NCBI GenBank assembly: GCA_024635755.1 | Contig: JAGXIF010000036.1 | Span: 119,787 to 183,786 of the forward strand | Source: Halothiobacillus sp. | GTDB lineage: Bacteria; Pseudomonadota; Gammaproteobacteria; Halothiobacillales; Halothiobacillaceae | Length of the DNA: 64,000 bases | Direction of reading: 5' to 3' | Shown here: in pieces, positions 1 through 64,000 of the stretch | How the letters are laid out: each line of letters starts with the position of its first letter | How positions within the stretch are numbered: position 1 is the first letter of the stretch | Notes under the pieces: generated by a model | What the model was told of the DNA's origin: nothing | The model's database searches: none | The model's input: only the letters and a program-made list of their open reading frames with translations | Position numbers and translations under genes: made by a program

Positions 1-164
1 CGCTCGCGTGCCCCGCAGGCCAACACCCGCTGGCCGTTGAGCACGGCGGTGAGAATCACGCCGGCGGCCTCCAGCGCCTGGGGCGAGGTCTGCTCCAGCA
101 ACTGGCCGATCTCGGCCAGATCGTTGCCGATGCGTTGTTTCAGGCCGTCGAGAATCTGGCTCAT
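1..164 (-). CDS. diaA: SIS-domain protein, DiaA/GmhA-like (5' part only)
   Basis: About 54 N-terminal codons are visible before the gene leaves the window. The start MSQILDGLKQR and the stretch AVLNGQRVLACG resemble the opening helices and first strand of DiaA/GmhA-type SIS (sugar isomerase) proteins. In E. coli DiaA binds DnaA and promotes timely replication initiation. The call leans on position: lpoA, yraN and diaA follow each other on one strand, divergent from rsmI, as in E. coli. One oddity is that the loop usually reading CGNGGS reads CGARER here, so the sugar-phosphate site may be altered. The family is likely; whether it acts like DiaA or like a phosphoheptose isomerase cannot be judged from this fragment. 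Confidence 0.6.
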   Translation of the reverse strand, partial: MSQILDGLKQRIGNDLAEIGQLLEQTSPQALEAAGVILTAVLNGQRVLACGARE

Positions 165-229
165 GCGGGTTGTTTCCGTGGCGTCGTGCAAATGGTTTCG
201 GATCTCATCACTGGCGGATCATGACCCGG

Positions 230-652
230 TCAAAAGGCGTCGACCAGCCAGTCGATGTCCGCCGGACCGTCGTCGTCGGGGATGACCACGGCGATGACGT
301 CAAAGCGGCAATACATCGACTGCCAGCCGGCCTGTGAACCGACCAGCCGCTGGGCGGTTTCGCGGACCTTGGCGCATTTGTGTGCAGAGAGGCTCTCGGC
401 GGCCGTGACCAGGGCGCCCTGGCTGCGGGCGCGCACCTCGACGAACACCAGCGTGTCGCGCTCGCGCATGACCAGGTCGATCTCGCCGCGACCGGCGCGG
501 GCATTGGATTGCAGGTGCTGCAAGCCGGCCCGCTCTAGGTGGCGTCGCGCCAGCCGCTCGGCTTGTTGTCCGCGAGACTGTCGCGTTCCCGTCCAGGGTG
601 CCGGGCGCTTGTGCCACCACTGCTTGACGGTATCCATGCCGCTAGATGACAT
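230..652 (-). CDS. yraN: UPF0102 family protein YraN
   Basis: A 140-residue protein of the YraN/UPF0102 family, which has a restriction-endonuclease-like fold and no settled function. The family motifs are visible: G-E-I-D-L (about residues 56-60) and V-F-V-E-V-R (about 69-74), carrying the acidic residues and strand expected of this fold. It lies seven bases downstream of lpoA and upstream of the diaA-like gene, so the three probably form one operon. The first ATG is used; an internal Met at residue 6 is an alternative start. Confidence 0.88.
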   Translation of the reverse strand: MSSSGMDTVKQWWHKRPAPWTGTRQSRGQQAERLARRHLERAGLQHLQSNARAGRGEIDLVMRERDTLVFVEVRARSQGALVTAAESLSAHKCAKVRETAQRLVGSQAGWQSMYCRFDVIAVVIPDDDGPADIDWLVDAF

Positions 653-659
653 GACGGTC

Positions 660-2645
660 TTATTCCTCGCCTGCTTGCGATGAGGACGTTGCCGGCATTC
701 CGTCGTTTGCCGGCGTGGGCGGCTGGTTCATCTGGCTGGGGCTAACCAGGGATGCCGGCATCCCGGCGCCCCGGGCCGGCTCGATCGGCTGCAGCAATCC
801 GTTTCGGAACTGCCCCCAGCGGGGTTCGCGCTGAACTAGGCCGGTGGCCGTGACCGAGAGATCGCCGGTGAAGCCTGCGATCACTCCGCCGTTGAGCAGG
901 GTGTCGACCCGTGCCGCCATCAGCGCGGCGTCTGCACCGAAGGCGAAGAGCCGGGGCAGAGAGCCCGCCAGCTGGGCGCGCTCGTAGGGGCTGCGCAGGG
1001 GGTGGTCGGGGCCGGCGGTGCTCGCGAGCAGCAGGGGGGCGATGGGGATGATCACGCCATCCTTGTCCGCGTCACTGCGGGGGTCCCGGTTGCCCGAATA
1101 GGTCAGCCCCAGCGAATAGCGGGGCAGGTCCTCGGCGCCGAAATAGTCGAGTTGCGGCACCACCAGCGAGAGCTCGCTGCCACTGGCTGCGATGAAGATG
1201 GCGTCGATGTCATCGCGGATCCGGGGCTGAAATGGGCCGTCATTGTTGGAACGCACCCGCAGCAGGGATCGAAGCTCGGCCGTGAAATCCGTCTGGTCGC
1301 TCGCGAAGTTCCCCCTGTCGACAACCTCCCCGCCCTGCAGGCTGAATTCCTCGATGAACGCCGAACGGGCCCGTTGACCGAGCGGGCTGCTGGCGGCAAA
1401 AACCACGACTCGCCGATGCCCTTGGGTCCACATGCGTGCGGCGACAGCGGCCGCATCCTGTTCGGGAGGGAGGGAGTAGCTGATCACCCCTCGTGGCAGG
1501 GACGTGCCCTGCGTGGGCACATTGAGGGCGATGACGAGAGGGCCGTCGACAGGTAGGCTCGCCAGCGCGCCCATCTGTTCCTTGAGCAGCGGGCCGATGA
1601 TCACCGCAGCCCCGGCCCGCTGGGCCTGTTCAAGTGCCGCCTGGGCGCCCAGCTGGGTCGTGCCGGAATCGATGTGGATCAACTCGCGGTCCGGGGCGAT
1701 GGCCGCAGTCTCCCGAGTGTAATCGATCCCCTGGCGGATCTCACGGCTGATGGCGGCGTAGCGCCCGTCTGCTGGCAGCAGGACGGCAATCGGACCCGTC
1801 GCCCGAGGCGAGCGGATCGCGCGGATCGCCTTCTCCGTCGTCAGCATCTCGATAAAACCGCTCTGGACCGCCGGGTGGTTCGGGTTGCGGTCGATCCAGT
1901 CGTCGATTTGGCCCGGTTGCCGGCGGTAGGTCAAGGCGAGTTCGAACCAGCCGGAAAGGTCGGGCGCGACGGCCTGTTCGGCCTCACTCGCCAGGCGGTT
2001 GGCATCCAGCTGGGTGAGCAGATCCCATAGCCGGGCATGGTTCTGATCGAGCCAGGGACCGCTGAACTGATCGTCGACGGCCGTGTAATAGCGAATCGCG
2101 GCAAGCGGGTTGCCGGCCTCGGCGTTCAAGGCGCCGAGGAGCAGCAGCCGGCGGCGTTCGACGTCGATTCCCAAGGGCAGTGGCAGGTTGCGGATGGTGC
2201 GCATGGCCGCGTCACGCTCGCCCTGGCTCCATTGCCCCACGCCTCGGGCGATGTCCGCGCGGCGCCTGTCGATGCTCGTCCACAGCCCCTGCGAGTCCGC
2301 CTGCTGGTAGAGTTCGCGGGCCAGGGCCATCTCGTGGGCGTCGACGGTGGTTTCGATCGCCGCGAGTTGCTGTTCGGCACGCGCCGAGCCCGACAGTGTC
2401 CGGGAAAGATCCATGCGGGCCCGGGCGAGGGCGGCCGGGTCGGCCTGCTCGATCGCCTGATCGATCTGCGCCTGCGCCGCGGCCTGCTCGCTCTTGTCCG
2501 CCGAGGTGGGCATCTGGGCGCAGCCGGCGAGCAGGAGCATGCCGATGGCGGCCAGGCAAGCTGTCCGACCGGCCGTGGCGTAGAGATGCCGCCGTCGTGG
2601 GGTGATCTCGGGGATATCCCGGTGGGGGCGTTGACGTATCGACAT
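660..2645 (-). CDS. lpoA: LpoA-type outer membrane lipoprotein, PBP1A activator
   Basis: A 661-residue lipoprotein of the LpoA family. LpoA sits in the outer membrane and reaches through the periplasm to stimulate the peptidoglycan synthase PBP1A. The start at 2645 gives a basic N-terminus, a hydrophobic segment and a lipobox L-L-A-G-C with Cys42; a longer reading frame to 2864 would bury this signal and overlap rsmI. The N-terminal half is TPR-like and Ala/Gln-rich. The C-terminal half, beginning near the segment RATGPIAVLLP, looks like the periplasmic-binding-protein fold of the family. Length matches the usual ~670 residues. It leads the lpoA-yraN-diaA operon and is divergent from rsmI. 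Confidence 0.88.
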   Translation of the reverse strand: MSIRQRPHRDIPEITPRRRHLYATAGRTACLAAIGMLLLAGCAQMPTSADKSEQAAAQAQIDQAIEQADPAALARARMDLSRTLSGSARAEQQLAAIETTVDAHEMALARELYQQADSQGLWTSIDRRRADIARGVGQWSQGERDAAMRTIRNLPLPLGIDVERRRLLLLGALNAEAGNPLAAIRYYTAVDDQFSGPWLDQNHARLWDLLTQLDANRLASEAEQAVAPDLSGWFELALTYRRQPGQIDDWIDRNPNHPAVQSGFIEMLTTEKAIRAIRSPRATGPIAVLLPADGRYAAISREIRQGIDYTRETAAIAPDRELIHIDSGTTQLGAQAALEQAQRAGAAVIIGPLLKEQMGALASLPVDGPLVIALNVPTQGTSLPRGVISYSLPPEQDAAAVAARMWTQGHRRVVVFAASSPLGQRARSAFIEEFSLQGGEVVDRGNFASDQTDFTAELRSLLRVRSNNDGPFQPRIRDDIDAIFIAASGSELSLVVPQLDYFGAEDLPRYSLGLTYSGNRDPRSDADKDGVIIPIAPLLLASTAGPDHPLRSPYERAQLAGSLPRLFAFGADAALMAARVDTLLNGGVIAGFTGDLSVTATGLVQREPRWGQFRNGLLQPIEPARGAGMPASLVSPSQMNQPPTPANDGMPATSSSQAGEE

Positions 2646-2786
2646 GCAGTCCGTCTCCGGCATCTGTCCTGAGTGGGTGGTGCGCTCCCGGCCGGCGTGC
2701 AACATCGCCCGCGATAAATGCGGGGCAATGCGGCGGCAGGCGGGTCGGGTGGCCGATGACACAAATTGCAGAGTGAGTATAACCAA

Positions 2787-3701
2787 ATGTCCAGTCTGAA
2801 TGCGGGTGAGGGCGGCGAGAACGATGCGGTTGCGGCGCCGGGGCGTTGGGTGGAGCCGGGTCACCTTTACGTCGTGGCCACGCCGATCGGCAACCTAGCG
2901 GATATCACGGAGCGGGCCGCTTCGGTGTTGCGGGGTGTCGATCTGATCGCCTGCGAAGACACGCGCCATGCCCGGGTGCTGCTTGATCATCTGGGGGTGC
3001 GCAAGGAGCTGGTCGCGCTGCACGAGCACAATGAGCGCAGCCGCAGCCAGGCATTGCGCGATCGCCTGCTGGCGGGAACCTCGGCGGCGTTGATCAGCGA
3101 TGCCGGCACACCCGCCATTAGCGACCCGGGCCAGATTCTGGTCTCGGTGCTGGTCGAGGCCGGGGTGCCGGTGTCGCCGATTCCGGGTGCCTCGGCCGTC
3201 ATTGCCGCGCTGAGCGCTGCCGGGCTGCCCGCCCGACCGTTCTGGTTCGAAGGCTTCCTCCCCGCGCAGGGCAAGGGCCGGCGTGAGCGGCTGGATGCCT
3301 TGGCAAAGCTCGAGGCGACCCTGAGCTTCTACGAGGCGCCGCACCGGATTGTCAAAAGCATGGCGGACTGCCTAGATCGCCTAGGCGGTGAACGCCCGGC
3401 GGTGCTGGCGCGAGAGTTGACCAAGCGTTTCGAGCAAATCGCCTCGGGCACCCTGGCGAGCCTTTGCCGGCAATTGGAGGAGGGCGGCATCCCGGCCCGC
3501 GGCGAATTCGTGATCCTGGTCGCCCCCCCGCCGCCGGCCGCCTCGGCTAGCCCCGCCGGGGCGTCGGCCGATGCGTTGATCGACGCGCTAATCGAGGAAG
3601 GGGTCGCCCCCAAGACCATCGCCCGGGTGGTCTCGCGAACCACCGCGCTGTCCCGCAACCAGGTGTATGCGCAAGTGCTGTCTCGCCGAGCCTCCCATTG
3701 A
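2787..3701 (+). CDS. rsmI: 16S rRNA 2'-O-ribose C1402 methyltransferase
   Basis: A 304-residue RsmI. It uses S-adenosylmethionine to 2'-O-methylate C1402 in the decoding centre of 16S rRNA. The opening G-H-L-Y-V-V-A-T-P-I-G-N-L is the family signature, followed by C-E-D-T-R-H and S-D-A-G-T-P-A-I-S-D-P-G, both typical of the tetrapyrrole-methylase fold. The ATG at 2787 is preceded by GAGTGAG at a normal distance; an upstream TTG at 2766 is less likely. Divergent from lpoA, as in E. coli. The rnpB gene found next to rsmI in some relatives is absent. Confidence 0.93.
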   Translation: MSSLNAGEGGENDAVAAPGRWVEPGHLYVVATPIGNLADITERAASVLRGVDLIACEDTRHARVLLDHLGVRKELVALHEHNERSRSQALRDRLLAGTSAALISDAGTPAISDPGQILVSVLVEAGVPVSPIPGASAVIAALSAAGLPARPFWFEGFLPAQGKGRRERLDALAKLEATLSFYEAPHRIVKSMADCLDRLGGERPAVLARELTKRFEQIASGTLASLCRQLEEGGIPARGEFVILVAPPPPAASASPAGASADALIDALIEEGVAPKTIARVVSRTTALSRNQVYAQVLSRRASH

Positions 3702-3715
3702 GGTGGATGTAGGTA

Positions 3716-3731
3716 TGGCACGCTTGATGCA
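3716..3731 (+). promoter_or_regulatory. Sigma-54 (RpoN) type promoter
   Basis: TGGCACG-N5-TGCA, that is TGGCAC then the -12 GC, with the -24 GG and -12 GC doublets correctly spaced. It differs from the consensus TGGCACG-N4-TTGCA at one base. It lies in the only gap between rsmI and the diguanylate cyclase gene; transcription would start near 3743. Polar flagellar genes of many Gammaproteobacteria depend on RpoN with a FleQ-type activator, so this fits the neighbours. The activator gene is not in the window. Confidence 0.7.
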
Positions 3732-3799
3732 TTCCTTCGGTCAGCACTGTCGCGTCCGTCCATCGGGCGTGTCGGTAACGACATTCGAGGGGGTATCAG

Positions 3800-4732
3800 A
3801 TGGCCTATTACCAGACCTATGGCGAATCACTTTGTGGGCAGAGTCCTGCCGGGCTGAGCCCGTCGCTGCGGCGCAGGGTCTTGCCGTGTTCACCTGCCGA
3901 GATCAACGCGCGCCGGGACGCCCTGGTGGAATCGCTGCTGCGCTGCGTGAGTGTCTCGGCGGCGCTGGACGTGGCTCGCGAGCAGACCGAGGGGATGCTG
4001 GCGGTAACGTCAATTTCCTGGCAGCTTGGCGACGAGCGCTATGTCTGCAGCGAGGCATCGCCGTCGGACCACACCATTCCGGTCTCTCTGTCGCTGGACG
4101 AGCAGCCGTTCGGCCGCCTGCTGTTGCACAGCGCCCGCCCGGTCAACGAAGAGACGCTGGGCTGTATCCGTCGGATCCTCGACGTGATGGCCTACCCGCT
4201 GCGGAATCTTCGCCTGCTCAATCATGCCCTGATCGCCGCGGAGCACGATGGGCTGACGGGGCTGAAGAATCGCCGCGCTTTCGACATGCAACTGCAGGAG
4301 GCCTATGCCCGCGTCAGCCGTTACGGCGGGCAGGCGAGCCTTTTGATTCTCGACATGACCCGGTTCAAGGGCATCAACGACACCTACGGCCATGACGTCG
4401 GTGACCGGGCTTTGGTCAAGGTGGCCGAGGGGCTGACGCGCTGTATCCGGCAAACCGACAGCGCGTTCCGGCTGGGCGGGGACGAGTTTGCCGTGATTCT
4501 GCCGGAAACGCCGCGGCAAGGGGCCAGTCGTCTCAGCGACCGGCTGCTGGACTGGTTCGATCGGCACCCGTTGCCGGTCGGCGGCGGCGAGCTTCTGGTG
4601 CTGCGTGCACGAACCGGGGGGGCGCAGTGGCAGGAGGGCGAATCCCGCGAGGACTGGTTCCGCCATGCGGATCAGGCGCTCTATCGGAGTGGGGAGCCCA
4701 GTGGGCGTCGCGAACTGGGTCGGCTCGCTTGA
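3800..4732 (+). CDS. Diguanylate cyclase (GGDEF) with product-inhibition site
   Basis: A 310-residue soluble protein predicted to make cyclic di-GMP from two GTP. Residues 1-145 form an unassigned, possibly GAF-like input region. The GGDEF domain runs from D-G-L-T-G-L-K-N-R (150-158) to the end. Catalytic features are intact: Asp185 in L-D-M-T-R-F-K, Asn193 in I-N-D, and GGDEF at 226-230. R-Q-T-D at 217-220, five residues before GGDEF, is a canonical I-site for feedback inhibition by c-di-GMP. GAGGGGG precedes the ATG. A sigma-54-type promoter at 3716 and its place just before fliL suggest a role in the motile/sessile switch. Confidence 0.88.
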   Translation: MAYYQTYGESLCGQSPAGLSPSLRRRVLPCSPAEINARRDALVESLLRCVSVSAALDVAREQTEGMLAVTSISWQLGDERYVCSEASPSDHTIPVSLSLDEQPFGRLLLHSARPVNEETLGCIRRILDVMAYPLRNLRLLNHALIAAEHDGLTGLKNRRAFDMQLQEAYARVSRYGGQASLLILDMTRFKGINDTYGHDVGDRALVKVAEGLTRCIRQTDSAFRLGGDEFAVILPETPRQGASRLSDRLLDWFDRHPLPVGGGELLVLRARTGGAQWQEGESREDWFRHADQALYRSGEPSGRRELGRLA

Positions 4733-4872
4733 ACAGACGCGTCGAGCGCGACGGCTCGCGAGGAGATCACGCAAAGGATTGGCAATATCCGCTCAAAGGC
4801 GTGAGAATCGCGGTCATTTGCGCAATCCGCGGCCAATAACGGCCGGGGTCCGGAATAATCGAGGTAACGGTG

Positions 4873-5406
4873 ATGGCAGAGGCAGAAGGCGAAGAGACAA
4901 CCCCCGAGAAGAAGGGCGGCAACAAGTTGGTCGTGATCCTTCTCTCGGTGCTGATCGTGGTGATTCTGCTGGTTGCTGCGGTGGTGACGACCGTGCTGCT
5001 GACCGGCAACGACAAGGAATCGGCTGACGGCGAGCAGGCCACCGAGGAACAGGTGGCGGAAGAAGAGAAGCAAGCGCCCAAGGGGCCGCCGATCACCGTC
5101 TCCCTGGGTGAACCGATCACCGTCAACCTGAGCAAGCCCAACGACGCCAACGTGTTGCAGGTGAAGCTCGACATGGTCACCCGGGACCCCGAGGTCGAGG
5201 GAATGATCCAGGCGCAGCGCTCGCGGATCATAAACGACGTGATGCTGGTGCTCAGTGAAGTGGACGCCGCCGAACTGCGCAGCCGGGCCGGCAAGGAGGC
5301 CCTCCAGCAGACCCTGACCGACGAGCTCAATCGCATCCTCACCGAGGGCAGCGATCTGGAACAGCCGGTGGAAAACGTGTATTTCACCAAGCTCTTGATG
5401 CAGTGA
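4873..5406 (+). CDS. fliL: Flagellar basal body-associated protein FliL
   Basis: A 177-residue single-pass inner-membrane protein. FliL surrounds stators near the MS ring and supports torque generation. A charged cytoplasmic tip, one transmembrane helix (about residues 19-43), an acidic linker and the periplasmic FliL domain are visible; the C-terminus V-Y-F-T-K-L-L-M-Q is typical. ATG 4873 is chosen over the adjoining GTG at 4870 because GAGG lies eight bases upstream. It opens the fliLMNOPQR series; fliK, often just upstream, is not present here. Confidence 0.92.
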   Translation: MAEAEGEETTPEKKGGNKLVVILLSVLIVVILLVAAVVTTVLLTGNDKESADGEQATEEQVAEEEKQAPKGPPITVSLGEPITVNLSKPNDANVLQVKLDMVTRDPEVEGMIQAQRSRIINDVMLVLSEVDAAELRSRAGKEALQQTLTDELNRILTEGSDLEQPVENVYFTKLLMQ

Positions 5407-5460
5407 CAGCAGGCCGAGGGGCTTTTATCCACTCAGGGCGAAACAGGACGACAGGCGGTT

Positions 5461-6513
5461 ATGGCTGACGCAGACATCCTCTCCCAGGACGAGATCGACG
5501 CGCTTCTCAATGGCGTGGACGAGGGAGACGTCGAGACCGAACAAGGGGTGGGGGATCCCGACAAGGCGCAGTCCTACGACCTCACCACCCAGGAGCGGAT
5601 CGTTCGTGGCCGCCTGCCCACCCTGGAAATGCTCAACGAGCGCTTCGCCCGCAACCTGCGCATTCGCCTGGTCTCCATGCTGCGTCGCTCGGTCGAGATC
5701 ACGATCGAGGGCGTGGAGATGAACAAGTTCTCCGACTACATCCACACGCTGTTCGTGCCCACGTCGATGACTCTGATGCATGTCCGCCCGCTCAAGGGAC
5801 TGTGCATGTTCATGATGGAGTCGCGGCTGGTGTTCTCGCTGGTCGACAACTTCTTCGGCGGTTTCGGCATGCACGCCAAGATCGAGGGGCGTGATTTCAC
5901 CCCCACCGAGCTGCGCGTGATCAAGCGGGTGCTCGAGCAGGCGACCGAGGAGATGCAGAACTCCTGGGCGCCGATCTATCCGATCATGTTCGAGACGGTC
6001 AGCCATGAAATGAATCCGCAGCTGGCGAACATCGTCTCGGCCACCGAGGTGGTGGTGGTCTCCAGCTTCCGCATCGAGGTCGAGGGTGGTTCCGGCAAGT
6101 TCGATTTCGTGGTGCCCTACTCGATGGTCGAGCCGATTCGCGACCTGCTCGATGGCGGCATGCAGGGTGATCGGCTCGAGGTCGACGAGCGCTGGACCAA
6201 GGCTTTGAAGCGCGAGCTGGGTTTTGCCGAGGTCGATCTGACCGCGCAGCTGGCCGACGTGCGGATGTCGCTCAAGGACGTCGCCCAGATGGAAGTCGGC
6301 CAGGTGATTCCCTTTGAGATGCCCGGGTATTCGACTCTGGCCAGCGACGGCCTGCCGCTGTTTCACGGCAAGATGGGCGTCTACCAAGGCAACAAGGCGA
6401 TCCGGGTAGAAGAGCCGGTTCCCGAGCGACTGGAACGGGCCGCCCATCCCAACGAGATCCTGCGGGCGCAGATCCCGGGGGCCAAGCAATCAGGAGAGGA
6501 AGACAATGGCTGA
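5461..6513 (+). CDS. fliM: Flagellar motor switch protein FliM
   Basis: A 350-residue C-ring protein. The N-terminal segment L-S-Q-D-E-I-D-A-L-L-N-G (7-18) is the known docking peptide for phosphorylated CheY. The middle CheC-like domain contacts FliG and the C-terminal SpoA domain contacts FliN. Length matches the family. The gene overlaps fliN by eight bases, indicating translational coupling. Together with FliN it sets rotor direction in response to the CheY encoded at 15940. Confidence 0.96.
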   Translation: MADADILSQDEIDALLNGVDEGDVETEQGVGDPDKAQSYDLTTQERIVRGRLPTLEMLNERFARNLRIRLVSMLRRSVEITIEGVEMNKFSDYIHTLFVPTSMTLMHVRPLKGLCMFMMESRLVFSLVDNFFGGFGMHAKIEGRDFTPTELRVIKRVLEQATEEMQNSWAPIYPIMFETVSHEMNPQLANIVSATEVVVVSSFRIEVEGGSGKFDFVVPYSMVEPIRDLLDGGMQGDRLEVDERWTKALKRELGFAEVDLTAQLADVRMSLKDVAQMEVGQVIPFEMPGYSTLASDGLPLFHGKMGVYQGNKAIRVEEPVPERLERAAHPNEILRAQIPGAKQSGEEDNG

Positions 6514-6931
6514 AGAATCCGGCAAGCCGGCCGAGGACGATTGGGCTGCCGCCATGGCCGAGCAGGCCCAGACTGAGAGCGGGGGTGGCGGTGCCGATGC
6601 CGGCGCGGCCGACGATACGGTGCAGATGGAGCAATTCCAGAGCGGCAGTCCGCTCGATGAAGGCGAAAATCCCGTCAATTTCGACGTGATCATGGACGTG
6701 CCGGTCAACATCTCGATGGAGATCGGTCGCACCTCGATCAATATTCGCAACCTGCTGCAGCTCAACCAGGGCTCGATCGTGGAGCTTGATCGGCTCGCCG
6801 GCGAGCCGCTGGACGTGCTGGTCAATGGCACCCTGATCGCCCGCGGCGAGGTGGTCGTGGTCAACGAGAAGTTCGGCATCCGCCTGACCGACGTGATCAG
6901 CCCGGCCGAGCGTCTGCGCAAGCTCAGTTGA
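6506..6931 (+). CDS. fliN: Flagellar motor switch protein FliN
   Basis: A 141-residue FliN. An acidic, Gly/Ala-rich N-terminal third is followed by a SpoA domain (about residues 58-139) with the typical run R-T-S-I-N-I-R-N-L-L-Q-L and G-S-I-V-E-L-D. It completes the bottom of the C-ring with FliM and helps dock export substrates through FliH. The start overlaps the fliM end and its stop overlaps the fliO start, so the three are read as one coupled unit. Confidence 0.96.
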   Translation: MAEESGKPAEDDWAAAMAEQAQTESGGGGADAGAADDTVQMEQFQSGSPLDEGENPVNFDVIMDVPVNISMEIGRTSINIRNLLQLNQGSIVELDRLAGEPLDVLVNGTLIARGEVVVVNEKFGIRLTDVISPAERLRKLS

Positions 6932-7365
6932 TGGATATGCGTGCATTCATTGGGGCGGCGCTGCTGCTGTCGACCGCCCCGGTGCGGGCGGCCGAGGCCA
7001 TCGACCCGCTCGCGCCGGGCTACCTGCTCAAGCTGGTGGTCAGCCTGGTGCTGGTGCTGGTGCTGATGTTCGCGATCGTCTGGGTGATCAAGCGGGTGGG
7101 CCGGCTGGACGCCCGGGCCGGCAACTACCCGATGCATGTGCTCACCCAGATGTCGGTCGGCCCGCGCGAGCGCATTCTCCTGGTGGCCGTGGGCGACCGG
7201 CAGATGCTCGTGGGCGTGAGCCAGGGGGTGATCGAGTCGTTGGGCTGGGTCGACCCCCCGCTTGACCCGGTCAAGCGGGGCGAAGGCAACCCGAGTTTCA
7301 GCGAGGCCTTCCAGGACCAACTGGCGGCCCGCTTCGGCCGTCGCGGCAAAGGAGGGTCCGAATGA
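6931..7365 (+). CDS. fliO: Flagellar biosynthetic protein FliO
   Basis: A 144-residue membrane protein that aids assembly of the FliP ring during export-gate formation. It has a signal-like N-terminus ending in R-A-A-E-A, one strong transmembrane helix around residues 30-52, and the cytoplasmic FliO domain with [10 protein letters not shown]. The ATG at 6931 overlaps the fliN stop (TGATG); a second ATG at 6937 is possible. Its stop overlaps the fliP start by four bases. Confidence 0.88.
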
Positions 7366-8123
7366 CGGCGAGGCGGTTCTGGGCCGGGGTGCTGCTGGCC
7401 CTGGGGTTGCTGTCGATCGGTCTGCCCGCCTGGGCCCAGACCGGCCTGCCCGCGGTGACCCTCACCCAGGGAGAGGGCGGGGAACAGCAGTACAGCCTGA
7501 CGCTGCAGATCCTGGCGTTGATGACGGTGCTCACGCTGCTGCCGTCGATGCTGCTGATGATGACCTCCTTCACTCGGATCATCATCGTGCTGGCCCTCCT
7601 GCGCCAAGCACTCGGCACGGTGCAGACGCCCTCGAACCAGATACTGCTGGGGCTGGCGTTGTTCCTGACGCTGTTCATCATGGCGCCGGTGTTCCAGACC
7701 GCCTACGACGAGGGCATCGGCCCGTACATGGCCGAGGAGATCGGCGCGATGGAGGCGATCGACCGCGCCGCGCAGCCGTTGCGCACCTTCATGCTCAACC
7801 AGACCCGCGAGACCGATATAGCCCTGTATCAGGAGATCGGTGACTACCCGGACTTCGAGACCCCGGCGGACGTCCCCCTGACGGTGCTGATGGCCGCCTT
7901 CGTCACCTCCGAACTCAAGACCGCCTTCCAGATCGGCTTTCTGATCTTCATTCCGTTTCTGATCATCGACCTGGTTGTCGCCTCGGTGTTGATGTCGATG
8001 GGCATGATGATGCTCTCGCCGATGATCGTCTCGCTGCCGTTCAAGATCATGTTGTTCGTGCTGGTTGACGGCTGGGCGCTCCTGATGGGAACGCTCGCGT
8101 CGAGCTTCTACATGGGAGGCTGA
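7362..8123 (+). CDS. fliP: Flagellar type III export gate protein FliP
   Basis: A 253-residue FliP with a cleavable signal peptide (about residues 1-25, ending P-A-W-A-Q) and four transmembrane helices. The central motif [14 protein letters not shown] is diagnostic. Five FliP copies with FliQ and FliR build the core of the export gate inside the MS ring. The start overlaps fliO by ATGA. GGAGG at 8116 would have served the next gene, fliQ, before an element inserted after the stop codon. Confidence 0.96.
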
Positions 8124-8125
8124 CC

Positions 8126-8275
8126 ATGAGGACACCTCGAAAAACCTGTTGCGCCACCCGATTGCTGCGTCACGTGCTCGCTCGCTCCTCTCCTATCTGC
8201 TCGATATGTCTCGTCGCTCGCTGCGCGGCTCTTTGCACTCGGGCGGCTCACGACGATTTTTCGAGGTGCCCATGA
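8126..8275 (+). other. Possible 49-codon leader ORF across the inserted element
   Basis: The ancestral fliQ ATG at 8126 still has its GGAGG ribosome binding site at 8116. Read from there, the element stays open for 49 codons (MRTPRKTCCATRL...) and stops with TGA at 8273-8275, which overlaps the present fliQ ATG as ATGA. Ribosomes using the old site could therefore reinitiate at fliQ. The peptide is Cys/Arg-rich, has no family likeness, and is probably not a functional protein. Confidence 0.4.
8263..8266 (+). promoter_or_regulatory. Ribosome binding site of fliQ supplied by the element's end
   Basis: GAGG sits in the right terminal inverted repeat and ends five bases before the fliQ ATG at 8272. 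It is the only Shine-Dalgarno-like sequence close to the present start, so the element probably replaced the displaced original site. Confidence 0.55.
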
Positions 8276-8541
8276 GTCCCGATACCGTCATTGATCTGAC
8301 TCGCCAGGCCCTGACGGTCATCCTGTACCTGGCCATGCCGATCCTGCTGACGGCGCTGGCCGTGGGGCTGCTAATCGGCATGTTCCAGGCGGCCACCCAG
8401 ATCAACGAGATGACCCTGAGTTTCATCCCCAAGATGATCGCGGTGGTAATCGCCATCCTCCTGGCGGCCCCCTGGATGCTGCAGATGATCGTTGATTTCA
8501 CCGAGCGGCTGTTTCACAACATCCCCTCGCTGATCTCGTAG
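8272..8541 (+). CDS. fliQ: Flagellar type III export gate protein FliQ
   Basis: An 89-residue protein with two transmembrane helices, the standard FliQ size. The start M-S-P-D-T-V-I-D-L-T-R-Q-A-L and the segment F-Q-A-A-T-Q-I-N-E-M-T-L are family hallmarks. FliQ wraps around the FliP/FliR helix to complete the export gate. The reading frame is open upstream to 8149, but those codons lie inside a MITE-like insertion and add nothing FliQ-like, so ATG 8272 is chosen. Translation may depend on GAGG in the element's end or on coupling to a leader ORF. Confidence 0.93.
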   Translation: MSPDTVIDLTRQALTVILYLAMPILLTALAVGLLIGMFQAATQINEMTLSFIPKMIAVVIAILLAAPWMLQMIVDFTERLFHNIPSLIS

Positions 8542-8550
8542 GGCCCGGCC

Positions 8551-9321
8551 TTGGAACTGGCCATCGACCAGATCCTCGGCTGGGCCGTGACCTACCTGTG
8601 GGTGCTGGTGCGCGTCGGCGCGATGCTGATGGTGGCACCGATCTTCGGCTCGCAGGCCCTGCCCATGCGGATTCGCCTGTTGATCGCGGTGGTGGTCACC
8701 CTGATCCTCACCCCGATGGTGCCCGAGATCCCCGCCGTCGATCCGCTCTCGATTGCCGGCCTTGCCATGATCGTCCAGCAGCTCCTGATCGGGGTGGCGA
8801 TGGGGTTCATTCTCACCCTGGTGCTCTCGGCGTTCATCATTGCCGGCGAGTCGATCGCCATGAGCATGGGGCTGGGCTTTGCCCAGACGGTCGATCCACA
8901 GAACGGCGTCAGCGTGCCGCTGGTCTCGCAGTTCCTCACCATCGTGGTCACCCTGCTGATGGTGACCATGAATGTGCCCGGGATGATCGTCAAGATGCTG
9001 GCGGACTCGTTCAGCATCCTGCCGATCTCGCCCATCGGCCTGACGCCGGAGGACTTTCGCGCCATCGTCTGGTTCGGCCAGCGGATGTACATCAACGCCG
9101 TGCTGGTCGCGCTGCCGATCGTCGCGACGTTGATGATGGTCAACCTCGCCATGGGCGTGATCACGCGGGCCGCGCCGCAGATGAACATCTTTTCCGTGGG
9201 CTTTCCGGCCACGCTCATGATCGGTTTCTTTCTGATGTTTCTCGCGGCCCCCCTGTGGTTCCCCAATTTGGAACAGTTCGTGCAAGAGGCGTTTGTCCTG
9301 ATCACGGAAATCCTGAGGTGA
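8551..9321 (+). CDS. fliR: Flagellar type III export gate protein FliR
   Basis: A 256-residue polytopic membrane protein of the FliR family, which joins FliP and FliQ in the export gate. The start is TTG at 8551: an in-frame stop (the fliQ stop codon) lies 12 bases upstream and the family's N-terminal helix is complete only from this codon. Typical segments include G-E-S-I-A-M-S-M-G-L-G-F-A and D-P-Q-N-G-V-S-V-P. The stop overlaps no gene but flhB begins four bases later. The weak start may keep FliR, needed in a single copy per gate, at low level; that is inference. Confidence 0.93.
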   Translation: MELAIDQILGWAVTYLWVLVRVGAMLMVAPIFGSQALPMRIRLLIAVVVTLILTPMVPEIPAVDPLSIAGLAMIVQQLLIGVAMGFILTLVLSAFIIAGESIAMSMGLGFAQTVDPQNGVSVPLVSQFLTIVVTLLMVTMNVPGMIVKMLADSFSILPISPIGLTPEDFRAIVWFGQRMYINAVLVALPIVATLMMVNLAMGVITRAAPQMNIFSVGFPATLMIGFFLMFLAAPLWFPNLEQFVQEAFVLITEILR

Positions 9322-9325
9322 GCCG

Positions 9326-10465
9326 GTGGCGGAAAACGAGAACGGTCAGGAGAAAACCGAAGAGCCGACCGAGAAACGATTACGCGATGCCCGCGAGAAG
9401 GGCCAGGTCGCACGTTCCCGCGAGCTCAACTCCTTTCTGTTGACGGTCGGCTCGGCCGTGGTGTTTCTGGTCTTCGGCGGCCAGATGCTGCTGGGGCTGG
9501 GCGAGGTGGTGCGCGAGTCGTTCATCATCCCTCGCGCCGATATCTACGACCAGGCGGCGATGTTCTCGCGCCTGGCCAATGCCTTCGCCGACGGCTTTCT
9601 CTCGTTCGTCCCGATCTTCTTCGCCACCGTGATTCTCGCCATCGTCGCGTCGATCTCGGTGGGTGGCTGGAACTTCTCCACTCAGGCAATGGCACCGAAG
9701 TTGTCCAAGATGAATCCCATCTCGGGGCTCAAGCGCATCTTCGGCGTCAAGGCGTTGATGGAACTGGGCAAAACCTTCGCCAAGTTCACCTTGATCACGG
9801 GGATCGGCATCGCGGTCTTCTTCACCTTCAAGGCGGAATTTCTCAGCCTGGGGTTGCAGCCGTTCGATTCGGCCCTGGCGCACGCGGGCTGGCTGGTTGG
9901 CTGGGGGTTCCTAGCGGTCTCGCTTGGACTGCTGCTGGTGGCATTCGTCGATGTGCCGTTCCAGGTCTGGCAGCACAACAAGCAGCAGCGTATGACCTTC
10001 CAGGAGGTCAGGGACGAGTTCAAGGACACCGAGGGGCGTCCGGAGATCAAGCAGCGCATTCGCCAGACGCAGATGCAGATGTCGCAGCGACGGATGATGG
10101 AGGCGGTGCCGGATGCCGACGTGGTGGTCACCAACCCCACCCACTTCGCGGTGGCGCTCAAGTACGACGCCGAGGGCGTGGGCGCCCCGATCGTGGTTGC
10201 CAAGGGGGTCGATGAGATGGCGCTCAATCTGCGCAAGATCGCCAAGGCCCACGACGTGACGCTGTTCGAGGCCCCGCCGCTGGCGCGGGCCCTCTACACC
10301 CACGTCGAGATCGACGAGGTAATCCCGGCGGCGCTGTACACCGCCGTGGCCCAGGTGCTGGCCTATGTCTACCAGGTGAGCGAGGCGGGCCGTGGCGCCG
10401 GCCCCATGCCGGGACGGCCCGAACCCGAGGTGCCGGACGACCTCGATGTACCGCCGCTGGACTGA
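9326..10465 (+). CDS. flhB: Flagellar export switch protein FlhB
   Basis: A 379-residue FlhB with GTG start. An N-terminal basic stretch (E-E-P-T-E-K-R-L-R-D-A-R-E-K-G-Q) precedes four transmembrane helices and a cytoplasmic domain. The autocleavage motif N-P-T-H is at residues 270-273, close to its E. coli position; cleavage there switches export from hook to filament substrates. The C-terminal tail is Pro/Gly-rich and longer than minimal FlhB. FliK, the partner that triggers the switch, is not encoded here. Confidence 0.96.
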   Translation: MAENENGQEKTEEPTEKRLRDAREKGQVARSRELNSFLLTVGSAVVFLVFGGQMLLGLGEVVRESFIIPRADIYDQAAMFSRLANAFADGFLSFVPIFFATVILAIVASISVGGWNFSTQAMAPKLSKMNPISGLKRIFGVKALMELGKTFAKFTLITGIGIAVFFTFKAEFLSLGLQPFDSALAHAGWLVGWGFLAVSLGLLLVAFVDVPFQVWQHNKQQRMTFQEVRDEFKDTEGRPEIKQRIRQTQMQMSQRRMMEAVPDADVVVTNPTHFAVALKYDAEGVGAPIVVAKGVDEMALNLRKIAKAHDVTLFEAPPLARALYTHVEIDEVIPAALYTAVAQVLAYVYQVSEAGRGAGPMPGRPEPEVPDDLDVPPLD

Positions 10466-10507
10466 TCACGCGAACCGTAAACGCATGCTCGAGAAGATCG
10501 ATTGCCA

Positions 10508-12622
10508 ATGAAACCCGACCTGAACAACTTCAGTCTCGCCCGGATGGGGCAGGGCCTGCGCCAGTACCGCGGCGAAGGTATCGGCCCGCCGATCATGGTC
10601 GTCATGTTGCTGGCGATGGTGATCGTACCGTTGCCGCCCTTGGGCCTGGATGCCCTGTTCACCTTCAATATCACGCTGTCGCTGATCATCCTGATGGTGG
10701 TGGTCTACGTGGGCCGCCCGCTGGACTTCGCCATCTTTCCGACCGTCATCCTGATCGCCACCCTGCTGCGCCTGGCGCTGAATGTGGCCTCGACCCGGGT
10801 GGTCCTGCTCAATGGTCACGAGGGGCCGGGCGCGGCGGGCAATGTCATCGAGGCCTTCGGCAACTTCGTCATCGGCGGCAACTATGCCGTGGGCCTGGTG
10901 GTGTTTATCATCCTGATGGTGATCAACTTCGTGGTGATCACCAAGGGCGCGGGGCGCGTTTCCGAGGTCTCGGCCCGCTTTACTCTCGATTCGCTGCCCG
11001 GCAAGCAGATGGCGATCGACGCGGACCTCAATGCCGGCGTGCTTAACCAGGAGCAGGCCCGTGCCCGCCGCGAGGAGATCGCCTCCGAGGCGGATTTCTA
11101 CGGCTCGATGGACGGTGCCTCCAAGTTCGTCCGCGGCGATGCCATCGCCGGGATCCTGATCGTGTTCATCAACGTCATCGGTGGTCTGCTGATCGGTGTG
11201 GCCCAGCACGGCATGCCCTTCAGCAGCGCGGCCGAGACCTACGTGCTGCTGACCATCGGCGACGGGCTGGTCGCGACGATTCCTTCCCTGCTGATTTCCA
11301 CCGCCACGGCGATCATCGTCACCCGCGTGACCACCTCTCAGGACATGGGTAAGCAGGTCAAGATGCAGATGTTCTCCGACCCGCGGGTGTTGGGGATTGC
11401 CGCCGGCCTTATGGCGGGGCTGGGCATCGTGCCGGGCATGCCCAACCTGGCCTTCCTGACGCTGGCGGGCCTCGCCGGTGGCGGGGCCTATCTGATCTCG
11501 CGGCGCAATGCGGCAGAAGTGGCCGAGCAGGCAGCCGCCGAGGCCGCGCCGGCCGAAGCCAAGCCCGAGGTCAAGGAGCTGACTTGGGACGACGTGCCGC
11601 CGGTGGACCTGATCGGTCTGGAGGTGGGCTACGGCCTGATCCCGCTGGTCGACCGCAACCAGGGCGGCCAGTTGATGCCGCGGATCAAGGGCGTGCGCAA
11701 GAAGCTTTCGCAGGATCTGGGTTTTCTTGTCTCCACGGTCCACATCCGCGACAACCTCGACCTCAAGCCCAACGAGTACCGCATCAGCCTCAACGGCGTG
11801 CCCATCGGCACCGCCGAGATCTTTGCCGACCGCGACATGGCCATCAACCCGGGTCAGGTCTCCGGCGATATCAAGGGCATCGAGACCACCGACCCGGCCT
11901 TCGGTCTGAAGGCCTACTGGATCGATCGTGGCCAGAAGGAAGAGGCCCAGGCCCTGGGTTACACCGTGGTCGATCCGGCCACCGTGGTCGCCACGCACCT
12001 GTCGCAGATCCTGGGCGATAACGCCGCCGACCTGTTCGGTTACGAGCAGGCACAGCAGCTGCTCGACACACTCAAGCAGAATTCGCCCAAGCTGGTCGAG
12101 GACCTGGTGCCCAAGACCCTGCCCATGACCACCATCGTCGAGGTGCTCGGGCAACTGCTGTCCGAGCGCATTCCGATCCGCGATATCCGCACGATTGCCG
12201 AAACCTTGACGATTCAGGGTCAGCGCACCCAGGACGTCACGGAATTGACAGAGAGCGTGCGCATGGCGCTCGGGCGGATGATTGTTCAGCACATCAACGG
12301 GTTGGCGCCGATCGTGCCGGTGATCACGCTTGATCCTCAGTTGGAACAGCTCTTGCTTAATAGTACCCAGCGCGGGAATCAGGCCCCCGGTATCGAGCCC
12401 GGTCTGGCCGAACGGCTGCACAAGTCGCTTCGGGATGCGGCCGAGCGTCAGGAGCAGAGTGGCAAGCCGGCCATCCTCCTGGTGGCTCCCCAGATTCGAA
12501 CCTGGCTCTCGCGCATGGTCCGGCATTCGATCCCGACGCTCAGCGTGCTGAGTTACCACGAGATCCCGGACAACAAAGAAATACGTGTGGTGGCGAGTGT
12601 CGGCAACCAGAACGATGGCTGA
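10508..12622 (+). CDS. flhA: Flagellar export gate protein FlhA
   Basis: A 704-residue FlhA: about eight transmembrane helices in the first half, the conserved FHIPEP-region segment around A-R-F-T-L-D-S-L-P-G-K-Q-M-A-I-D, and a large cytoplasmic domain that forms a nonameric ring and receives chaperone-substrate complexes. ATG 10508 is preferred to TTG 10502; GAGAAG lies upstream. Length matches the family. It follows flhB by about 40 bases and precedes flhF. Confidence 0.96.
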   Translation: MKPDLNNFSLARMGQGLRQYRGEGIGPPIMVVMLLAMVIVPLPPLGLDALFTFNITLSLIILMVVVYVGRPLDFAIFPTVILIATLLRLALNVASTRVVLLNGHEGPGAAGNVIEAFGNFVIGGNYAVGLVVFIILMVINFVVITKGAGRVSEVSARFTLDSLPGKQMAIDADLNAGVLNQEQARARREEIASEADFYGSMDGASKFVRGDAIAGILIVFINVIGGLLIGVAQHGMPFSSAAETYVLLTIGDGLVATIPSLLISTATAIIVTRVTTSQDMGKQVKMQMFSDPRVLGIAAGLMAGLGIVPGMPNLAFLTLAGLAGGGAYLISRRNAAEVAEQAAAEAAPAEAKPEVKELTWDDVPPVDLIGLEVGYGLIPLVDRNQGGQLMPRIKGVRKKLSQDLGFLVSTVHIRDNLDLKPNEYRISLNGVPIGTAEIFADRDMAINPGQVSGDIKGIETTDPAFGLKAYWIDRGQKEEAQALGYTVVDPATVVATHLSQILGDNAADLFGYEQAQQLLDTLKQNSPKLVEDLVPKTLPMTTIVEVLGQLLSERIPIRDIRTIAETLTIQGQRTQDVTELTESVRMALGRMIVQHINGLAPIVPVITLDPQLEQLLLNSTQRGNQAPGIEPGLAERLHKSLRDAAERQEQSGKPAILLVAPQIRTWLSRMVRHSIPTLSVLSYHEIPDNKEIRVVASVGNQNDG

Positions 12623-12667
12623 CGACTCGACCGGCAAACCCCAACGCAGATCAGGGTCTGGTGAAAC

Positions 12668-14221
12668 ATGAAGATAAAGCGAATCATCGCCAGTGACATG
12701 CGCGAGGCCATGCGCCAGGTGCGGCGCGTGTTCGGTGACGATGCCGTCATCCTTTCCAACAAGCCGGTTGCCGGCGGCGTGGAGGTGATCGCCGCCATGG
12801 ACTTCGACGAGAAAGCGATCCAGCTGGCCGCCGCCCAGCAGTCGGCGAGCCGGATTGCCGGCGGCTCGTCGGCACAGCAGGACCCGCCAGGCACGGCGGC
12901 ACGTCGCAACGAAGGCGGCGCCAAGTCGGCGCCGGTGGAGACAGCCGCGGCGAACTCGGCATTCGAGCAGACCTCGCCGCCGCGGACCACCGCCGAGATG
13001 CTTGCCGAACGGTCGCAGAAGACCGAGCCACAAAAAGCCGAGGCGCACACACCCGCAGCGTCTGACGCTCCGGCCGAGTCAGCGATTGACGAGGAATCGC
13101 GTGGTGAGGAGCCGGGCGAATCGGAGGAGGATCGGCTCGCCTTTTCCGAGGCCCTGGCCGCCTTGGGCGAAAATGGGCCAGCTTCCGGCGAGGCGCAGGA
13201 ACAGCCGGCGAAGGCGCGCAAGCCCGCTGCCCCCTCGAACTGGGACTGGCTGGTCGACGATCAGGATGCTGCACAAGGACAGCTGTCGACGTTGACTGAG
13301 GAGGTCGCCCAGTTGCGCGACCTGTTCGAGCGGCAGCTGTCGGTCATGGAGTGGCACCGGTTCAGCCAGGCGCATCCCGCCGAAGTGGCGACGGTTCAAC
13401 GCCTGCAGGGGTTGGGCTTGCCCTCCGGTCTGGCGCGCGAACTGGGCCGCAAGGCAGTGGAGGCCCAGCCCGAGCGTGCCTTCGTCGAGGCCCTGCGGAT
13501 GCTTGGCGAGCAATTGGAAAGCGAGGCGGCTGACCCGGTCGAGGCCGGCGGGGTCTATGCCTTTGTCGGTCCCACCGGTGTGGGCAAGACCACTACCCTG
13601 GCCAAGCTCGCCGCCCGGGCGGTGCTGCATCGCGGCCGCGACAGCGTGGCACTGATCAGCACCGACCGTTTCCGTATCGGCGCCCAGGAGCAGTTGCGCA
13701 ATTACGCGCGTATCCTTAATGTGCCGTTGCACATCGCGCGGGACGAGGCCCATCTGGCCCAGTTGCTGGATGCCGTGTCCGATCGCCACCTCGTGCTGAT
13801 CGACACCTCCGGCATGTCGCAGCGCGATTTCCGCATGATGCAAAAGCTCGAGGCCCTGATGGGCGCGGGTGCGGCGGTCAAGCTGCTGCTGGTGCTGTCG
13901 GCCAATGCCCAGTACCCGGCGCTCGAGGACGTCAAGCAGCGTTTCGCCGGCCTGCCCCTGCACGGCGCCGTACTGACAAAGCTCGACGAGACCGTGCTGC
14001 TCGGCGGCGGGCTGGCCGCCCTCGTGCGACCGCTCGCCGGTACCGACGGCGAGCCGCGGCGACTGCCACTGATCTGCGCGGGCGTGGGGCAACGGGTGCC
14101 CGAGGACCTGTGGTTCCCTCAGGCCGCCGACCTGATCAAGCAGGCCCTGGAAATGGGGCAGTCGCAACTCGAACAAACCGACCGGGATGATCCGCTGTGG
14201 ATGCTCAAGCAAGCAGGATGA
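12668..14221 (+). CDS. flhF: Flagellar placement GTPase FlhF
   Basis: A 517-residue SRP-family GTPase. FlhF marks the cell pole and recruits early basal-body proteins. A basic N-terminal domain (1-60) is followed by an unusually long Ala/Glu/Pro-rich linker (about 60-200), then the NG domain. The P-loop G-P-T-G-V-G-K-T is at 301-308, with S-T-D-R-F-R-I-G and D-T-S-G further on. FlhF with FleN is typical of polar flagella, so it argues for a polarly flagellated host. The stop codon overlaps the fleN start (ATGA). Confidence 0.95.
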   Translation: MKIKRIIASDMREAMRQVRRVFGDDAVILSNKPVAGGVEVIAAMDFDEKAIQLAAAQQSASRIAGGSSAQQDPPGTAARRNEGGAKSAPVETAAANSAFEQTSPPRTTAEMLAERSQKTEPQKAEAHTPAASDAPAESAIDEESRGEEPGESEEDRLAFSEALAALGENGPASGEAQEQPAKARKPAAPSNWDWLVDDQDAAQGQLSTLTEEVAQLRDLFERQLSVMEWHRFSQAHPAEVATVQRLQGLGLPSGLARELGRKAVEAQPERAFVEALRMLGEQLESEAADPVEAGGVYAFVGPTGVGKTTTLAKLAARAVLHRGRDSVALISTDRFRIGAQEQLRNYARILNVPLHIARDEAHLAQLLDAVSDRHLVLIDTSGMSQRDFRMMQKLEALMGAGAAVKLLLVLSANAQYPALEDVKQRFAGLPLHGAVLTKLDETVLLGGGLAALVRPLAGTDGEPRRLPLICAGVGQRVPEDLWFPQAADLIKQALEMGQSQLEQTDRDDPLWMLKQAG

Positions 14222-15108
14222 CGACGCATTTGCCCGGGGGGCATGACCAGGCAGCCGGCGCCCGCCAGGCGGTGGCCAATCGCCCGGTGAGGGTGATTGC
14301 CGTGACCAGCGGCAAGGGCGGCGTGGGCAAGACCAATGTATCCGTGAACCTGGCCGTGTCCCTGGCCCGCAGTGGCGAGAGGGTGGTGTTGATGGACGCC
14401 GACCTCGGGTTGGGCAACGTGGACGTGTTGCTTGGTCTACAGTCACGCGGCAATTTGTCCCACGTGCTGTCCGGCGAGGCCACGCTTGACGAGATCATGC
14501 TGGAGGGGCCGGAAAGCATCGGCATCCTGCCCGCGGCCAGTGGCGTGGAGCACATGGCCAGCCTGACCCCGGCGGAAAATGCCGGCCTGATCGCGGCGTT
14601 CTCCGAGATGCAGTGGCCGGTGGATACCCTGATCGTCGATTCGGCAGCCGGTATCGCCGACTCGGTGGTGCGGTTTGCCCAGGCCGCCAGCGAGGTGGTC
14701 GTGGTGGTCTGCGACGAGCCGGCCTCGATCACCGACGCCTACGCGGTCATCAAGGTGCTTTCCCGTGATCACGACGTGACGCGCTTTCACGTGGTCGCCA
14801 ACATGGTGCGCGATGCCGCCGAAGGGCGGCGGCTGTTCGAGAAGCTGGCGGTGGCCTCCAAGCGCTTTCTCGACGTGACGCTGACGCACATGGGCTCGGT
14901 GCCCTTCGACGACTACCTGCGGCGCGCGGTGCAACGTCAGAAGACGGTCGTCGGTCTCTACGGCGGGGCCAAGTCCACCCGCGCGTTCACCGCCATGGCC
15001 GACCGGGTCCACCACTGGCCCCAGCCGCGCGGGCCCGAGGGGCAGTTGCAGTTTTTCGTCGAACGGTTGGTCAATAACGCCGATCTGGATCCCGAGAATT
15101 TGCTATGA
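14218..15108 (+). CDS. fleN: Flagellar number regulator FleN/FlhG, MinD-like ATPase
   Basis: A 296-residue MinD/ParA-type ATPase that limits the number of polar flagella; in Pseudomonas it restrains the master activator FleQ. The deviant Walker A motif G-K-G-G-V-G-K-T is at 32-39, followed by D-A-D-L-G-L-G-N-V-D and the Walker B-like I-V-D-S-A-A-G-I. The ATG overlaps the flhF stop. Its own stop overlaps the fliA start, so FlhF, FleN and FliA are translated as a coupled set. Confidence 0.94.
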   Translation: MTTHLPGGHDQAAGARQAVANRPVRVIAVTSGKGGVGKTNVSVNLAVSLARSGERVVLMDADLGLGNVDVLLGLQSRGNLSHVLSGEATLDEIMLEGPESIGILPAASGVEHMASLTPAENAGLIAAFSEMQWPVDTLIVDSAAGIADSVVRFAQAASEVVVVVCDEPASITDAYAVIKVLSRDHDVTRFHVVANMVRDAAEGRRLFEKLAVASKRFLDVTLTHMGSVPFDDYLRRAVQRQKTVVGLYGGAKSTRAFTAMADRVHHWPQPRGPEGQLQFFVERLVNNADLDPENLL

Positions 15109-15827
15109 ACGCACGCGCCATGTACCAGAACGTGCAGGCCGGATCGACCGAGGCGCTCATTGCCCGGCACGCCGATCTGGTCAAGCGGGTAGCCTTCCAC
15201 CTGTTGAGCCGGCTGCCGTCCCACGTCCAGGCCGAGGATCTGATCCAGGCCGGCATGGTGGGGCTGCTCGATGCCGCCCGCCTGTTTGATGGCGAAAAGG
15301 GGGCTTCCTTCGAGACCTACGCCGGTCTGCGCATCCGTGGCGCCATGCTCGACGAGGTGCGTCGCAACGACTGGGCGCCCCGATCGGTGTATCGTCGTCA
15401 ACGCGAAATCGGCCAGACCGTCGCCGCGATCGAGGCCGAAACCGGCCGTGAGGCGCGCGACGCGGAGGTGTGCGAGCGCATGGGAATCACTCTCGACGAG
15501 TACCATGCCGCGCTGAGCGACTCCTCGAACGTGCACGTGACCTCCCTGGACCACGGCGGGGATCAGGAGGATGAAACCTTCGACGTCGCCGATCACGGAA
15601 GCCGCCGTCCGGATGAGGAACTCGCCGAGAACCATTTCCAGCAGGATCTCGCCGCGCGCATCGACGAGCTTCCCGAGCGGGAGCGGCTGGTGATGTCGCT
15701 GTATTATGTCGAGGAACTCAACCAGAAAGAGATCGGCGCGGTACTCGGCGTGAGCGAATCGCGGGTCTGCCAGATCCACAACAAGGCGATCATGCGTCTG
15801 AAGATGGCGATGAACGCCTGGCAATGA
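15105..15827 (+). CDS. fliA: Flagellar sigma factor FliA (sigma-28)
   Basis: A 240-residue class 3 flagellar sigma factor with regions 2, 3 and 4. Region 2 includes A-E-D-L-I-Q-A-G-M-V-G-L-L-D-A; the C-terminus carries the helix-turn-helix L-N-Q-K-E-I-G-A-V-L-G-V-S-E-S-R-V. Lacking region 1, it matches FliA rather than RpoD or RpoS. It is held by FlgM until hook completion. A good candidate target promoter lies right after it, before cheY at 15846-15872. Confidence 0.96.
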   Translation: MNARAMYQNVQAGSTEALIARHADLVKRVAFHLLSRLPSHVQAEDLIQAGMVGLLDAARLFDGEKGASFETYAGLRIRGAMLDEVRRNDWAPRSVYRRQREIGQTVAAIEAETGREARDAEVCERMGITLDEYHAALSDSSNVHVTSLDHGGDQEDETFDVADHGSRRPDEELAENHFQQDLAARIDELPERERLVMSLYYVEELNQKEIGAVLGVSESRVCQIHNKAIMRLKMAMNAWQ

Positions 15828-15845
15828 TCCCTCGGCGGACCGGGC

Positions 15846-15872
15846 TCAATCTTTTCCCGCCGCGGCCGATAG
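15846..15872 (+). promoter_or_regulatory. Sigma-28 (FliA) type promoter before cheY
   Basis: TCAATCTT - 11 bases - GCCGATAG, close to the E. coli FliA consensus TAAAGTTT-N11-GCCGATAA with exact spacing. It lies in the 112-bp gap between fliA and cheY; transcription would begin near 15880 and leave a leader of about 60 bases. It would place cheYZAB-parCP-cheW under late flagellar control. Confidence 0.72.
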
Positions 15873-15939
15873 ATTGGAATACCGAATTTTTGAACAAGGC
15901 AACATGCCTGGCACTGACACATAAAATCCAGGGGCGAAA

Positions 15940-16326
15940 ATGGACCGAAACATGAAGATCCTCGTGGTGGATGACTTCTCCACGATGCGCCGGATCATCA
16001 AGAACCTGCTCAAGGAACTTGGTTTCACCAATCTCGAGGAGGCCGACGACGGTCAGACGGCCTTGCCGCTGCTTCGTCAGGGCAATTTCGACTTCCTGAT
16101 TACCGATTGGAACATGCCCGGAATGAGCGGTATCGACCTGCTGCGGGCGGTGCGTGCCGACGACAGTTTGGCGACCCTGCCGGTCTTGATGGTGACGGCC
16201 GAGGCCAAGCGCGAGCAGATCATCCTGGCGGCCCAGGAAGGCGTCAACGGCTACATCGTCAAGCCCTTCAACGGGGCGACCCTCAAGGGAAAGATCGAGA
16301 AGATCTTCGAACGGGTCGAGTCCTAA
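15940..16326 (+). CDS. cheY: Chemotaxis response regulator CheY
   Basis: A 128-residue single-domain receiver. The acid pocket Asp11-Asp12, phospho-acceptor Asp56 (T-D-W-N-M-P), Thr86, Tyr105 and Lys108 are all in place. Phosphorylated CheY binds the N-terminal peptide of FliM to reverse the motor. A sigma-28-type promoter precedes it. cheZ begins nine bases after the stop. Confidence 0.97.
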
Positions 16327-16335
16327 GGCGGCGGC

Positions 16336-17094
16336 ATGAGCGAAGAATCACAAGAATTCCAGCCGCTCGTTGACCGCGAGAAACGCCTTGCCGATGCCCG
16401 CGCCCTGGTCGACGCGATCGAAAACGAAGATGTCGGCCGGGAGGCGGCCCTGATCGGCGAACTCACTGCCGCCTATTCCGGCAACATCTTCGATGAGGTC
16501 GGACGCATGACCCGCGAGGTGCACGACACCCTGCGGAGTTTCGCCGAGGACGAGCGCCTGGGGGCATTCACCCAAGAGGAGATGCCGGACGCGCGCGATC
16601 GTCTGCACTACGTGATCACCCTCACCGAGCAGGCGGCGACTCGGACCTTGTCGATCACCGAAGAGGCCACGCCGATCGCCGATCAGATCGTCGATCGCTC
16701 GCAGCGGCTCAAAGACGAGCTGGCTAAAGTCGTCGCCAGTGAGGCCGATAATCCCAGACTGGGAAGCGTGGTGGACTCGATGGCCCGTTACCTGGACTCG
16801 ACCACCCATCGCGGCGAGCAGCTCAAGGCGCAGCTGACGGAAGTCATGATGGCCCAGGAGTTTCAGGATCTTTCCGGGCAGTTGCTGATGCGCGTCATCG
16901 ATCTGCTGGAACAGTTGGAAGACAAGCTGGTCGGCCTGCTGCAGATCACCGCCCCGGTGCGTGAGGCCAACGCCCCGGACAGGCAGGCCGAGCGGGCGGA
17001 AGACGGTGTCGGGCCGCAGCTCCCGAACGCCAGCGACAACGTGGTCAAGAATCAGGACGATGTCGACGACCTGCTGGAAAGCCTGGGCTTTTGA
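16336..17094 (+). CDS. cheZ: CheY-P phosphatase CheZ
   Basis: A 252-residue, largely helical protein. The active-site segment D-L-S-G-Q has the catalytic Gln at 182, which positions water for dephosphorylating CheY-P. The C-terminus D-D-V-D-D-L-L-E-S-L-G-F is the conserved CheY-tethering peptide. It is longer than E. coli CheZ (214), mainly by an N-terminal acidic extension. It sits between cheY and cheA as in pseudomonads. Confidence 0.94.
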   Translation: MSEESQEFQPLVDREKRLADARALVDAIENEDVGREAALIGELTAAYSGNIFDEVGRMTREVHDTLRSFAEDERLGAFTQEEMPDARDRLHYVITLTEQAATRTLSITEEATPIADQIVDRSQRLKDELAKVVASEADNPRLGSVVDSMARYLDSTTHRGEQLKAQLTEVMMAQEFQDLSGQLLMRVIDLLEQLEDKLVGLLQITAPVREANAPDRQAERAEDGVGPQLPNASDNVVKNQDDVDDLLESLGF

Positions 17095-17221
17095 TCCCTG
17101 TTTCTTGACCAGAGGGTCGCCATCCGCGAGAGCGGGTGTTCCGCCGAGCGGCAAGGCAGCAAACACCGTGACCAATACCGATAGCCGGCATTGGGTGGCA
17201 CAGAGCGATTGAGAGGCAAGC

Positions 17222-19348
17222 ATGGCATTCGACCCCGACAACGAACTGTTGCAGGACTTCCTGATTGAGGCCGGCGAGCTGCTCAATGGCCTGGACGAGC
17301 AACTGATCGAGCTCGAGCAGTCGCCCGACGACGCGGACCGGCTCAACTCGGTGTTCCGGGCGTTTCACACCATCAAGGGTGGCGCCGGCTTTCTCGAAGT
17401 CCATCCATTGGTCGAGATCTGCCATGGTGCCGAGGACACCTTCAACCTGCTGCGCAATCATGAGATCGGCATGAACAGCCGGATCATGGACGTCATGCTG
17501 CAGGTGATCGACTCGCTCAATGGCATGTTCGACCAGTTGCGTGCCGGCGAATATCCCGAGGCCGTGTCACCGGCCTTCCTCAAGGAAATCGAGGCGCTTG
17601 CGCGTCCCGAGGCAGCGGCACCCGCGGCAGCGCAAGCCGAGCCCGAGCCGAAGCAATCCGCGCCGGCCGCCGATACGCCCGTGGCCACCGAGGACGATGC
17701 CTTCGACCGCATGCTGGCCGATCTCGATGCCGCCGAGGAAGGGGCGAGCCCCGCTCCCGCACAGGCATCGAACGCCGGCGACGATGACCTGATTACCGAC
17801 GACGAATTCGAAAACCTGCTCGACGAGTTGCACGGCAAGGGTCAGTTCCAGACGCCCCAAGCCAGCCCGGATCAGGCCAGCCCGGAGGCCGAAAAGGCCG
17901 CCTCGTCGGCCGCCGACTCCGACGAGATCACCGACGAGGAATTCGAGGCGGTGCTCGACGAGTTGTATGGCAAGGGTAAGTCCCCCACGTCCGGCGGCGA
18001 GTCGGAAGCGGCGCCGGCCAGCGATGCGCCCCCGAAGTCGGCGTCCCAGCCCCAGGCCGCAGCCAAGGCGGCTCCCAAGGCTGCCGCCGGCCCGGAAAAG
18101 AAGGCCGAGCCGGCCGCCAAGCCGAAGTCGCCCGAGGCACACAAGCCGCCAGTCGAAACCACCGTGCGTGTGGATACCGAGCGGCTCGACAGCATCATGA
18201 ACCTGGTGGGAGAGCTGGTGCTGGTGCGCAACCGCATGAACACCCTCAAGTCGACCTTCGAGAACGAGGAGATATCCTCGGTGATCGCCACGCTCGACAT
18301 GGTCACCTCCGATCTGCAGGGGGCGGTGATGAAGACCCGCATGCAGCCGGTCAAGAAGGTATTCGGCCGCTTCCCGCGCGTGGTTCGCGATACCGCGCGC
18401 ACCCTGGGCAAGGAGGTCAACCTGGAGCTCGAGGGCGAGGACACCGATCTGGACAAGAACCTGGTCGAGGCGCTGGCCGACCCGCTGATCCATTTGGTGC
18501 GCAATGCCGTCGACCACGGTATCGAGATGCCCGACGCGCGCGAACAGGCCGGCAAGCCCCGCGCGGGCACGGTGCTGCTGTCGGCGGCCCAGGAAGGCGA
18601 CCACATCCGCCTGTCTATCCGTGACGACGGATCGGGGATGGATGCCGAGGTCCTGCGTCGCAAGGGCGTGGACAAGGGCATCGTCGACCCGGACGCTGCC
18701 GAGCGGCTGACCGACCAGGAGTGCTTCGAGCTGATCCTTCACCCCGGTTTTTCCACCAAGGAGCAGATCTCGGACATTTCCGGGCGCGGCGTGGGCATGG
18801 ATGTGGTCAAGACGGCGATCACCAAGCTGTCGGGGACCATCAGCATCGATTCGAGCATGGGCGAGGGCACCCAGATCAACATCAAGGTGCCGCTGACCCT
18901 GGCGATCCTGCCGACCCTGATGGTGATCGTCAGCGGCCGCAAGTACGCCGTGCCGCTCTCCGTGGTCAACGAGATCTTCGAGATGGCCGACAAGGAGGTC
19001 AACGTGGTCGACGGCCAGGCGACCATCACGGTCCGGGACCGCGCCGTGCCCCTGTTCCGCATGACCGACTGGCTCGGCCTGCGGGGCGAGCCACCCGGTC
19101 AGCGTTCCGAGACCGACCAGGTGGTCATGGTTCAGCATGGCGCGCAACTGATGGCCCTGGTGGTCGATTCGGTCATCGGCCAGGAAGAGGTGGTGATCAA
19201 GCCGCTGGGCGAGCTGCTGCGGATCGTGGAAGGCTTTGCCGGCGCGACCATCACCGGTGACGGCCATATCGCGCTGATCCTCGATCTGCCCGGCATGGTG
19301 CGGCGGAATGCCGGCCGCGGCCAGCAACGCCTGCGATCGGTGGCCTGA
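17222..19348 (+). CDS. cheA: Chemotaxis histidine kinase CheA
   Basis: A 708-residue CheA. The HPt domain carries phospho-acceptor His49 in F-H-T-I-K-G-G-A-G-F. A long low-complexity linker (about 125-310) holds three related acidic motifs: D-D-A-F-D-R-M-L-A-D-L (158-168), D-D-E-F-E-N-L-L-D-E-L-H-G-K-G and D-E-E-F-E-A-V-L-D-E-L-Y-G-K-G. Then come the dimerisation helices (from about 313), the ATPase domain (H-L-V-R-N-A-V-D-H-G, D-D-G-S-G-M and G-R-G-V-G-M-D) and the CheW-like regulatory domain. It phosphorylates CheY and CheB. The gap before it (17095-17221) has no convincing promoter. Confidence 0.97.
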   Translation: MAFDPDNELLQDFLIEAGELLNGLDEQLIELEQSPDDADRLNSVFRAFHTIKGGAGFLEVHPLVEICHGAEDTFNLLRNHEIGMNSRIMDVMLQVIDSLNGMFDQLRAGEYPEAVSPAFLKEIEALARPEAAAPAAAQAEPEPKQSAPAADTPVATEDDAFDRMLADLDAAEEGASPAPAQASNAGDDDLITDDEFENLLDELHGKGQFQTPQASPDQASPEAEKAASSAADSDEITDEEFEAVLDELYGKGKSPTSGGESEAAPASDAPPKSASQPQAAAKAAPKAAAGPEKKAEPAAKPKSPEAHKPPVETTVRVDTERLDSIMNLVGELVLVRNRMNTLKSTFENEEISSVIATLDMVTSDLQGAVMKTRMQPVKKVFGRFPRVVRDTARTLGKEVNLELEGEDTDLDKNLVEALADPLIHLVRNAVDHGIEMPDAREQAGKPRAGTVLLSAAQEGDHIRLSIRDDGSGMDAEVLRRKGVDKGIVDPDAAERLTDQECFELILHPGFSTKEQISDISGRGVGMDVVKTAITKLSGTISIDSSMGEGTQINIKVPLTLAILPTLMVIVSGRKYAVPLSVVNEIFEMADKEVNVVDGQATITVRDRAVPLFRMTDWLGLRGEPPGQRSETDQVVMVQHGAQLMALVVDSVIGQEEVVIKPLGELLRIVEGFAGATITGDGHIALILDLPGMVRRNAGRGQQRLRSVA

Positions 19349-19351
19349 TCC

Positions 19352-20440
19352 ATGCCCATTCGCATTCTGATCGTCGATGACTCCCTGTTCTTCCGTCGGG
19401 CGCTGCGAGAGGTGTTCTCCAGCGATCCGCGGCTGGAAGTGGTCGGTGAGGCCTCGAATGGCCGCCAGGCCGTGCTCAAGGCCTGCGAGCTCAAGCCGGA
19501 CATCATGACCATGGATGTCGAGATGCCGATCATGGACGGCATCTCGGCGGTGCGGCGCATCACCGAACGTTGCCCCACGGCGATCCTGATGCTGTCCGCG
19601 TTGACTAAGGCGGGTGCCGAGGCGACCCTCGACGCCCTGGATGCCGGCGCGGTGGATTTCTTCCCGAAGAATGGCGATGACCCGGACGACACCCTGACGC
19701 GCTCGGGGCGCCGACTGTGTTCCCGGGTTCGCATGCTGGCGCTGCGCTCTCAGCGCGAGAGTGGCCGTTCCGCCGGATCGGCCACGGAGAAGACGGCCCC
19801 GCCGCCACGACCCGCCGCGTATTCCGCGGGAACGCGACAGCAACGTGCGGCACCGAGCGGCTTTCTCAGCCGTCAGGGGCTGGTCGTGATCGGTGCATCC
19901 ACCGGCGGGCCGGCGGCCGTGCCGGCCGTGCTGAGCAAGCTGCCGGCCGGATTTCCCCTGCCGATCCTCATTGCCCAGCACATGCCGGGGGCCTTCACCG
20001 GACCGTTTGCCCAGCGTCTCAACGACTCCATGCCCATCGACGTGATCGAGGCCCGGGATGGCGAGATCCTGCGGCCGGGCCTCGGTTATGTGATCCCCGG
20101 CGGCCAACACGGCGAGATTGCCGGACGGCATGGCGCCTACAAGCTCAACCTGCGCGCCCCCGTGGCCGACGAACACTATCGCCCTAGCGTCAGCCTCGCC
20201 CTTTCCTCGGCCGCCCGGGTGGCCGGGGACGATCTGCTGGCGGTCGTTCTCACCGGCATGGGCGATGACGGGGCCGACGGGGCCCGCGACGTGGTGGCGA
20301 AAAAAGGGCACGTCTGGTCCCAGGACCAGGCCAGTTGTGTCATCTACGGCATGCCGGCGGCGATCGCCAAGGCCAACCTGGCGGAAGCTATCCTGCCGCT
20401 GACGCAGATCGGCGCGGCCATCGGAGGAGCATTGCGATGA
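19352..20440 (+). CDS. cheB: Chemoreceptor glutamate methylesterase CheB
   Basis: A 362-residue two-domain protein. The receiver has Asp55 in T-M-D-V-E-M-P. The methylesterase domain has Ser183 in G-A-S-T-G-G-P, His210 in A-Q-H-M-P and the Asp in L-T-G-M-G-D-D-G. It removes methyl groups from chemoreceptors during adaptation. The partner methyltransferase CheR is not in this window. The stop overlaps the next start by four bases. Confidence 0.96.
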   Translation: MPIRILIVDDSLFFRRALREVFSSDPRLEVVGEASNGRQAVLKACELKPDIMTMDVEMPIMDGISAVRRITERCPTAILMLSALTKAGAEATLDALDAGAVDFFPKNGDDPDDTLTRSGRRLCSRVRMLALRSQRESGRSAGSATEKTAPPPRPAAYSAGTRQQRAAPSGFLSRQGLVVIGASTGGPAAVPAVLSKLPAGFPLPILIAQHMPGAFTGPFAQRLNDSMPIDVIEARDGEILRPGLGYVIPGGQHGEIAGRHGAYKLNLRAPVADEHYRPSVSLALSSAARVAGDDLLAVVLTGMGDDGADGARDVVAKKGHVWSQDQASCVIYGMPAAIAKANLAEAILPLTQIGAAIGGALR

Positions 20441-21273
20441 AGATATGGGCAGTCGCCAACCAGAAGGGCGGGGTGGGCAAGACCACCACCAGCGTCTCGC
20501 TCGCCGGTCATCTCGCACGCCAGGGACGCCGTGTCCTGCTGGTCGATCTCGACCCCCACGGCTCGATGACGGTCTACTTCGGCATGGAACCGGAGGCGCC
20601 GGGGGCGAGCGTCTATTCGCTGTTCAAGTCGGCCGCCGACGGCCAGCCTCTCGACCCCACGCGCGTGGTGCATCCTACCTCTTTCGACGGCATCAGCCTG
20701 ATGCCGGCATCGACGGCGCTGGCCACCCTCGATCGCCAGATCGGCATGCGCGATGGCATGGGGCTGGTGCTCAAGCGCGCGATCGAGCGCATCCGCGACG
20801 ACTACGACTACGTGTTGATCGATTGCCCGCCCATCCTGGGCGTGACCATGGTCAATGCGCTTGCGCTGGCCGAGTTCCTGATCGTGCCGGTGCAGACCGA
20901 ATTTCTCGCCCTCAAGGGCCTCGAGCGCATGCTGCGTACGCTGGCCATGGTGCAGCGCTCGCGCCAGCAGCGTCTCGAATACGTGATCCTGCCAACGATG
21001 TTCGACCGTCGCACACGCGCCTCCCACGACACCCTGCGCATCCTGCATGATCGCTACGATGACGATGTCTGGCCGGACGTGATCCCGGTCGATACCCAGT
21101 TCCGCGAAGCCAGTCGTCACGGCAAGCCCCTGCCGTGGATCAACCCGGGCGCGCGCGGTAGCGTGGCGTATGGGGCATTCCTGGAGTGGCTCGAGTCGCA
21201 CGTGGGCGAGGCCGTTCCCGGCATGGGGGCTGTGCCGGCCCCGACCGGCGTTCAGGTCAAGGAGTCTCGCTGA
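20437..21273 (+). CDS. parC: ParA-like ATPase for polar chemotaxis array placement (ParC)
   Basis: A 278-residue ParA/Soj-type ATPase. The Walker A motif N-Q-K-G-G-V-G-K-T-T-T is at about residues 7-17, with D-L-D-P-H-G-S and Walker B-like L-I-D-C-P-P. Orphan ParA proteins encoded next to cheB and cheW in Vibrio and Pseudomonas (ParC) position chemotaxis arrays at the pole; no parB or centromere-like repeats are nearby, which argues against plasmid or chromosome partition. ATG 20437 overlaps the cheB stop. Confidence 0.85.
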   Translation: MKIWAVANQKGGVGKTTTSVSLAGHLARQGRRVLLVDLDPHGSMTVYFGMEPEAPGASVYSLFKSAADGQPLDPTRVVHPTSFDGISLMPASTALATLDRQIGMRDGMGLVLKRAIERIRDDYDYVLIDCPPILGVTMVNALALAEFLIVPVQTEFLALKGLERMLRTLAMVQRSRQQRLEYVILPTMFDRRTRASHDTLRILHDRYDDDVWPDVIPVDTQFREASRHGKPLPWINPGARGSVAYGAFLEWLESHVGEAVPGMGAVPAPTGVQVKESR

Positions 21274-22199
21274 TGGCGATGGAAAAACAGCACGCCGGCG
21301 GACGCCATCCCATGGTGGATCAGGACGCCGCCATCACCGACTATCTGGACGGCCTGTTGCGCGACCCGGATGGCGCCGAGCCGGCCGCGCCCGAGCCGCC
21401 GCGCACCCGCCGGGGCCCCGGCCTGAAGGTGATCAACGTCGCCGAGCCGGTCGAGGACGAGGGCAGCGGCGAGTTTGCCCCGGAACCGATCGATGATGCC
21501 ACCGAGGACGAGTCGCTCCCCGAGGCCACCCCTTCGGTTGCGGCGGAAGCACCGGCGCCGCCATCGGATGCGGCCGTCGTCCCCGAGCCGCCCCCCGTTG
21601 ACGAGCAGGTGGATGGCAAGGCGGACGAGATTACCGACGAGGCACTAGCCACCGCATCGGACAACGCCGACGAGGAAGAGGCGCTACCCGAGACGGTCGC
21701 CGTGGAAGAGGAAATCGTCGAAGAGGCCAGCGAGTCGGATCAGGCAGAAGATCCCGACCAGTCGGAGAGCGCCGAGGAGGCCTCCCGCTGGCGCTGGCTG
21801 CGTGTCGGCGGCATGCTGATGGCGCTACCCGAGGAAGACATCGTTTCGCGTCATCCCGAGCCGGCCCTGGCGCCGGTCCCCGGTGCGCCGGCGCATATCG
21901 CTGGCTCGCTGGAGGTCGATGGGCGTCTGCGGCTGATCCTGTCGCTTTCCGGTCTGACGGGCGCTCGCCCAAGGCCGGATGCGGGCAGAGAAGTGTTCCT
22001 GCTCGGCAAGGGCGGCCTGTGGGGCGTGCTGGGTGAGCCGGTCGAGCAACCGGTCGCGCTGGATGCGGAGGCCGTGGAATGGCGTTCGGACGAACAACGA
22101 CAGGCGCGCCGGGCGTGGCTGGCTGGCACCGCCCCGTCGTCCGGCGTGGCCGTGCTGGATGCGCAGGGACTGAGAGCGGCCTTGAAGAACCGTAACTGA
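21273..22199 (+). CDS. parP: CheW-domain array localisation protein (ParP-like)
   Basis: A 308-residue protein with a long acidic, Ala/Pro-rich, probably disordered N-terminal region (1-165) and a degenerate CheW-like domain (about 168-308, beginning R-W-R-W-L-R-V-G-G-M). In Vibrio and Pseudomonas, ParP links ParC to the CheA array through such a domain. The ATG overlaps the parC stop (TGATG) and AAGGAG lies upstream. The first ~20 residues (D-A-A-I-T-D-Y-L-D-G-L-L) are a short conserved-looking helix. The name rests on context more than on close motif identity. Confidence 0.75.
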   Translation: MAMEKQHAGGRHPMVDQDAAITDYLDGLLRDPDGAEPAAPEPPRTRRGPGLKVINVAEPVEDEGSGEFAPEPIDDATEDESLPEATPSVAAEAPAPPSDAAVVPEPPPVDEQVDGKADEITDEALATASDNADEEEALPETVAVEEEIVEEASESDQAEDPDQSESAEEASRWRWLRVGGMLMALPEEDIVSRHPEPALAPVPGAPAHIAGSLEVDGRLRLILSLSGLTGARPRPDAGREVFLLGKGGLWGVLGEPVEQPVALDAEAVEWRSDEQRQARRAWLAGTAPSSGVAVLDAQGLRAALKNRN

Positions 22200-22240
22200 G
22201 CGGCTGCCGGCCGCCAGGGCAAAAGAACGAGGGTTGAGAG

Positions 22241-22747
22241 ATGACGGAACAAGCGATGCAAAAGCCGCATGCCCCGGAAGAGTACGACGAGGAGTTCGAG
22301 GCGCAGGACAAAGGGCCGCTGTCGCGCTGGGTCAGCTTCACGGTGGACGAGGAGATCTACGCGCTCAACGTTCTGGATGTCCAGGAGGTGCTGCGGGATG
22401 CGGAAATCACGCCGATCCCGGGCGCGCCGGACTCCATCCTCGGCATCATCAACCTGCGTGGCAACGTGGTTACCGTGGTGGATGCGCGCATCTTCTTCGG
22501 CCTTGAGGAAAAGAAATACGACGAGAACAGTCGCGTCATGGTGATCGAGGTGGCATCGGGCGAGATCGTCGGCCTGGTGGTTGACAGCGTCGCCGAGGTG
22601 ATCGCCTTCCCGGAGTCGGTGGTCGATCAGGCGATGATGTCGGTGAACGACGACCGGGCGCGACATATCCTCGGCATCGTGCCCCAGGATGAGAAATTGA
22701 TTATCCTCGTCGACATGAAGAGTCTTTCCGACATCACCGCCACATGA
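22241..22747 (+). CDS. cheW: Chemotaxis coupling protein CheW
   Basis: A 168-residue adaptor that bridges chemoreceptors and CheA. The CheW fold is complete: W-V-S-F-T-V-D-E-E-I-Y-A-L, the segment V-L-R-D-A-E-I-T-P-I-P-G-A-P, and I-N-L-R-G-N-V-V-T-V-V-D. It has a short acidic N-terminal extension. The stop overlaps the start of the DUF2802 gene. It ends the core chemotaxis part of the cluster. Confidence 0.95.
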   Translation: MTEQAMQKPHAPEEYDEEFEAQDKGPLSRWVSFTVDEEIYALNVLDVQEVLRDAEITPIPGAPDSILGIINLRGNVVTVVDARIFFGLEEKKYDENSRVMVIEVASGEIVGLVVDSVAEVIAFPESVVDQAMMSVNDDRARHILGIVPQDEKLIILVDMKSLSDITAT

Positions 22748-23181
22748 TCGTCCCACCGATCTGGGTTGCCGCCGCCGCGTTGATTCTCGCGCTGATCGGC
22801 CTGCTGGTGACGCTCCGCAGTTACCGGGGGTTGCGCCACGCCCAACTGACGCGCGAGCGCTGGTTCCAGCATCAGATGGAGCGGCTGGAGCGCGAGCATC
22901 GCGGTCTGGAGTCTGCCTTGGCTGGTTTCGGCCGCCACCTCGACCAGGTGGATGAGCGCGCCGGTCAACTCGAGGAGCGCGTGACGCAACTCAATGCACG
23001 GATTGATGCGGTGGCCGCCGCGGACGACGACGAGCCCGGGTTCGGGCACGCGTTGCGTCTGGCAGCCCAGGGGCGGGTGAGCGTCGACGAACTGATCGAC
23101 GATTTCGGTCTGTCCGAGAGCGAGGCGCTCCTGCTGATGCGCGTCAACCGTCCCGACGAGGAGCGCACCTCGGGGCGTTGA
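22744..23181 (+). CDS. DUF2802 membrane-anchored coiled-coil protein
   Basis: A 145-residue protein: one N-terminal transmembrane helix (about 4-24), a long coiled coil (about 35-95), and a C-terminal helical domain (about 105-136) with L-R-L-A-A-Q-G-R-V-S-V-D-E-L and L-S-E-S-E-A-L-L-L-M. This layout is that of DUF2802 proteins, which often close flagellar/chemotaxis clusters in Pseudomonas-like bacteria. Function is unknown; the helix-turn-helix-like end could bind a partner rather than DNA. It overlaps cheW by four bases and is the last gene of the block. Confidence 0.75.
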   Translation: MIVPPIWVAAAALILALIGLLVTLRSYRGLRHAQLTRERWFQHQMERLEREHRGLESALAGFGRHLDQVDERAGQLEERVTQLNARIDAVAAADDDEPGFGHALRLAAQGRVSVDELIDDFGLSESEALLLMRVNRPDEERTSGR

Positions 23182-23251
23182 ACGCCCTCCCTCTGTCTGT
23201 GATTCCCCGCCTTTCTCGACTCCCGGTCGATCTGGCCGCCGGCCTCGCGAT

Positions 23252-24106
23252 CTATCCTTCCTGATCCGCCTTCTTGCGGATGCTCTGGCGCAAGGCCTCG
23301 CGAACCGGCGCGGTGTCGGGGCGTTGGCCATGCCAGAGATAGAAGCTCTCGGCCGCCTGTTCGACCAGCATACCCAGCCCGTCGAGCGGTTGCCCGCCGC
23401 GGGCTTCGGCCCACTGCATGAACACGGTCGGCTCGGCACCGTAGGCCATGTCGTAGGCGACGGTGCTCGCGCCCACCACGGTCTCGGGCAGGGGCGGGAG
23501 TTGCGCCGTCAGGCTGGCCGGGGTGGCGTTGATGATCAGGTCGAACAGGCTTTCCTCGATGCCTTCGATCGGACAGCCGGACAGCCGGCATGCGCCCGCC
23601 GCGTCGCTGAACTCATCCACCAGCCCGTAGGCTCGCTCCGGATTGCGGTTGGCGACCAGGATCTCCTGTGGTGCCTGCTCGAGCAGCGGGGCGAGCACGC
23701 CGCGGGTTGCCCCGCCGGCACCCAGGACCAGGATCCGCTTGTCGGCGAGCGTCACGCCATGGAAGGACAGGTCGTTGACCAGCCCGATGCCGTCGGTGTT
23801 GTCGGCGTAGACCGGCTCGTCGGGCGCTGCGGGGAACACCAAGGTGTTCGCCGCCAGGGCCCGCTCGGCCCGCGGGCTGCGCCGGTCGGCGAGATCGAAT
23901 GCCTCGAGCTTGAAAGGGACTGTGACGTTCATCCCCCGGCCGCCGCGCTCGCGGAAGGCATGCACCACCTCCTCGAAGCCGTCGATGGCCGCCCAGATCT
24001 TTTCATAGGTGAGATCGATGCCCAGTTGCCGGGCAAAGCTCTGGTGGATCATGGGAGAGCGCGAATGCTCGATCGGATTGCCGATCACGGCGAAAAGCTG
24101 GGACAT
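23252..24106 (-). CDS. aroE: Shikimate dehydrogenase
   Basis: A 284-residue NADPH-dependent enzyme that reduces 3-dehydroshikimate to shikimate. The N-terminal substrate motif G-N-P-I-E-H-S-R-S-P, the catalytic-Lys segment N-V-T-V-P-F-K, and the nucleotide-binding G-A-G-G-A-T-R-G are all present. It is the last gene of a minus-strand run rpiA to aroE and is convergent with the chemotaxis block. The ATP-grasp gene ends 12 bases before its start, so it is probably co-transcribed with that unrelated triad. Confidence 0.95.
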   Translation of the reverse strand: MSQLFAVIGNPIEHSRSPMIHQSFARQLGIDLTYEKIWAAIDGFEEVVHAFRERGGRGMNVTVPFKLEAFDLADRRSPRAERALAANTLVFPAAPDEPVYADNTDGIGLVNDLSFHGVTLADKRILVLGAGGATRGVLAPLLEQAPQEILVANRNPERAYGLVDEFSDAAGACRLSGCPIEGIEESLFDLIINATPASLTAQLPPLPETVVGASTVAYDMAYGAEPTVFMQWAEARGGQPLDGLGMLVEQAAESFYLWHGQRPDTAPVREALRQSIRKKADQEG

Positions 24107-24117
24107 GATGGTGTCTG

Positions 24118-25098
24118 TCAGAGGTTCATGGGGGCGAGATTCTCACGCGACCAGCTGGCGCGCTCGGCAGCGTCCTCCGGGCGATCCAGGTACTTCATGT
24201 GCCGGTCGATGCGTTCGATACGGTGACGTAATCCCTCACCGTTTGCAACCTGGATGGAAAGGCCCGGGCGGGCATTGAGCTCGAGGATCAGCGGCCCCAG
24301 GTCGCGGTCGAGGACCACGTCCACCCCGATGTAACCCAGGCCGGTGATGTCGCTGCAGGTGGCGGCCATCTCGAGCAATGACTGCCACCCCGGTATCTCC
24401 ACTCCCTGGATGGGCGCGTGGGTATCCGGATGGAGGAGAACCTGCGCGTTGTGGGCCACCCCGTCGAGGGTCCGGCCGAGGGCCATGTCGACGCCTGCCC
24501 CGATGGCGCCCTGATGAAGGTTCGCCTTGCCGTCGGACTGGCTGGTGGGTAGCCGCACCATCGCCATCACCGGGTAGCCCTTGTAGACGATCGTGCGGAT
24601 GTCCGGCACGCCCTGGAAGCTGATCTTCTCGAACAGGGGCGAGAACTTGACCCGGTACTCGATCATCGCCACGTCTGGCCGGCCGCCCAGGCTGTAGGCG
24701 CCGGCGAGGATGTTGGATACGTGCAGCGCGATTGCCTCCATGTCGATCGGTCGGCCCGAGCCCCGTCGGTACACCAGGGGCTGATCGGACTGCTTGCCGT
24801 CGATCACCAGGATGCCGTCGCCGCCGGCACCGTTAGCCGGCTTGATGACGAAATCCTCATGCGGGCCGACCAGTTTCGAGAGGCCCTTGAACTCGTGCGT
24901 GGTGCGGATCACCCCGTAGAGTTCCGGCACTTGTAGGCCCGCCTCGACGGCCAGTTCCTTGCTCAGCAGTTTGTCGTCGACCAGCGGGTAATAGCGCCGC
25001 GCGTTCATCACGGCGATGAACTCGCCATTGCGCTGGTTCATGCCCAGCACCCCGAGTTCGCGCAGTCGGCGGGGCGATATCGGCCAGTTGATGGCCAT
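24118..25098 (-). CDS. ATP-grasp ligase, alpha-L-glutamate ligase-like (RimK-related)
   Basis: A 326-residue ATP-grasp protein. Visible motifs are the ATP-binding D-F-V-I-K-P-A-N-G-A-G-G-D-G and the magnesium-binding L-I-L-E-L-N-A-R-P-G-L. Relatives in databases are called alpha-L-glutamate ligase-like or RimK-related and occur beside an inactive transglutaminase membrane protein and a retropepsin-like zinc-protease family protein, exactly the neighbours here. It is predicted to form an amide bond between an amino acid or peptide and an unknown acceptor. The ATG overlaps the preceding stop by one base. Substrate is unknown. Confidence 0.82.
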   Translation of the reverse strand: MAINWPISPRRLRELGVLGMNQRNGEFIAVMNARRYYPLVDDKLLSKELAVEAGLQVPELYGVIRTTHEFKGLSKLVGPHEDFVIKPANGAGGDGILVIDGKQSDQPLVYRRGSGRPIDMEAIALHVSNILAGAYSLGGRPDVAMIEYRVKFSPLFEKISFQGVPDIRTIVYKGYPVMAMVRLPTSQSDGKANLHQGAIGAGVDMALGRTLDGVAHNAQVLLHPDTHAPIQGVEIPGWQSLLEMAATCSDITGLGYIGVDVVLDRDLGPLILELNARPGLSIQVANGEGLRHRIERIDRHMKYLDRPEDAAERASWSRENLAPMNL

Positions 25099-26678
25099 TA
25101 GCGCTTATCTCCGGGTGCGCCGGGGCCGGATGAGTCGGGGCGGCGCGCCTGGGCCAGCGTCTTGAAGGCGCGGAATCGGAATAGCTCGGTCAGCCGGTAG
25201 CCGGTGTAGCGGCCCAGCAGGAGCGTCACGGCCAGCACCACCAGCAGCAACTCCGGGAAGACGAAGAACAGGTGGGTCACGTACTCGTTGACCATGACCA
25301 GGTACGCGAGCGCGGCAACCGCCAGCGAGCCGGTTCCCTGCGTGAGGGCGTCGGCCGGTCCGTGCTCCTCCCAGACGATCGACACCCGTTCGATGGTCAT
25401 CGCGAGGATGACCATGGGGAACAGACCAACCGATAGGCCGATCTCGATGCCGAGGCGATGCGAGACGATGCTGATCAGCGCCATCAGCAGGATCACGACG
25501 ATCACCACGGCCGCCAGTCGGGGTACGAGTAGTAGCTTGAGGTGTTCGAGGTAAAAGCGTATCACCAGCCCCATCGCCACAATCAGCGTGAACAGCATCA
25601 CGCCACCGAGAAGCTGCGTCTCGCGGAACGACAGCGCGATCAACACGGGCATGAAGGTGCCGAAGGTGCGAATACCGATCACGTTGCGCAGCAGCACGAT
25701 GATCAGGGCGCCCAGGGGCACCAGCAGCAGCACGCGGTAGGTGTTCTGCGAGTCGATCGGCAGGTCGAGCAACGAGAAGTCGATCAGCCGCGAATTGACG
25801 ATGCTCGACTGCAACTGGGCCGTTTCCACTGCGTCACGCAGGTTGCGCGTGCTGGCGAACGTCAGTTCGGTGCCCTTGAGCCCCGATGTGTCCAGCGCTG
25901 GCCGGTCACCATGCCACCAGATCAGGAAGTTGCGTGGGTAGCCCAGACCGCCGGTGCGCGGATCGATCGGCACCCAGCGCCGCGAGTTGTGCACCTCGAG
26001 CCAGGTGGTCGGGCGCAGGTTGCGTCCCTCGTCGGTCAGCGTCACGCCGTGGGTCATGCGGGCCGGGATGCGCGCGATCGCGAGCAGGCGGATGGCCAGA
26101 CGGGTCCGCTCGGTCTCGGTGGCGTCGGGCTTGAGGAACGCCGCGATGTTCTCGTGCGGCTGGGCGGCGTTGACCTCCTTGACCAGCAAGGTGGCGAAGG
26201 TCTGGATGTCGGCCGATTCGGCGCGAATCTCCTCGATGAACGACTCGGCCGCCGACTTGAGCGGCTCCTCGAGTTGGGGCGGATCGGCCGGACCCGGGTA
26301 GGGCGAGGGTTCGGTCTCCTCCTCGGCCCGGTAGACCGTGGCCTGGTAGTACAGCGTCTGCTTTCCCTCGGGGTCGCGCTTGGTCCAGACGGCCTCCCGT
26401 TGCCGGTTGGCTGACTGGCTGGTCAGCCCCCAGCCGCGGGAGACGTAGCTTTCGTCTAGCAGCGAGTAGTGCGGCGGATCGGTCGGCAGGGCGAAGCGCA
26501 CCGAGGCCGGTGCCTGCCCCGGATCCACCGCGATCTGCGCCTCCACCGTCCAAGTCTCTGTCTCCCGGTCCGGTGTCAGCGGGAATCCCAGCACGCTGAA
26601 CTTGTAGTAGGCCACCGACAGGCCAACCACGGTCAGCAGCAGAACGACGAACGGCAGGTGGATACGTCTCATGCTCAT
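25098..26678 (-). CDS. Inactive transglutaminase fused to seven transmembrane helices
   Basis: A 526-residue inner-membrane protein. An N-terminal helix (about 8-28) is followed by a domain outside the membrane (about 40-310) and about seven helices (315-510). The middle part resembles a transglutaminase core, I-P-A-R-M-T-H-G ... T-T-W-L-E-V ... W-V-P-I-D-P, but the catalytic His expected in H-x-W is Thr225 and no catalytic Cys is evident, so it is likely a binding module. Such proteins are known as inactive transglutaminase/7TM proteins and accompany ATP-grasp and retropepsin-like partners. A second Met two codons in is an alternative start. Confidence 0.8.
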   Translation of the reverse strand: MSMRRIHLPFVVLLLTVVGLSVAYYKFSVLGFPLTPDRETETWTVEAQIAVDPGQAPASVRFALPTDPPHYSLLDESYVSRGWGLTSQSANRQREAVWTKRDPEGKQTLYYQATVYRAEEETEPSPYPGPADPPQLEEPLKSAAESFIEEIRAESADIQTFATLLVKEVNAAQPHENIAAFLKPDATETERTRLAIRLLAIARIPARMTHGVTLTDEGRNLRPTTWLEVHNSRRWVPIDPRTGGLGYPRNFLIWWHGDRPALDTSGLKGTELTFASTRNLRDAVETAQLQSSIVNSRLIDFSLLDLPIDSQNTYRVLLLVPLGALIIVLLRNVIGIRTFGTFMPVLIALSFRETQLLGGVMLFTLIVAMGLVIRFYLEHLKLLLVPRLAAVVIVVILLMALISIVSHRLGIEIGLSVGLFPMVILAMTIERVSIVWEEHGPADALTQGTGSLAVAALAYLVMVNEYVTHLFFVFPELLLVVLAVTLLLGRYTGYRLTELFRFRAFKTLAQARRPDSSGPGAPGDKR

Positions 26679-26756
26679 GATCGCAGGCTGGGCTCCGGAG
26701 GGGGCTGAGGGAAGGGAAGTGGACGACCCGGGGTGGCGGCCTGGTTAGCGGGTGCG

Positions 26757-27269
26757 TTACTCGCAGTCCGGATCGTCGGTGAAGCGCTCGGCCGGGTCGA
26801 CGATGATTCGGCCGGCCATGTGGTTGCGACCGACCAGCACGGGGAAGTTAAAGCCTTCGCGGCTGGTCAGGCTGACTTCCTCCTCGATCTCCATCTTGTC
26901 GACGCAGAAGGTCAGCTGCACCACATAGCGGGTCTGGGAGTCCCCTCTGTGACGCTTGATGCGGACCTTGCGCTCCACTGGCCGCTCGACCCACGTCTCG
27001 GTGCCGGTATCCCGGTCGATCATCTTGAAGCGGACCCATTCCTCGCCGTCCTTGTCGAAGGGCTCGATTTCCCGGGCGTCGATCGAGGATGTGGTGGCGC
27101 CGGTGTCCAGCTTGGCCTCCATCACCCAGCCGATCTCCATCACCTTGATGTCTTCGACGTAGCCGAAAATATCCTTGTCCACGGCCTGGGCCGGCGCGAC
27201 AAGGGCGAGGGTCATCAGGGCCGCGAGGAGGCCGCGGCGAGAGGGGGGCAACAGGTTGGCGAAGTGCAT
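26757..27269 (-). CDS. Retropepsin-like protease of the ATP-dependent zinc protease family
   Basis: A 170-residue exported protein. Residues 1-29 form a signal peptide ending A-Q-A. The mature protein has the aspartic-protease motif L-D-T-G-A-T-T-S with Asp55, a later hydrophobic F-P-V-L-V-G-R strand, and the size of one retropepsin subunit. The family is labelled ATP-dependent zinc protease or RimB-like, although no zinc motif is visible. With one D-T-G per chain it should act as a dimer. It heads the triad, nine bases after rpiA, and would work in the periplasm with the 7TM protein. Confidence 0.8.
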   Translation of the reverse strand: MHFANLLPPSRRGLLAALMTLALVAPAQAVDKDIFGYVEDIKVMEIGWVMEAKLDTGATTSSIDAREIEPFDKDGEEWVRFKMIDRDTGTETWVERPVERKVRIKRHRGDSQTRYVVQLTFCVDKMEIEEEVSLTSREGFNFPVLVGRNHMAGRIIVDPAERFTDDPDCE

Positions 27270-27277
27270 GCAGGGAA

Positions 27278-27943
27278 TTATCCGTCGATCTTGCGAATGT
27301 CTCCGTCCGCAGTGCCCAGTATCAGCACGTCCGCGGGGCGGAGGGCGAAGATGCCAACGGTTACGACCCCGGGGAGGTCGTTGAGTTCGGTCTCGAGCTT
27401 GGCGGGTTCCATGATGCGCAGGTTGTGCACGTCGAGGATCTGGTTGCCGTTGTCCGTGACAAAACCGTCGCGGTAGACCGGTTGGCCACCGCGCTTGACC
27501 AGCTCGCGGGCGATCATGCTGCGGGCCATGGGAATCACCTCCACCGGCAGGGGGAAGGCGCCCAGCACGTCGACCAGCTTGGTCTCATCCGCGATGCAGA
27601 CGAACTTCTTCGCCATCTGCGCGATGATCTTCTCACGGGTCAGTGCACCCCCGCCGCCCTTGATCAGCTGCAGGTATTCGTTGGTCTCGTCGGCGCCATC
27701 CACGTAGACGGGGATTTCGTTGACGCTGTTGAGGTCAAAGACCTCGATGCCGTGATCGCGCAGACGCTGCGTGCTGGCCTCGGAGCTCGAGACCGCCCCT
27801 TCGATACGGTTCTTGATCTTGGCCAGCTCGTCGATGAAGAAGTTGACGGTCGAGCCGGTGCCCACCCCCACCACGCTGCCGGAGGGAACGTAATCGATCG
27901 CGGCCTGGGCGGCCAGCTGCTTGCCTTTGTCCGTGTTATTCAT
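27278..27943 (-). CDS. rpiA: Ribose-5-phosphate isomerase A
   Basis: A 221-residue RpiA that interconverts ribose-5-phosphate and ribulose-5-phosphate. Motifs [11 protein letters not shown], the D-G-A-D-E active-site loop and [11 protein letters not shown] are intact. It is the first gene of the minus-strand run ending in aroE and is divergent from ilvA. The 148-bp gap between them must hold both promoters; no clear element was identified. Confidence 0.96.
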
Positions 27944-28091
27944 GTGCTTGTCACTCCGATGCTTGCAATGGGGGTGACGCGCTGGCCGGCCGCCGCGCGC
28001 GTCGCGTTTCTGTTAACCTTCGATGGTATATCACCCCAACCATAGGACGGGCAACAACGCCTGTCTCGAAACCCATCGATGAGGTGCCGAA

Positions 28092-29615
28092 TTGACGCCG
28101 CTGCTGCGCGACTATCTCGAGGAAATCCTCAAGGCCCGAGTCTACGACGTGGCCATCGAGTCGCCGCTTCAGCAGGCGACGCTGCTCTCCGAGCGCATCG
28201 GCAACCGCGTGTTGCTCAAGCGCGAGGACATGCAGCCGGTGTTCTCCTTCAAGCTGCGCGGCGCCTACCACAAGATCCACAAGCTCTGGTCCGCGGGCGA
28301 GCTGGGCAAGGGCGTGATCGCCGCCTCGGCCGGCAACCACGCCCAGGGCGTGGCCCTAGCGGCGCAGACACTGGGTCTGCGCGCCGTGATCGTGATGCCC
28401 GAGACCACGCCGCCGATCAAGGTCGATGCGGTGCGCCGCCGCGGTGCCGAGGCCGTGCTGGTGGGCGATGCCTTCGATGACGCCTTCGCCCACGCCAAGC
28501 AGTTGATCGCCTCCGAGGGGCTGACCTACATCCCGCCCTACGACGACCCGGACATCATCGCCGGGCAGGGCACCGTCGGCGCCGAGATCCTCCGCCATCA
28601 TCCCGACCCGATCCACGCGATTTTCGTTCCCGTCGGCGGGGGCGGGCTGATTGCCGGGGTGGCCGCCTACGTCAAGGCGCTGCGGCCCGATATCCGGGTG
28701 ATCGGCGTCGAGCCCGAGGACGCGGCCTGCCTGGATGCGGCGATGAAGGCCGGGGAACGGGTCATCCTCGACCAGGTGGGGCTGTTCGCGGACGGGGTCG
28801 CCGTGCGTCAGATCGGCGAGCACACCTTCAAGGTGGCGCGCGAGGCGGTCGACGAGGTGATCACCGTCAACACCGACGAAATGGCCGCGGCAATCAAGGA
28901 CATCTTCGACGACACCCGCAGCATCGACGAACCGGCCGGGGCACTGGCCACCGCCGGCCTCAAGCGGTATGCCCGCCTGCACAACCTGAGCGGTGAGACG
29001 CTGGTGGCGATCGCCTCGGGCGCTAATATGAACTTCGACCGACTGCGGTTCGTCGCCGAGCGCTCGGAGCTTGGCGAGCGGCGCGAGGCCCTCTACGCGG
29101 TGACTATCCCCGAGCGGCCGGGCAGCTTCCTTGCCTTCTGCGAGCTTCTGGGACGGCGCCAGATCACCGAGTTCAACTACCGTTATGCCGACGCCGACCG
29201 TGCGCACATCTTCGTCGGCATCAAGCTCGCCGAGCAGGACGACCGCTATCGAGTGCTCGAACGACTGGCCGCCGCCGATTACCCGGTGATCGACCTGACC
29301 GACAACGAGATGGCCAAGCTCCACGGTCGGCACATGGTGGGCGGGCATGCCGGCGATATTCCCGAGGAACGCCTGTTCCGTTTCGAGTTCCCCGAGCGCC
29401 CCGGCGCGCTCCTGAAATTCCTCTCCCAGCTGGGAGCGCGCTGGAACATCAGCCTGTTCCACTACCGCAATCACGGGGCCGATTACGGACGCGTGCTGGT
29501 CGGCATCCAGGTGCCCGAGGCGGAGGTCGGCGAGTTGACCGCCTATCTCGAAGCGCTGCGTTATCCCTACTGGCCCGAGAGCGACAACCCCGTCTACCCG
29601 CTGTTTCTCGCCTAG
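28092..29615 (+). CDS. ilvA: Biosynthetic threonine deaminase
   Basis: A 507-residue PLP enzyme converting threonine to 2-oxobutanoate, the first step to isoleucine. The PLP lysine is Lys54 in F-S-F-K-L-R-G-A-Y; S-A-G-N-H-A-Q-G and P-V-G-G-G-G-L bind the cofactor. The length and two C-terminal ACT-like domains (from about residue 325) mark the isoleucine-inhibited form rather than the short catabolic one. The start is TTG at 28092 with GAGGTG upstream; no in-frame ATG gives the full N-terminal helix. A strong terminator follows. Confidence 0.95.
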   Translation: MTPLLRDYLEEILKARVYDVAIESPLQQATLLSERIGNRVLLKREDMQPVFSFKLRGAYHKIHKLWSAGELGKGVIAASAGNHAQGVALAAQTLGLRAVIVMPETTPPIKVDAVRRRGAEAVLVGDAFDDAFAHAKQLIASEGLTYIPPYDDPDIIAGQGTVGAEILRHHPDPIHAIFVPVGGGGLIAGVAAYVKALRPDIRVIGVEPEDAACLDAAMKAGERVILDQVGLFADGVAVRQIGEHTFKVAREAVDEVITVNTDEMAAAIKDIFDDTRSIDEPAGALATAGLKRYARLHNLSGETLVAIASGANMNFDRLRFVAERSELGERREALYAVTIPERPGSFLAFCELLGRRQITEFNYRYADADRAHIFVGIKLAEQDDRYRVLERLAAADYPVIDLTDNEMAKLHGRHMVGGHAGDIPEERLFRFEFPERPGALLKFLSQLGARWNISLFHYRNHGADYGRVLVGIQVPEAEVGELTAYLEALRYPYWPESDNPVYPLFLA

Positions 29616-29641
29616 AAGGGGGACATCAGAATCCCGGGTTG

Positions 29642-29682
29642 AAAAAAACCGCGCCCTGGAGTGATCCCGGGCGCGGTTTTTT
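29642..29682. terminator. Bidirectional rho-independent terminator
   Basis: Perfect 8-bp stem CCGCGCCC (29649-29656) / GGGCGCGG (29669-29676) with a 12-base loop. TTTTTT follows on the plus strand and AAAAAAA precedes, giving a U-tract on either transcript. It serves ilvA on plus and the EVE-domain gene on minus. Confidence 0.92.
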
Positions 29683-29708
29683 GTCTGCATCGTCGGGAAG
29701 AGGCTGTC

Positions 29709-30170
29709 TCAGCCCTGGTTTTCCAGCGACAGGATGTGCTCGAAATGCGCCTTGCTGACCGGCATGACCGACAGGCGGTTGCCGCGCCGGACCAGCGGCA
29801 TCTCTTCGAGGTCCGGGTCGACCTTGAGCTCGGTCAGCGGGATCACGCGCTTGGTGTGGCGGACGTATTTGACGTCGACCAGGAGCCAGCGCGGCTTGTC
29901 GGGGTCGGACTTGGGGTCGTAGTACTTCTCGTCCGGGTCGAAGGCGGTGTGATCCGGGCGCGACTGGCTGACGATGTCCATGATGCCGACGATGCCCGGC
30001 ACCTTGGTGTTGGAGTGGTAGAAGAAGGCCCGGTCGCCCGGCTGCATCTGATCGCGGATCATGTTGCGTACCTGGTAGTTGCGGATGCCGTCCCAGGGTT
30101 CGGTGCCGACCCGCTCGAGGTCGTCAATGGAGAAGGCATCGGGCTCGGATTTCATCAGCCAGTAGGCCAT
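29709..30170 (-). CDS. EVE domain protein
   Basis: A 153-residue single EVE domain (PUA/YTH-like fold). The start M-A-Y-W-L-M-K-S-E-P is the family signature, followed by W-D-G-I-R-N-Y-Q-V-R-N and G-D-R-A-F-F-Y-H-S-N. Such domains are thought to bind modified bases in DNA or RNA; the ligand here is unknown. The Met at 30170 is chosen because the frame upstream, which overlaps fau, adds no conserved residues. It lies 25 bases downstream of fau and ends at a terminator. Confidence 0.88.
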   Translation of the reverse strand: MAYWLMKSEPDAFSIDDLERVGTEPWDGIRNYQVRNMIRDQMQPGDRAFFYHSNTKVPGIVGIMDIVSQSRPDHTAFDPDEKYYDPKSDPDKPRWLLVDVKYVRHTKRVIPLTELKVDPDLEEMPLVRRGNRLSVMPVSKAHFEHILSLENQG

Positions 30171-30195
30171 CGGGGTCTCCTGTGCGCGCTGCGGT

Positions 30196-30810
30196 TTAGG
30201 TCGGTGTCTTGCCGGCGGTCGGGGGGCGCGTGTCGATAATGGCCGTGTCGGTGACGATATAGTCGAGTGGCTGGTCCCAGGGATCGGTGGGCAGGGACAG
30301 CACCTCCTGGCAGCCGAAGGCCACGCCGATAGCCAGCGGTCGACGGCCGTGGCGCTGTGCCAGTGCTCGGTCGTAAAAACCGGCTCCCATGCCGAGCCGA
30401 TTGCCCCGGGCATCGAAACCCACCAGCGGGATCAGCAGTGCGTCAAGGCTGTTGAGTCCGCGCTGGCGGTGGTCCCCGGACTCGACGATGCCGAACCGGT
30501 TGGTGCGCAATCGCGGCATGCTGTGGCGTGCGCAGGCGGTGCGCGGGTCGGTGCGGTGGAAGGCAAGACGTCGATCCGGCAGGACGCGCGGCAGCCAGAT
30601 GTGGCCGCGATGGCGTCGAAGCCAGCCATTGAGTTCGGGTTCGCCGTCGAAGGCGCAGTAGGCGGCCACCTCGACCAGTCCCAGGTTGCGGGCGAGGCGT
30701 TCGAGTCGGGCCTCGATGCGGCGGATGGCCAGATAGCGGGGAAAGCCGCCCAGCGCTCGCCGGTGCGCGCGCAATGTTTTTCTCAGGGCTGGCTTGTTCG
30801 AATTTTGCAT
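30196..30810 (-). CDS. fau: 5-formyltetrahydrofolate cyclo-ligase
   Basis: A 204-residue enzyme (YgfA/Fau) that uses ATP to turn 5-formyl-THF into 5,10-methenyl-THF. The C-terminal motif R-L-G-M-G-A-G-F-Y-D-R-A-L is diagnostic. The N-terminal basic helix K-P-A-L-R-K-T-L-R-A-H-R-R is also typical. It begins 17 bases after the predicted 6S RNA end, as in E. coli where ssrS and ygfA are co-transcribed. Confidence 0.92.
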   Translation of the reverse strand: MQNSNKPALRKTLRAHRRALGGFPRYLAIRRIEARLERLARNLGLVEVAAYCAFDGEPELNGWLRRHRGHIWLPRVLPDRRLAFHRTDPRTACARHSMPRLRTNRFGIVESGDHRQRGLNSLDALLIPLVGFDARGNRLGMGAGFYDRALAQRHGRRPLAIGVAFGCQEVLSLPTDPWDQPLDYIVTDTAIIDTRPPTAGKTPT

Positions 30811-30826
30811 GATTCGATGAATGAGG

Positions 30827-31010
30827 TGTCTTCCAGGGCGCCGCTGGCAACGCTACGACCTTGAACCGATAGGGTTCAAGTCGGGGGCTCCGCCCGGCTC
30901 ATTAGGCTTTCCGTCGAAACGGACATGCACACAGAACCGCTTGTCGCCCCCTGGGTCGTTAATTAAGGCTCAAGGGATAGAGCGCTACCTGGCGCACGTC
31001 CCAGAAGACT
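30827..31010 (-). ncRNA. ssrS: 6S RNA
   Basis: About 184 bases, the size of E. coli 6S RNA, in the conserved zapA-ssrS-fau context. On the minus strand the ends pair (GTCTTCTGGG at the 5' end with CCCTGGAAGAC at the 3' end) to form the closing stem. The 3' half has the typical hairpin CTTGAACC-CTAT-CGGTTCAAG, matching E. coli CTTGAACC...GGTTCAAGG, and the 5' half has CCCTTGAGCC. The RNA mimics an open promoter and binds sigma-70 RNA polymerase, released by product RNA synthesis in outgrowth. Ends are estimated from the closing stem. Confidence 0.9.
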
Positions 31011-31016
31011 GACTCA

Positions 31017-31045
31017 ATGCTAAGGATGCTGGCGGGGGCTTGCAA
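31017..31045 (-). promoter_or_regulatory. Sigma-70 type promoter of 6S RNA
   Basis: On the minus strand, TTGCAA (31045-31040), 17 bases, then TAGCAT (31022-31017). The predicted start falls near 31010, at the 5' end of the closing stem of 6S RNA. It lies just after the zapA stop codon, within its last bases and the following gap. Confidence 0.55.
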
Positions 31046-31057
31046 GGGGCAATTGCA

Positions 31058-31375
31058 TCATTGGGGCGATTGCTGGCTTTCGCCCACTTCCATGGCGTGG
31101 ATGAGGGTGTCGATCCGGCCCTCGAGCTCGCCGTTGTCGATCTCGTCCGGCAGAGTGAGTTCGCGGCCCTCGAGCAGTTGTCGGGTGATGTTCAGGGCGG
31201 CGAGTACCGCGATGCGCTCGCTGCTCAGCACCTTGCTGGTCTGGCGGATCTGGGCCATCTCGTCGTTGAGGTGCTCGGCCGTCCGTAGCAGCATGCCTTG
31301 CTCCTCGGGCGGGCAGACGATGCGGTAATCCTTCTCCATGACCCGCACGGTGACGGGATGATTCGACTGGGGCAT
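31058..31375 (-). CDS. zapA: Cell division protein ZapA
   Basis: A 105-residue ZapA, which cross-links FtsZ filaments. It begins V-T-V-R-V-M-E-K-D-Y-R-I-V-C-P-P-E-E and ends in a coiled coil including I-A-V-L-A-A-L-N-I-T-R-Q-L. Start 31375 is chosen because the longer frame overlaps the upstream coiled-coil gene and adds unlike sequence. It lies between that gene and 6S RNA, matching the gammaproteobacterial order. Confidence 0.93.
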   Translation of the reverse strand: MPQSNHPVTVRVMEKDYRIVCPPEEQGMLLRTAEHLNDEMAQIRQTSKVLSSERIAVLAALNITRQLLEGRELTLPDEIDNGELEGRIDTLIHAMEVGESQQSPQ

Positions 31376-31379
31376 CGGG

Positions 31380-31598
31380 TCAGTCCTCGCGTTCGATGTC
31401 GGTGGCCTGATTCTCGAGGCGCCGCAGTTGGCCAGCCAGCTCCTCGATCCGGGCATGGCTGTGCTCGATCAGGTGCCGGAGCTCCCGGTTTTCCTGGGTC
31501 AGGAGCTGGGCCTGTCGCCGCAGGTCCAGGCGTTCTTCGTTCACTTGCTGAGACGTGGTCAGCAATCGCTCGATCTTCTCGGCAAGCCGTTCGGCCAT
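31380..31598 (-). CDS. ZapB-like coiled-coil protein (TIGR02449 family)
   Basis: A 72-residue protein that is almost wholly coiled coil, M-A-E-R-L-A-E-K-I-E-R-L-L then repeated L-x-x-E-N-x-x-L heptads and an acidic tail I-E-R-E-D. Small proteins of this kind lie directly upstream of zapA in many Gammaproteobacteria and are grouped in TIGR02449; a role with ZapA/ZapB in the divisome is inferred from the linkage. The Met at 31598 begins the coiled coil; the frame open upstream to 31937 is Pro/Arg-rich and antisense to ygfB. Confidence 0.82.
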   Translation of the reverse strand: MAERLAEKIERLLTTSQQVNEERLDLRRQAQLLTQENRELRHLIEHSHARIEELAGQLRRLENQATDIERED

Positions 31599-31820
31599 GG
31601 CTGTCGTGCTCCGCGTTTGGCTGGTCCTGCTGGGACGGGGCCGGTCCGGTGGAACCAACGGTTCCGTTTGCCGGAGTCTATCATTTAGCTGTCTTAGCGG
31701 TGACAATGTTGCCTGGAATCTCCGGGCTTTAGGACCCCCGTCCGCGTAAGGGTAGGGCGTCCCGAGCGGCCGAGGTTCCCGACGAGGGCAAGGTAAACAA
31801 ACAGGCTTTTGGGAAGCGGA

Positions 31821-32369
31821 ATGACCGATTACGAACGACTCCAGCAGGCGCTTGATTCCATGGGTGCCCTGGCCAACCCCAGCGAGGCGCAGGGCGTGCT
31901 GGTCGGCATGTGGATCGGCGGCGGCCCGGCTGAACAATCACGCTGGATTGACGAACTGTCCGAGGACGAGGATCGATCGCCCGCCGTGCCGGCGGAGCTG
32001 GCCGAGCTGTATCAACATTTCGTCGAACAGCTGACCGGGGCGGACAACTTGGGTCTGGATCTGGTGCTTCCCGGCGAGGATGCCCCCCTAAAGGCGCAGG
32101 TGGAGGGGCTGGTCGACTTCGCCCAGGGCGTGCTCTATGGCTATGCGATCGAGAACGGGCCGGCTCGACGGGCGTTGTCGGATGAGGCGCGCGAGGTATT
32201 CGACGATTTGGGCGACATCGCTCAGCTGGACACCGAATCCGTCAAGACCGAGAACGACGCCTTCGACCTGCACCAGATCGAGGAATACCTCAGTTCGGCC
32301 CTCCTGGTCATGTACTTGCAACTGCATCCGCCGGTACCGGAGAGTGCCGGTTCCCAGCGATTGCAGTAA
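31821..32369 (+). CDS. ygfB: UPF0149 family protein YgfB
   Basis: A 182-residue acidic helical protein of the UPF0149/YgfB family, with the typical G-V-L-V-G-M-W near residue 25 and W-V/F-D-F-A-Q-G-V-L-Y-G mid-protein. E. coli YgfB is uncharacterised; in Pseudomonas aeruginosa it has been tied to control of the AmpDh3 amidase and beta-lactam resistance. GGGAAG precedes the ATG. It leads ygfB-pepP-ubiH-ubiI, the E. coli order, and is divergent from the ZapB-like gene across a 222-bp gap. Confidence 0.9.
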   Translation: MTDYERLQQALDSMGALANPSEAQGVLVGMWIGGGPAEQSRWIDELSEDEDRSPAVPAELAELYQHFVEQLTGADNLGLDLVLPGEDAPLKAQVEGLVDFAQGVLYGYAIENGPARRALSDEAREVFDDLGDIAQLDTESVKTENDAFDLHQIEEYLSSALLVMYLQLHPPVPESAGSQRLQ

Positions 32370-32402
32370 ACATTTTCGAGAAAGAGTAAGGGAAGGCAAG
32401 GC

Positions 32403-33755
32403 ATGCAGGCGATCGGTCCGTCTCCCACCGAGCGAAACGAATATCAGCGCCGCCGCAAGCGGCTGATCAAGGCGATCGGCAAGCGCGGCGTCGCCGTGAT
32501 TCCTGCGGCCACGGAGCAGTGGCGCAACCACGACAACCCCTGGCCGTTCCGCCAGTCGAGCGATTTTCATTACCTCACCGGATTGGTCGAACCCGATGCG
32601 GTGCTGGTGCTCTGTCCCAAGCGGGCCGAGGGCGAGGTGGTCTGCTTTGTCAGCCCCCGCGACCCGGAGCGTGAGCGCTGGGAGGGGCCGCAACTCGGGG
32701 TCGACGATGCCCCGCGTGTGCTGGGCGTGGACCAGGCCTTCGCCATCGACGAGCTCGACGAGCGTCTGCCCGACCTGCTGCGAGGCTACGGCAAGCTCTA
32801 TCTGCCCTTTGCCGAGCACGAGTGGGTGTCGCGGGCCCTCACTTGGTTCGATTCGTTGCGCCAGGGCGCCCGCGCTGGCATCCAGCCGCCGGGCACGCTC
32901 AGGGACCTGGCCGGCCCGCTGCACGAATTGCGCCTGATCAAGTCCGCCAAGGAGATCGATAGACTGCGCAAAGCGGCTGCCGTTTCCGCCGAGGCCCATT
33001 TGGCCGCTGCCCGTGGGGTGCAGGACGGCATCTACGAGTACGAGATCGCCGCGATCCTGCTCAAGGAATTCGCCAGCGCCCATGGCGAGCCCTCGTTTGC
33101 CCCCATCGTCGCCGGCGGGTCGAATGCCTGCGTGCTGCACTACCGGGCCAATGCCGCTGAGCTGAAAGATGATGACCTGGTGTTGATCGATGCCGGTGCC
33201 GAGGTCGACTACTACGCGGGTGACATCACCCGCACCTGGCCGGTCAGTGGCCGGTTCAGCCAGCCGCAACGCCAGCTCTATCAAGTGGTTATCGACGCCC
33301 AGATGGCGGCCATCGAGACGATCACGCCCGGCGTGTCCTTCGATGACCCTCACCAGGCGGCGGTGCGCGTGATCACGCAAGGGCTGATTGACCTGGGCCT
33401 GATCGAGGGGCCGGTGGATGAGGCCATCGAGGCGGGTCGCTATCGGCGGTTTTTCATGCATCGCACCGGCCATTGGCTGGGGTCGGATGTCCACGATGTC
33501 GGCCGCTATCGCGTCGATGGCGACTGGCGCGAACTCGAGCCGGGCATGGTGATGACCGTCGAGCCGGGTATCTACGTCAACGACGAGGCGGACGTGCCGG
33601 CGGCCTTCCGCGGCATCGGCATCCGCATCGAGGATGACGTGCTGGTCACCGAGGAGGGGCACGAGGTGCTTACCCGCCGAGTGCCCAAGCAAGTCGAAGA
33701 GGTGGAGGCGTTGATGAACGGTCGCCGCGATCCGGTCAACCAGCCCCTGGAGTAG
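32403..33755 (+). CDS. pepP: Xaa-Pro aminopeptidase PepP
   Basis: A 450-residue M24B metallopeptidase that removes N-terminal residues before proline. An AMP_N domain (1-170, with W-P-F-R-Q-S-S-D-F-H-Y-L-T-G) precedes the pita-bread catalytic domain. Metal ligands are visible in I-D-A-G-A-E, G-D-I-T-R-T-W, T-G-H-W-L-G-S-D-V-H-D, V-E-P-G-I-Y and I-R-I-E-D-D. Length agrees with E. coli PepP (441). Seven bases separate it from ubiH. Confidence 0.96.
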   Translation: MQAIGPSPTERNEYQRRRKRLIKAIGKRGVAVIPAATEQWRNHDNPWPFRQSSDFHYLTGLVEPDAVLVLCPKRAEGEVVCFVSPRDPERERWEGPQLGVDDAPRVLGVDQAFAIDELDERLPDLLRGYGKLYLPFAEHEWVSRALTWFDSLRQGARAGIQPPGTLRDLAGPLHELRLIKSAKEIDRLRKAAAVSAEAHLAAARGVQDGIYEYEIAAILLKEFASAHGEPSFAPIVAGGSNACVLHYRANAAELKDDDLVLIDAGAEVDYYAGDITRTWPVSGRFSQPQRQLYQVVIDAQMAAIETITPGVSFDDPHQAAVRVITQGLIDLGLIEGPVDEAIEAGRYRRFFMHRTGHWLGSDVHDVGRYRVDGDWRELEPGMVMTVEPGIYVNDEADVPAAFRGIGIRIEDDVLVTEEGHEVLTRRVPKQVEEVEALMNGRRDPVNQPLE

Positions 33756-33762
33756 TCCACAC

Positions 33763-35004
33763 ATGAGCCACCTCCCGCAGTCGCAACCTGTCCCGGATGC
33801 CGACCACGACACCGACGTGGTGATTGTCGGCGGCGGCATGGTCGGCGGCGTGCTGGCACAAGCGCTGGCGTTAGACGGCTGGCGTGTCGAGGTGGTCGAG
33901 CAGCGGGCGCCCGGGGGCTCCTCGAGCTTCGACCGGCGCCTGACTGCCGTCGCCGATGCGGGCTGGCAGTACATGGACACGCTCGGGCTGGTCGATCAGG
34001 CGCTGGCCGCCGCGGCCGAGGCCATCCGCGAGGTGCGCGTCTTCGACCGGGGGCATTTCGGCCTGACGCGAATCACGGCGGGCTCGGCCGGGGTCGAGGC
34101 GCTGGGCTACGTGATGCCCAACCGTGAACTGGGCGAACGGTTGGAGGCGCTGCTCAAGCAGCCGCCGGCGGGTCAGGCATCGATCCGCTACCACCGGCCG
34201 GCGCGCTACCTGTCCCATGACACCGACGAGTCGGGCGTGAGCGTGCAGATCGCGTCCGGTGCCCAGGGTGGGACGCAACCCACGTGGCTGCGTGCCCGGC
34301 TGATGGTGGCGGCCGACGGCGCCGACTCGCCGGTGCGCGAGCGGGCGGGCCTGTCCGTGCATCGGCGTCAGTACGACCAGGTGGCGACCGTGGCGACCGC
34401 CATGCCGGCACGCCCCCATCAGGGGGTGGCCTTCGAGTGTTTCACTACCGGCGGTCCTTTGGCGGTGCTGCCCGCCGCGGACGGACGCGTGTCATTGGTT
34501 TGGGTGGCGCGGCGGGACGAGGCAGGGCGGATCGCCGAACTGGACGAGGCCGGCTTTGCCCGGGCGGTGGACAGCGCATTCGGCCATCGCCTCGGGGGCT
34601 TTTCGGCCATCAGTCCGCGGGCGCAGTACCCCTTGAGTCTGGTGACGGCCGGCGAGGCGGTGGCCGATCGCTTGGTGGTGCTCGGCAATGCCGCTCATGC
34701 CTTGCACCCGGTGGCCGGGCAGGGGTTCAATCTTTGCCTGCGCGACATCCGCGATCTGACCCGGGTGCTGCGGGCGGATCGCGGCGCAGGCGTCGACCCC
34801 GGTGCGCCGGATCGCCTGACGCAATACCAGTCGCTGCGCCAGGCCGACTACCGCCGGACTATTGGTCTGACCGACGGCCTGGTGCGCGGTTTCTCGCTCG
34901 ACCTGCCGCTTCTGGGCCATCTGCGCGGTGCTACCCTTTCGCTGTTCGACGGGGTGGTGCCGCTGAAAAATCGCCTGGTGCGCGCCACGCGGGGGATCGC
35001 ATGA
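33763..35004 (+). CDS. ubiH: 2-octaprenyl-6-methoxyphenol hydroxylase UbiH
   Basis: A 413-residue FAD monooxygenase of ubiquinone biosynthesis. The FAD motif V-I-V-G-G-G-M-V-G-G lies near the N-terminus and the second FAD motif appears as G-N-A-A-H-A-L-H-P-V-A-G-Q-G-F-N-L; Asn in place of Asp here is characteristic of UbiH. It follows pepP and overlaps the next hydroxylase gene by four bases. Confidence 0.93.
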   Translation: MSHLPQSQPVPDADHDTDVVIVGGGMVGGVLAQALALDGWRVEVVEQRAPGGSSSFDRRLTAVADAGWQYMDTLGLVDQALAAAAEAIREVRVFDRGHFGLTRITAGSAGVEALGYVMPNRELGERLEALLKQPPAGQASIRYHRPARYLSHDTDESGVSVQIASGAQGGTQPTWLRARLMVAADGADSPVRERAGLSVHRRQYDQVATVATAMPARPHQGVAFECFTTGGPLAVLPAADGRVSLVWVARRDEAGRIAELDEAGFARAVDSAFGHRLGGFSAISPRAQYPLSLVTAGEAVADRLVVLGNAAHALHPVAGQGFNLCLRDIRDLTRVLRADRGAGVDPGAPDRLTQYQSLRQADYRRTIGLTDGLVRGFSLDLPLLGHLRGATLSLFDGVVPLKNRLVRATRGIA

Positions 35005-36212
35005 TGGTCGCAAACCAGCCAACGGTAATCCGCGGCCAGGTCGTGGTGGTCGGCGGCGGGATGGTCGGCGCCGCGGCTGCCCTGGCCCTGGCGCGGCAGG
35101 ATCTCGACGTGGTGTTGATCGAGCGCGAGCCCCCCCGGTCGTTGTCCGGCTCGGATCCCTTCGATCTGCGTGTCTCGGCACTGGCCCCGACCAGCATCGC
35201 GCTGCTCGATCGGCTGGGTGCCTGGGCGTCGATCCGCAGCGAGCGTGCGGCGCTGTATCGTCGGATGCGGGTGTTCGATGCCGTCGCCCCCGGCGACCTG
35301 ACCTTCGATGCCGCCGAGATCGGTCGGCCCTACCTGGGCTATATCGTCGAAAATCGCCGTATCCAGCTGGCGCTATGGGAGCAACTGGCGGCATGCGACA
35401 ACGTCGAGTTGCTGACCGGCAGCGCGCCCTCGCGGCTGGAGCAGGCATCGCAAGAGGTCCGCCTACTACTGGATGACGGCCGCGAGGTGATCGCCGACCT
35501 GGTCATCGGCGCCGACGGCCAGCGATCCTGGGTGCGCGAGGCCGCCGGTATCGGTGCAGACACCCACGACTACTCGGTGGCCGCGCAAATACTCTCGGTG
35601 GAAACTGCCTACCCCCAGCAGGACATCACCTGGCAGCGCTTCACGCCCGACGGCCCGCAGGCCTTCCTGCCGCTGGCCGGCGCCCGCGGGTCCTTGGTCT
35701 GGTACGACCGCCCCGAACAGGTCCGTGCCCGGCATGCCCTGGAGCCCGAGGCCCTGCGTGTCGAGGCGATGAAGCATTTCCCCCCCGAGCTGGGCGAACT
35801 CGAATCGGTCGCCGCGCACGGCTGGTTTCCCATCCGGCGCCTGCACGCTCATCGCTACGGGGCCCAGGGCGTCATTCTGGTCGGGGATGCCGCCCACTCG
35901 ATCCACCCGCTGGCAGGTCAGGGGGCCAACCTGGGCTTTGCCGATGTCGCCGCACTGGACACGGTCGTGGCCGAAGAAGCCGCTCGCGGCCGGGGATTGG
36001 GCGATATGCGCATCGCGCGACGCTATGAGCGCATGCGTCGGGCGGATAACCGGCTGGTGCAGTCTCTGATGGACGGCTTCGACTGGGGCTATCGCCGCCG
36101 GGATCCATTGTCGGTGGCCGCCCGCACCGCCGCCACCCAGCTGGTTGCCGGCGTGACTCCTCTGCGCCGTTGGATGACGCGCATGGCGGGGGGGCAGCGG
36201 CTTGGCGACTAA
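35001..36212 (+). CDS. ubiI: UbiI/UbiF-type ubiquinone biosynthesis hydroxylase
   Basis: A 403-residue FAD monooxygenase paralogous to UbiH. V-V-V-G-G-G-M-V-G-A binds FAD, and G-D-A-A-H-S-I-H-P-L-A-G-Q-G-A-N-L-G is the second motif. By position after pepP-ubiH it corresponds to E. coli ubiI (visC), the C5 hydroxylase, but UbiF (C6) proteins are similar and no other candidate is visible, so the regioselectivity is not certain. ATG 35001 overlaps the ubiH stop. Confidence 0.85.
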   Translation: MMVANQPTVIRGQVVVVGGGMVGAAAALALARQDLDVVLIEREPPRSLSGSDPFDLRVSALAPTSIALLDRLGAWASIRSERAALYRRMRVFDAVAPGDLTFDAAEIGRPYLGYIVENRRIQLALWEQLAACDNVELLTGSAPSRLEQASQEVRLLLDDGREVIADLVIGADGQRSWVREAAGIGADTHDYSVAAQILSVETAYPQQDITWQRFTPDGPQAFLPLAGARGSLVWYDRPEQVRARHALEPEALRVEAMKHFPPELGELESVAAHGWFPIRRLHAHRYGAQGVILVGDAAHSIHPLAGQGANLGFADVAALDTVVAEEAARGRGLGDMRIARRYERMRRADNRLVQSLMDGFDWGYRRRDPLSVAARTAATQLVAGVTPLRRWMTRMAGGQRLGD

Positions 36213-37098
36213 GCATTCCTCTTTCTCTTTCCTGCCGGAAAAGAACACCGCCCGGTTGCTGATCAGCTGGGGGTTGAAGCTGACCCAACTGCTGGGGATC
36301 GCCGGGGTGGCCGACCACGAAAATCGCACCGCGCAACGCTGGGCCATGCGACTCGAAGTGCCGCTGCTGCTGATCACGCTCTGGATCCCGTTCCAGTGGT
36401 ATCTGGTGCATGCCGGGCAACTGGAGGAAGGGCAGGGGTTCTGGATCGACCAGCTGGTCTGGGGGTTTTTCCTGATCGAGCAGCTGATTCTGCTTTCGCT
36501 GGTCAAGGACAAGGTGTTCTATCTCAAGACCAACTGGTTGCTGGTAGCGGTCGTGGCGGTGGGCGTACCGCTGATCTTTCTCCAGGCGGTGAATTTCCTG
36601 CTGGGCCTGAGATTGTTGCGGGGGCTTCTGGTACTGATCACGGCCTTGCGCATCGGTCGGCGCTATTTTCACGAACTGGGCCGGCACGCTTTTTTCGCTA
36701 TCGGTTTGATGACCGTCTTTCTGGTGGTGCTGGGCGGCTCGTTGATGCCGGTCCTGGACCCCGGCACCTTTCATGATTTCGAGGACGGCGCCTGGTGGGT
36801 GCTGGTGACCTTGTCCACCATCGGTTACGGCGACATGGTCCCGCAGACCGAGGGGGCCAGGACCATGGGGTTTTTGTTCGTCGGCCTGGCAGTTATCTGG
36901 CTGAGCCTGATCGGCGCCTCGATCGCCGCTTTCCTGGTGGGCTTGAAGATGGAAGCCTCCAGCGAGGACGAGGAGCGCATCGACACCCAGATCCTTCACC
37001 GGCTCGATCGGATCGAATCGCTGCTGGAGCAGGATCGGGAGGCACGTCGGCAGGTGGGTGATCAGTCGGGCGACGACGGATCACCGCCCGGTCGCTAG
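36202..37098 (+). CDS. Ion channel protein, K+ selective type
   Basis: A 298-residue inner-membrane channel. About five to six helices are visible; the last two flank a pore loop with the potassium selectivity filter T-I-G-Y-G-D at 206-211. The helix before it has the arginine-bearing run R-L-L-R-G-L-L-V-L-I-T-A-L-R-I-G-R-R, suggesting a short voltage-sensor-like S4. A charged cytoplasmic coiled coil (about 250-290) ends the chain and could mediate tetramer assembly. The start is TTG at 36202, overlapping ubiI by 11 bases, with a G-rich ribosome binding site. Confidence 0.82.
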   Translation: MATKHSSFSFLPEKNTARLLISWGLKLTQLLGIAGVADHENRTAQRWAMRLEVPLLLITLWIPFQWYLVHAGQLEEGQGFWIDQLVWGFFLIEQLILLSLVKDKVFYLKTNWLLVAVVAVGVPLIFLQAVNFLLGLRLLRGLLVLITALRIGRRYFHELGRHAFFAIGLMTVFLVVLGGSLMPVLDPGTFHDFEDGAWWVLVTLSTIGYGDMVPQTEGARTMGFLFVGLAVIWLSLIGASIAAFLVGLKMEASSEDEERIDTQILHRLDRIESLLEQDREARRQVGDQSGDDGSPPGR

Positions 37099-37108
37099 CG
37101 GCGGGGTG

Positions 37109-38011
37109 TCAGTCCGAGGCGCGGTGACCGGCTACCAGCGCCCAGTCCCCCAGCGTGCGGAAGGTGGTGACCTCGTTGCCGGCGGCCGTCCAGGCGGCGG
37201 CCACGGCATCGGCCTGATGGCCGAGAATCCCGGAGAGGGCAAAGCGCCCGCCGGGCTTCAAGTGGCCACTGAGCATCGGTGCCAGTTCGATCAGCGTCGG
37301 CGCGAGGATATTGGCCAGTAGTCCGTCGACACGCATGTCGGCTGGGTAGTCCGGGGCCAGATACAGCCGCAGGCGATCGGGGTCGATGTCGTTGAGCTCG
37401 GCATTGCCGCGACTGGCGGTGAGCGCCTGGGGGTCGATGTCGGTGCCGTCGACCCGCTCGGCCCCCAGCAGCAGGGCGCCAATACCGAGAATGCCCGAAC
37501 CGCAACCGGCGTCCAGCCAGTGCTGACCGGCGATCGTTTGCGTTTCCAGCCACTCCAGGCACAGCTGAGTGGTCTCGTGCTTGCCGGTGCCGAAGGCGAG
37601 CCCCGGGTCGAGCCGAATGGGCAAGCGCGCCGACGTCGTATCCACCTCTTCCCAGGCCGGTTGAATCAGCAGTCGTTCGCCGATGGGCATGGCGCTGAAA
37701 TCGGCCTGCGTGCGCCGGACCCAGTCGTCCTCGTCGAAGGTCTCGTGCCCCAGCCGATCGAGCAGGGCCGGGCGGATCCGGGCGTGCAGCGCGCCGACGA
37801 TCGCCGCCGGTGAGACCGCGCCCTCGAACAGCCCGACCACGCGCACCTCGGCCCACAGCGGGGATTCGCCCGGCGCGGGTTCGAGCACGGGATCGTCACC
37901 CAGTTCTTCGAGCGTCACGCAAAGGGCCCCGGCTTCATTGAGTGCGGCCTCGCAGTCCTCGACGTCCTGCTGCGGCACCTCCAGCCAGAGGTGTTGCCAT
38001 TCGCCTGCCAT
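37109..38011 (-). CDS. prmA: Ribosomal protein L11 methyltransferase
   Basis: A 300-residue PrmA that trimethylates L11 at several amino groups. The N-terminal substrate domain is followed by the methyltransferase domain, with D-P-G-L-A-F-G-T-G-K-H-E-T-T, the SAM motif D-A-G-C-G-S-G-I-L-G-I-G and N-I-L-A-P-T-L. Start 38011 gives the family N-terminus M-A-G-E-W-Q-H-L. It is the last gene of the minus-strand aroQ-accB-accC-prmA series, a common arrangement. Confidence 0.94.
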   Translation of the reverse strand: MAGEWQHLWLEVPQQDVEDCEAALNEAGALCVTLEELGDDPVLEPAPGESPLWAEVRVVGLFEGAVSPAAIVGALHARIRPALLDRLGHETFDEDDWVRRTQADFSAMPIGERLLIQPAWEEVDTTSARLPIRLDPGLAFGTGKHETTQLCLEWLETQTIAGQHWLDAGCGSGILGIGALLLGAERVDGTDIDPQALTASRGNAELNDIDPDRLRLYLAPDYPADMRVDGLLANILAPTLIELAPMLSGHLKPGGRFALSGILGHQADAVAAAWTAAGNEVTTFRTLGDWALVAGHRASD

Positions 38012-38021
38012 CAGGAGGCCT

Positions 38022-39365
38022 TCACGACAGGCCGAGGCGCTTGTGCAGGAAGTGGATGTCCATGCCGCCGGCGATGAAGTTGGCATCGGCCATCAGTTCG
38101 CGGTGCAACGGAATGTTGGTCTTGATCCCGTCGACTGCCATTTCCTCGAGGGCCCCGTGCATGCGACGGATGGCGCCCTCGCGGTCACCGGCATGCGTGA
38201 TCAGCTTGCCGATCATCGAGTCGTAGTAGGGCGGCACCGAGTAGCCGTTGTAGATATGCGAGTCGACCCGCACGCCCAGCCCGCCGGGGAAGTGCACGCC
38301 GCTGATCTTGCCGGGACTGGGCACGAATGTGGCCGGATCCTCGGCATTGATGCGGCATTCGACGGCGTGGCCGCGGAACTCGATGTCTTCCTGGGTCAGC
38401 GACAGCGGGATGCCGGCGGCGATCGCCAGTTGTTCCTTGACCAGGTCGATGCCGGTGACCATTTCGGTCACCGGGTGCTCGACCTGGAGACGGGTGTTCA
38501 TCTCGATGAAGTAGAAGTTGCCCTTCTCGTAGAGGAATTCGAAGGTGCCGACGCCGCGGTAGTTCATGCGCTGGCAGGCCTGCACGCAGACCGCGCCGAT
38601 CTCGGCTCGCTGCTCGGGGGTGATCCCCGGCGCCGGGGCTTCCTCGATGATCTTCTGGTGGCGGCGCTGCATGGAGCAGTCGCGCTCGCCCAGGTGGATG
38701 GCATTGCCCTGTCCGTCGGAGAGTATCTGGACCTCGATGTGGCGCGGGTGCTCGAGGAACTTTTCCATATAGACCTCGGGGTTGCCGAAGGCCGCCCCCG
38801 CTTCGCTCTTGGTCATCTCGATGGCGTGATGCAGGTGCGCTTCGGTATGCACCACGCGCATGCCGCGACCACCACCGCCACCGGCGGCCTTGATGATCAC
38901 CGGGTAGCCGACTTCGCGCCCCAGCCGTTGGTTTTCTTCCGCATCGTCGCTCAGGGCACCCTCGGAGCCCGGGACGCAGGGGACATTGGCCGCCCGCATG
39001 GTCTCCTTGGCGGTGACCTTGTCGCCCATCATGCGGATGGACTCGGCGGTCGGGCCGATGAAGATGAAGCCGGACTCCTCGACCCGCTCGGCGAAGTCGG
39101 CATTCTCCGAGAGAAAGCCGTAACCGGGGTGGATGGCCGAGGAATCGGTCAGCTCGGCGGCGGCGATCAGCGCCGGGATATTGAGATAGGACTCGTTGGA
39201 ACGCGGCCCGCCGATGCAGACCGACTCGTCGGCGAGGCGGACGTGCTTGAGGTCGCGGTCGGCGGTGGAATGGACCGCCACGGTGCCGATGTCGAGTTCC
39301 CGGCAGGCGCGCAGAATACGCAGGGCGATCTCGCCCCGGTTGGCGATCAGAACCTTGTTCAGCAT
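38022..39365 (-). CDS. accC: Biotin carboxylase subunit of acetyl-CoA carboxylase
   Basis: A 447-residue AccC that carboxylates biotin on AccB using ATP and bicarbonate. The N-terminal N-R-G-E-I-A-L-R-I, the ATP-grasp glycine loop [11 protein letters not shown] and the catalytic region [10 protein letters not shown] are intact. It follows accB by about 55 bases, as in most bacteria. Confidence 0.97.
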
Positions 39366-39419
39366 CTTGGAAAGACTCCTGGAAATACGGGTAGGGCCGA
39401 AACGTGTCGCAAGCGGGTT

Positions 39420-39863
39420 TTACTCGATCACGAACATCGGCTGGTCGTATTCCACCGGCTGACCGTTTTCCACCAGGATCGACTTGATCGTGCCATCGAC
39501 CTCGGCCTCGATCTGGTTGAACATCTTCATCGCCTCGATGATGCAGATGGTGTCACCTTTCTTTACGGTGCTGCCGACCTCGACGAAGGGGCTGGACTCC
39601 GGTGAAGAAGAGCGATAGAAGGTGCCCACCATCGGTGAGTCGATGGTTTTGCCATTGGCTTCCGGGGAAGGTGCCTCCTCAGCCGGGGCGGCCGGTGCCG
39701 ACGCCGGCGCCGGCGCAGCAGGAGCGGCCGGTGCCTGCATCATCGGCGGTTGTTGCATCCCCCGGGAAATGCGGACGGATTCCTCGCCCTCGCGGATCTC
39801 GATTTCGGCAACGCCCGATTCTTCGAGCAGTTCAATCAGCTTCTTGACCTTGCGGATGTCCAT
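39420..39863 (-). CDS. accB: Biotin carboxyl carrier protein
   Basis: A 147-residue AccB. An N-terminal helix, an Ala/Pro-rich linker (about 38-68) and a biotinyl domain are present. The biotinylated lysine is Lys113 in E-A-M-K-M. The usual thumb residues are present around S-P-F-V-E-V-G. It forms the fatty-acid-synthesis carboxylase with AccC and AccAD. Confidence 0.96.
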
Positions 39864-39902
39864 GGCGGTTTCTCTTGCGGTTTTGCTTTGTCGGGCGGGC
39901 GC

Positions 39903-40343
39903 TCAGGCGCCCAGATGTTCGGTCAGGGCGGTCAGGGCCAGTTCGTAGCCGAGCGCGCCCAGCCCGACGATGCTTCCCAGGGCAATATCCGAAAAATAGG
40001 AATGCTGCCGGAAGGCTTCGCGGGCGTGGATGTTGGAGAGGTGGATCTCGATGAAGGGCCGGTCGATGGCCAGCAGGGCGTCCCGGATGGCGACGCTGGT
40101 ATGGGTCCAGGCCCCGGGGTTGATCAGCACGCCGTCGATGCCGGCATCGGCAGCCTGATGGAGGCGGTCGATCGCCTCGCCCTCATGGTTGCTCTGGAAG
40201 TGCTCCAGCCGGACTCCCGCGGACGAGGCCGCCCGGTCGAGTCGCGCGGAGATGTCCGCGAGCGTCAGCCGCCCGTAGCGCTCGGGCTCGCGGCTACCGA
40301 GGCGATTGAGATTGGGGCCGTTGAGTACCAGGATCCGTTGCAT
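39903..40343 (-). CDS. aroQ: 3-dehydroquinate dehydratase, type II
   Basis: A 146-residue type II dehydroquinase of the shikimate pathway. The N-terminal [16 protein letters not shown], the catalytic-Tyr loop, [10 protein letters not shown] and [11 protein letters not shown] are typical. Start 40343 is chosen at the family N-terminus. A perfect 11-bp inverted repeat lies 16 bases upstream (40360-40395). aroQ next to accB-accC is a frequent gammaproteobacterial arrangement. Confidence 0.95.
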
Positions 40344-40359
40344 GGAAACTCGCTGCTGG

Positions 40360-40395
40360 CAGCCAGACCGCGACGAGACCGTCACGGTCTGGCTG
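40360..40395. repeat. 11-bp inverted repeat upstream of aroQ
   Basis: CAGCCAGACCG (40360-40370) and CGGTCTGGCTG (40385-40395) are perfect complements with a 14-base spacer. No U-tract follows on either strand, so it is not a standard terminator. Lying 16 bases before the aroQ start on the minus strand, it could be an operator, an mRNA leader hairpin, or part of dsbD termination. Confidence 0.5.
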
Positions 40396-40533
40396 GTGAT
40401 TTTCCCGCATTGTGCCGGTTGACGGGGATGAAGTCCACGTGTTGCCCGGCGTTTTTTTACCGATCGATGCCAATTGGCCGATTTTCCACGAAGTTTATCC
40501 TGGATGCGGTGTGCGCGGCTGTCTTGGCCGGCA

Positions 40534-42861
40534 TCAGCGGGTGGCCACTGCCGTGACGTGGGTCAGAAATTGCTCGGGTGGCTGGTAGCCGACCACCCAG
40601 TGCTGCCGCACGCGCTCCCCGTCGGCATCCCAGAAGATGATCCCGGGCGGGCCAAAGAGGTCGAAGCGCTTGAGCAGGGCCTTGTGGTCGGCGTTGTTGG
40701 CGGTCACGTCCGCCTGCAGTACCAGAAAGCCGTCCAGTGCCTCGATGACGCGTGGATCGCTGAAGGTGTTGTGCTCCATCTCCTTGCAGGACACGCACCA
40801 GTCGGCGTAGAAGTCGAGCATCACCGGCTGGCTGGCGGCCTTGGCCTGAGCCAGAGCCGTGTCGAGTTCCTGCTCGTCGTTGACCTGATGGAACGTCAGC
40901 TCAGCCGTTTGGCTGCCGCCGTCTCCCAGCGAGATGCCGGCCAGCGGGGCGAGCACGGTGCCTTTCGATCCGGCGGCCACGCCGATCAGGATCAGCGCGC
41001 CCCAGAGCAGCAGCACCACCCCGAGCGATTTCCACAGCTTGAGCCACCCCGAGGCCCCTTCGCGAAGGGATTCGAGAGTGCCCATGTAGATCGCCGCGGT
41101 AATGATCAGAACGGCCCAGAGGAACTGGGTGATGCCGGCCGGCAGGATGCGCTCGAGCATCCAGATCGCCACGCCCAAGAGCAGCACGCCGAACACTGCC
41201 TTGACCGCATCCATCCAGGTGCCCGCGCGCGGAATGTACTTGCCGCCCAGCGTGCCCACCGCGATGAGCGGCAGGCCCATGCCGATCGACAGGGCGAACA
41301 GCGCCAGCCCGCCGATGAACGCATCGCCGGTCTGGCCGATGTAGATCAGCGCGCCGGCCAGGGGCGGCGCCATGCAGGGACCCACGATCAGGGCGGAGAG
41401 AAAGCCCATCACGGCCACGCCCGTCAGCGTGCCACCCTGTTGTCGGTTCTGGGCCTGCATGATCCGCGACTGGATCGAGGAGGGCAGCTGCAACTCGTAG
41501 AAGCCGAACATCGAAAGCGCCAGCGCCACGAAGATGGCCGCGAAGATGCTTAGGATCCAGGGGTTCTGGAAGGCCGCCTGCAGGTTGGCGCCGAACAGAC
41601 CGGCGAGCACCCCGGCGATGGTGTAAGTGATCGCCATCGCCAGCACGTAGACCAGCGAGAGGACGAACGCCTTGCGGGTCGTGATGTGCTCCCCTTGGCC
41701 GGCGATGATGCCCGACAGAATCGGGATCATGGGGAAGACGCAGGGTGTCAACGCCAGCAGCAGACCGAACACGAGAAAGCCGAGGACGATGGCCCAGACA
41801 TTGCCGGAGATCAGCCGTTGGGTGATCTGATCGGTCTCCGATCCGGTGGGGCCTTGGTCGGATGCGGCCCCGTTGGCCGCATTGGCTTGCCCTGCCGCGG
41901 CGCCGGCGCTGCCCTCGATGCCCGGCAGGTCTTCGAGCGGGGTCAGTGCGCCCAGACCATCCGGGGCGCCGTCGAGCAGCTCGGCCGTGCTGGCTGCCGG
42001 GTCGATGCGCCAGGCCTTCTCCATCGGCGGATAGCACAATCCCATGTCGGCACAACCCTGGTAGCCGATCACCAGGGTGTAGGGGGCGCTGGCCGTGACG
42101 GCCAGTTCGGCGTCGAGCTGGTCGTGGAAGACGAATACCGTGCCGAAGTTGGGGTCGTCCTTGCGCTCGCCGACGCCGAGGCTGGTCCCGCGGATCTCGG
42201 CGCCGTCAGCGGCTGCCTTGAGCCGATCGCGGTAGAGGTAGTAGTCGGGGGCGATATCGAATCGGACATGCACCGCGTCGCCGTCCACCGTGATCGCGGG
42301 GCGGAAGGCCTGCTCGGGGTCCATTGGCTCGGCACCGCCTCCGATGAGGCCGCCCAGACTGATGCCGCCGTCACGGGCGCCGGCCGTTGCCGGCTTGCTG
42401 GGCGGCAGATCGACGACCAGCTCGTGGGTTTCGGGCGGGTAGCAGACGCCGTGGATGTCGGAGCAGCCCTGGTAGTTGACCGTGATGCGGGATTCGCCGC
42501 CGGCGCTCTCCTCGATCGGGACACGCGCGGTGAAGTCGGTCTTGTAGACCGGGGTCTTGCCGAAAACCGGGTCCTCGTCGATGACGGCCTCGGGCAGTTC
42601 GGCCGCGCCCAGACGCAGGCCGTCGCTGGCCGCTTCGATCTCGAGCTTGTCCTGATAGAGGTGGTAACCCTCCACGATCTCGAAATCCAGCCGGATGGCG
42701 CCGTCTTCGGCCTGTACCTCGACGCCGAAGGCCTCTTCCGGGGATAGCAGTTCCGGCTGGGCCGGTGTGGCCCCGGCCCAGATCAGGGCCAACAGGGCCA
42801 GGATCGCGGTCGGCAACCGGTGGCGAGCCACGGCGGGCGTCAGGAACTGGTTTGAACGCAT
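40534..42861 (-). CDS. dsbD: Thiol:disulfide interchange protein DsbD with two N-terminal domains
   Basis: A 775-residue DsbD, about 200 residues longer than E. coli DsbD. After a signal peptide come two nDsbD-like domains in tandem: 40-155 with Cys133 and Cys140 ([14 protein letters not shown]) and 180-287 with Cys270 and Cys276. A Gly/Ala linker leads to the membrane domain with L-T-P-C-V-F-P-M (Cys374) and V-G-P-C-M-A-P-P, and a C-terminal thioredoxin domain with W-C-V-S-C. It carries electrons from cytoplasmic thioredoxin to the periplasm. The chosen ATG lies inside the end of cutA; 42873 is an alternative. Confidence 0.92.
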
Positions 42862-43175
42862 TGTTGTACCCATTCTGAATAGGATTGGCTGCTCTCCGCC
42901 GGCAGGATGACTACCTCGGGGCATTCATAGGGATGCAGTCGGTCGATCGCCGCCTTGAGGTCGTCGATGCGCTCAAGGCTGGTCTTCATGTGAAGCTGGT
43001 ACTCCTCGTCGCGGCAGACCTTTCCCTGCCACCGGTAGGCCGAGATTACCGGTCCCACCCGGTTGACGCAGGCGATCAATCCCTGATCGAGAAGACGGCC
43101 ACTGAACTCGTCGGCGGCGTGGGAGTCGTCCAGAGTGGTGATTACCAGTGCTATTGTGCTCTGCTCAATCGTCAT
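42840..43175 (-). CDS. cutA: CutA family divalent-cation tolerance protein
   Basis: A 111-residue CutA1, a small trimeric ferredoxin-like protein. Typical segments are A-L-V-I-T-T-L-D-D, L-I-A-C-V-N-R-V-G-P-V-I-S-A-Y-R-W and H-P-Y-E-C-P-E-V-V. Its role in metal tolerance is debated. It overlaps dsbD by 22 bases; cutA-dsbD is also the E. coli order. Start 43175 gives the usual N-terminus. Confidence 0.93.
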   Translation of the reverse strand: MTIEQSTIALVITTLDDSHAADEFSGRLLDQGLIACVNRVGPVISAYRWQGKVCRDEEYQLHMKTSLERIDDLKAAIDRLHPYECPEVVILPAESSQSYSEWVQQCVQTSS

Positions 43176-43212
43176 TACTGTCCATCGCAAGGTGATGCGC
43201 TTTCTCGGATCG

Positions 43213-43231
43213 CCTTGGCGAAACGCCAAGG
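43213..43231. repeat. Perfect 8-bp hairpin in the cutA-fxsA intergenic region
   Basis: CCTTGGCG-AAA-CGCCAAGG, a perfect 8-bp stem with a 3-base loop, about 40 bases upstream of the cutA start and 90 upstream of fxsA. No U-tract follows. It may be an operator or a leader hairpin of cutA. Confidence 0.45.
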
Positions 43232-43318
43232 TTGGTCCTGAGTGTCGGGTACGAGTTCCGTGGAGAGCGTAGCGTCCCAATCGTTAGTCGGCAAACAAAT
43301 CAATCGTAAGTAGAGCAA

Positions 43319-43807
43319 ATGCGCAAACTGTCCGGATTCATTCTTCTCCTGCCCCTGATCGAGCTGGTGCTGCTGATCGCCATGGGCGCGGCGATGGGCT
43401 TTCTCCCCACGCTGTTGTGGATCGTGGCGACCGGTGTCTGGGGTGTCTGGCTGATGCGCACCGCCGGACCGAATGCCATGGCGCGCGCCCGTCGGGAAAT
43501 GGCCCAGACGGGGCGTGGCGAGGTCGACGGCCTGGGCGTGGCGGCCAGTTTCGTCGGCGGCCTGATGCTGCTGCTGCCCGGGCCGATGTCCGATCTTTTC
43601 GGCCTGGTGCTGGTGACCCCCTTCCTGCGTCGGCTGGCCTTTGGTGCCTGGCTGGCCGGGCATCTGCAGAAAGTGGTGGTCGAGCGCGGCGGCTTCGGCC
43701 AAGGCCCCTCTGCGAGCGGTGGCGCCGGTGGCAATGTCTATGACGGCGAGGCAGAAGACGTCACCCGCCGCGATCGCGAGCGTCTCGAGCGCGACGACCG
43801 GCGTTGA
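43319..43807 (+). CDS. fxsA: FxsA family membrane protein
   Basis: A 162-residue membrane protein. The start M-R-K-L-S-G-F-I-L-L-L-P-L-I-E-L, three to four hydrophobic helices, and G-G-L-M-L-L-L-P-G-P-M-S-D are typical of FxsA, named for suppressing phage T7 exclusion by the F plasmid when overproduced. The cytoplasmic tail is charged. Its cellular role is unknown. It is convergent with the hemY-type gene; the ends lie about 20 bases apart. Confidence 0.88.
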   Translation: MRKLSGFILLLPLIELVLLIAMGAAMGFLPTLLWIVATGVWGVWLMRTAGPNAMARARREMAQTGRGEVDGLGVAASFVGGLMLLLPGPMSDLFGLVLVTPFLRRLAFGAWLAGHLQKVVVERGGFGQGPSASGGAGGNVYDGEAEDVTRRDRERLERDDRR

Positions 43808-43828
43808 TCCGGCCGGAGTCGCCCCGAC

Positions 43829-45268
43829 TCAGTCGCTCGCCGTCTCCGCGCGCAGAAGCTTGCCGGCCAGCGCCCGACCGTTTTCTAGGCAGTCACCCAC
43901 CGCAATGCCGTCCCGCCAGTTGCCGATCAGCGACAGCCCCGCATGATGCGCCAGCGCCTGGTCCAATCGCTTTATCCGCGCCAAGTGCCCCAGCTCGTAT
44001 TGCGGGATGGCCTTGGGCCAGCGGTTGACCTTCTGCCACACCGGCGCCCCCTCGATGCCGAGCAGCCCGCCCAGGTCATTGACCACCTGGCGCCCCATCT
44101 CCTCGTCGCTCATCTCGAAGGCCTCGGGGTCCTGTCGACCGCCGATGAAAGCCGTGATCAGCTTGTGACCCTCCGGCGCTCGCTCCGAAAACAGCGTTGA
44201 AGAGAACAGGGCGCCCAGCGTGCGGCGTTGCTCGCGCCGGGGGATGAGCACGCCGAAGCCGTCAAGCGGATGGGCGATCAGGCCCGGCGGGAAGCCCAGT
44301 GCCACGGCGGCAACCGGCGGATAGACGATCTCGTCGAGCGGCTCGGCCAGCATCGGGTCGAGCGGGGCGAGCAGCCTGGCGCTGACGTGGGCCGGCGTCG
44401 CGAGCACCAGGTGCCGCGCCTGCCAGATCTGCCCGCGGGCATCCTCGACCTGCCATCTCTCGCCCTGGCGGCGGACCGACTGGACGGCATGATCGCAATG
44501 GATGGCCGCATTCGGTTGGGCGTCGATGCGTTCGGCCAGCCGGTCGGTGAGCGTCTGAATGCCCTGGGGAAAACTGATCAGTGTGCCGCGCCACTCGCGT
44601 GGCATCCCCTCGGTCCCGGCCTTTGCCCGTTGGCGGGCCTGGCGCATGGCGGCTAGTCCACCCCGAATCAGTGACCCATGCTTGCGCTCAAACGCGTGCA
44701 GCCTGGGCATCGCGGCCTCGACCGACAGTCGCCGCGGGTCACCGGCGTAGACGCCCGAGACGAACGGCTCGACCAGGTAGTCGAGGACATTGCGACCCAG
44801 GCGTCGCTCGACGAACTCGGCCAGGGTTTCCTCCCGGTGATGCGTCGGCCGCTTGATCCAGGGCTCACGCAGGATCTTGGCCCAGCTTCCCAGGCCGATC
44901 AGGGGATTGAAGGGGGCCTTGAGGGGATGCGTGGGAAGCGCCACTGCCTGGCCGTCCATGGCGATGTAACGCTTCTTGCCCGCTGCCCCGGCGAAGATAG
45001 CCTCGCCGACCAGATCCAGTTCGCAGAGCAGCTCGTAGAGCGGCGGCTTGACCATGAGAGTGTTCGGGCCGACCTCGATCTGCCAGCCGTCTTCTCGCAG
45101 GCTGCGGATGTTGCCGCCGGGGGTGGGGCGTTGTTCGAGCACGGTCACGGCGTGACCGGCACGCGCCAGTTCCCAGGCGGCCGCCAGGCCGCTGGCGCCA
45201 GCGCCTATGACGAGCGTCTCCGCGGTTTTTGGCGCGGCCTGTTCGGTGTTTTTCTCTGTCGCGGTCAT
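43829..45268 (-). CDS. hemY: Protoporphyrinogen oxidase, HemY type
   Basis: A 479-residue FAD-dependent, oxygen-using protoporphyrinogen IX oxidase. The FAD motif V-I-G-A-G-A-S-G-L-A-A-A lies near residue 21, followed by G-P-N-T-L-M-V and the diagnostic P-F-V-S-G-V-Y-A-G-D-P-R-R-L-S. This type is less common in Gammaproteobacteria than HemG or HemJ, and implies that oxygen is used in heme synthesis. It is divergent from the epimerase gene; the 118-bp gap has short inverted repeats (AGAGT/ACTCT and GACAG/CTGTC) that could be operators. Confidence 0.88.
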   Translation of the reverse strand: MTATEKNTEQAAPKTAETLVIGAGASGLAAAWELARAGHAVTVLEQRPTPGGNIRSLREDGWQIEVGPNTLMVKPPLYELLCELDLVGEAIFAGAAGKKRYIAMDGQAVALPTHPLKAPFNPLIGLGSWAKILREPWIKRPTHHREETLAEFVERRLGRNVLDYLVEPFVSGVYAGDPRRLSVEAAMPRLHAFERKHGSLIRGGLAAMRQARQRAKAGTEGMPREWRGTLISFPQGIQTLTDRLAERIDAQPNAAIHCDHAVQSVRRQGERWQVEDARGQIWQARHLVLATPAHVSARLLAPLDPMLAEPLDEIVYPPVAAVALGFPPGLIAHPLDGFGVLIPRREQRRTLGALFSSTLFSERAPEGHKLITAFIGGRQDPEAFEMSDEEMGRQVVNDLGGLLGIEGAPVWQKVNRWPKAIPQYELGHLARIKRLDQALAHHAGLSLIGNWRDGIAVGDCLENGRALAGKLLRAETASD

Positions 45269-45386
45269 GGCGTTTTCATCGAGGCTTGAGGGTGTCGTCT
45301 GCCCGGCGTACCGCTATGGATGCAGGCGGGCAGAGTGTACTCTAACCGCTCAAATCCACTTGGACAGTGACGCTGTCAGGGACCGT

Positions 45387-46376
45387 ATGGACGAATCACA
45401 CGCAGTGGGCGGCACGAACCGTCCCGAAGGGCTTCCCCGCGCCGTGGTGTTGGGCGGCACCGGTTTTGTCGGGCGCCACCTGGTTCGGGAGCTATCTGAC
45501 CAGGGTTACGAAGTGGTGGTGCCCAGTCGCCATGCCGCCCGCCATCGCGACATGGGGTTGTGGCCGAGCGTGGTGCTTTGCGACATGAATGCGCCGGCAG
45601 ACTCGGATCTGGCCACGCAGCGCGATGCCCCGGCATTGCCGCTGTTGCTGGAAGGGGCGGACCTGCTGGTCAACCTGGTGGGCATCCTCAACGAGCCGCG
45701 TCACAACGGCAAGACCTTCGAGCGGGTGCACATCAAGCTGACCAAGGCCGCCCTGCGGGCCGCCGCCGATGCGGGTGTGCCGCGCTACCTGCACATGAGC
45801 GCGCTGGGCGCCGACGAGGAAGAAGGCGCAAGCTTCTACCAGCGCAGCAAGGGCAAGGCGGAGAACTGGGTGCACCGTTTCGGCCGCAAGCACGACATCG
45901 CGGTCACCAGTTTCCGTCCGTCGGTCATCTTCGGACCCGGCGACTCGTTCCTGAACCGTTTTGCCGATCTTGCCCGGATTATGCCGGGCGTATTCCCGCT
46001 CGCCTGTGCGGGGGCGCGTTTCTCGCCGGTCTACGTCGGTGACGTCGCCGGACGGTTCGTGCGCGCCATCGACGATGACAGCACCTTCGGTCAGCGTTAT
46101 GACCTCTGCGGCCCGCATGACTATTCCCTCGGCGACCTGGCGCGCTATGCCGCCCGCCTCAGCAGGCACCCGCGCTGGGTCATCGGCCTGCCCGACGGAC
46201 TCTCGCGCGTGCAGGCACGCCTGCTGGAGTTCCTGCCCGGCAAGCCGTTCAGTCGTGACAATTATGATTCCCTGCGTCGCCCCAATGTCTGTTCGCCCGA
46301 CCATCCGCGCGAGCCCACCCGGCTCGAGGACATCGCGCCGGGCTACCTGGGGAATGCGTCCCGCCGTCGCGGCTGA
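45387..46376 (+). CDS. NAD(P)-binding epimerase-like protein, NDUFA9-type SDR
   Basis: A 329-residue extended/atypical short-chain dehydrogenase. The Rossmann motif L-G-G-T-G-F-V-G-R-H is near residue 20, and S-F-Y-Q-R-S-K holds the Y-x3-K-like pair. The segments N-L-V-G-I-L-N-E and F-R-P-S-V-I-F-G-P-G-D match the complex I NDUFA9-like subgroup found in many Proteobacteria. Substrate is unknown. The Met at 45387 starts close to the Rossmann fold; the frame upstream is antisense to hemY. Confidence 0.82.
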   Translation: MDESHAVGGTNRPEGLPRAVVLGGTGFVGRHLVRELSDQGYEVVVPSRHAARHRDMGLWPSVVLCDMNAPADSDLATQRDAPALPLLLEGADLLVNLVGILNEPRHNGKTFERVHIKLTKAALRAAADAGVPRYLHMSALGADEEEGASFYQRSKGKAENWVHRFGRKHDIAVTSFRPSVIFGPGDSFLNRFADLARIMPGVFPLACAGARFSPVYVGDVAGRFVRAIDDDSTFGQRYDLCGPHDYSLGDLARYAARLSRHPRWVIGLPDGLSRVQARLLEFLPGKPFSRDNYDSLRRPNVCSPDHPREPTRLEDIAPGYLGNASRRRG

Positions 46377-46651
46377 TGCCGCGTTCGGGCCGTCCCGGTC
46401 GACTGCCTCTTTCCCGCCCGGCCGGCGCCGTCCGGCGATGGCGTGCCGCGTCGGCGACATCCGGGGTGGTAGGATTAGCGCCCCCTGAACGATCTCGAAT
46501 GCCTGCCCGGCTCGTGCAACGCTGCCGGGTATCGTTAAGGGGTTCGCTGGTTCAAAACTGGTCATTATGTTTTGCATCTTCCCGATCCAACGACGGTTTC
46601 CCTGGCGGCCGCCGACGGGTCCTTTGAATCCACGCATCGAGAGGTCTGACT

Positions 46652-47194
46652 GTGGAATCCGAACTGACTCCCCCCGCCGCGCGACGTTCGGGCAACGTCG
46701 AGCACTACTTCGAGCACATCCTTTTCGGCAGTCGCTGGATCATGGCGCCGGTCTACTTCGGGCTGGTCGGGGCGATGCTTATCCTGCTGGTGAAATTCGG
46801 TTTCGAGCTCTGGCACCTGATCAGCCACGTGTTCGTGCTCAAGGAAAGCGAGATCATCATCGGCGTGCTGACGCTGGTGGATGTGGCCCTGATCATGAAC
46901 CTGCTGATCATCATCATTTTCTCCGGCTACGAGAATTTCGTCTCCAAGATGGACGACCTTCACAGTCACCGTGATCGGCCCGAGTGGATGGGGCACATCA
47001 GCTTCACCGATCTCAAGATCAAGGTGATCGGTTCGATCGTCGCCATCTCGGGGATCGAACTGCTCAAGTCGTTCATGAACGTCGAGAACCTGACCGATCG
47101 CCACCTGGCCTGGATGGTGGGCATTCACCTGACCTTCGTCGTATCGGGTGTGCTCTACGCCGCCATGGACCGGTTGCAGGGCAAGGGGCACTGA
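46652..47194 (+). CDS. yqhA: YqhA/UPF0114 family membrane protein
   Basis: A 180-residue inner-membrane protein of the YqhA family. N-terminal E-H-Y-F-E-H-I-L-F-G-S-R-W is characteristic; about four helices follow, with F-S-G-Y-E-N-F-V-S-K and H-L-A-W-M-V-G-I-H-L-T-F. Function is unknown. The start is GTG at 46652 behind GAGAGG. The 275 bases upstream (46377-46651) contain only a weak CCCGGC/GCCGGG inverted repeat and no gene. Confidence 0.88.
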   Translation: MESELTPPAARRSGNVEHYFEHILFGSRWIMAPVYFGLVGAMLILLVKFGFELWHLISHVFVLKESEIIIGVLTLVDVALIMNLLIIIIFSGYENFVSKMDDLHSHRDRPEWMGHISFTDLKIKVIGSIVAISGIELLKSFMNVENLTDRHLAWMVGIHLTFVVSGVLYAAMDRLQGKGH

Positions 47195-47216
47195 GTTCGG
47201 GGTCGCTTCGCGGGCC

Positions 47217-47822
47217 TCAGCCCGTTTGATCGCGCAGGGTGATGAAGGTCCCGTAGGTGGCCAGAAACAGGTCGGTCAGCTCGGGATCGAACTGCCGGCC
47301 GCGCTCCTGCTCGAATAGCACCCGGATATGCTCGTCTTCCCAGGCCGGCTTGTAGGCACGGGCGAAGGACAGGGCATCGAAGACATCGGCGTTCGCCACC
47401 ACGCGTCCCTCCTGCGATATGCCGTTCCCCGCCAGGCCGCGTGGGTAGCCGTTGCCGTCCCAGCGCTCGTGATGTTCATGGGCGATGCGGGCGGCGGCCT
47501 GCAGCAATGGTCGGCCCGAGGCTCGCAGGATCTCGTGGCCCCGCGACGTATGCGTCTTGATCTCGCCGAACTCCGCGTCGGTCAGTCGGCCGGGCTTGTT
47601 GAGGATGCGGTCGGGGATCGCGATCTTGCCCACGTCGTGCAGTGGCGAGGCCTGGTAGATGGAATGCACATGGGCATCCGGCAGGCCGACATTCACCAAC
47701 AAAAACTGGCGAAAGTGCAGTCCCGGATTCGGACGGGTCATCGCCGTGGCCCGATCCGTTGCTCGATTCGTGGAACGGTCGGCGGTGCCGCCATCGGGCG
47801 GGGGTGTGTCATCGCGCGTCAT
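47217..47822 (-). CDS. Short HD-GYP domain protein
   Basis: A 201-residue protein consisting of little more than an HD-GYP domain, the class that hydrolyses cyclic di-GMP. H-D-V-G-K at 62-66, the H-H-E-R-W-D-G-N-G-Y-P block at 117-127 and Asp147 are intact. The N-terminal part is short: the usual H-x-x-R helix and the stretch to H-D are reduced by several residues, and no sensor domain exists. There is no room for a missing N-terminus because the decarboxylase gene ends 47 bases upstream. It may be a minimal enzyme or a decaying one. Confidence 0.75.
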   Translation of the reverse strand: MTRDDTPPPDGGTADRSTNRATDRATAMTRPNPGLHFRQFLLVNVGLPDAHVHSIYQASPLHDVGKIAIPDRILNKPGRLTDAEFGEIKTHTSRGHEILRASGRPLLQAAARIAHEHHERWDGNGYPRGLAGNGISQEGRVVANADVFDALSFARAYKPAWEDEHIRVLFEQERGRQFDPELTDLFLATYGTFITLRDQTG

Positions 47823-47868
47823 GGCGTCGCTCGCTGCAGGTCCCCTCGGGACGCGTCTCGGACAGGGG

Positions 47869-49152
47869 TCAAATCAAGTACTCGATCGCCGTTTCCCGGG
47901 AGAGAAACCCGTGGGGTGAGGCACTGGCAGCGTAGCCCCCGGATTGGAGCACCGCCAGCCAGTCGCCCGGCGCCAGCGGCGGCAAGGGCTGGGACTTGCC
48001 GAGCACGTCCAGCGGCGTGCATAGCGGGCCGGCCAGGTCGACCTCCTCGGTGGCCGGTTCGTCCATGCGATCGACCGCCAGCAGCGGCCAGTTGCGCCGC
48101 AGCACCGCCCCGAGGTTGCCCGACAGGGCCAGGTGGTGATGCATGCCGCCATCACAGAGCAGGTAGGTGGTGCCACGGGAAACCTTGCGGTCGACCACCC
48201 GGGTGAGATAGACCCCGGCGCCGGCCACCAGGAACCGGCCCAGCTCCAGGCGGGCATCGATCGGGATGCCATCCCGTTCGCCCAGTGCAGCAATCCGCTT
48301 GCCGAGTCGGCTGAACGCCGGCGCCAGTTGCGCCAGGTCCAGGGGATGCTCGCCGGGGTGATAGGCCACGCCCAGTCCCGGGCCGACGATCAGCTCTCGA
48401 GGGGTGAATCCCGTGTTCGACTGCCAGTCCTCGAGCAGGTCCATCCAGGCACCCAGCGCCTCGCCGATCGCCTCACCGTTGAGGCTCTGCGAGCCGGCGA
48501 ACAGGTGCAGGCCGACCAGGTCGATGCCGGCCTCGACGAGTTGGTGACGTCGTTCCAGCAGGGCGGGGATGGCCTCGCTGTCGATCCCGAAGGGGCGGGC
48601 ACCTCCCCCCATGTGCATGCCCGATCCCTTGAGCGCGAACGGCGGATTGACGCGCAGAGCCACCCGGCCCTGTCGCCCCACGGTCTGCGCGACCGCCGCG
48701 ATGCGTTCGATCTCGCCGATCGATTCGGCATTGATGGTGATGCCCTGCTCGATGGCGAAGCGATGCTCGGCGCGCGACTTGGCCGGCCCGGCGATCGATA
48801 GACGTTGGTCGGGCTGGGCGACGTCTTGTGCCAGCCGCATTTCCGCCAGCGAGGCGCAGTCGAAGCCGTCGACCAGTCCAGCCATGTGCCGTACCAGCGG
48901 GGCAAAGGGGTTGGCCTTGATCGCGTAGTGGATGCCCATCTCGCCGGGCAGGTGCTCGCGCAGCTCTGCCACCGCCTGGTCGAGGCAGCGACGGCTGTAG
49001 AGAAAGGCGGGCGTCTGCGGAATGCGTGCCGACAGCGGCTGGCCGTCGATGGACAGGGCCCGCTCGCTGCCCCAGCAATCGGCCAGCGGCCCGAGGGTCT
49101 GGGCGAGCACCTGGCGGCCGGTGGCGCCGGTTTGCGGATCGGACGGGGTCAT
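47869..49152 (-). CDS. PLP-dependent decarboxylase, exosortase A system-associated type
   Basis: A 427-residue fold-type III decarboxylase related to diaminopimelate/ornithine decarboxylase. The PLP lysine is in H-Y-A-I-K-A-N-P. The segment G-S-G-M-H-M-G-G-G-A-R-P-F-G and H-L-F-A-G-S-Q-S-L are typical of the subgroup found with exosortase A/PEP-CTERM gene sets (TIGR03099-like). The ligase gene ends four bases upstream, a pairing also typical of those sets. No exosortase is in this window, so the product is unknown. The Met at 49152 is the first sensible start. Confidence 0.82.
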   Translation of the reverse strand: MTPSDPQTGATGRQVLAQTLGPLADCWGSERALSIDGQPLSARIPQTPAFLYSRRCLDQAVAELREHLPGEMGIHYAIKANPFAPLVRHMAGLVDGFDCASLAEMRLAQDVAQPDQRLSIAGPAKSRAEHRFAIEQGITINAESIGEIERIAAVAQTVGRQGRVALRVNPPFALKGSGMHMGGGARPFGIDSEAIPALLERRHQLVEAGIDLVGLHLFAGSQSLNGEAIGEALGAWMDLLEDWQSNTGFTPRELIVGPGLGVAYHPGEHPLDLAQLAPAFSRLGKRIAALGERDGIPIDARLELGRFLVAGAGVYLTRVVDRKVSRGTTYLLCDGGMHHHLALSGNLGAVLRRNWPLLAVDRMDEPATEEVDLAGPLCTPLDVLGKSQPLPPLAPGDWLAVLQSGGYAASASPHGFLSRETAIEYLI

Positions 49153-49156
49153 TAAG

Positions 49157-50680
49157 TCAGGCCTCCTTGAGGGCGAGCCGGTCGAGTTTGCCATTGTTCG
49201 AGCGGGGCAGGGCGGTATGCCTGTGGATCGTCGCCGGCTGCTGGTGGCCGGCCAGGTGGATGCGCAGGTGATGCCGGAGCGCCTCGAGGTCCACCGCCGC
49301 CGGGGCCACGTGCAGCACCAGCCGTTGGTTGCCGCTGGCCGGGTCGGGTAGGCCCAGGGCCACGGCCTCCTCCACGCCCGGGACGCCCAGGGCCACGGCC
49401 TCGATCTCCTCGGGGCTGATGCGAAAGCCGGCAACCTTGATCTGCTCATCCAGTCGCCCGGCGAAGAACAGCCGGCCCTCGGCATTCATGTGCACGCGGT
49501 CGCCGCTAAAGACCACGCGTTTGTCGGGGTGGCGCCAACCCGCAGGCGGTGGGCGAAAGCGTGCGCGACTGGCATCGGGGTCGTTGATATAGCCCAGGGC
49601 GACCAGCGGGCCTCCCTGCACCAGCTCGCCGGTCTGCCCCGGTCCCAGGAGTACTCCCGCCGCATCCACCAGGCCGACGGGGGTTTCGGGGAGGGCGTAG
49701 CCGATGGAATCGGGATACCGGTCGACCTTGCCCGGTGGCAGGTAGGTGGCCCGAAAGCCCTCAGTCAGCCCGTACATCAGGAACAGTGCGGTCTCGGGTC
49801 GCGCCGAGCGCAGGCGCCGGATGGTCGTCACCGGCAGGCTGCCGCCGGAGTTGGTCACGGCGCGCAGGGCCGGCGCCTCGACCAACCAGGACTGGCGGGC
49901 CAGCGGGATTAGCAGGCCGGGGGTGCCGGCCAATACCGTCGCCTTCTGCCGCAACAGCGGCCGCTTGAGGTCAGCGGGTAACAGGTAGTCGTCCAGGTAG
50001 ACCGCCGCGCCCCGCAGCAGGCCGGTAGTCACCTGCGAGAAGCCGTAGTCGAAGGCCAGGGGCAGGATGGCGGCCAGCACGTCGTGCGCGCCCAGTCCGA
50101 GGTAGTCGGCCACGATGCGCGAGCCTGCATCCAGGTTGCCCTCGCTGACCATGACCCCCTTGGGCAGGCCGGTGCTGCCGGAGGTGAAGAACAGCATCGC
50201 CAGCCGGTCGGGACGGGCTTTCTGCCGGGTAGGTGGCTGCAGGGGGGCGGTCTGGACCGGCGGGTCGACGGTCACCGGGGCATTGGGTGAGGCGGCAGGC
50301 AACCAGTGCCAGGTGGCCTCGGTGATTCGTTCGGGGTGCCACTGAGCCAGACGCGCGCGGTCGGTCAAGAGCCCCTTGGCATCGCATTGCCGCAGCTGGT
50401 GGGCGACCTGCTCGGCGCGCAGGCTGGGATGGGCTGGGGCCGGGACGATCTCCTCGACGAGCATGGCCAGCAGCCAGACCACCATGTGCGTGTCCTTGCC
50501 CGCCCAGAGCACCACGCGGTCACCGGCCGCCAGGCCGAGGCGGGCGAGCGTGGCGCGCGCCGCGGCGATGCGACCGGCGAGGCTGGCGTAATCGAGCCAT
50601 TCGCGCCGGTCGCCCAGGGCAGGCGCCGATGGTCTCTCCTCGGCGTGCCGGGCGATGGCGGTGATCAGATCGAGAGGCAT
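49157..50680 (-). CDS. AMP-forming acyl-CoA ligase, exosortase A system-associated type
   Basis: A 507-residue adenylating enzyme. The phosphate-binding motif F-F-T-S-G-S-T-G-L-P-K-G-V is near residue 170 and the C-terminal subdomain contains F-S-G-D-R-V-H and D-E-Q-I-K-V-A-G-F-R-I-S-P-E-E. The combination with a downstream PLP decarboxylase indicates the TIGR03098-like group linked to exosortase A loci. It would activate a carboxylic acid with ATP and load it on CoA or a carrier; the acid is unknown. Confidence 0.8.
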   Translation of the reverse strand: MPLDLITAIARHAEERPSAPALGDRREWLDYASLAGRIAAARATLARLGLAAGDRVVLWAGKDTHMVVWLLAMLVEEIVPAPAHPSLRAEQVAHQLRQCDAKGLLTDRARLAQWHPERITEATWHWLPAASPNAPVTVDPPVQTAPLQPPTRQKARPDRLAMLFFTSGSTGLPKGVMVSEGNLDAGSRIVADYLGLGAHDVLAAILPLAFDYGFSQVTTGLLRGAAVYLDDYLLPADLKRPLLRQKATVLAGTPGLLIPLARQSWLVEAPALRAVTNSGGSLPVTTIRRLRSARPETALFLMYGLTEGFRATYLPPGKVDRYPDSIGYALPETPVGLVDAAGVLLGPGQTGELVQGGPLVALGYINDPDASRARFRPPPAGWRHPDKRVVFSGDRVHMNAEGRLFFAGRLDEQIKVAGFRISPEEIEAVALGVPGVEEAVALGLPDPASGNQRLVLHVAPAAVDLEALRHHLRIHLAGHQQPATIHRHTALPRSNNGKLDRLALKEA

Positions 50681-50717
50681 GGGCGAACGGTCTTGGCCAG
50701 TGTCCGGACGGGGCAGG

Positions 50718-50723
50718 TATACT
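50718..50723 (+). promoter_or_regulatory. Possible -10 element for aroC
   Basis: TATACT at 50718-50723, a good -10, in the gap between the divergent acyl-CoA ligase gene and aroC. The best -35 (TTGGCC, 50693-50698) is 19 bases away, so the promoter is uncertain. Transcription would leave a leader of about 145 bases. Confidence 0.35.
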
Positions 50724-50750
50724 CTGCGGTCATTCAGGATGTGCGACGCC

Positions 50751-50835
50751 CCGAGCCTGATGGGATGACACCCGGGCTCGGACAGGCGCGTAGTTTACCA
50801 TGGCCCGGACCGCCGCCTGCGGGCACGCGGTCCGG
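50751..50835 (+). repeat. Two inverted repeats in the aroC leader
   Basis: CCGAGCC (50751-50757) pairs with GGCTCGG (50775-50781), and CCGGACCGC (50805-50813) with GCGGTCCGG (50827-50835). Both arms pairs are perfect. Neither stem is followed by a U-run. They lie 40-125 bases before the aroC ATG. Confidence 0.45.
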
Positions 50836-50874
50836 TGGAAAAGGCATCTTTGGCAACAACTTCGGGTTGGGTTT

Positions 50875-51996
50875 ATGGCGGGCAACACCTTCGGCACCCT
50901 ATTTCGGGTCACGACATTCGGCGAGTCTCATGGGGCGGCGCTCGGTGCGATTGTCGACGGTTGCCCGCCGGGCCTGCCGCTGACCGAGGAAGACCTGCAG
51001 GCCGACCTGGATCGCCGCCGCCCCGGGACCTCCCGGCACACCACCCAGCGGCGCGAACCCGACCGGGTGCGCATTCTTTCGGGCGTGTTCGAGGGCGAGA
51101 CCACCGGCACGCCGATCGGCCTGTCCATCGAGAACGTCGACCAGCGTTCCAAGGACTACTCCAAGATCAGCGAGCAATTCCGCCCGGGGCACGCCGACTA
51201 CAGCTACCGTATGAAATACGGCCGGCGCGACTATCGCGGTGGCGGGCGCTCCTCGGCGCGCGAGACGGCCATGCGCGTGGCCGCCGGCGCGATCGCCAAG
51301 AAATGGTTGGCCGCGCGTTACGGCGTATCGGTGCGCGGCCACCTCTCCCAGCTGGGCCCCATCCGTCTCGACCAGACCTGTTTCGACTGGCAGGCGGTGG
51401 GCGAGAACCCGTTCTTCTGGCCCTGCGCCGCCCAGGTGCGGGAACTGGAATCGTTCATGGACGACCTGCGTCGTTCCGGCGACTCGGTCGGCGCGAAGGT
51501 GACCGTTCGCGCCGAGGGTTGCCCGCCGGGCTGGGGTGAGCCGGTGTTCGATCGCCTCGATGCCGAGATCGCCCACGGCCTGATGAGCATCAACGCGGTC
51601 AAGGGGGTGGAGATCGGTGACGGCTTCGATTGTGTCGACGCGCGCGGCACCCAGTTCCGTGACGAGATCAGTCCCGACGGGTTCATGAGCAACCACGCCG
51701 GCGGCATTCTCGGCGGCATCTCCAGCGGCCAGGACATCGTTGCCCACCTGGCGTTGAAACCCACCTCCAGCATCCGCCTGCCCGGGCAGTCCGTGGACGT
51801 TGCGGGGCAATCCTGCGAGGTGGTCACCACCGGCCGGCACGATCCCTGCGTCGGCATCCGGGCCACGCCCATCGCCGAGGCCATGCTTGCCCTGACCCTG
51901 ATGGACCACGCCCTGCGCCAGCGCGGCCAGTGCGGCGACGTCGATCCCGAAACCCCGGTGGTCCCGGCCGGGAGTCACTCGCCGCAGGGCGAATGA
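50875..51996 (+). CDS. aroC: Chorismate synthase
   Basis: A 373-residue enzyme that makes chorismate from EPSP using reduced FMN. The N-terminal [18 protein letters not shown] and the later G-G-R-S-S-A-R-E-T and [14 protein letters not shown] are family signatures. The Met at 50875 gives the usual start. The stop overlaps the MFS gene start (ATGA). aroE, aroQ and aroC thus all occur in this window but in separate operons. Confidence 0.97.
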
Positions 51997-53210
51997 GCCG
52001 CGGGACGGACGAAGCGAGCGGGATCGCGGATCTCAATCCCATCCGACTGGGCTATTTCGCCTTCTTCCTCGGCCTGGGGGTCTATCTCCCGTATTTCAGC
52101 CCCTACCTGATCGAGCAGGGCTTCACGCCCGACACGGTCGGCGCCATGCTCGCGATGGTGATGGCCGCCAAGCTGGTCGCCCCGCCGTTGCTGGGCTGGC
52201 TGGTGGACCACAGCGGTCGGCTGATCGTCTGGCTGATCATGGCGACGGTCGTCAGCGCGTTCCTCGCCGTCGGCCTGGCGGTGCTCGCCGGGCTCGACAG
52301 CGGCCTGGTCGGCTGGCTGGTCGTCCTGCTCCTGTTCGGCTTTTTCTGGCAACCCCTGCTTTCGCAACTGGACGTGGCCGCGCTGCGGCTGACCGGTCCC
52401 GAACCGCAGCGCTACCCGGCGTTGCGTGCCTGGGGGTCGATCGGCTTCATCGTTGCCGCGGTGGGCTTGGGCGCCCTGATTGACCGCATCGGGCTGAGCT
52501 TCGTCCCCTGGATCATGGCCCTGACCCTGGTGGGCCTGGCCGTGGTCCTGCTGCGGGTGCCCGAACCGGGCGTGCCGCGACACGGTGACGTGCGCCCGGT
52601 GTCGATCCGCGCGCGCCTCAAGGAGCCGGCCATGCTGGGTTTTTTCGCCGGCCATTTCCTGATCAATCTCTCCCACGGCGTCTACTACGCCTTTTTCAGT
52701 GTCCACCTGGCCGACCTGGGCTATTCGGCCACCGCCATCGGGCTGTTGTGGGCGCTGGGCGTGATCGCCGAGATCGTGCTGTTCTTCCTGCTGCCGGGGT
52801 TGCGCAACCGCTTCGCCCCGTTGGGTCTGTTGCTGATCGCCATCGGGCTGATGGCCGTGCGCTGGTCGCTGATCGGTTTCCAGGCCGACGTGATCGGCTG
52901 GTTGCTGTTCGCCCAGTTGCTCCACGCGGCAAGTTTTGGCATGACCCATGCGGTGGGCATCTGGGTGATCGATCACCAGTTTCCGGGGCGCGCCCATGCC
53001 CGTGGCCAGGCCATTCTCTCGGCGATCAGCTATGGCGGCGGCGCGGCACTGGGCCTGTACCTCGCCGGCCTGCTCTGGGGTAGAGTGGGCGCGGAGATCG
53101 CCTTCGCCGCCATGACGGTGGCCAGCCTGGTCGCGCTGGGCGTGATGCTGGCGAGCCGGCGGGTGGTGCGCTGGTCGCCGGCCACCCATGAGGCCAGTGC
53201 CAGTGGCTAA
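51993..53210 (+). CDS. MFS transporter, MFS_1-like family
   Basis: A 405-residue transporter with about twelve helices. The N-terminal [12 protein letters not shown] and the loop G-W-L-V-D-H-S-G-R place it with the LacY/HcaT-like MFS group. Its position after aroC, overlapping by ATGA, is conserved in several Gammaproteobacteria, which suggests co-expression but does not show the substrate. Substrate unknown. Confidence 0.85.
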
Positions 53211-53227
53211 TTCGCAGGGAGGATGCC

Positions 53228-54085
53228 TTGAGCAGATCGTCGGATCGTGACTGCCCCATTCAGCCGGCCGCCAGCGTGGCCGCCGCGGACTGGTATCGCA
53301 CGCCGGTCGGTCGACTGGTGGCCGCCGACCTGATCGAGGCGCTGGGCGCACGGGCGCAAACCGCCTTTGGCTACCACGCCCTGGTGTTGGGGGAGAGTGG
53401 CGCCGAGCTGCACCGGCGCTTCGACTGGGGAAAACGGCTGCGTATCAATCACGTCGCCCAGGCAGGACCGCCCGGTGGCGACCCGCGCAACAGCTTGCTG
53501 CCGGTGGATCTGGATGCCCTGCCGATCGAGAGCGAGGCCGCCGACCTGGTGATCGCCCTGCATGTGCTCGAGGACCGGCGCAATCCGCACGAGATCCTGC
53601 GCGAGATCGACCGCAGCTTGCGGCCCGAGGGGCGCTTGATCCTCGTGGGGGTCAACCCGGCCAGTCTCCTGCATCTGCGCTCCAGGTTCTGGCCGGGTTG
53701 TCATGCGCCGCTGGCGGCGGGGCATCATCACCCCGCCTGGCGCGTGGTCGACTGGCTGCGCGTACTGGGGTATCAGATCGAGGCGATCGAACCATTCGGC
53801 GGGGTGGTGCCCTGGTGCCGTGCCAGCACCTACCAGCGGGGCGTTGCCCTGCGGGGTTGGGGCGTGGAATGGGCGTGGTTTCTCAACGGGTTTTACCTGA
53901 TCGACGCCACCCGCCGGGTAGTAGCGCGGCCCAGCCGTCCCGCCCCTGCCTTTCGCCTGTCTTCCCTGATCGGCAGCCCGGTGCGTGGCGAGGTGGCGGG
54001 CAGGCACTCTCATCCGGCCCGCCTCGCCATGTCCGCGCATCCGTTTGTCCAACCAACCCGAGCCGATAGCCGCAATGCCCGATGA
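53228..54085 (+). CDS. SAM-dependent methyltransferase, YafS-like
   Basis: A 285-residue class I methyltransferase (type 11). The expected core appears as [18 protein letters not shown] with [11 protein letters not shown]. The glycine-rich motif I is poor (H-A-L-V-L-G-E-S-G), so activity is not certain. It precedes rnhA and overlaps it by 11 bases, as yafS does in E. coli. The start is TTG at 53228 with AGGGAGG just upstream; no ATG fits. Substrate is unknown. Confidence 0.8.
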
Positions 54086-54527
54086 CATCCCCACACGCAA
54101 GGAAGTGCACGCCTGGACCGACGGCGGGTGCCGCGGCAACCCCGGACCGGGTGGCTGGGGCGCCGTGCTGCGCTTCGGTGAGCACGAGCGCGACCTGTAC
54201 GGGCACGAGGCGGAGACCACCAATAACCGCATGGAGCTTACCGCCGCGATCGCCGCCCTCGAGGCACTCAAGGAGCCCTGCGAGGTACACCTGACCACCG
54301 ATTCGCAGTATGTCCGCCAGGGTATTACCGAGTGGATCCACAACTGGCGACGCCGCAACTGGCGCACCGCGGCGGGCAAGCCGGTCAAGAATGCCGATCT
54401 CTGGAAGCGCCTCGAGCATGCCGCTGGCCGGCACGACGTGCACTGGCACTGGACACGTGGTCACGTCGGCCATCCCGAGAACGAACGCGCCGATCAGCTG
54501 GCCAACCGGGCGATGGACGAGGCCTGA
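54075..54527 (+). CDS. rnhA: Ribonuclease HI
   Basis: A 150-residue RNase HI, which cuts the RNA strand of RNA-DNA hybrids. The catalytic residues are in place: Asp16 ([12 protein letters not shown]), Glu54 (N-R-M-E-L), Asp76 (T-T-D-S-Q-Y-V), His130 (R-G-H-V-G-H) and Asp140. dnaQ, which follows rnhA in many relatives, is not next here; 54528-54781 has no gene. Confidence 0.97.
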
Positions 54528-54781
54528 CCCGGTCATGGCGTTGACTGGCGGGCGGCGGGCAGTTGGCGATCACCTATCTACCGTTCATGCAGGTCCTTTT
54601 GCCACCGAGCCATTAATCGTTGGGCGACGGTGAACTCATACTGGCCATCGGGCTGTTTTCCTATACTTTCCGGGAAGTCTACAAGTTGGCCTGGAAGCAC
54701 CTCGCCACTCGATGGTCGCCATTGGCAGACGGGCGGGCAAGGCCGATGGATACCGTGAAGTTGCACAATGATGGATGACTC

Positions 54782-55882
54782 ATGAAGGAATGGATGGAGC
54801 GTTACGCCGCCTGGTTGGGGATTGCCCTGGCGGCCGCCCTGCTGGTGGGCTGGATGGCGACCGGTGAATCGCCCCAGCCGGCGAGCGAGACGGTCGAGCG
54901 TCAAGAGACCGTGCGGGTCGGTCTGACCGACAGCCGCGCCGAGTCGATCGAGCGCGTGCTGACATTGCAGGGACACGCCGAACCCGAGCAGATCGTCCGG
55001 GTACGGGCGAAGACCGGCGGGGAGGTGCTGGAGACCCCGGTGGAGGAGGGCGCCATCGTGGCCGCGGGGGACCTGATCGCCCGCCTGGACATGAACGATC
55101 GCCAGGCACGGTTGAGTGAGGCGCGCGCCGCCGAGCGCGAGGCCCGCGGGGATTTCGAGGCGGCCGACAGGCTGGCCAATCAGGGCTTTCAGGCCCGCCT
55201 GCAGGTCGAAAGGGCCCGAGCCGCCCTGGAAGCGGCACGGGCGCGCGTGGCGGCCATCGAGATCGAAATCGAGCACACCCGGGTGATCACCCCCATTGGC
55301 GGCGTGCTCAACCAGCAGATCGCCCGGCGGGGTGATTTCGTGGCGAAAGGCGAACCGATTGCCGAGATCGTCGAGAACAATCCGTTGCGGGCGGTCGTCC
55401 AGATTCCCCAGCACCGCGTGACCGAGATCACCGAGGGCCAGACCGCCCGCGTGACCTTTTTCGATGACATGGTGCGCGAGGGGGTGGTCCGCTATGTCTC
55501 GGCCACGGCCGACGAAAGAACGCGCACCTTTCTCGCCCGGGTGCGCGTGGACAATCCCGATCGCGACCTGCCCGCCGGGACCAGCGTGACCGTGACGGTC
55601 CCGGTCGAACAGGTGCGTGCCCATGGCGTGACGCCCGCCCTGATTTCGCAGGACGAAGACGGCCAACTGGGGATCAAGGTGGCCGAGAAAGACGACGGCG
55701 AATGGCGTGCCCGCTTCATTCCCGTCAAGCCGGTGCGGGCCGATGCCCGCCAGGTGTGGGTCACCGGGCTGCCCGACGAAGTCCGCCTTATCACCCTGGG
55801 GCAGGGTTTCGTGCGCGACGGTGACCGACTCGATGTCAGCGCGACGAACGAAGCGGCTGGCGAGGGGGATGGCGGCTCGTGA
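54782..55882 (+). CDS. RND efflux periplasmic adaptor (membrane fusion protein)
   Basis: A 366-residue HlyD/AcrA-type adaptor. An N-terminal anchor helix (about 10-26) has no lipobox. A barrel-sandwich segment V-R-V-R-A-K-T-G-G-E-V, an alpha-hairpin (about 100-160) and the paired T-P-I-G-G-V-L-N strand follow. It joins the permease encoded next to an outer-membrane factor not seen here. The 254-bp region upstream holds TATACT at 54662-54667, a possible -10 without a good -35. Confidence 0.9.
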   Translation: MKEWMERYAAWLGIALAAALLVGWMATGESPQPASETVERQETVRVGLTDSRAESIERVLTLQGHAEPEQIVRVRAKTGGEVLETPVEEGAIVAAGDLIARLDMNDRQARLSEARAAEREARGDFEAADRLANQGFQARLQVERARAALEAARARVAAIEIEIEHTRVITPIGGVLNQQIARRGDFVAKGEPIAEIVENNPLRAVVQIPQHRVTEITEGQTARVTFFDDMVREGVVRYVSATADERTRTFLARVRVDNPDRDLPAGTSVTVTVPVEQVRAHGVTPALISQDEDGQLGIKVAEKDDGEWRARFIPVKPVRADARQVWVTGLPDEVRLITLGQGFVRDGDRLDVSATNEAAGEGDGGS

Positions 55883-58800
55883 ACGGCCTGCTTGCCCTCC
55901 TGTTCGGCCGCAGCCGCAGCGTGCTCGTCCTGCTCTTGGGGCTGTTGGCGGCGGGCGGGATGTCCTACGCCATGATCGCCAAGGAGGCGGCACCGGACGT
56001 CGACGTGCCGATCTACTTCATCACGGTGTCCTATCCGGGCATTTCCCCCGACGATAGCGAGCGGCTGCTGGTCCGTCCCCTGGAGCGCGAGCTGGCGGGT
56101 ATCGAGGGGCTCGACGAGATGTACGCCAGTGCCGGCGAAGGGTTCGCCCTGGTCCGGCTGGATTTCGACCCCGGCTACGACAACCGCCGCGCGCTGGCCG
56201 ACGTCCGCGAGGAGGTCGACCTGGCCAAGCCCGAGTTGCCGGCCGGCGCGGAGGAGCCCGCGGTCACCGAGGTCGACCTGTCGATGTTCCCGGTGCTGAC
56301 GGCCACGTTGTCGGGCTCGGTGCCCGAACGCACCCTGGTGCAGATCGCCCGCGACCTGCGCGACCGAATCGAGGCGCTGCCCGGCGTCCTCGAGGTCGAG
56401 ATCGGCGGGGATCGCGAGGACCTGCTCGAGGTGCTGGTCGACCCGCAGACACTCGAGACCTATCGACTCCCCTACAACGAACTGGTCGAGGCGATCGGAC
56501 GCAATAACCGTCTGGTGGCCGCCGGCGCTCTGGATTCGGGGGCTGGTCGCCTCTCGATCAAGGTCCCGGGCGTGATCGAGTCGGTCGAGGACGTGCTCGA
56601 ACTGCCGGTGATTGCGCGCGCGGGCACCGTGGTGACCTTCCAGGAAGTGGGCGAGGCGCGACGGACGTTCAAGGATCCGGAAGGGTTTGTCCGCATCGAT
56701 GGCGAACCGGCCGTGTCGCTGGAGATTCGCAAGCGCGGCGGGGCCAACATTCTCGACACGGTGGCCCAGGCGCGGGAGGTGATCGAATCGGCCCAGGCCG
56801 ATTGGCCGGGCGGGGTCGAGGTGCGCTACCTGCAGGACAGCGCCGAGGATATCCGTGATCTGCTCGGTGATCTGGAAAACAACGTCCTGACCGCCGTTAT
56901 CCTGGTGATGCTCACCATCGTCGTCGCGTTGGGCGGCCGCTCGTCCTGGCTGGTGGGGCTGGCGATCCCCGGTGCTTTCTTGAGCGGGGTTCTGGTGCTG
57001 CATCTGATGGGCTTTACCCTCAACATCGTGGTGCTGTTCGCCCTGATCCTGGTGGTGGGCATGCTGGTCGACGGGGCCATCGTGGTGGTCGAGCAGGCCG
57101 ATCGCTATCTGGCCGAGGGCAAAGGGCAGACGGCCTACTTGGCGGCGGCACAGCGTATGGCCTGGCCGATCATCGCCTCCGTGGCCACCACCCTGGCGGT
57201 GTTTTTCCCGCTGTTGTTCTGGCCGGGCCTGGTGGGGGAATTCATGTTCTACCTGCCGGCAACGGTGATCGTCACCCTGCTGATGTCCCTGGTCATGGCC
57301 CTCGTGTTCATCCCGGTCCTTGCCGCGACCTTTTCCCGGCAGCAGGTGGTCAGCCGGCCCGAACAGGTCCGACGCATCCGCGCCGCGGAGGCCGGTCGCT
57401 TCGACGAGCTCGACGGCGGCACGGCACGCTACGTCTACCTGCTGCGCTGGACCATCGCCCATCCCGGCCAGACGTTCGCGGCGGTGTTTCTGCTGACGGC
57501 CGGGCTGTACGTGGCGTACGGGGAGCTGGGGAAGGGCGTGGATTTCTTCCCCGAAGTCGAGCCGCGCTTTGCCCAGATCCAGGTGCAGGCGCGCGGGGAT
57601 TTCTCGGTCTGGGAGGCCGACGAGCTGGTCCGCCGGGTCGAAACCCGACTGTACGACCATCCCGCGTTCGAGACCGTCTATGCCCGCAGCATCGGGTCGC
57701 AGCAGGACCGGCTGGCACAGGACTATGCCGAGGACGTGATCGGCGTGATCCAGCTTGACCTGGTCGATTGGCAGTGGCGCCCGCCCGCTGCCGAGCTCCT
57801 CGAGCAATTGCGGGCCGATCTGGCCGACGTGGCCGGCGTGCGTTTGCAGTTTCTGACCGAGTCGAGCGGTCCTAGCGAGGGCAAGCCGGTCGTCCTGCAG
57901 CTCGCAGCGGATGATAAGGCCGACGATGTTGATCCCCTGGTCGACGCCGTGGAACATTTGCGCCGCGGCATGGCAGCGGTGGGTGGTTTCGTCGATGTCG
58001 AGGACGACCGTCCCCTGCCGGGTATCGAGATGCGCCTGGAGGTCGATCATCGCGAGGCGGCCCGATTCGGTGCCGACGTCAGCCTGTTGGGCAGCGCGGT
58101 GCAGATGCTCACGAGCGGACTGGCACTGGGCGGCTATCGGCCGGCGGATGCCGACGAGGAGGTGGATATCCGGGTGCGTTTCCCCTTCGACGAACGCAAT
58201 CTGGCCCAGCTGGTCAACCTGCGGGTGCCCACGGAAGCGGGTCTGGTGCCCGCCCGCAATTTCGTCGAGTTCGTTCCCGCTCCCAAGACCGGCATCATCA
58301 AACGTGTCGACGGGGCGCGCACCCTGACCGTGGAGGCGGACGTTGCCGCTGGCCGGCTGGTCGACGAACGGGTGGGCGCGCTGGAGGCCTGGTTGGCGGA
58401 GCACCCGCTCCCCGGGGGTGTGGATCTCGCCTTCCGCGGGCAGCAAGAGGATCAGGCCGAGGCGGGGCGCTTTCTGGCCGGCGCCTTCGCGCTGGCGATC
58501 GCCTTGATGCTGCTGATCCTGGTGACCCAGTTCAACAGTTTCGGCCAGGCGGTGTTGGTGCTCACCGCGATCGTGTTCTCCACCGGCGGGGTGTTGCTCG
58601 GGCTGATCCTGCGCGGTGAGGCGTTTTCGGTGGTGATGAGCGGCATCGGCGTGATTGCTCTGGCCGGCGTGGTGGTTAACAACAACATCGTGCTGATCGA
58701 CACCTTTAACCAGTTGCGGCGTGACGGCATCGAAACCGTCGATGCGGCCCTGCGTACCGGCGCCCAGCGCCTGCGTCCCGTCCTGCTAACCACCGTGACC

Positions 58801-59028
58801 ACGGTCCTGGGACTCGCGCCGATGGTCTTTGGTCTGACCATCGACGTGATGGGGCGGGAATTCTCTATCGGCGCGCCCTCCACCCAGTACTGGGTACAGC
58901 TGGCCACGGCAATCGCCGGCGGGCTGCTGGTGGCCACCCCGCTGACCTTGCTGTTCACGCCGTCGATGCTGGCATGGTGGGATCGGCGCGGGCAGCAGCC
59001 AACGGACGCGTCACCAACTTCAACCTGA
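55879..59028 (+). CDS. RND family efflux permease
   Basis: A 1049-residue RND pump with twelve helices and two large periplasmic loops. Start is GTG overlapping the adaptor stop. The TM4 motif reads V-G-M-L-V-D-G-A-I-V-V-V-E: only one of the two aspartates of AcrB-like pumps is kept, the second being Gly. The TM10-12 region includes G-I-G-V-I-A-L-A-G-V-V-V-N-N-N-I-V-L-I-D. Family features suit export of organic compounds more than metals (no metal-site Met cluster was noticed). Substrate unknown. A terminator follows at 59126. Confidence 0.9.
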   Translation: MNGLLALLFGRSRSVLVLLLGLLAAGGMSYAMIAKEAAPDVDVPIYFITVSYPGISPDDSERLLVRPLERELAGIEGLDEMYASAGEGFALVRLDFDPGYDNRRALADVREEVDLAKPELPAGAEEPAVTEVDLSMFPVLTATLSGSVPERTLVQIARDLRDRIEALPGVLEVEIGGDREDLLEVLVDPQTLETYRLPYNELVEAIGRNNRLVAAGALDSGAGRLSIKVPGVIESVEDVLELPVIARAGTVVTFQEVGEARRTFKDPEGFVRIDGEPAVSLEIRKRGGANILDTVAQAREVIESAQADWPGGVEVRYLQDSAEDIRDLLGDLENNVLTAVILVMLTIVVALGGRSSWLVGLAIPGAFLSGVLVLHLMGFTLNIVVLFALILVVGMLVDGAIVVVEQADRYLAEGKGQTAYLAAAQRMAWPIIASVATTLAVFFPLLFWPGLVGEFMFYLPATVIVTLLMSLVMALVFIPVLAATFSRQQVVSRPEQVRRIRAAEAGRFDELDGGTARYVYLLRWTIAHPGQTFAAVFLLTAGLYVAYGELGKGVDFFPEVEPRFAQIQVQARGDFSVWEADELVRRVETRLYDHPAFETVYARSIGSQQDRLAQDYAEDVIGVIQLDLVDWQWRPPAAELLEQLRADLADVAGVRLQFLTESSGPSEGKPVVLQLAADDKADDVDPLVDAVEHLRRGMAAVGGFVDVEDDRPLPGIEMRLEVDHREAARFGADVSLLGSAVQMLTSGLALGGYRPADADEEVDIRVRFPFDERNLAQLVNLRVPTEAGLVPARNFVEFVPAPKTGIIKRVDGARTLTVEADVAAGRLVDERVGALEAWLAEHPLPGGVDLAFRGQQEDQAEAGRFLAGAFALAIALMLLILVTQFNSFGQAVLVLTAIVFSTGGVLLGLILRGEAFSVVMSGIGVIALAGVVVNNNIVLIDTFNQLRRDGIETVDAALRTGAQRLRPVLLTTVTTVLGLAPMVFGLTIDVMGREFSIGAPSTQYWVQLATAIAGGLLVATPLTLLFTPSMLAWWDRRGQQPTDASPTST

Positions 59029-59125
59029 TCGTCGGATGGCCCGGCGCGGGCTCGCGTACTGACATGCTGTCTATTGCAGGTCGCCTGGCCGCTGATGTCC
59101 CGGCCAGCCGCCGACGGCAGAGAAC

Positions 59126-59150
59126 AACCCCGCCGATGGCGGGGTTATTT
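59126..59150 (+). terminator. Rho-independent terminator after the RND operon
   Basis: AACCCCGCC-GAT-GGCGGGGTT, a perfect 9-bp stem with a 3-base loop, followed by TTATTT on the plus strand. It lies 98 bases after the permease stop and before the convergent nrsF gene. Confidence 0.8.
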
Positions 59151-59183
59151 CGTCTGGGGGTGATCCGGCCGCCGTCTTGGCGG

Positions 59184-59825
59184 TTACCAGCGCAGCAGGC
59201 GAGGGCCGAGCAGGGCACCCAGCGTTGTCGGGATGAGGATGCCCAGGAGATACCAGAGCCCGATGAACGGCGCGCTCATCTCCGGGCAGTGCAGGCAGTA
59301 GACCAGTGCCGCGGTGGCACCGGCCAGCAGGCCGGCACTCGCGCCGGCCAGTCGCAGCCGGGTCGGGGCCAGTGCCCGCATGGCCCAGAGCGCGGTGGCC
59401 AGCAGCGGGGCCGAGAGCAGGGCGATCAGGAAGGGGCAACTGGCCCAGGTGTCGCCCAGCAGCAGCTCCGCGTGCCGATCCGGGGCGGCCCGGACGAGGG
59501 TCACCACGGCCAGTCCCCACATGATCACGACGGGGGCCGCTATGCCCGTCGGCAGCCGGCCGAGGGACCGCCCCGGCCGGCCCAGGCGCCAGGTGGATAG
59601 CAGCCCCGTGACCGCAAGCGCGGCGGCAAAGCCGACCTTGACCCAGAACAAGGGTCGGCTGGCGGCCTGTGCCAGATCGGGCCGCACGCCGAGCAGGGCG
59701 AGCATCAGCCCGGTGCTCAGCAGCAGGCCGACGATCAGTGCTAGGGCGAAGCGGCGCGCGCTTGCCGTCCGGTCGACGGTCACGTCGCCGGACGCCAGGA
59801 AGGACACCATGTCATCGGTCTTCAT
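59184..59825 (-). CDS. nrsF: NrsF/DUF1109-type anti-sigma factor
   Basis: A 213-residue inner-membrane protein with about six helices, of the DUF1109/NrsF family, which hold SigF-type ECF sigma factors inactive. Cysteines occur near the outer face (S-C-P-F and Y-C-L-H-C-P-E) and may sense oxidants; redox sensing by such cysteines has been proposed for NrsF proteins. The start overlaps the stop of the sigma factor gene (ATGA), the usual sigma/anti-sigma coupling. Confidence 0.88.
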   Translation of the reverse strand: MKTDDMVSFLASGDVTVDRTASARRFALALIVGLLLSTGLMLALLGVRPDLAQAASRPLFWVKVGFAAALAVTGLLSTWRLGRPGRSLGRLPTGIAAPVVIMWGLAVVTLVRAAPDRHAELLLGDTWASCPFLIALLSAPLLATALWAMRALAPTRLRLAGASAGLLAGATAALVYCLHCPEMSAPFIGLWYLLGILIPTTLGALLGPRLLRW

Positions 59826-60376
59826 TTTTCACCTCTGGAAGTCTCCCCCCGGATCAGTTTCGCCAGCGCCTTGAGTCCCCGATGGACACCGACCTTGACC
59901 GCCGATTCGGACATGCCGGTGCGTCGCGCGGTCTCGGCGACCGACAGGCCCTCGATCTTGGTGTGCACGATCGCCGACCTCTGGCGGTTGGGTAGGCGGC
60001 TCAGCAGGACGTTCACGTCGCGTTCGGCCATTTCGTCGTGCTCGGGGGCGCTGGGCTCCCGGGCGTGTTCGTCGTCCAGCGAATCGGTGCGTCGCTCGTG
60101 GCGTTCCCTGCGCCGCATCAGATCGACCAGCTTGTATCGGGCGATGGCGTAGAGCCATGCGGTGACCGGCAGGTCCGGGTCGTAGGTCTGGCGCTTGTTG
60201 TGGATGGCGAGCAGGCATTCCTGCACGAGATCCTCCACCTCGTCCGGCAGCCCGGTCAGGCGCCGACGGAAATACGAGCGCAGCAGATCGCTGGTGGCCT
60301 GAAGGAAGGCACGGTAAGCACGCCCGTCTCCAGTCAGCCCGTCGAGGAGCCGTTCCCGCAGCTCGTGTTCGCTCAC
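59822..60376 (-). CDS. sigF: ECF sigma factor, SigF type
   Basis: A 184-residue ECF sigma factor. Region 2 has D-E-V-E-D-L-V-Q-E-C-L-L-A-I-H and V-T-A-W-L-Y-A-I-A-R-Y-K; region 4 has L-P-N-R-Q-R-S-A-I-V and the helix-turn-helix L-S-V-A-E-T-A-R-R-T-G-M-S-E-S-A-V-K. GTG 60376 is chosen as start: it gives the family N-terminus S-E-H-E-L-R-E-R-L-L, whereas an ATG at 60400 lies inside the predicted -10 element of the gene's own promoter. Coupled to nrsF; divergent from the yedZ1-yedY1-mrpX genes it should control. Confidence 0.88.
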   Translation of the reverse strand: MSEHELRERLLDGLTGDGRAYRAFLQATSDLLRSYFRRRLTGLPDEVEDLVQECLLAIHNKRQTYDPDLPVTAWLYAIARYKLVDLMRRRERHERRTDSLDDEHAREPSAPEHDEMAERDVNVLLSRLPNRQRSAIVHTKIEGLSVAETARRTGMSESAVKVGVHRGLKALAKLIRGETSRGEK

Positions 60377-60395
60377 CTTGTTCGCACCATGCCAA

Positions 60396-60426
60396 CTCAT
60401 TCGTCGCGACCCCGACTCCGGTTACA
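60396..60426 (-). promoter_or_regulatory. Predicted SigF autoregulatory promoter
   Basis: On the minus strand TGTAACC (60426-60420), 16 bases, CGAATGAG (60403-60396). The same two blocks at the same spacing occur on the plus strand at 60483-60513. Transcription would start near 60390, before the GTG of sigF. Confidence 0.75.
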
Positions 60427-60482
60427 GAGCGATTGAAACACGGCCATTGCCCGGGGCGATCGGAGCGGTTTTTGTCACCGGT

Positions 60483-60513
60483 TGTAACCAACTGCCGAAT
60501 CCGGACGAATGAG
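60483..60513 (+). promoter_or_regulatory. Predicted SigF promoter of the yedZ1-yedY1-mrpX operon
   Basis: TGTAACC (60483-60489), 16 bases, CGAATGAG (60506-60513), identical in both blocks and spacing to the divergent sigF promoter. An AAC-bearing -35 and CGA-bearing -10 are usual for ECF sigma factors. Transcription would start near 60520, about 60 bases before the yedZ1 ATG. Confidence 0.78.
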
Positions 60514-60581
60514 ATGGGTAAGCCCATCGCGCAGACCGTCGGGCCGATTGCCCGAGATCGCCATCCAGCAGGAGTCCGCCG

Positions 60582-61229
60582 ATGAACACAACCGCTGCCA
60601 GCTCCACCGTCGAGCGGGCCGAGTCGAAGGCCCCAGGGCCCCGTCCTCGGGTTATACACCCGCGCTGGCTGCGCCTGACCCACTGGCTCAACGCGCTGGC
60701 GGTGGTGCTGATGGTGACCAGCGGCTGGCGGATCTATAACGCCTCGCCGCTGTTCGATTTCCGCTTTCCCGACGAGATCACCCTGGGCGGCTGGCTGGCC
60801 GGAGCGATCCTGTGGCACTTCGCCGCCATGTGGTTGCTGGTGGCCAACGGTCTTCTCTACCTGTCCATCAATATGGCCACGGGCCGATTCTGGCGACGTT
60901 TCTTCCCCCTGTCGCCGGGCGCGCTCTTAGCCGACCTGAAGGCCGTTGGCCACGGGCGCCTGTCGCACGCCGACCCGCGGTGCTACAACACCGTGCAGCG
61001 GGGGGCCTACCTGTTCGTCATTATCGATCTGGTGCTCCTGGTCGTCTCCGGGCTGGTGCTGTGGAAGTCGGTGCAGTTCCCGCTTCTGCGCGAGCTGATG
61101 GGCGGCTATGAGACGGCGCGCTACGTGCACTTCTTCACCATGGTCGCCCTAGTCGGTTTCGTGGTGATCCACATGGCGATGGCGCTGCTGGTGCCGCGCT
61201 CGTTGCTGCGCATGATTCGTGGTCGATGA
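60582..61229 (+). CDS. yedZ1: Cytochrome b561, membrane partner of the YedY1-like oxidoreductase
   Basis: A 215-residue b-type cytochrome with four helices. Candidate heme ligands are His34 (L-T-H-W-L-N-A-L), His79 (I-L-W-H-F-A-A-M-W), and histidines in R-Y-V-H-F-F and V-V-I-H-M-A-M. It would take electrons from quinol and pass them to the Tat-exported molybdoprotein encoded next. AGCAGGAG precedes the ATG. In Azospira suillum a cytochrome of this kind (YedZ1) supports the periplasmic methionine sulfoxide reductase YedY1. Confidence 0.85.
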   Translation: MNTTAASSTVERAESKAPGPRPRVIHPRWLRLTHWLNALAVVLMVTSGWRIYNASPLFDFRFPDEITLGGWLAGAILWHFAAMWLLVANGLLYLSINMATGRFWRRFFPLSPGALLADLKAVGHGRLSHADPRCYNTVQRGAYLFVIIDLVLLVVSGLVLWKSVQFPLLRELMGGYETARYVHFFTMVALVGFVVIHMAMALLVPRSLLRMIRGR

Positions 61230-61242
61230 GGGAGGAATCCGC

Positions 61243-61992
61243 ATGAACGAGCCAAAATTGGAGTCCCTTTTGCAGGACACCGGGCCGGCGCGGCCGGATC
61301 GACGCCGATTCCTGCGAGGCTCGCTGGCACTCGGCGCGCTGCCGCTGATCGGCGGCTGCTCGATCAGCGACGAGCCGCTGGTCGAAAAGGCCTTGCTGAA
61401 GACCTCGCGTTTCAACGACCGGGTGCAGGCTTGGTTGTTCGATCCCGAGCAGCTGGCGCCCACCTATCCCGAGTCGATGATCACCCGGCCGTTTCCCTTC
61501 AACGCCTACTACCGCCCCCACGAGGTGCCGCGGGTCGACAGCGAGCGGTTCCGCCTGCAGGTCGGTGGACAGGTCGCCGAACAGCGCCCGTGGTCGCTGG
61601 CCGAGCTGCGAGCCCTGCCGCAGACGGACCAGGTGACCCGGCTGATCTGCGTCGAGGGCTGGAGCGCGATCGGCAAGTGGGGCGGGGTGCGCTTCTCCGA
61701 TTTCCTGCGGCGCATCGGGGCCGATCTCGACGCCCGCTACGTGGGGTTCCGCTGTGCCGACGGCTACTACACCAGCATCGACATGCCGACGGCCCTGCAT
61801 CCGCAGACCCTGCTGACACTCACCTTCGACGGGCAGACGCTGCCTGCTCGCTACGGTTTTCCCCTGAAGCTGCGCATGCCGACTAAGCTTGGCTACAAGA
61901 ATCCCAAGCACGTCGAGGCACTCTTTGTCACCAACACCTACCCCGGCGGTTACTGGGAGGACCGGGGCTACAACTGGTTTGGCGGCAGCTGA
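61243..61992 (+). CDS. yedY1: Tat-exported molybdopterin oxidoreductase, YedY/MsrP-like
   Basis: A 249-residue sulfite-oxidase-fold protein. The Tat motif R-R-R-F-L-R-G (20-26) precedes a hydrophobic stretch ending L-I-G-G-C, so Cys39 may be lipidated. Cys136 in R-L-I-C-V-E-G-W-S is the expected molybdenum ligand. P-L-K-L-R-M-P-T-K-L-G-Y-K-N-P-K is also conserved in the family. It probably reduces methionine sulfoxide in periplasmic proteins or in the MrpX-like peptide encoded downstream. GGAGG precedes the ATG; the gene follows yedZ1 by 13 bases. Confidence 0.87.
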   Translation: MNEPKLESLLQDTGPARPDRRRFLRGSLALGALPLIGGCSISDEPLVEKALLKTSRFNDRVQAWLFDPEQLAPTYPESMITRPFPFNAYYRPHEVPRVDSERFRLQVGGQVAEQRPWSLAELRALPQTDQVTRLICVEGWSAIGKWGGVRFSDFLRRIGADLDARYVGFRCADGYYTSIDMPTALHPQTLLTLTFDGQTLPARYGFPLKLRMPTKLGYKNPKHVEALFVTNTYPGGYWEDRGYNWFGGS

Positions 61993-62067
61993 GCGATCCG
62001 CTCGGTACCGTCGAGGTGCGGCCGCGAGGCCGTGCGATTTTGAGCAAATCCGAAAGAGGGTATTTCC

Positions 62068-62364
62068 ATGAAGACGATGACTGTATCGATGATCTGTGCC
62101 GGCCTGATGACCATGGGCACCGCCGTCATTGCGGCCGATTCCATGGCGCAGGAGGATGTCTACACCACGCTGGCCATGTCGCACGAGGGCATGGAGGATG
62201 ACGAGATGGGTCCTGACCAGATGGATGGCGACGAAATGTCGGACGACCAGATGGGCGGGGACGACATGTCCCGCGACGACATGAGCGAGGACGAGATGGG
62301 CCGCGACGACATGGGCAAGGACGACGCGATGGACGACGAAATGGACGACGAAATGGAGTACTAA
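62068..62364 (+). CDS. mrpX: Methionine-rich acidic periplasmic peptide, MrpX-like
   Basis: A 98-residue secreted peptide. Residues 1-27 form a signal peptide ending D-S-M-A. The mature part is nearly all Asp, Glu, Met and Gly/Ser, with 13 methionines after residue 36. Ten of them (37 to 82) recur exactly every five residues in repeats such as E-D-D-E-M, G-P-D-Q-M and S-R-D-D-M. There is no other domain. In Azospira suillum MrpX is a sacrificial methionine pool that consumes hypochlorite and is repaired by YedY1. It ends the yedZ1-yedY1-mrpX operon, 75 bases after yedY1, with its own terminator. Confidence 0.85.
   Translation: MKTMTVSMICAGLMTMGTAVIAADSMAQEDVYTTLAMSHEGMEDDEMGPDQMDGDEMSDDQMGGDDMSRDDMSEDEMGRDDMGKDDAMDDEMDDEMEY
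62179..62355 (+). repeat. In-frame 15-bp tandem repeats coding for Met pentads
   Basis: About eleven imperfect 15-base units, each ending in GAC/GAG-ATG-type codons, encode the Met pentads of the MrpX-like peptide. The last two units are shortened to 12 bases. Such an array can gain or lose units by slippage and so change the methionine number. Confidence 0.8.
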
Positions 62365-62385
62365 GCCCGCCAACCCGTTCGTTAA

Positions 62386-62420
62386 ACCCGCCGCGGTCTC
62401 GTCGACGCGGCGGGTTTTTT
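62386..62420 (+). terminator. Rho-independent terminator after mrpX
   Basis: ACCCGCCGCG (62386-62395) pairs perfectly with CGCGGCGGGT (62406-62415) across a 10-base loop, followed by TTTTT. It ends the yedZ1-yedY1-mrpX transcript. Confidence 0.9.
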
Positions 62421-62441
62421 GTGTCACCGGTTTTACAGGCA

Positions 62442-62469
62442 CAAAAAAACCCCGCTCGAAAGCGGGGTT
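62442..62469 (-). terminator. Rho-independent terminator of groEL
   Basis: CCCCGCT-CGAA-AGCGGGG (62450-62467). The seven-base A-run at 62443-62449 gives a U-tract on the minus-strand transcript, so it serves groEL. Confidence 0.9.
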
Positions 62470-62496
62470 CGTTCGTATCGGCGGTTGCCGAACGGT

Positions 62497-64000
<1,504 letters not shown>

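Follow-up and report, generated by a model that had tools for sequence, protein, structure and literature searches.

Gene content of the locus

The window (the whole analysed stretch of DNA, 64,000 nucleotides) stems from Guyparkeria or a very close relative and contains five open reading frames in two divergent units, nrsF-sigF on the reverse strand and yedZ1-yedY1-mrpX on the forward strand. A sequence-only reading had placed these frames at the same positions and had called them a complete module. All five genes were found to be present, and the gene identities, the Tat signal and the promoters of that reading were confirmed by profile searches and the sequence, with the starts of sigF and yedY1 since corrected. 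The features are as follows:

59184..59825, reverse strand: nrsF (DUF1109), anti-sigma factor of 213 aa, matched by PF06532; overlaps the sigF stop codon
59822..60376, reverse strand: sigF, ECF sigma factor with Sigma70 regions 2 and 4; start corrected to GTG 60376
60400..60425, reverse strand: predicted SigF-type promoter of sigF-nrsF, GTAACC-N16-CGAA(T), motif match
60484..60509, forward strand: predicted SigF-type promoter of yedZ1-yedY1-mrpX, GTAACC-N16-CGAA(T), motif match
60582..61229, forward strand: yedZ1, cytochrome b561-type membrane protein of 215 aa, matched by PF01292
61243..61992, forward strand: yedY1, Tat-exported molybdopterin enzyme and predicted lipoprotein, from PF00174 and alignment to 1xdq
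61990..62004, forward strand: HP1, a weak candidate from gap comparison, small hairpin that overlaps the stop codon of yedY1
62016..62035, forward strand: HP2, candidate mRNA element from gap comparison, hairpin GTGCGGCC-GCGA-GGCCGTGC in the yedY1-mrpX gap
62068..62364, forward strand: mrpX, Met-rich peptide of 98 aa with pentapeptide repeats and a signal-like N-terminus, from composition and a TIGR02953 match just below cut-off
62387..62420, forward strand: inverted repeat with T-run downstream of mrpX, resembling an intrinsic terminator, read by eye from the sequence

The start of sigF was moved because ATG 60400 overlaps the -10 element and the codon matching GTG 60376 is ATG in five of the six other Guyparkeria copies; GTG 60376 is thus the most likely start. 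For yedY1, the start is most likely ATG 61243, which is preceded by GGGAGGA, and not GTG 61219.

SigF/NrsF pair and predicted promoters

NrsF matched PF06532 over the entire profile (238.1 bits, E 1.1e-70, positions 1-204 of 204), which places it in the Pfam family, and scored below the cut-off of the NCBIfam AntiSigF_NrsF equivalog (NF042994; 156.3 bits, cut-off 300). For SigF, both Sigma70 regions 2 and 4 were matched, and NCBIfam PRK12536 was reached with 251.2 bits (cut-off 250). A full-length DUF1109 protein beside an ECF sigma factor identifies the two as a SigF/NrsF (ECF16-type) pair, and this NrsF was the sole one found in the 2.2-Mb assembly (88% complete). Its cysteines Cys130 and Cys180 were invariant in 34 of 34 NrsF loci and match the two cysteines reported as conserved in Caulobacter NrsF (C131, C181).

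Two perfect GTAACC-N16-CGAA sites face outward in the divergent gap between sigF and yedZ1 and would act as promoters. A motif search of the window, allowing spacers of 14-18, returned three matches compared to 0.08 expected; the third (45484) lies inside a coding sequence and was taken as chance. Among the named loci, the motif towards yedZ1 was present in 18 of 23 loci with SigF versus none of 54 loci without SigF, and the motif pointing away from yedZ1 was seen in 16 of these 23 versus again 0/54; all seven Guyparkeria-type loci, the window counted, carry the site towards yedZ1. The contrast of 18/23 to 0/54 suggests that one effector operon serves in hosts with SigF as well as in hosts lacking it. 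Assembly-wide, six matches were obtained, including the divergent pair and the coding-sequence match at 45484. A GTAACCGATCG-type site was present in 9 of 11 genomes of the genus and was not counted as SigF-dependent because it also occurs in genomes without a close YedY1 match (G001, G008). On these motif matches, a wider SigF regulon in the assembly was not adopted.

YedZ1, YedY1 and MrpX

YedZ1 matched cytochrome b561 (PF01292) with 86.9 bits, and its residues His34, His79, His183 and His197, which are likely haem ligands judging from their conservation, scored 0.98-1.00 over 91 loci. YedY1 matched Oxidored_molyb (PF00174) with 104.8 bits and remained far below the cut-off of the MsrP equivalog PRK05363 (68.6 bits, cut-off 207); its best PDB match was YedY (1xdq), with the CVE.WS motif aligned. 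Cys144 aligns with the YedY/MsrP cysteine of C-V-E-x-W-S and is, by this counterpart, presumably the Mo ligand; Cys144 and Cys179 were invariant in 94 loci. The N-terminus of YedY1 reads RRRFLRG...LIGGC, with Cys47 (numbered from GTG 61219) as the lipobox cysteine, and a Tat lipobox was found in 94 of 94 loci. YedY1 is hence predicted to be a Tat lipoprotein, i.e., membrane-anchored near its electron donor.

In the tree of YedY1, the seven Guyparkeria-type sequences cluster with a support of 100/100. Among the matches listed, YedY1 shares 77-78% identity with sequences that include betaproteobacteria (e.g., Thiobacillus sedimenti), versus 66-73% with other genera of the host family; no claim of a recent transfer from betaproteobacteria was made, since the tree leaves the sister group unresolved.

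MrpX matched only TIGR02953 penta_MxKDx, just short of the cut-off (38.4 bits, cut-off 41). A signal-like N-terminus and a methionine periodicity were read in its sequence; past residue 22, it consists of 42% Asp+Glu and 18% Met, K+R account for just 0.04 of residues, and the net charge is -0.38 per residue. By sequence composition, the Guyparkeria MrpX is polyanionic and its relatives are near neutral. The Met-rich ORFs of L080 and L107 proved false and were excluded before charge and gap counts. GC alone does not account for the acidic MrpX, as the 32 other loci with GC >= 0.64 span charges from -0.06 to +0.11. General acidification of exported proteins was likewise rejected: their mean charge was -0.058 in the window (n = 2), -0.029 in G009 (n = 14), +0.003 in G015 (n = 10), and -0.014 in G016 (n = 11), a shift that, as judged with crude gene calls and a crude signal rule, is small beside -0.30.

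Hairpins between yedY1 and mrpX

From 83 located gaps between yedY1 and mrpX, 58 distinct ones of 62-90 nt were analysed. Of these, 46 carry HP2 at a constant position versus 11.8 expected, and the gap had no match in Rfam; in the enteric copy L104, the gap measures 34 nt and contains no such hairpin. Covariation of HP2 was moderate and partly mixed: in an alignment (A2) built from 39 of the 46 gaps with the hairpin (those with odd-sized loops were left out), the score was 0.127 versus 0.069 for shuffled data. Sliding the pairing by -3 still gave 0.115, on fewer cells. An 8-pair version counting cells changed on both sides did not beat shuffles (161/500), and neither did further pair types (446/500 and, in another run, 198/500 shuffles as high). 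RNAalifold returned zero consensus pairs on two gap alignments, and single-sequence folding gave weak z-scores (-1.3 for the window, -0.32 on average across 79 gaps). HP2 may also be a conserved DNA palindrome, because its inner GGC/GCC is nearly invariant in A2. HP1 was present in 30 of the 58 distinct gaps versus 6.9 expected with the stop codon included, a definition chosen after a first test without the stop codon, in which no enrichment was seen (2 versus 4.8 expected).

Tentatively, and with somewhat less than even confidence, we propose that HP2 is a conserved undescribed RNA element which would uncouple yedY1 and mrpX by shielding or processing the mrpX mRNA, yielding peptide in large excess over reductase, and that the Guyparkeria MrpX would be a polyanionic methionine sponge beside a membrane-anchored lipoprotein reductase. 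HP2 may determine how much scavenger is made relative to reductase.

Distribution of the gene set among relatives

Of 80 named loci, 21 have all five genes, and 19 of these share the layout seen in the window (sigF-nrsF is placed differently in L105 and L109); in the host family, 11 of 13 loci have all five genes, in the window's layout; contig ends truncate some of the loci in these counts. YedZ1 together with a Met-rich ORF downstream of yedY1, for which co-transcription is predicted, occurred in 66/80 named and 13/13 family loci. The Met-rich ORF itself was found downstream of yedY1 in 69/80 named and 13/13 family loci, so MrpX is widely kept; YedZ1 without a detected MrpX was seen in 11/80 named loci, where some contigs end.

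Two suggestions of the sequence-only reading did not hold. The order of the effector genes had been thought possibly different from the known case, and yedZ1-yedY1-mrpX proved to be the order of the loci examined, both the named ones and those of the host family; a search for the five-gene set showed the same layout in both groups, and the idea of a separate lineage was dropped for this reason. The gammaproteobacterial host is no novelty either, as gammaproteobacteria with the effector genes have been published, for example c3566-c3568 of uropathogenic E. coli (PMC8550376). On gene content and order, the locus is a further example of a known system, and the arrangement is found in a number of betaproteobacteria too.

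Proposed function and alternatives

We hold with fairly high confidence that the locus combines a SigF/NrsF-type switch with a YedZ1-YedY1-MrpX operon, and that the two most likely form a periplasmic methionine-redox cycle, switched on by oxidants and predicted to remove those of the hypochlorite type. The oxidant would target NrsF cysteines C130 and C180, NrsF would then let go of SigF, and SigF would drive both divergent units via the two GTAACC-N16-CGAA sites. Methionines of exported MrpX would be oxidised, sparing other envelope proteins, and membrane-anchored YedY1 would reduce the MrpX methionine sulfoxide with electrons delivered, presumably from quinol, via the b561 cytochrome YedZ1. 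HOCl or another chlorine species is a plausible trigger by analogy; inducers differ among related systems, being HOCl in Brucella (PMC8315932), H2O2 in uropathogenic E. coli (PMC8550376), and chromate in Caulobacter (PMC3511200). A predicted SigF/NrsF-type methionine-redox module is now placed in Guyparkeria. A search of the assembly (88% complete) gave no chlorite dismutase, which makes it improbable that chlorine species arise from (per)chlorate respiration, and the module need not depend on such respiration.

A sulfite- or S-oxide-oxidising function of the operon appears very improbable. PF00174 is the sulfite oxidase fold, YedY1 has weak NCBIfam matches (SorA 51.2 bits; soxC-type 37.3 bits) and PDB matches to sulfite oxidases, and the host, like Guyparkeria, is presumably a sulfur oxidiser. 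However, both scores lie far below their cut-offs (600 and 420), YedY remains the best PDB match, and many hosts with YedY1 genes beside MrpX are not known as sulfur oxidisers.

A role in metal or general thiol stress is unlikely. Chromate, cadmium or copper would free SigF, YedY1 would restore methionines of the envelope that had been oxidised or damaged by metals, and the polyanionic MrpX, rich in Asp, Glu and Met, could partly bind metals. Caulobacter SigF indeed answers dichromate and cadmium and not reactive oxygen species, with a yedY gene in its regulon (PMC3511200), but no Met-rich peptide is named among its targets in the text available, and the gene set of the locus is that of the HOCl-responsive bcrXQP of Brucella (PMC8315932). 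Quite unlikely, too, is peroxide-first repair as in uropathogenic E. coli, with YedZ1-YedY1 chiefly repairing envelope proteins and MrpX as an accessory. The CFT073 system, with the same effector order and similar proteins, protects against tert-butyl hydroperoxide (PMC8550376), and loci with YedZ1 and no detected MrpX would fit; yet the E. coli copy is under a two-component system instead of SigF, and the wide retention of MrpX argues against an accessory role. The Tat lipobox on YedY1, the acidic MrpX lineage and the fixed-place hairpin are testable details not met in the accessible parts of the literature on related systems.

Comparison with known systems

YedY1 aligns with YedY of the E. 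coli MsrP/MsrQ (YedY/YedZ) pair including CVE.WS, and differs in scoring under the MsrP cut-off, in its Tat lipobox, which E. coli MsrP is not known to carry, and in its b561 partner (PF01292), MsrQ being another type of cytochrome. A SigF/NrsF-MrpX-YedY1-YedZ1 system scavenging hypochlorite was reportedly described in Azospira suillum PS by Melnyk et al. in 2015. According to second-hand descriptions (PMC5748585, PMC4623255), that module comprises sigF, nrsF, the Met-rich peptide gene mrpX, yedY and yedZ and acts against hypochlorite. The likeness claimed by the sequence-only reading thus stands, by description, for the kinds of genes; the name A. suillum was absent among the matches listed (best 120 of 8000; best 80 of 588). 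The locus of the window probably does not belong to a (per)chlorate-reduction island, as no chlorite dismutase turned up in the assembly.

Caulobacter crescentus SigF shares with the window the GTAACC-N16-CGAA consensus, a two-Cys NrsF and a yedY target, and its targets (YedY, DUF692, DUF2063, DUF2282 and DoxX genes) are spread over several operons (PMC3511200). In uropathogenic E. coli, c3566-c3567-c3568 encode a cytochrome b, an MsrP homologue and a small Met-rich peptide, numbered in the same order as in the window; the operon is H2O2-responsive under OrhKR two-component control, SigF/NrsF is not mentioned in the portions available, and the protection in CFT073 was assigned to c3566-c3567 (PMC8550376). 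The bcrS-abcS/bcrXQP locus of Brucella melitensis is HOCl-inducible and protective, and resembles the window in its divergent sigma/anti-sigma unit, its operon of Met-rich peptide, MsrQ-like and MsrP-like proteins, a pair of GTAACC...CGAA sites between the divergent units, and an anti-sigma factor with two conserved cysteines (PMC8315932). Its order is X-Q-P, with the peptide first, and the peptide is described as an MXKDX repeat (PMC8315932), whereas in the window the peptide comes last and is almost devoid of Lys.

Gene set and start sites

The module had been described, from sequence alone, as an nrsF-sigF pair divergent from yedZ1-yedY1-mrpX. All five open reading frames (ORFs) were found again, and profiles back four of them.

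55879-59028, plus strand: flanking RND-efflux-like gene, by reading of the sequence
59184-59825, minus strand: nrsF; ORF, Pfam and NCBIfam agree
start corrected to GTG 60376, minus strand: sigF; ORF, Pfam and NCBIfam agree
60582-61229, plus strand: yedZ1; ORF, Pfam and NCBIfam agree
start corrected to ATG 61243, plus strand: yedY1; ORF, Pfam and NCBIfam agree
62068-62364, plus strand: mrpX; ORF, with the MXKDX pentapeptide model as sole match, slightly below its cut-off
62497-63996, minus strand: groEL-like gene flanking the mrpX end

A Pfam search gave no match for MrpX. The ATG at 60400 of sigF runs into the -10 box of the gene's own putative promoter, and the true start is most likely GTG 60376; the equivalent codon is ATG in 5/6 other Guyparkeria copies and is not ATG in the most divergent of them (L122). 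For yedY1, the most likely start is ATG 61243, which is preceded by a good ribosome-binding site. groEL was located directly downstream of the module in all six other carriers of the genus, and no match to the RND protein was obtained in the stretches fetched around these six.

Promoter motifs and their association with SigF

Two divergent motif matches, with 58 nt between their -35 boxes, were identified:

60400-60425, minus strand: GTAACC-N16-CGAA
60484-60509, plus strand: GTAACC-N16-CGAA

This motif is the sigma-F site of Caulobacter according to excerpts of PMC3511200. As a control, the motif was sought towards yedZ1 within approximately 500 nt in the 77 loci with a YedZ1 match among 80 named loci (the best 80 of at least 588 relatives obtained by scanning genome contigs). 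It was present in 18 of the 23 loci holding SigF and in none of the 54 loci without a SigF match in the stored stretch. In the host family, 10/12 loci with SigF carried it. A third perfect match (window 45484-45509, minus strand) sits within coding sequence and looks like a chance occurrence. A GTAACCGATCG...CAA(C/T)CGAA site (L001 and L002 among the carriers) was present in 9/11 genomes of the genus, two of which gave no close YedY1 match.

Distribution and gene order

The nearest named NrsF proteins were those of Guyparkeria (90% to Guyparkeria sp. 1SP6A2). Close YedY1 proteins (at least 85%) were found in 7/11 genus genomes, the window's own counted; one of the four genomes without them (G001) is 99% complete. 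YedY1 of at least 66% identity occurred in 13/56 relatives searched, all 13 in the host family. YedY1 is patchy in the class, since a class-wide draw yielded matches at an E-value of 1e-40 or better in 11/369 genomes, three of them from the window's genus (window's own counted).

By title, the best 80 of the at least 588 relatives were mostly betaproteobacteria, and Pseudomonas, Buttiauxella, and Thiorhodococcus supplied a few of the rest; A. suillum PS was absent among the matches listed. Within these 80, a methionine-rich ORF, sought on the downstream side of yedY1 only, was present in 69 loci, and the complete five-gene set in 21, some loci being cut by contig ends. The window's layout was shared by 19 of these 21 (sigF and nrsF are swapped in L105 and located downstream in L109) and, with all five genes, by 11 of 13 family loci. 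One family locus outside the 11 (L129) is a 4.5-kb contig; in another family locus, L127, sigF scores and nrsF does not. The suggestion that the effector order and the gammaproteobacterial host might be novel was not borne out.

A second, distant YedY1 relative (33% identity) is encoded in the same genome (G000:C5:7792-8475). In PLSDB, 221 of 72,556 plasmid records (H1-H60 among them) contained a YedY1 relative at an E-value of 1e-30 or better, 58 from Escherichia and 13 from Klebsiella. In three enteric plasmid loci inspected (L157, L158, L159), a cytochrome b gene adjoins the YedY1 gene and insertion-sequence genes lie in the same stretch; two of the loci also carry a gene annotated as an MXKDX peptide. 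One enteric example is a 6.4-kb plasmid of Klebsiella variicola.

Conserved residues and the YedY1 lipobox

NrsF C130 and C180 did not vary (34/34 loci), conservation of YedZ1 His34, 79, 183, and 197 was 0.98-1.00 (91 loci), and YedY1 Cys144 and Cys179 were invariant in 94 loci. The cysteine of CVEAWS in YedY (1xdq) aligned to Cys144. In 94/94 loci, Cys47 (numbered from GTG 61219) closes a lipobox pattern, most commonly L-L-T/S-G-C, after an RR motif and a hydrophobic stretch. The lipobox was also present in all 119 database homologues with an RR motif found, among 120 matches listed; the remaining one, in which no RR motif was found, also reads LLTGC. Because these elements are kept across loci and homologues, YedY1 is predicted to be a Tat lipoprotein. 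A literature search on YedY as a Tat lipoprotein and methionine sulfoxide gave, by title and abstract opening, nothing on this system.

Charge of MrpX

Charge was calculated as K+R minus D+E per residue after residue 22, with two false ORFs dropped. It ranged from -0.26 to -0.38 in the seven Guyparkeria-type loci and from -0.06 to +0.13 in 76 other loci; seven database homologues of the window's MrpX were likewise acidic (-0.24 to -0.33). GC content, compared across loci, does not account for this acidity. A crude comparison with further exported proteins from a sister genome showed only slight acidity in these. Salt adaptation is our guess at the cause.

A candidate RNA element between yedY1 and mrpX

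The yedY1-mrpX gap, 73-75 nt long in Guyparkeria-type loci, contains a putative hairpin (62016-62035, plus strand, in the window). Stems were scored in 58 distinct gaps at nt 19-54, numbered from the first base of the stop codon, against 200 shuffles. Scores of at least 11 were reached in 46/58 gaps (11.8 expected; shuffle maximum 19) and of at least 13 in 33/58 (4.4 expected; shuffle maximum 10), the 33 strong stems comprising 17 distinct 5' arms. Stems were at or below chance in the control stretches (yedY1 end, last 36 nt of the gap, mrpX start), and above the mean and within the shuffle range 3' of mrpX, where terminators are expected. In an alignment of 39 of the 46 gaps with a stem, the 5-bp core had a covariation score of 0.127 vs 0.069 in 500 shuffles (sd 0.015), one of which scored as high. 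The share of paired cells far exceeded that of slid versions, except for a slide by -3 (89% paired, but of only 75 cells).

Support for a conserved hairpin is moderate, because its inner pairs show hardly any variation, some covariation measures were no better than shuffles, RNAalifold found nothing on the gap alignments, and the hairpin was discovered in the same, related sequences. Rfam gave no family match in the gap, and no paper was found on an intercistronic hairpin with a methionine-rich periplasmic peptide.

Comparison with known systems

The locus is best read as the published cycle, in which an oxidant would act on NrsF, releasing the response through SigF to induce the module, MrpX would serve as a sacrificial methionine pool, and YedZ1-YedY1 would reduce it. 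Trigger specificity is not fixed by this reading, since available parts of the respective papers give chromate and cadmium as inducers of Caulobacter SigF (PMC3511200) and H2O2 as the inducer of the E. coli effector operon (PMC8550376). Three features merit bench tests: the YedY1 lipobox, the lineage with an acidic MrpX, and the hairpin.

The A. suillum module is known to us second-hand (portions of PMC5748585 and PMC4623255). For Brucella, the accessible text of PMC8315932 reports the sigma/anti-sigma interaction, regulation, and induction by HOCl, and the window's GTAACC-N16-CGAA sites resemble the BcrS sites presented there. The sequence-only reading identified the module correctly: it is real, complete, and conserved, and a further case of an already known system.
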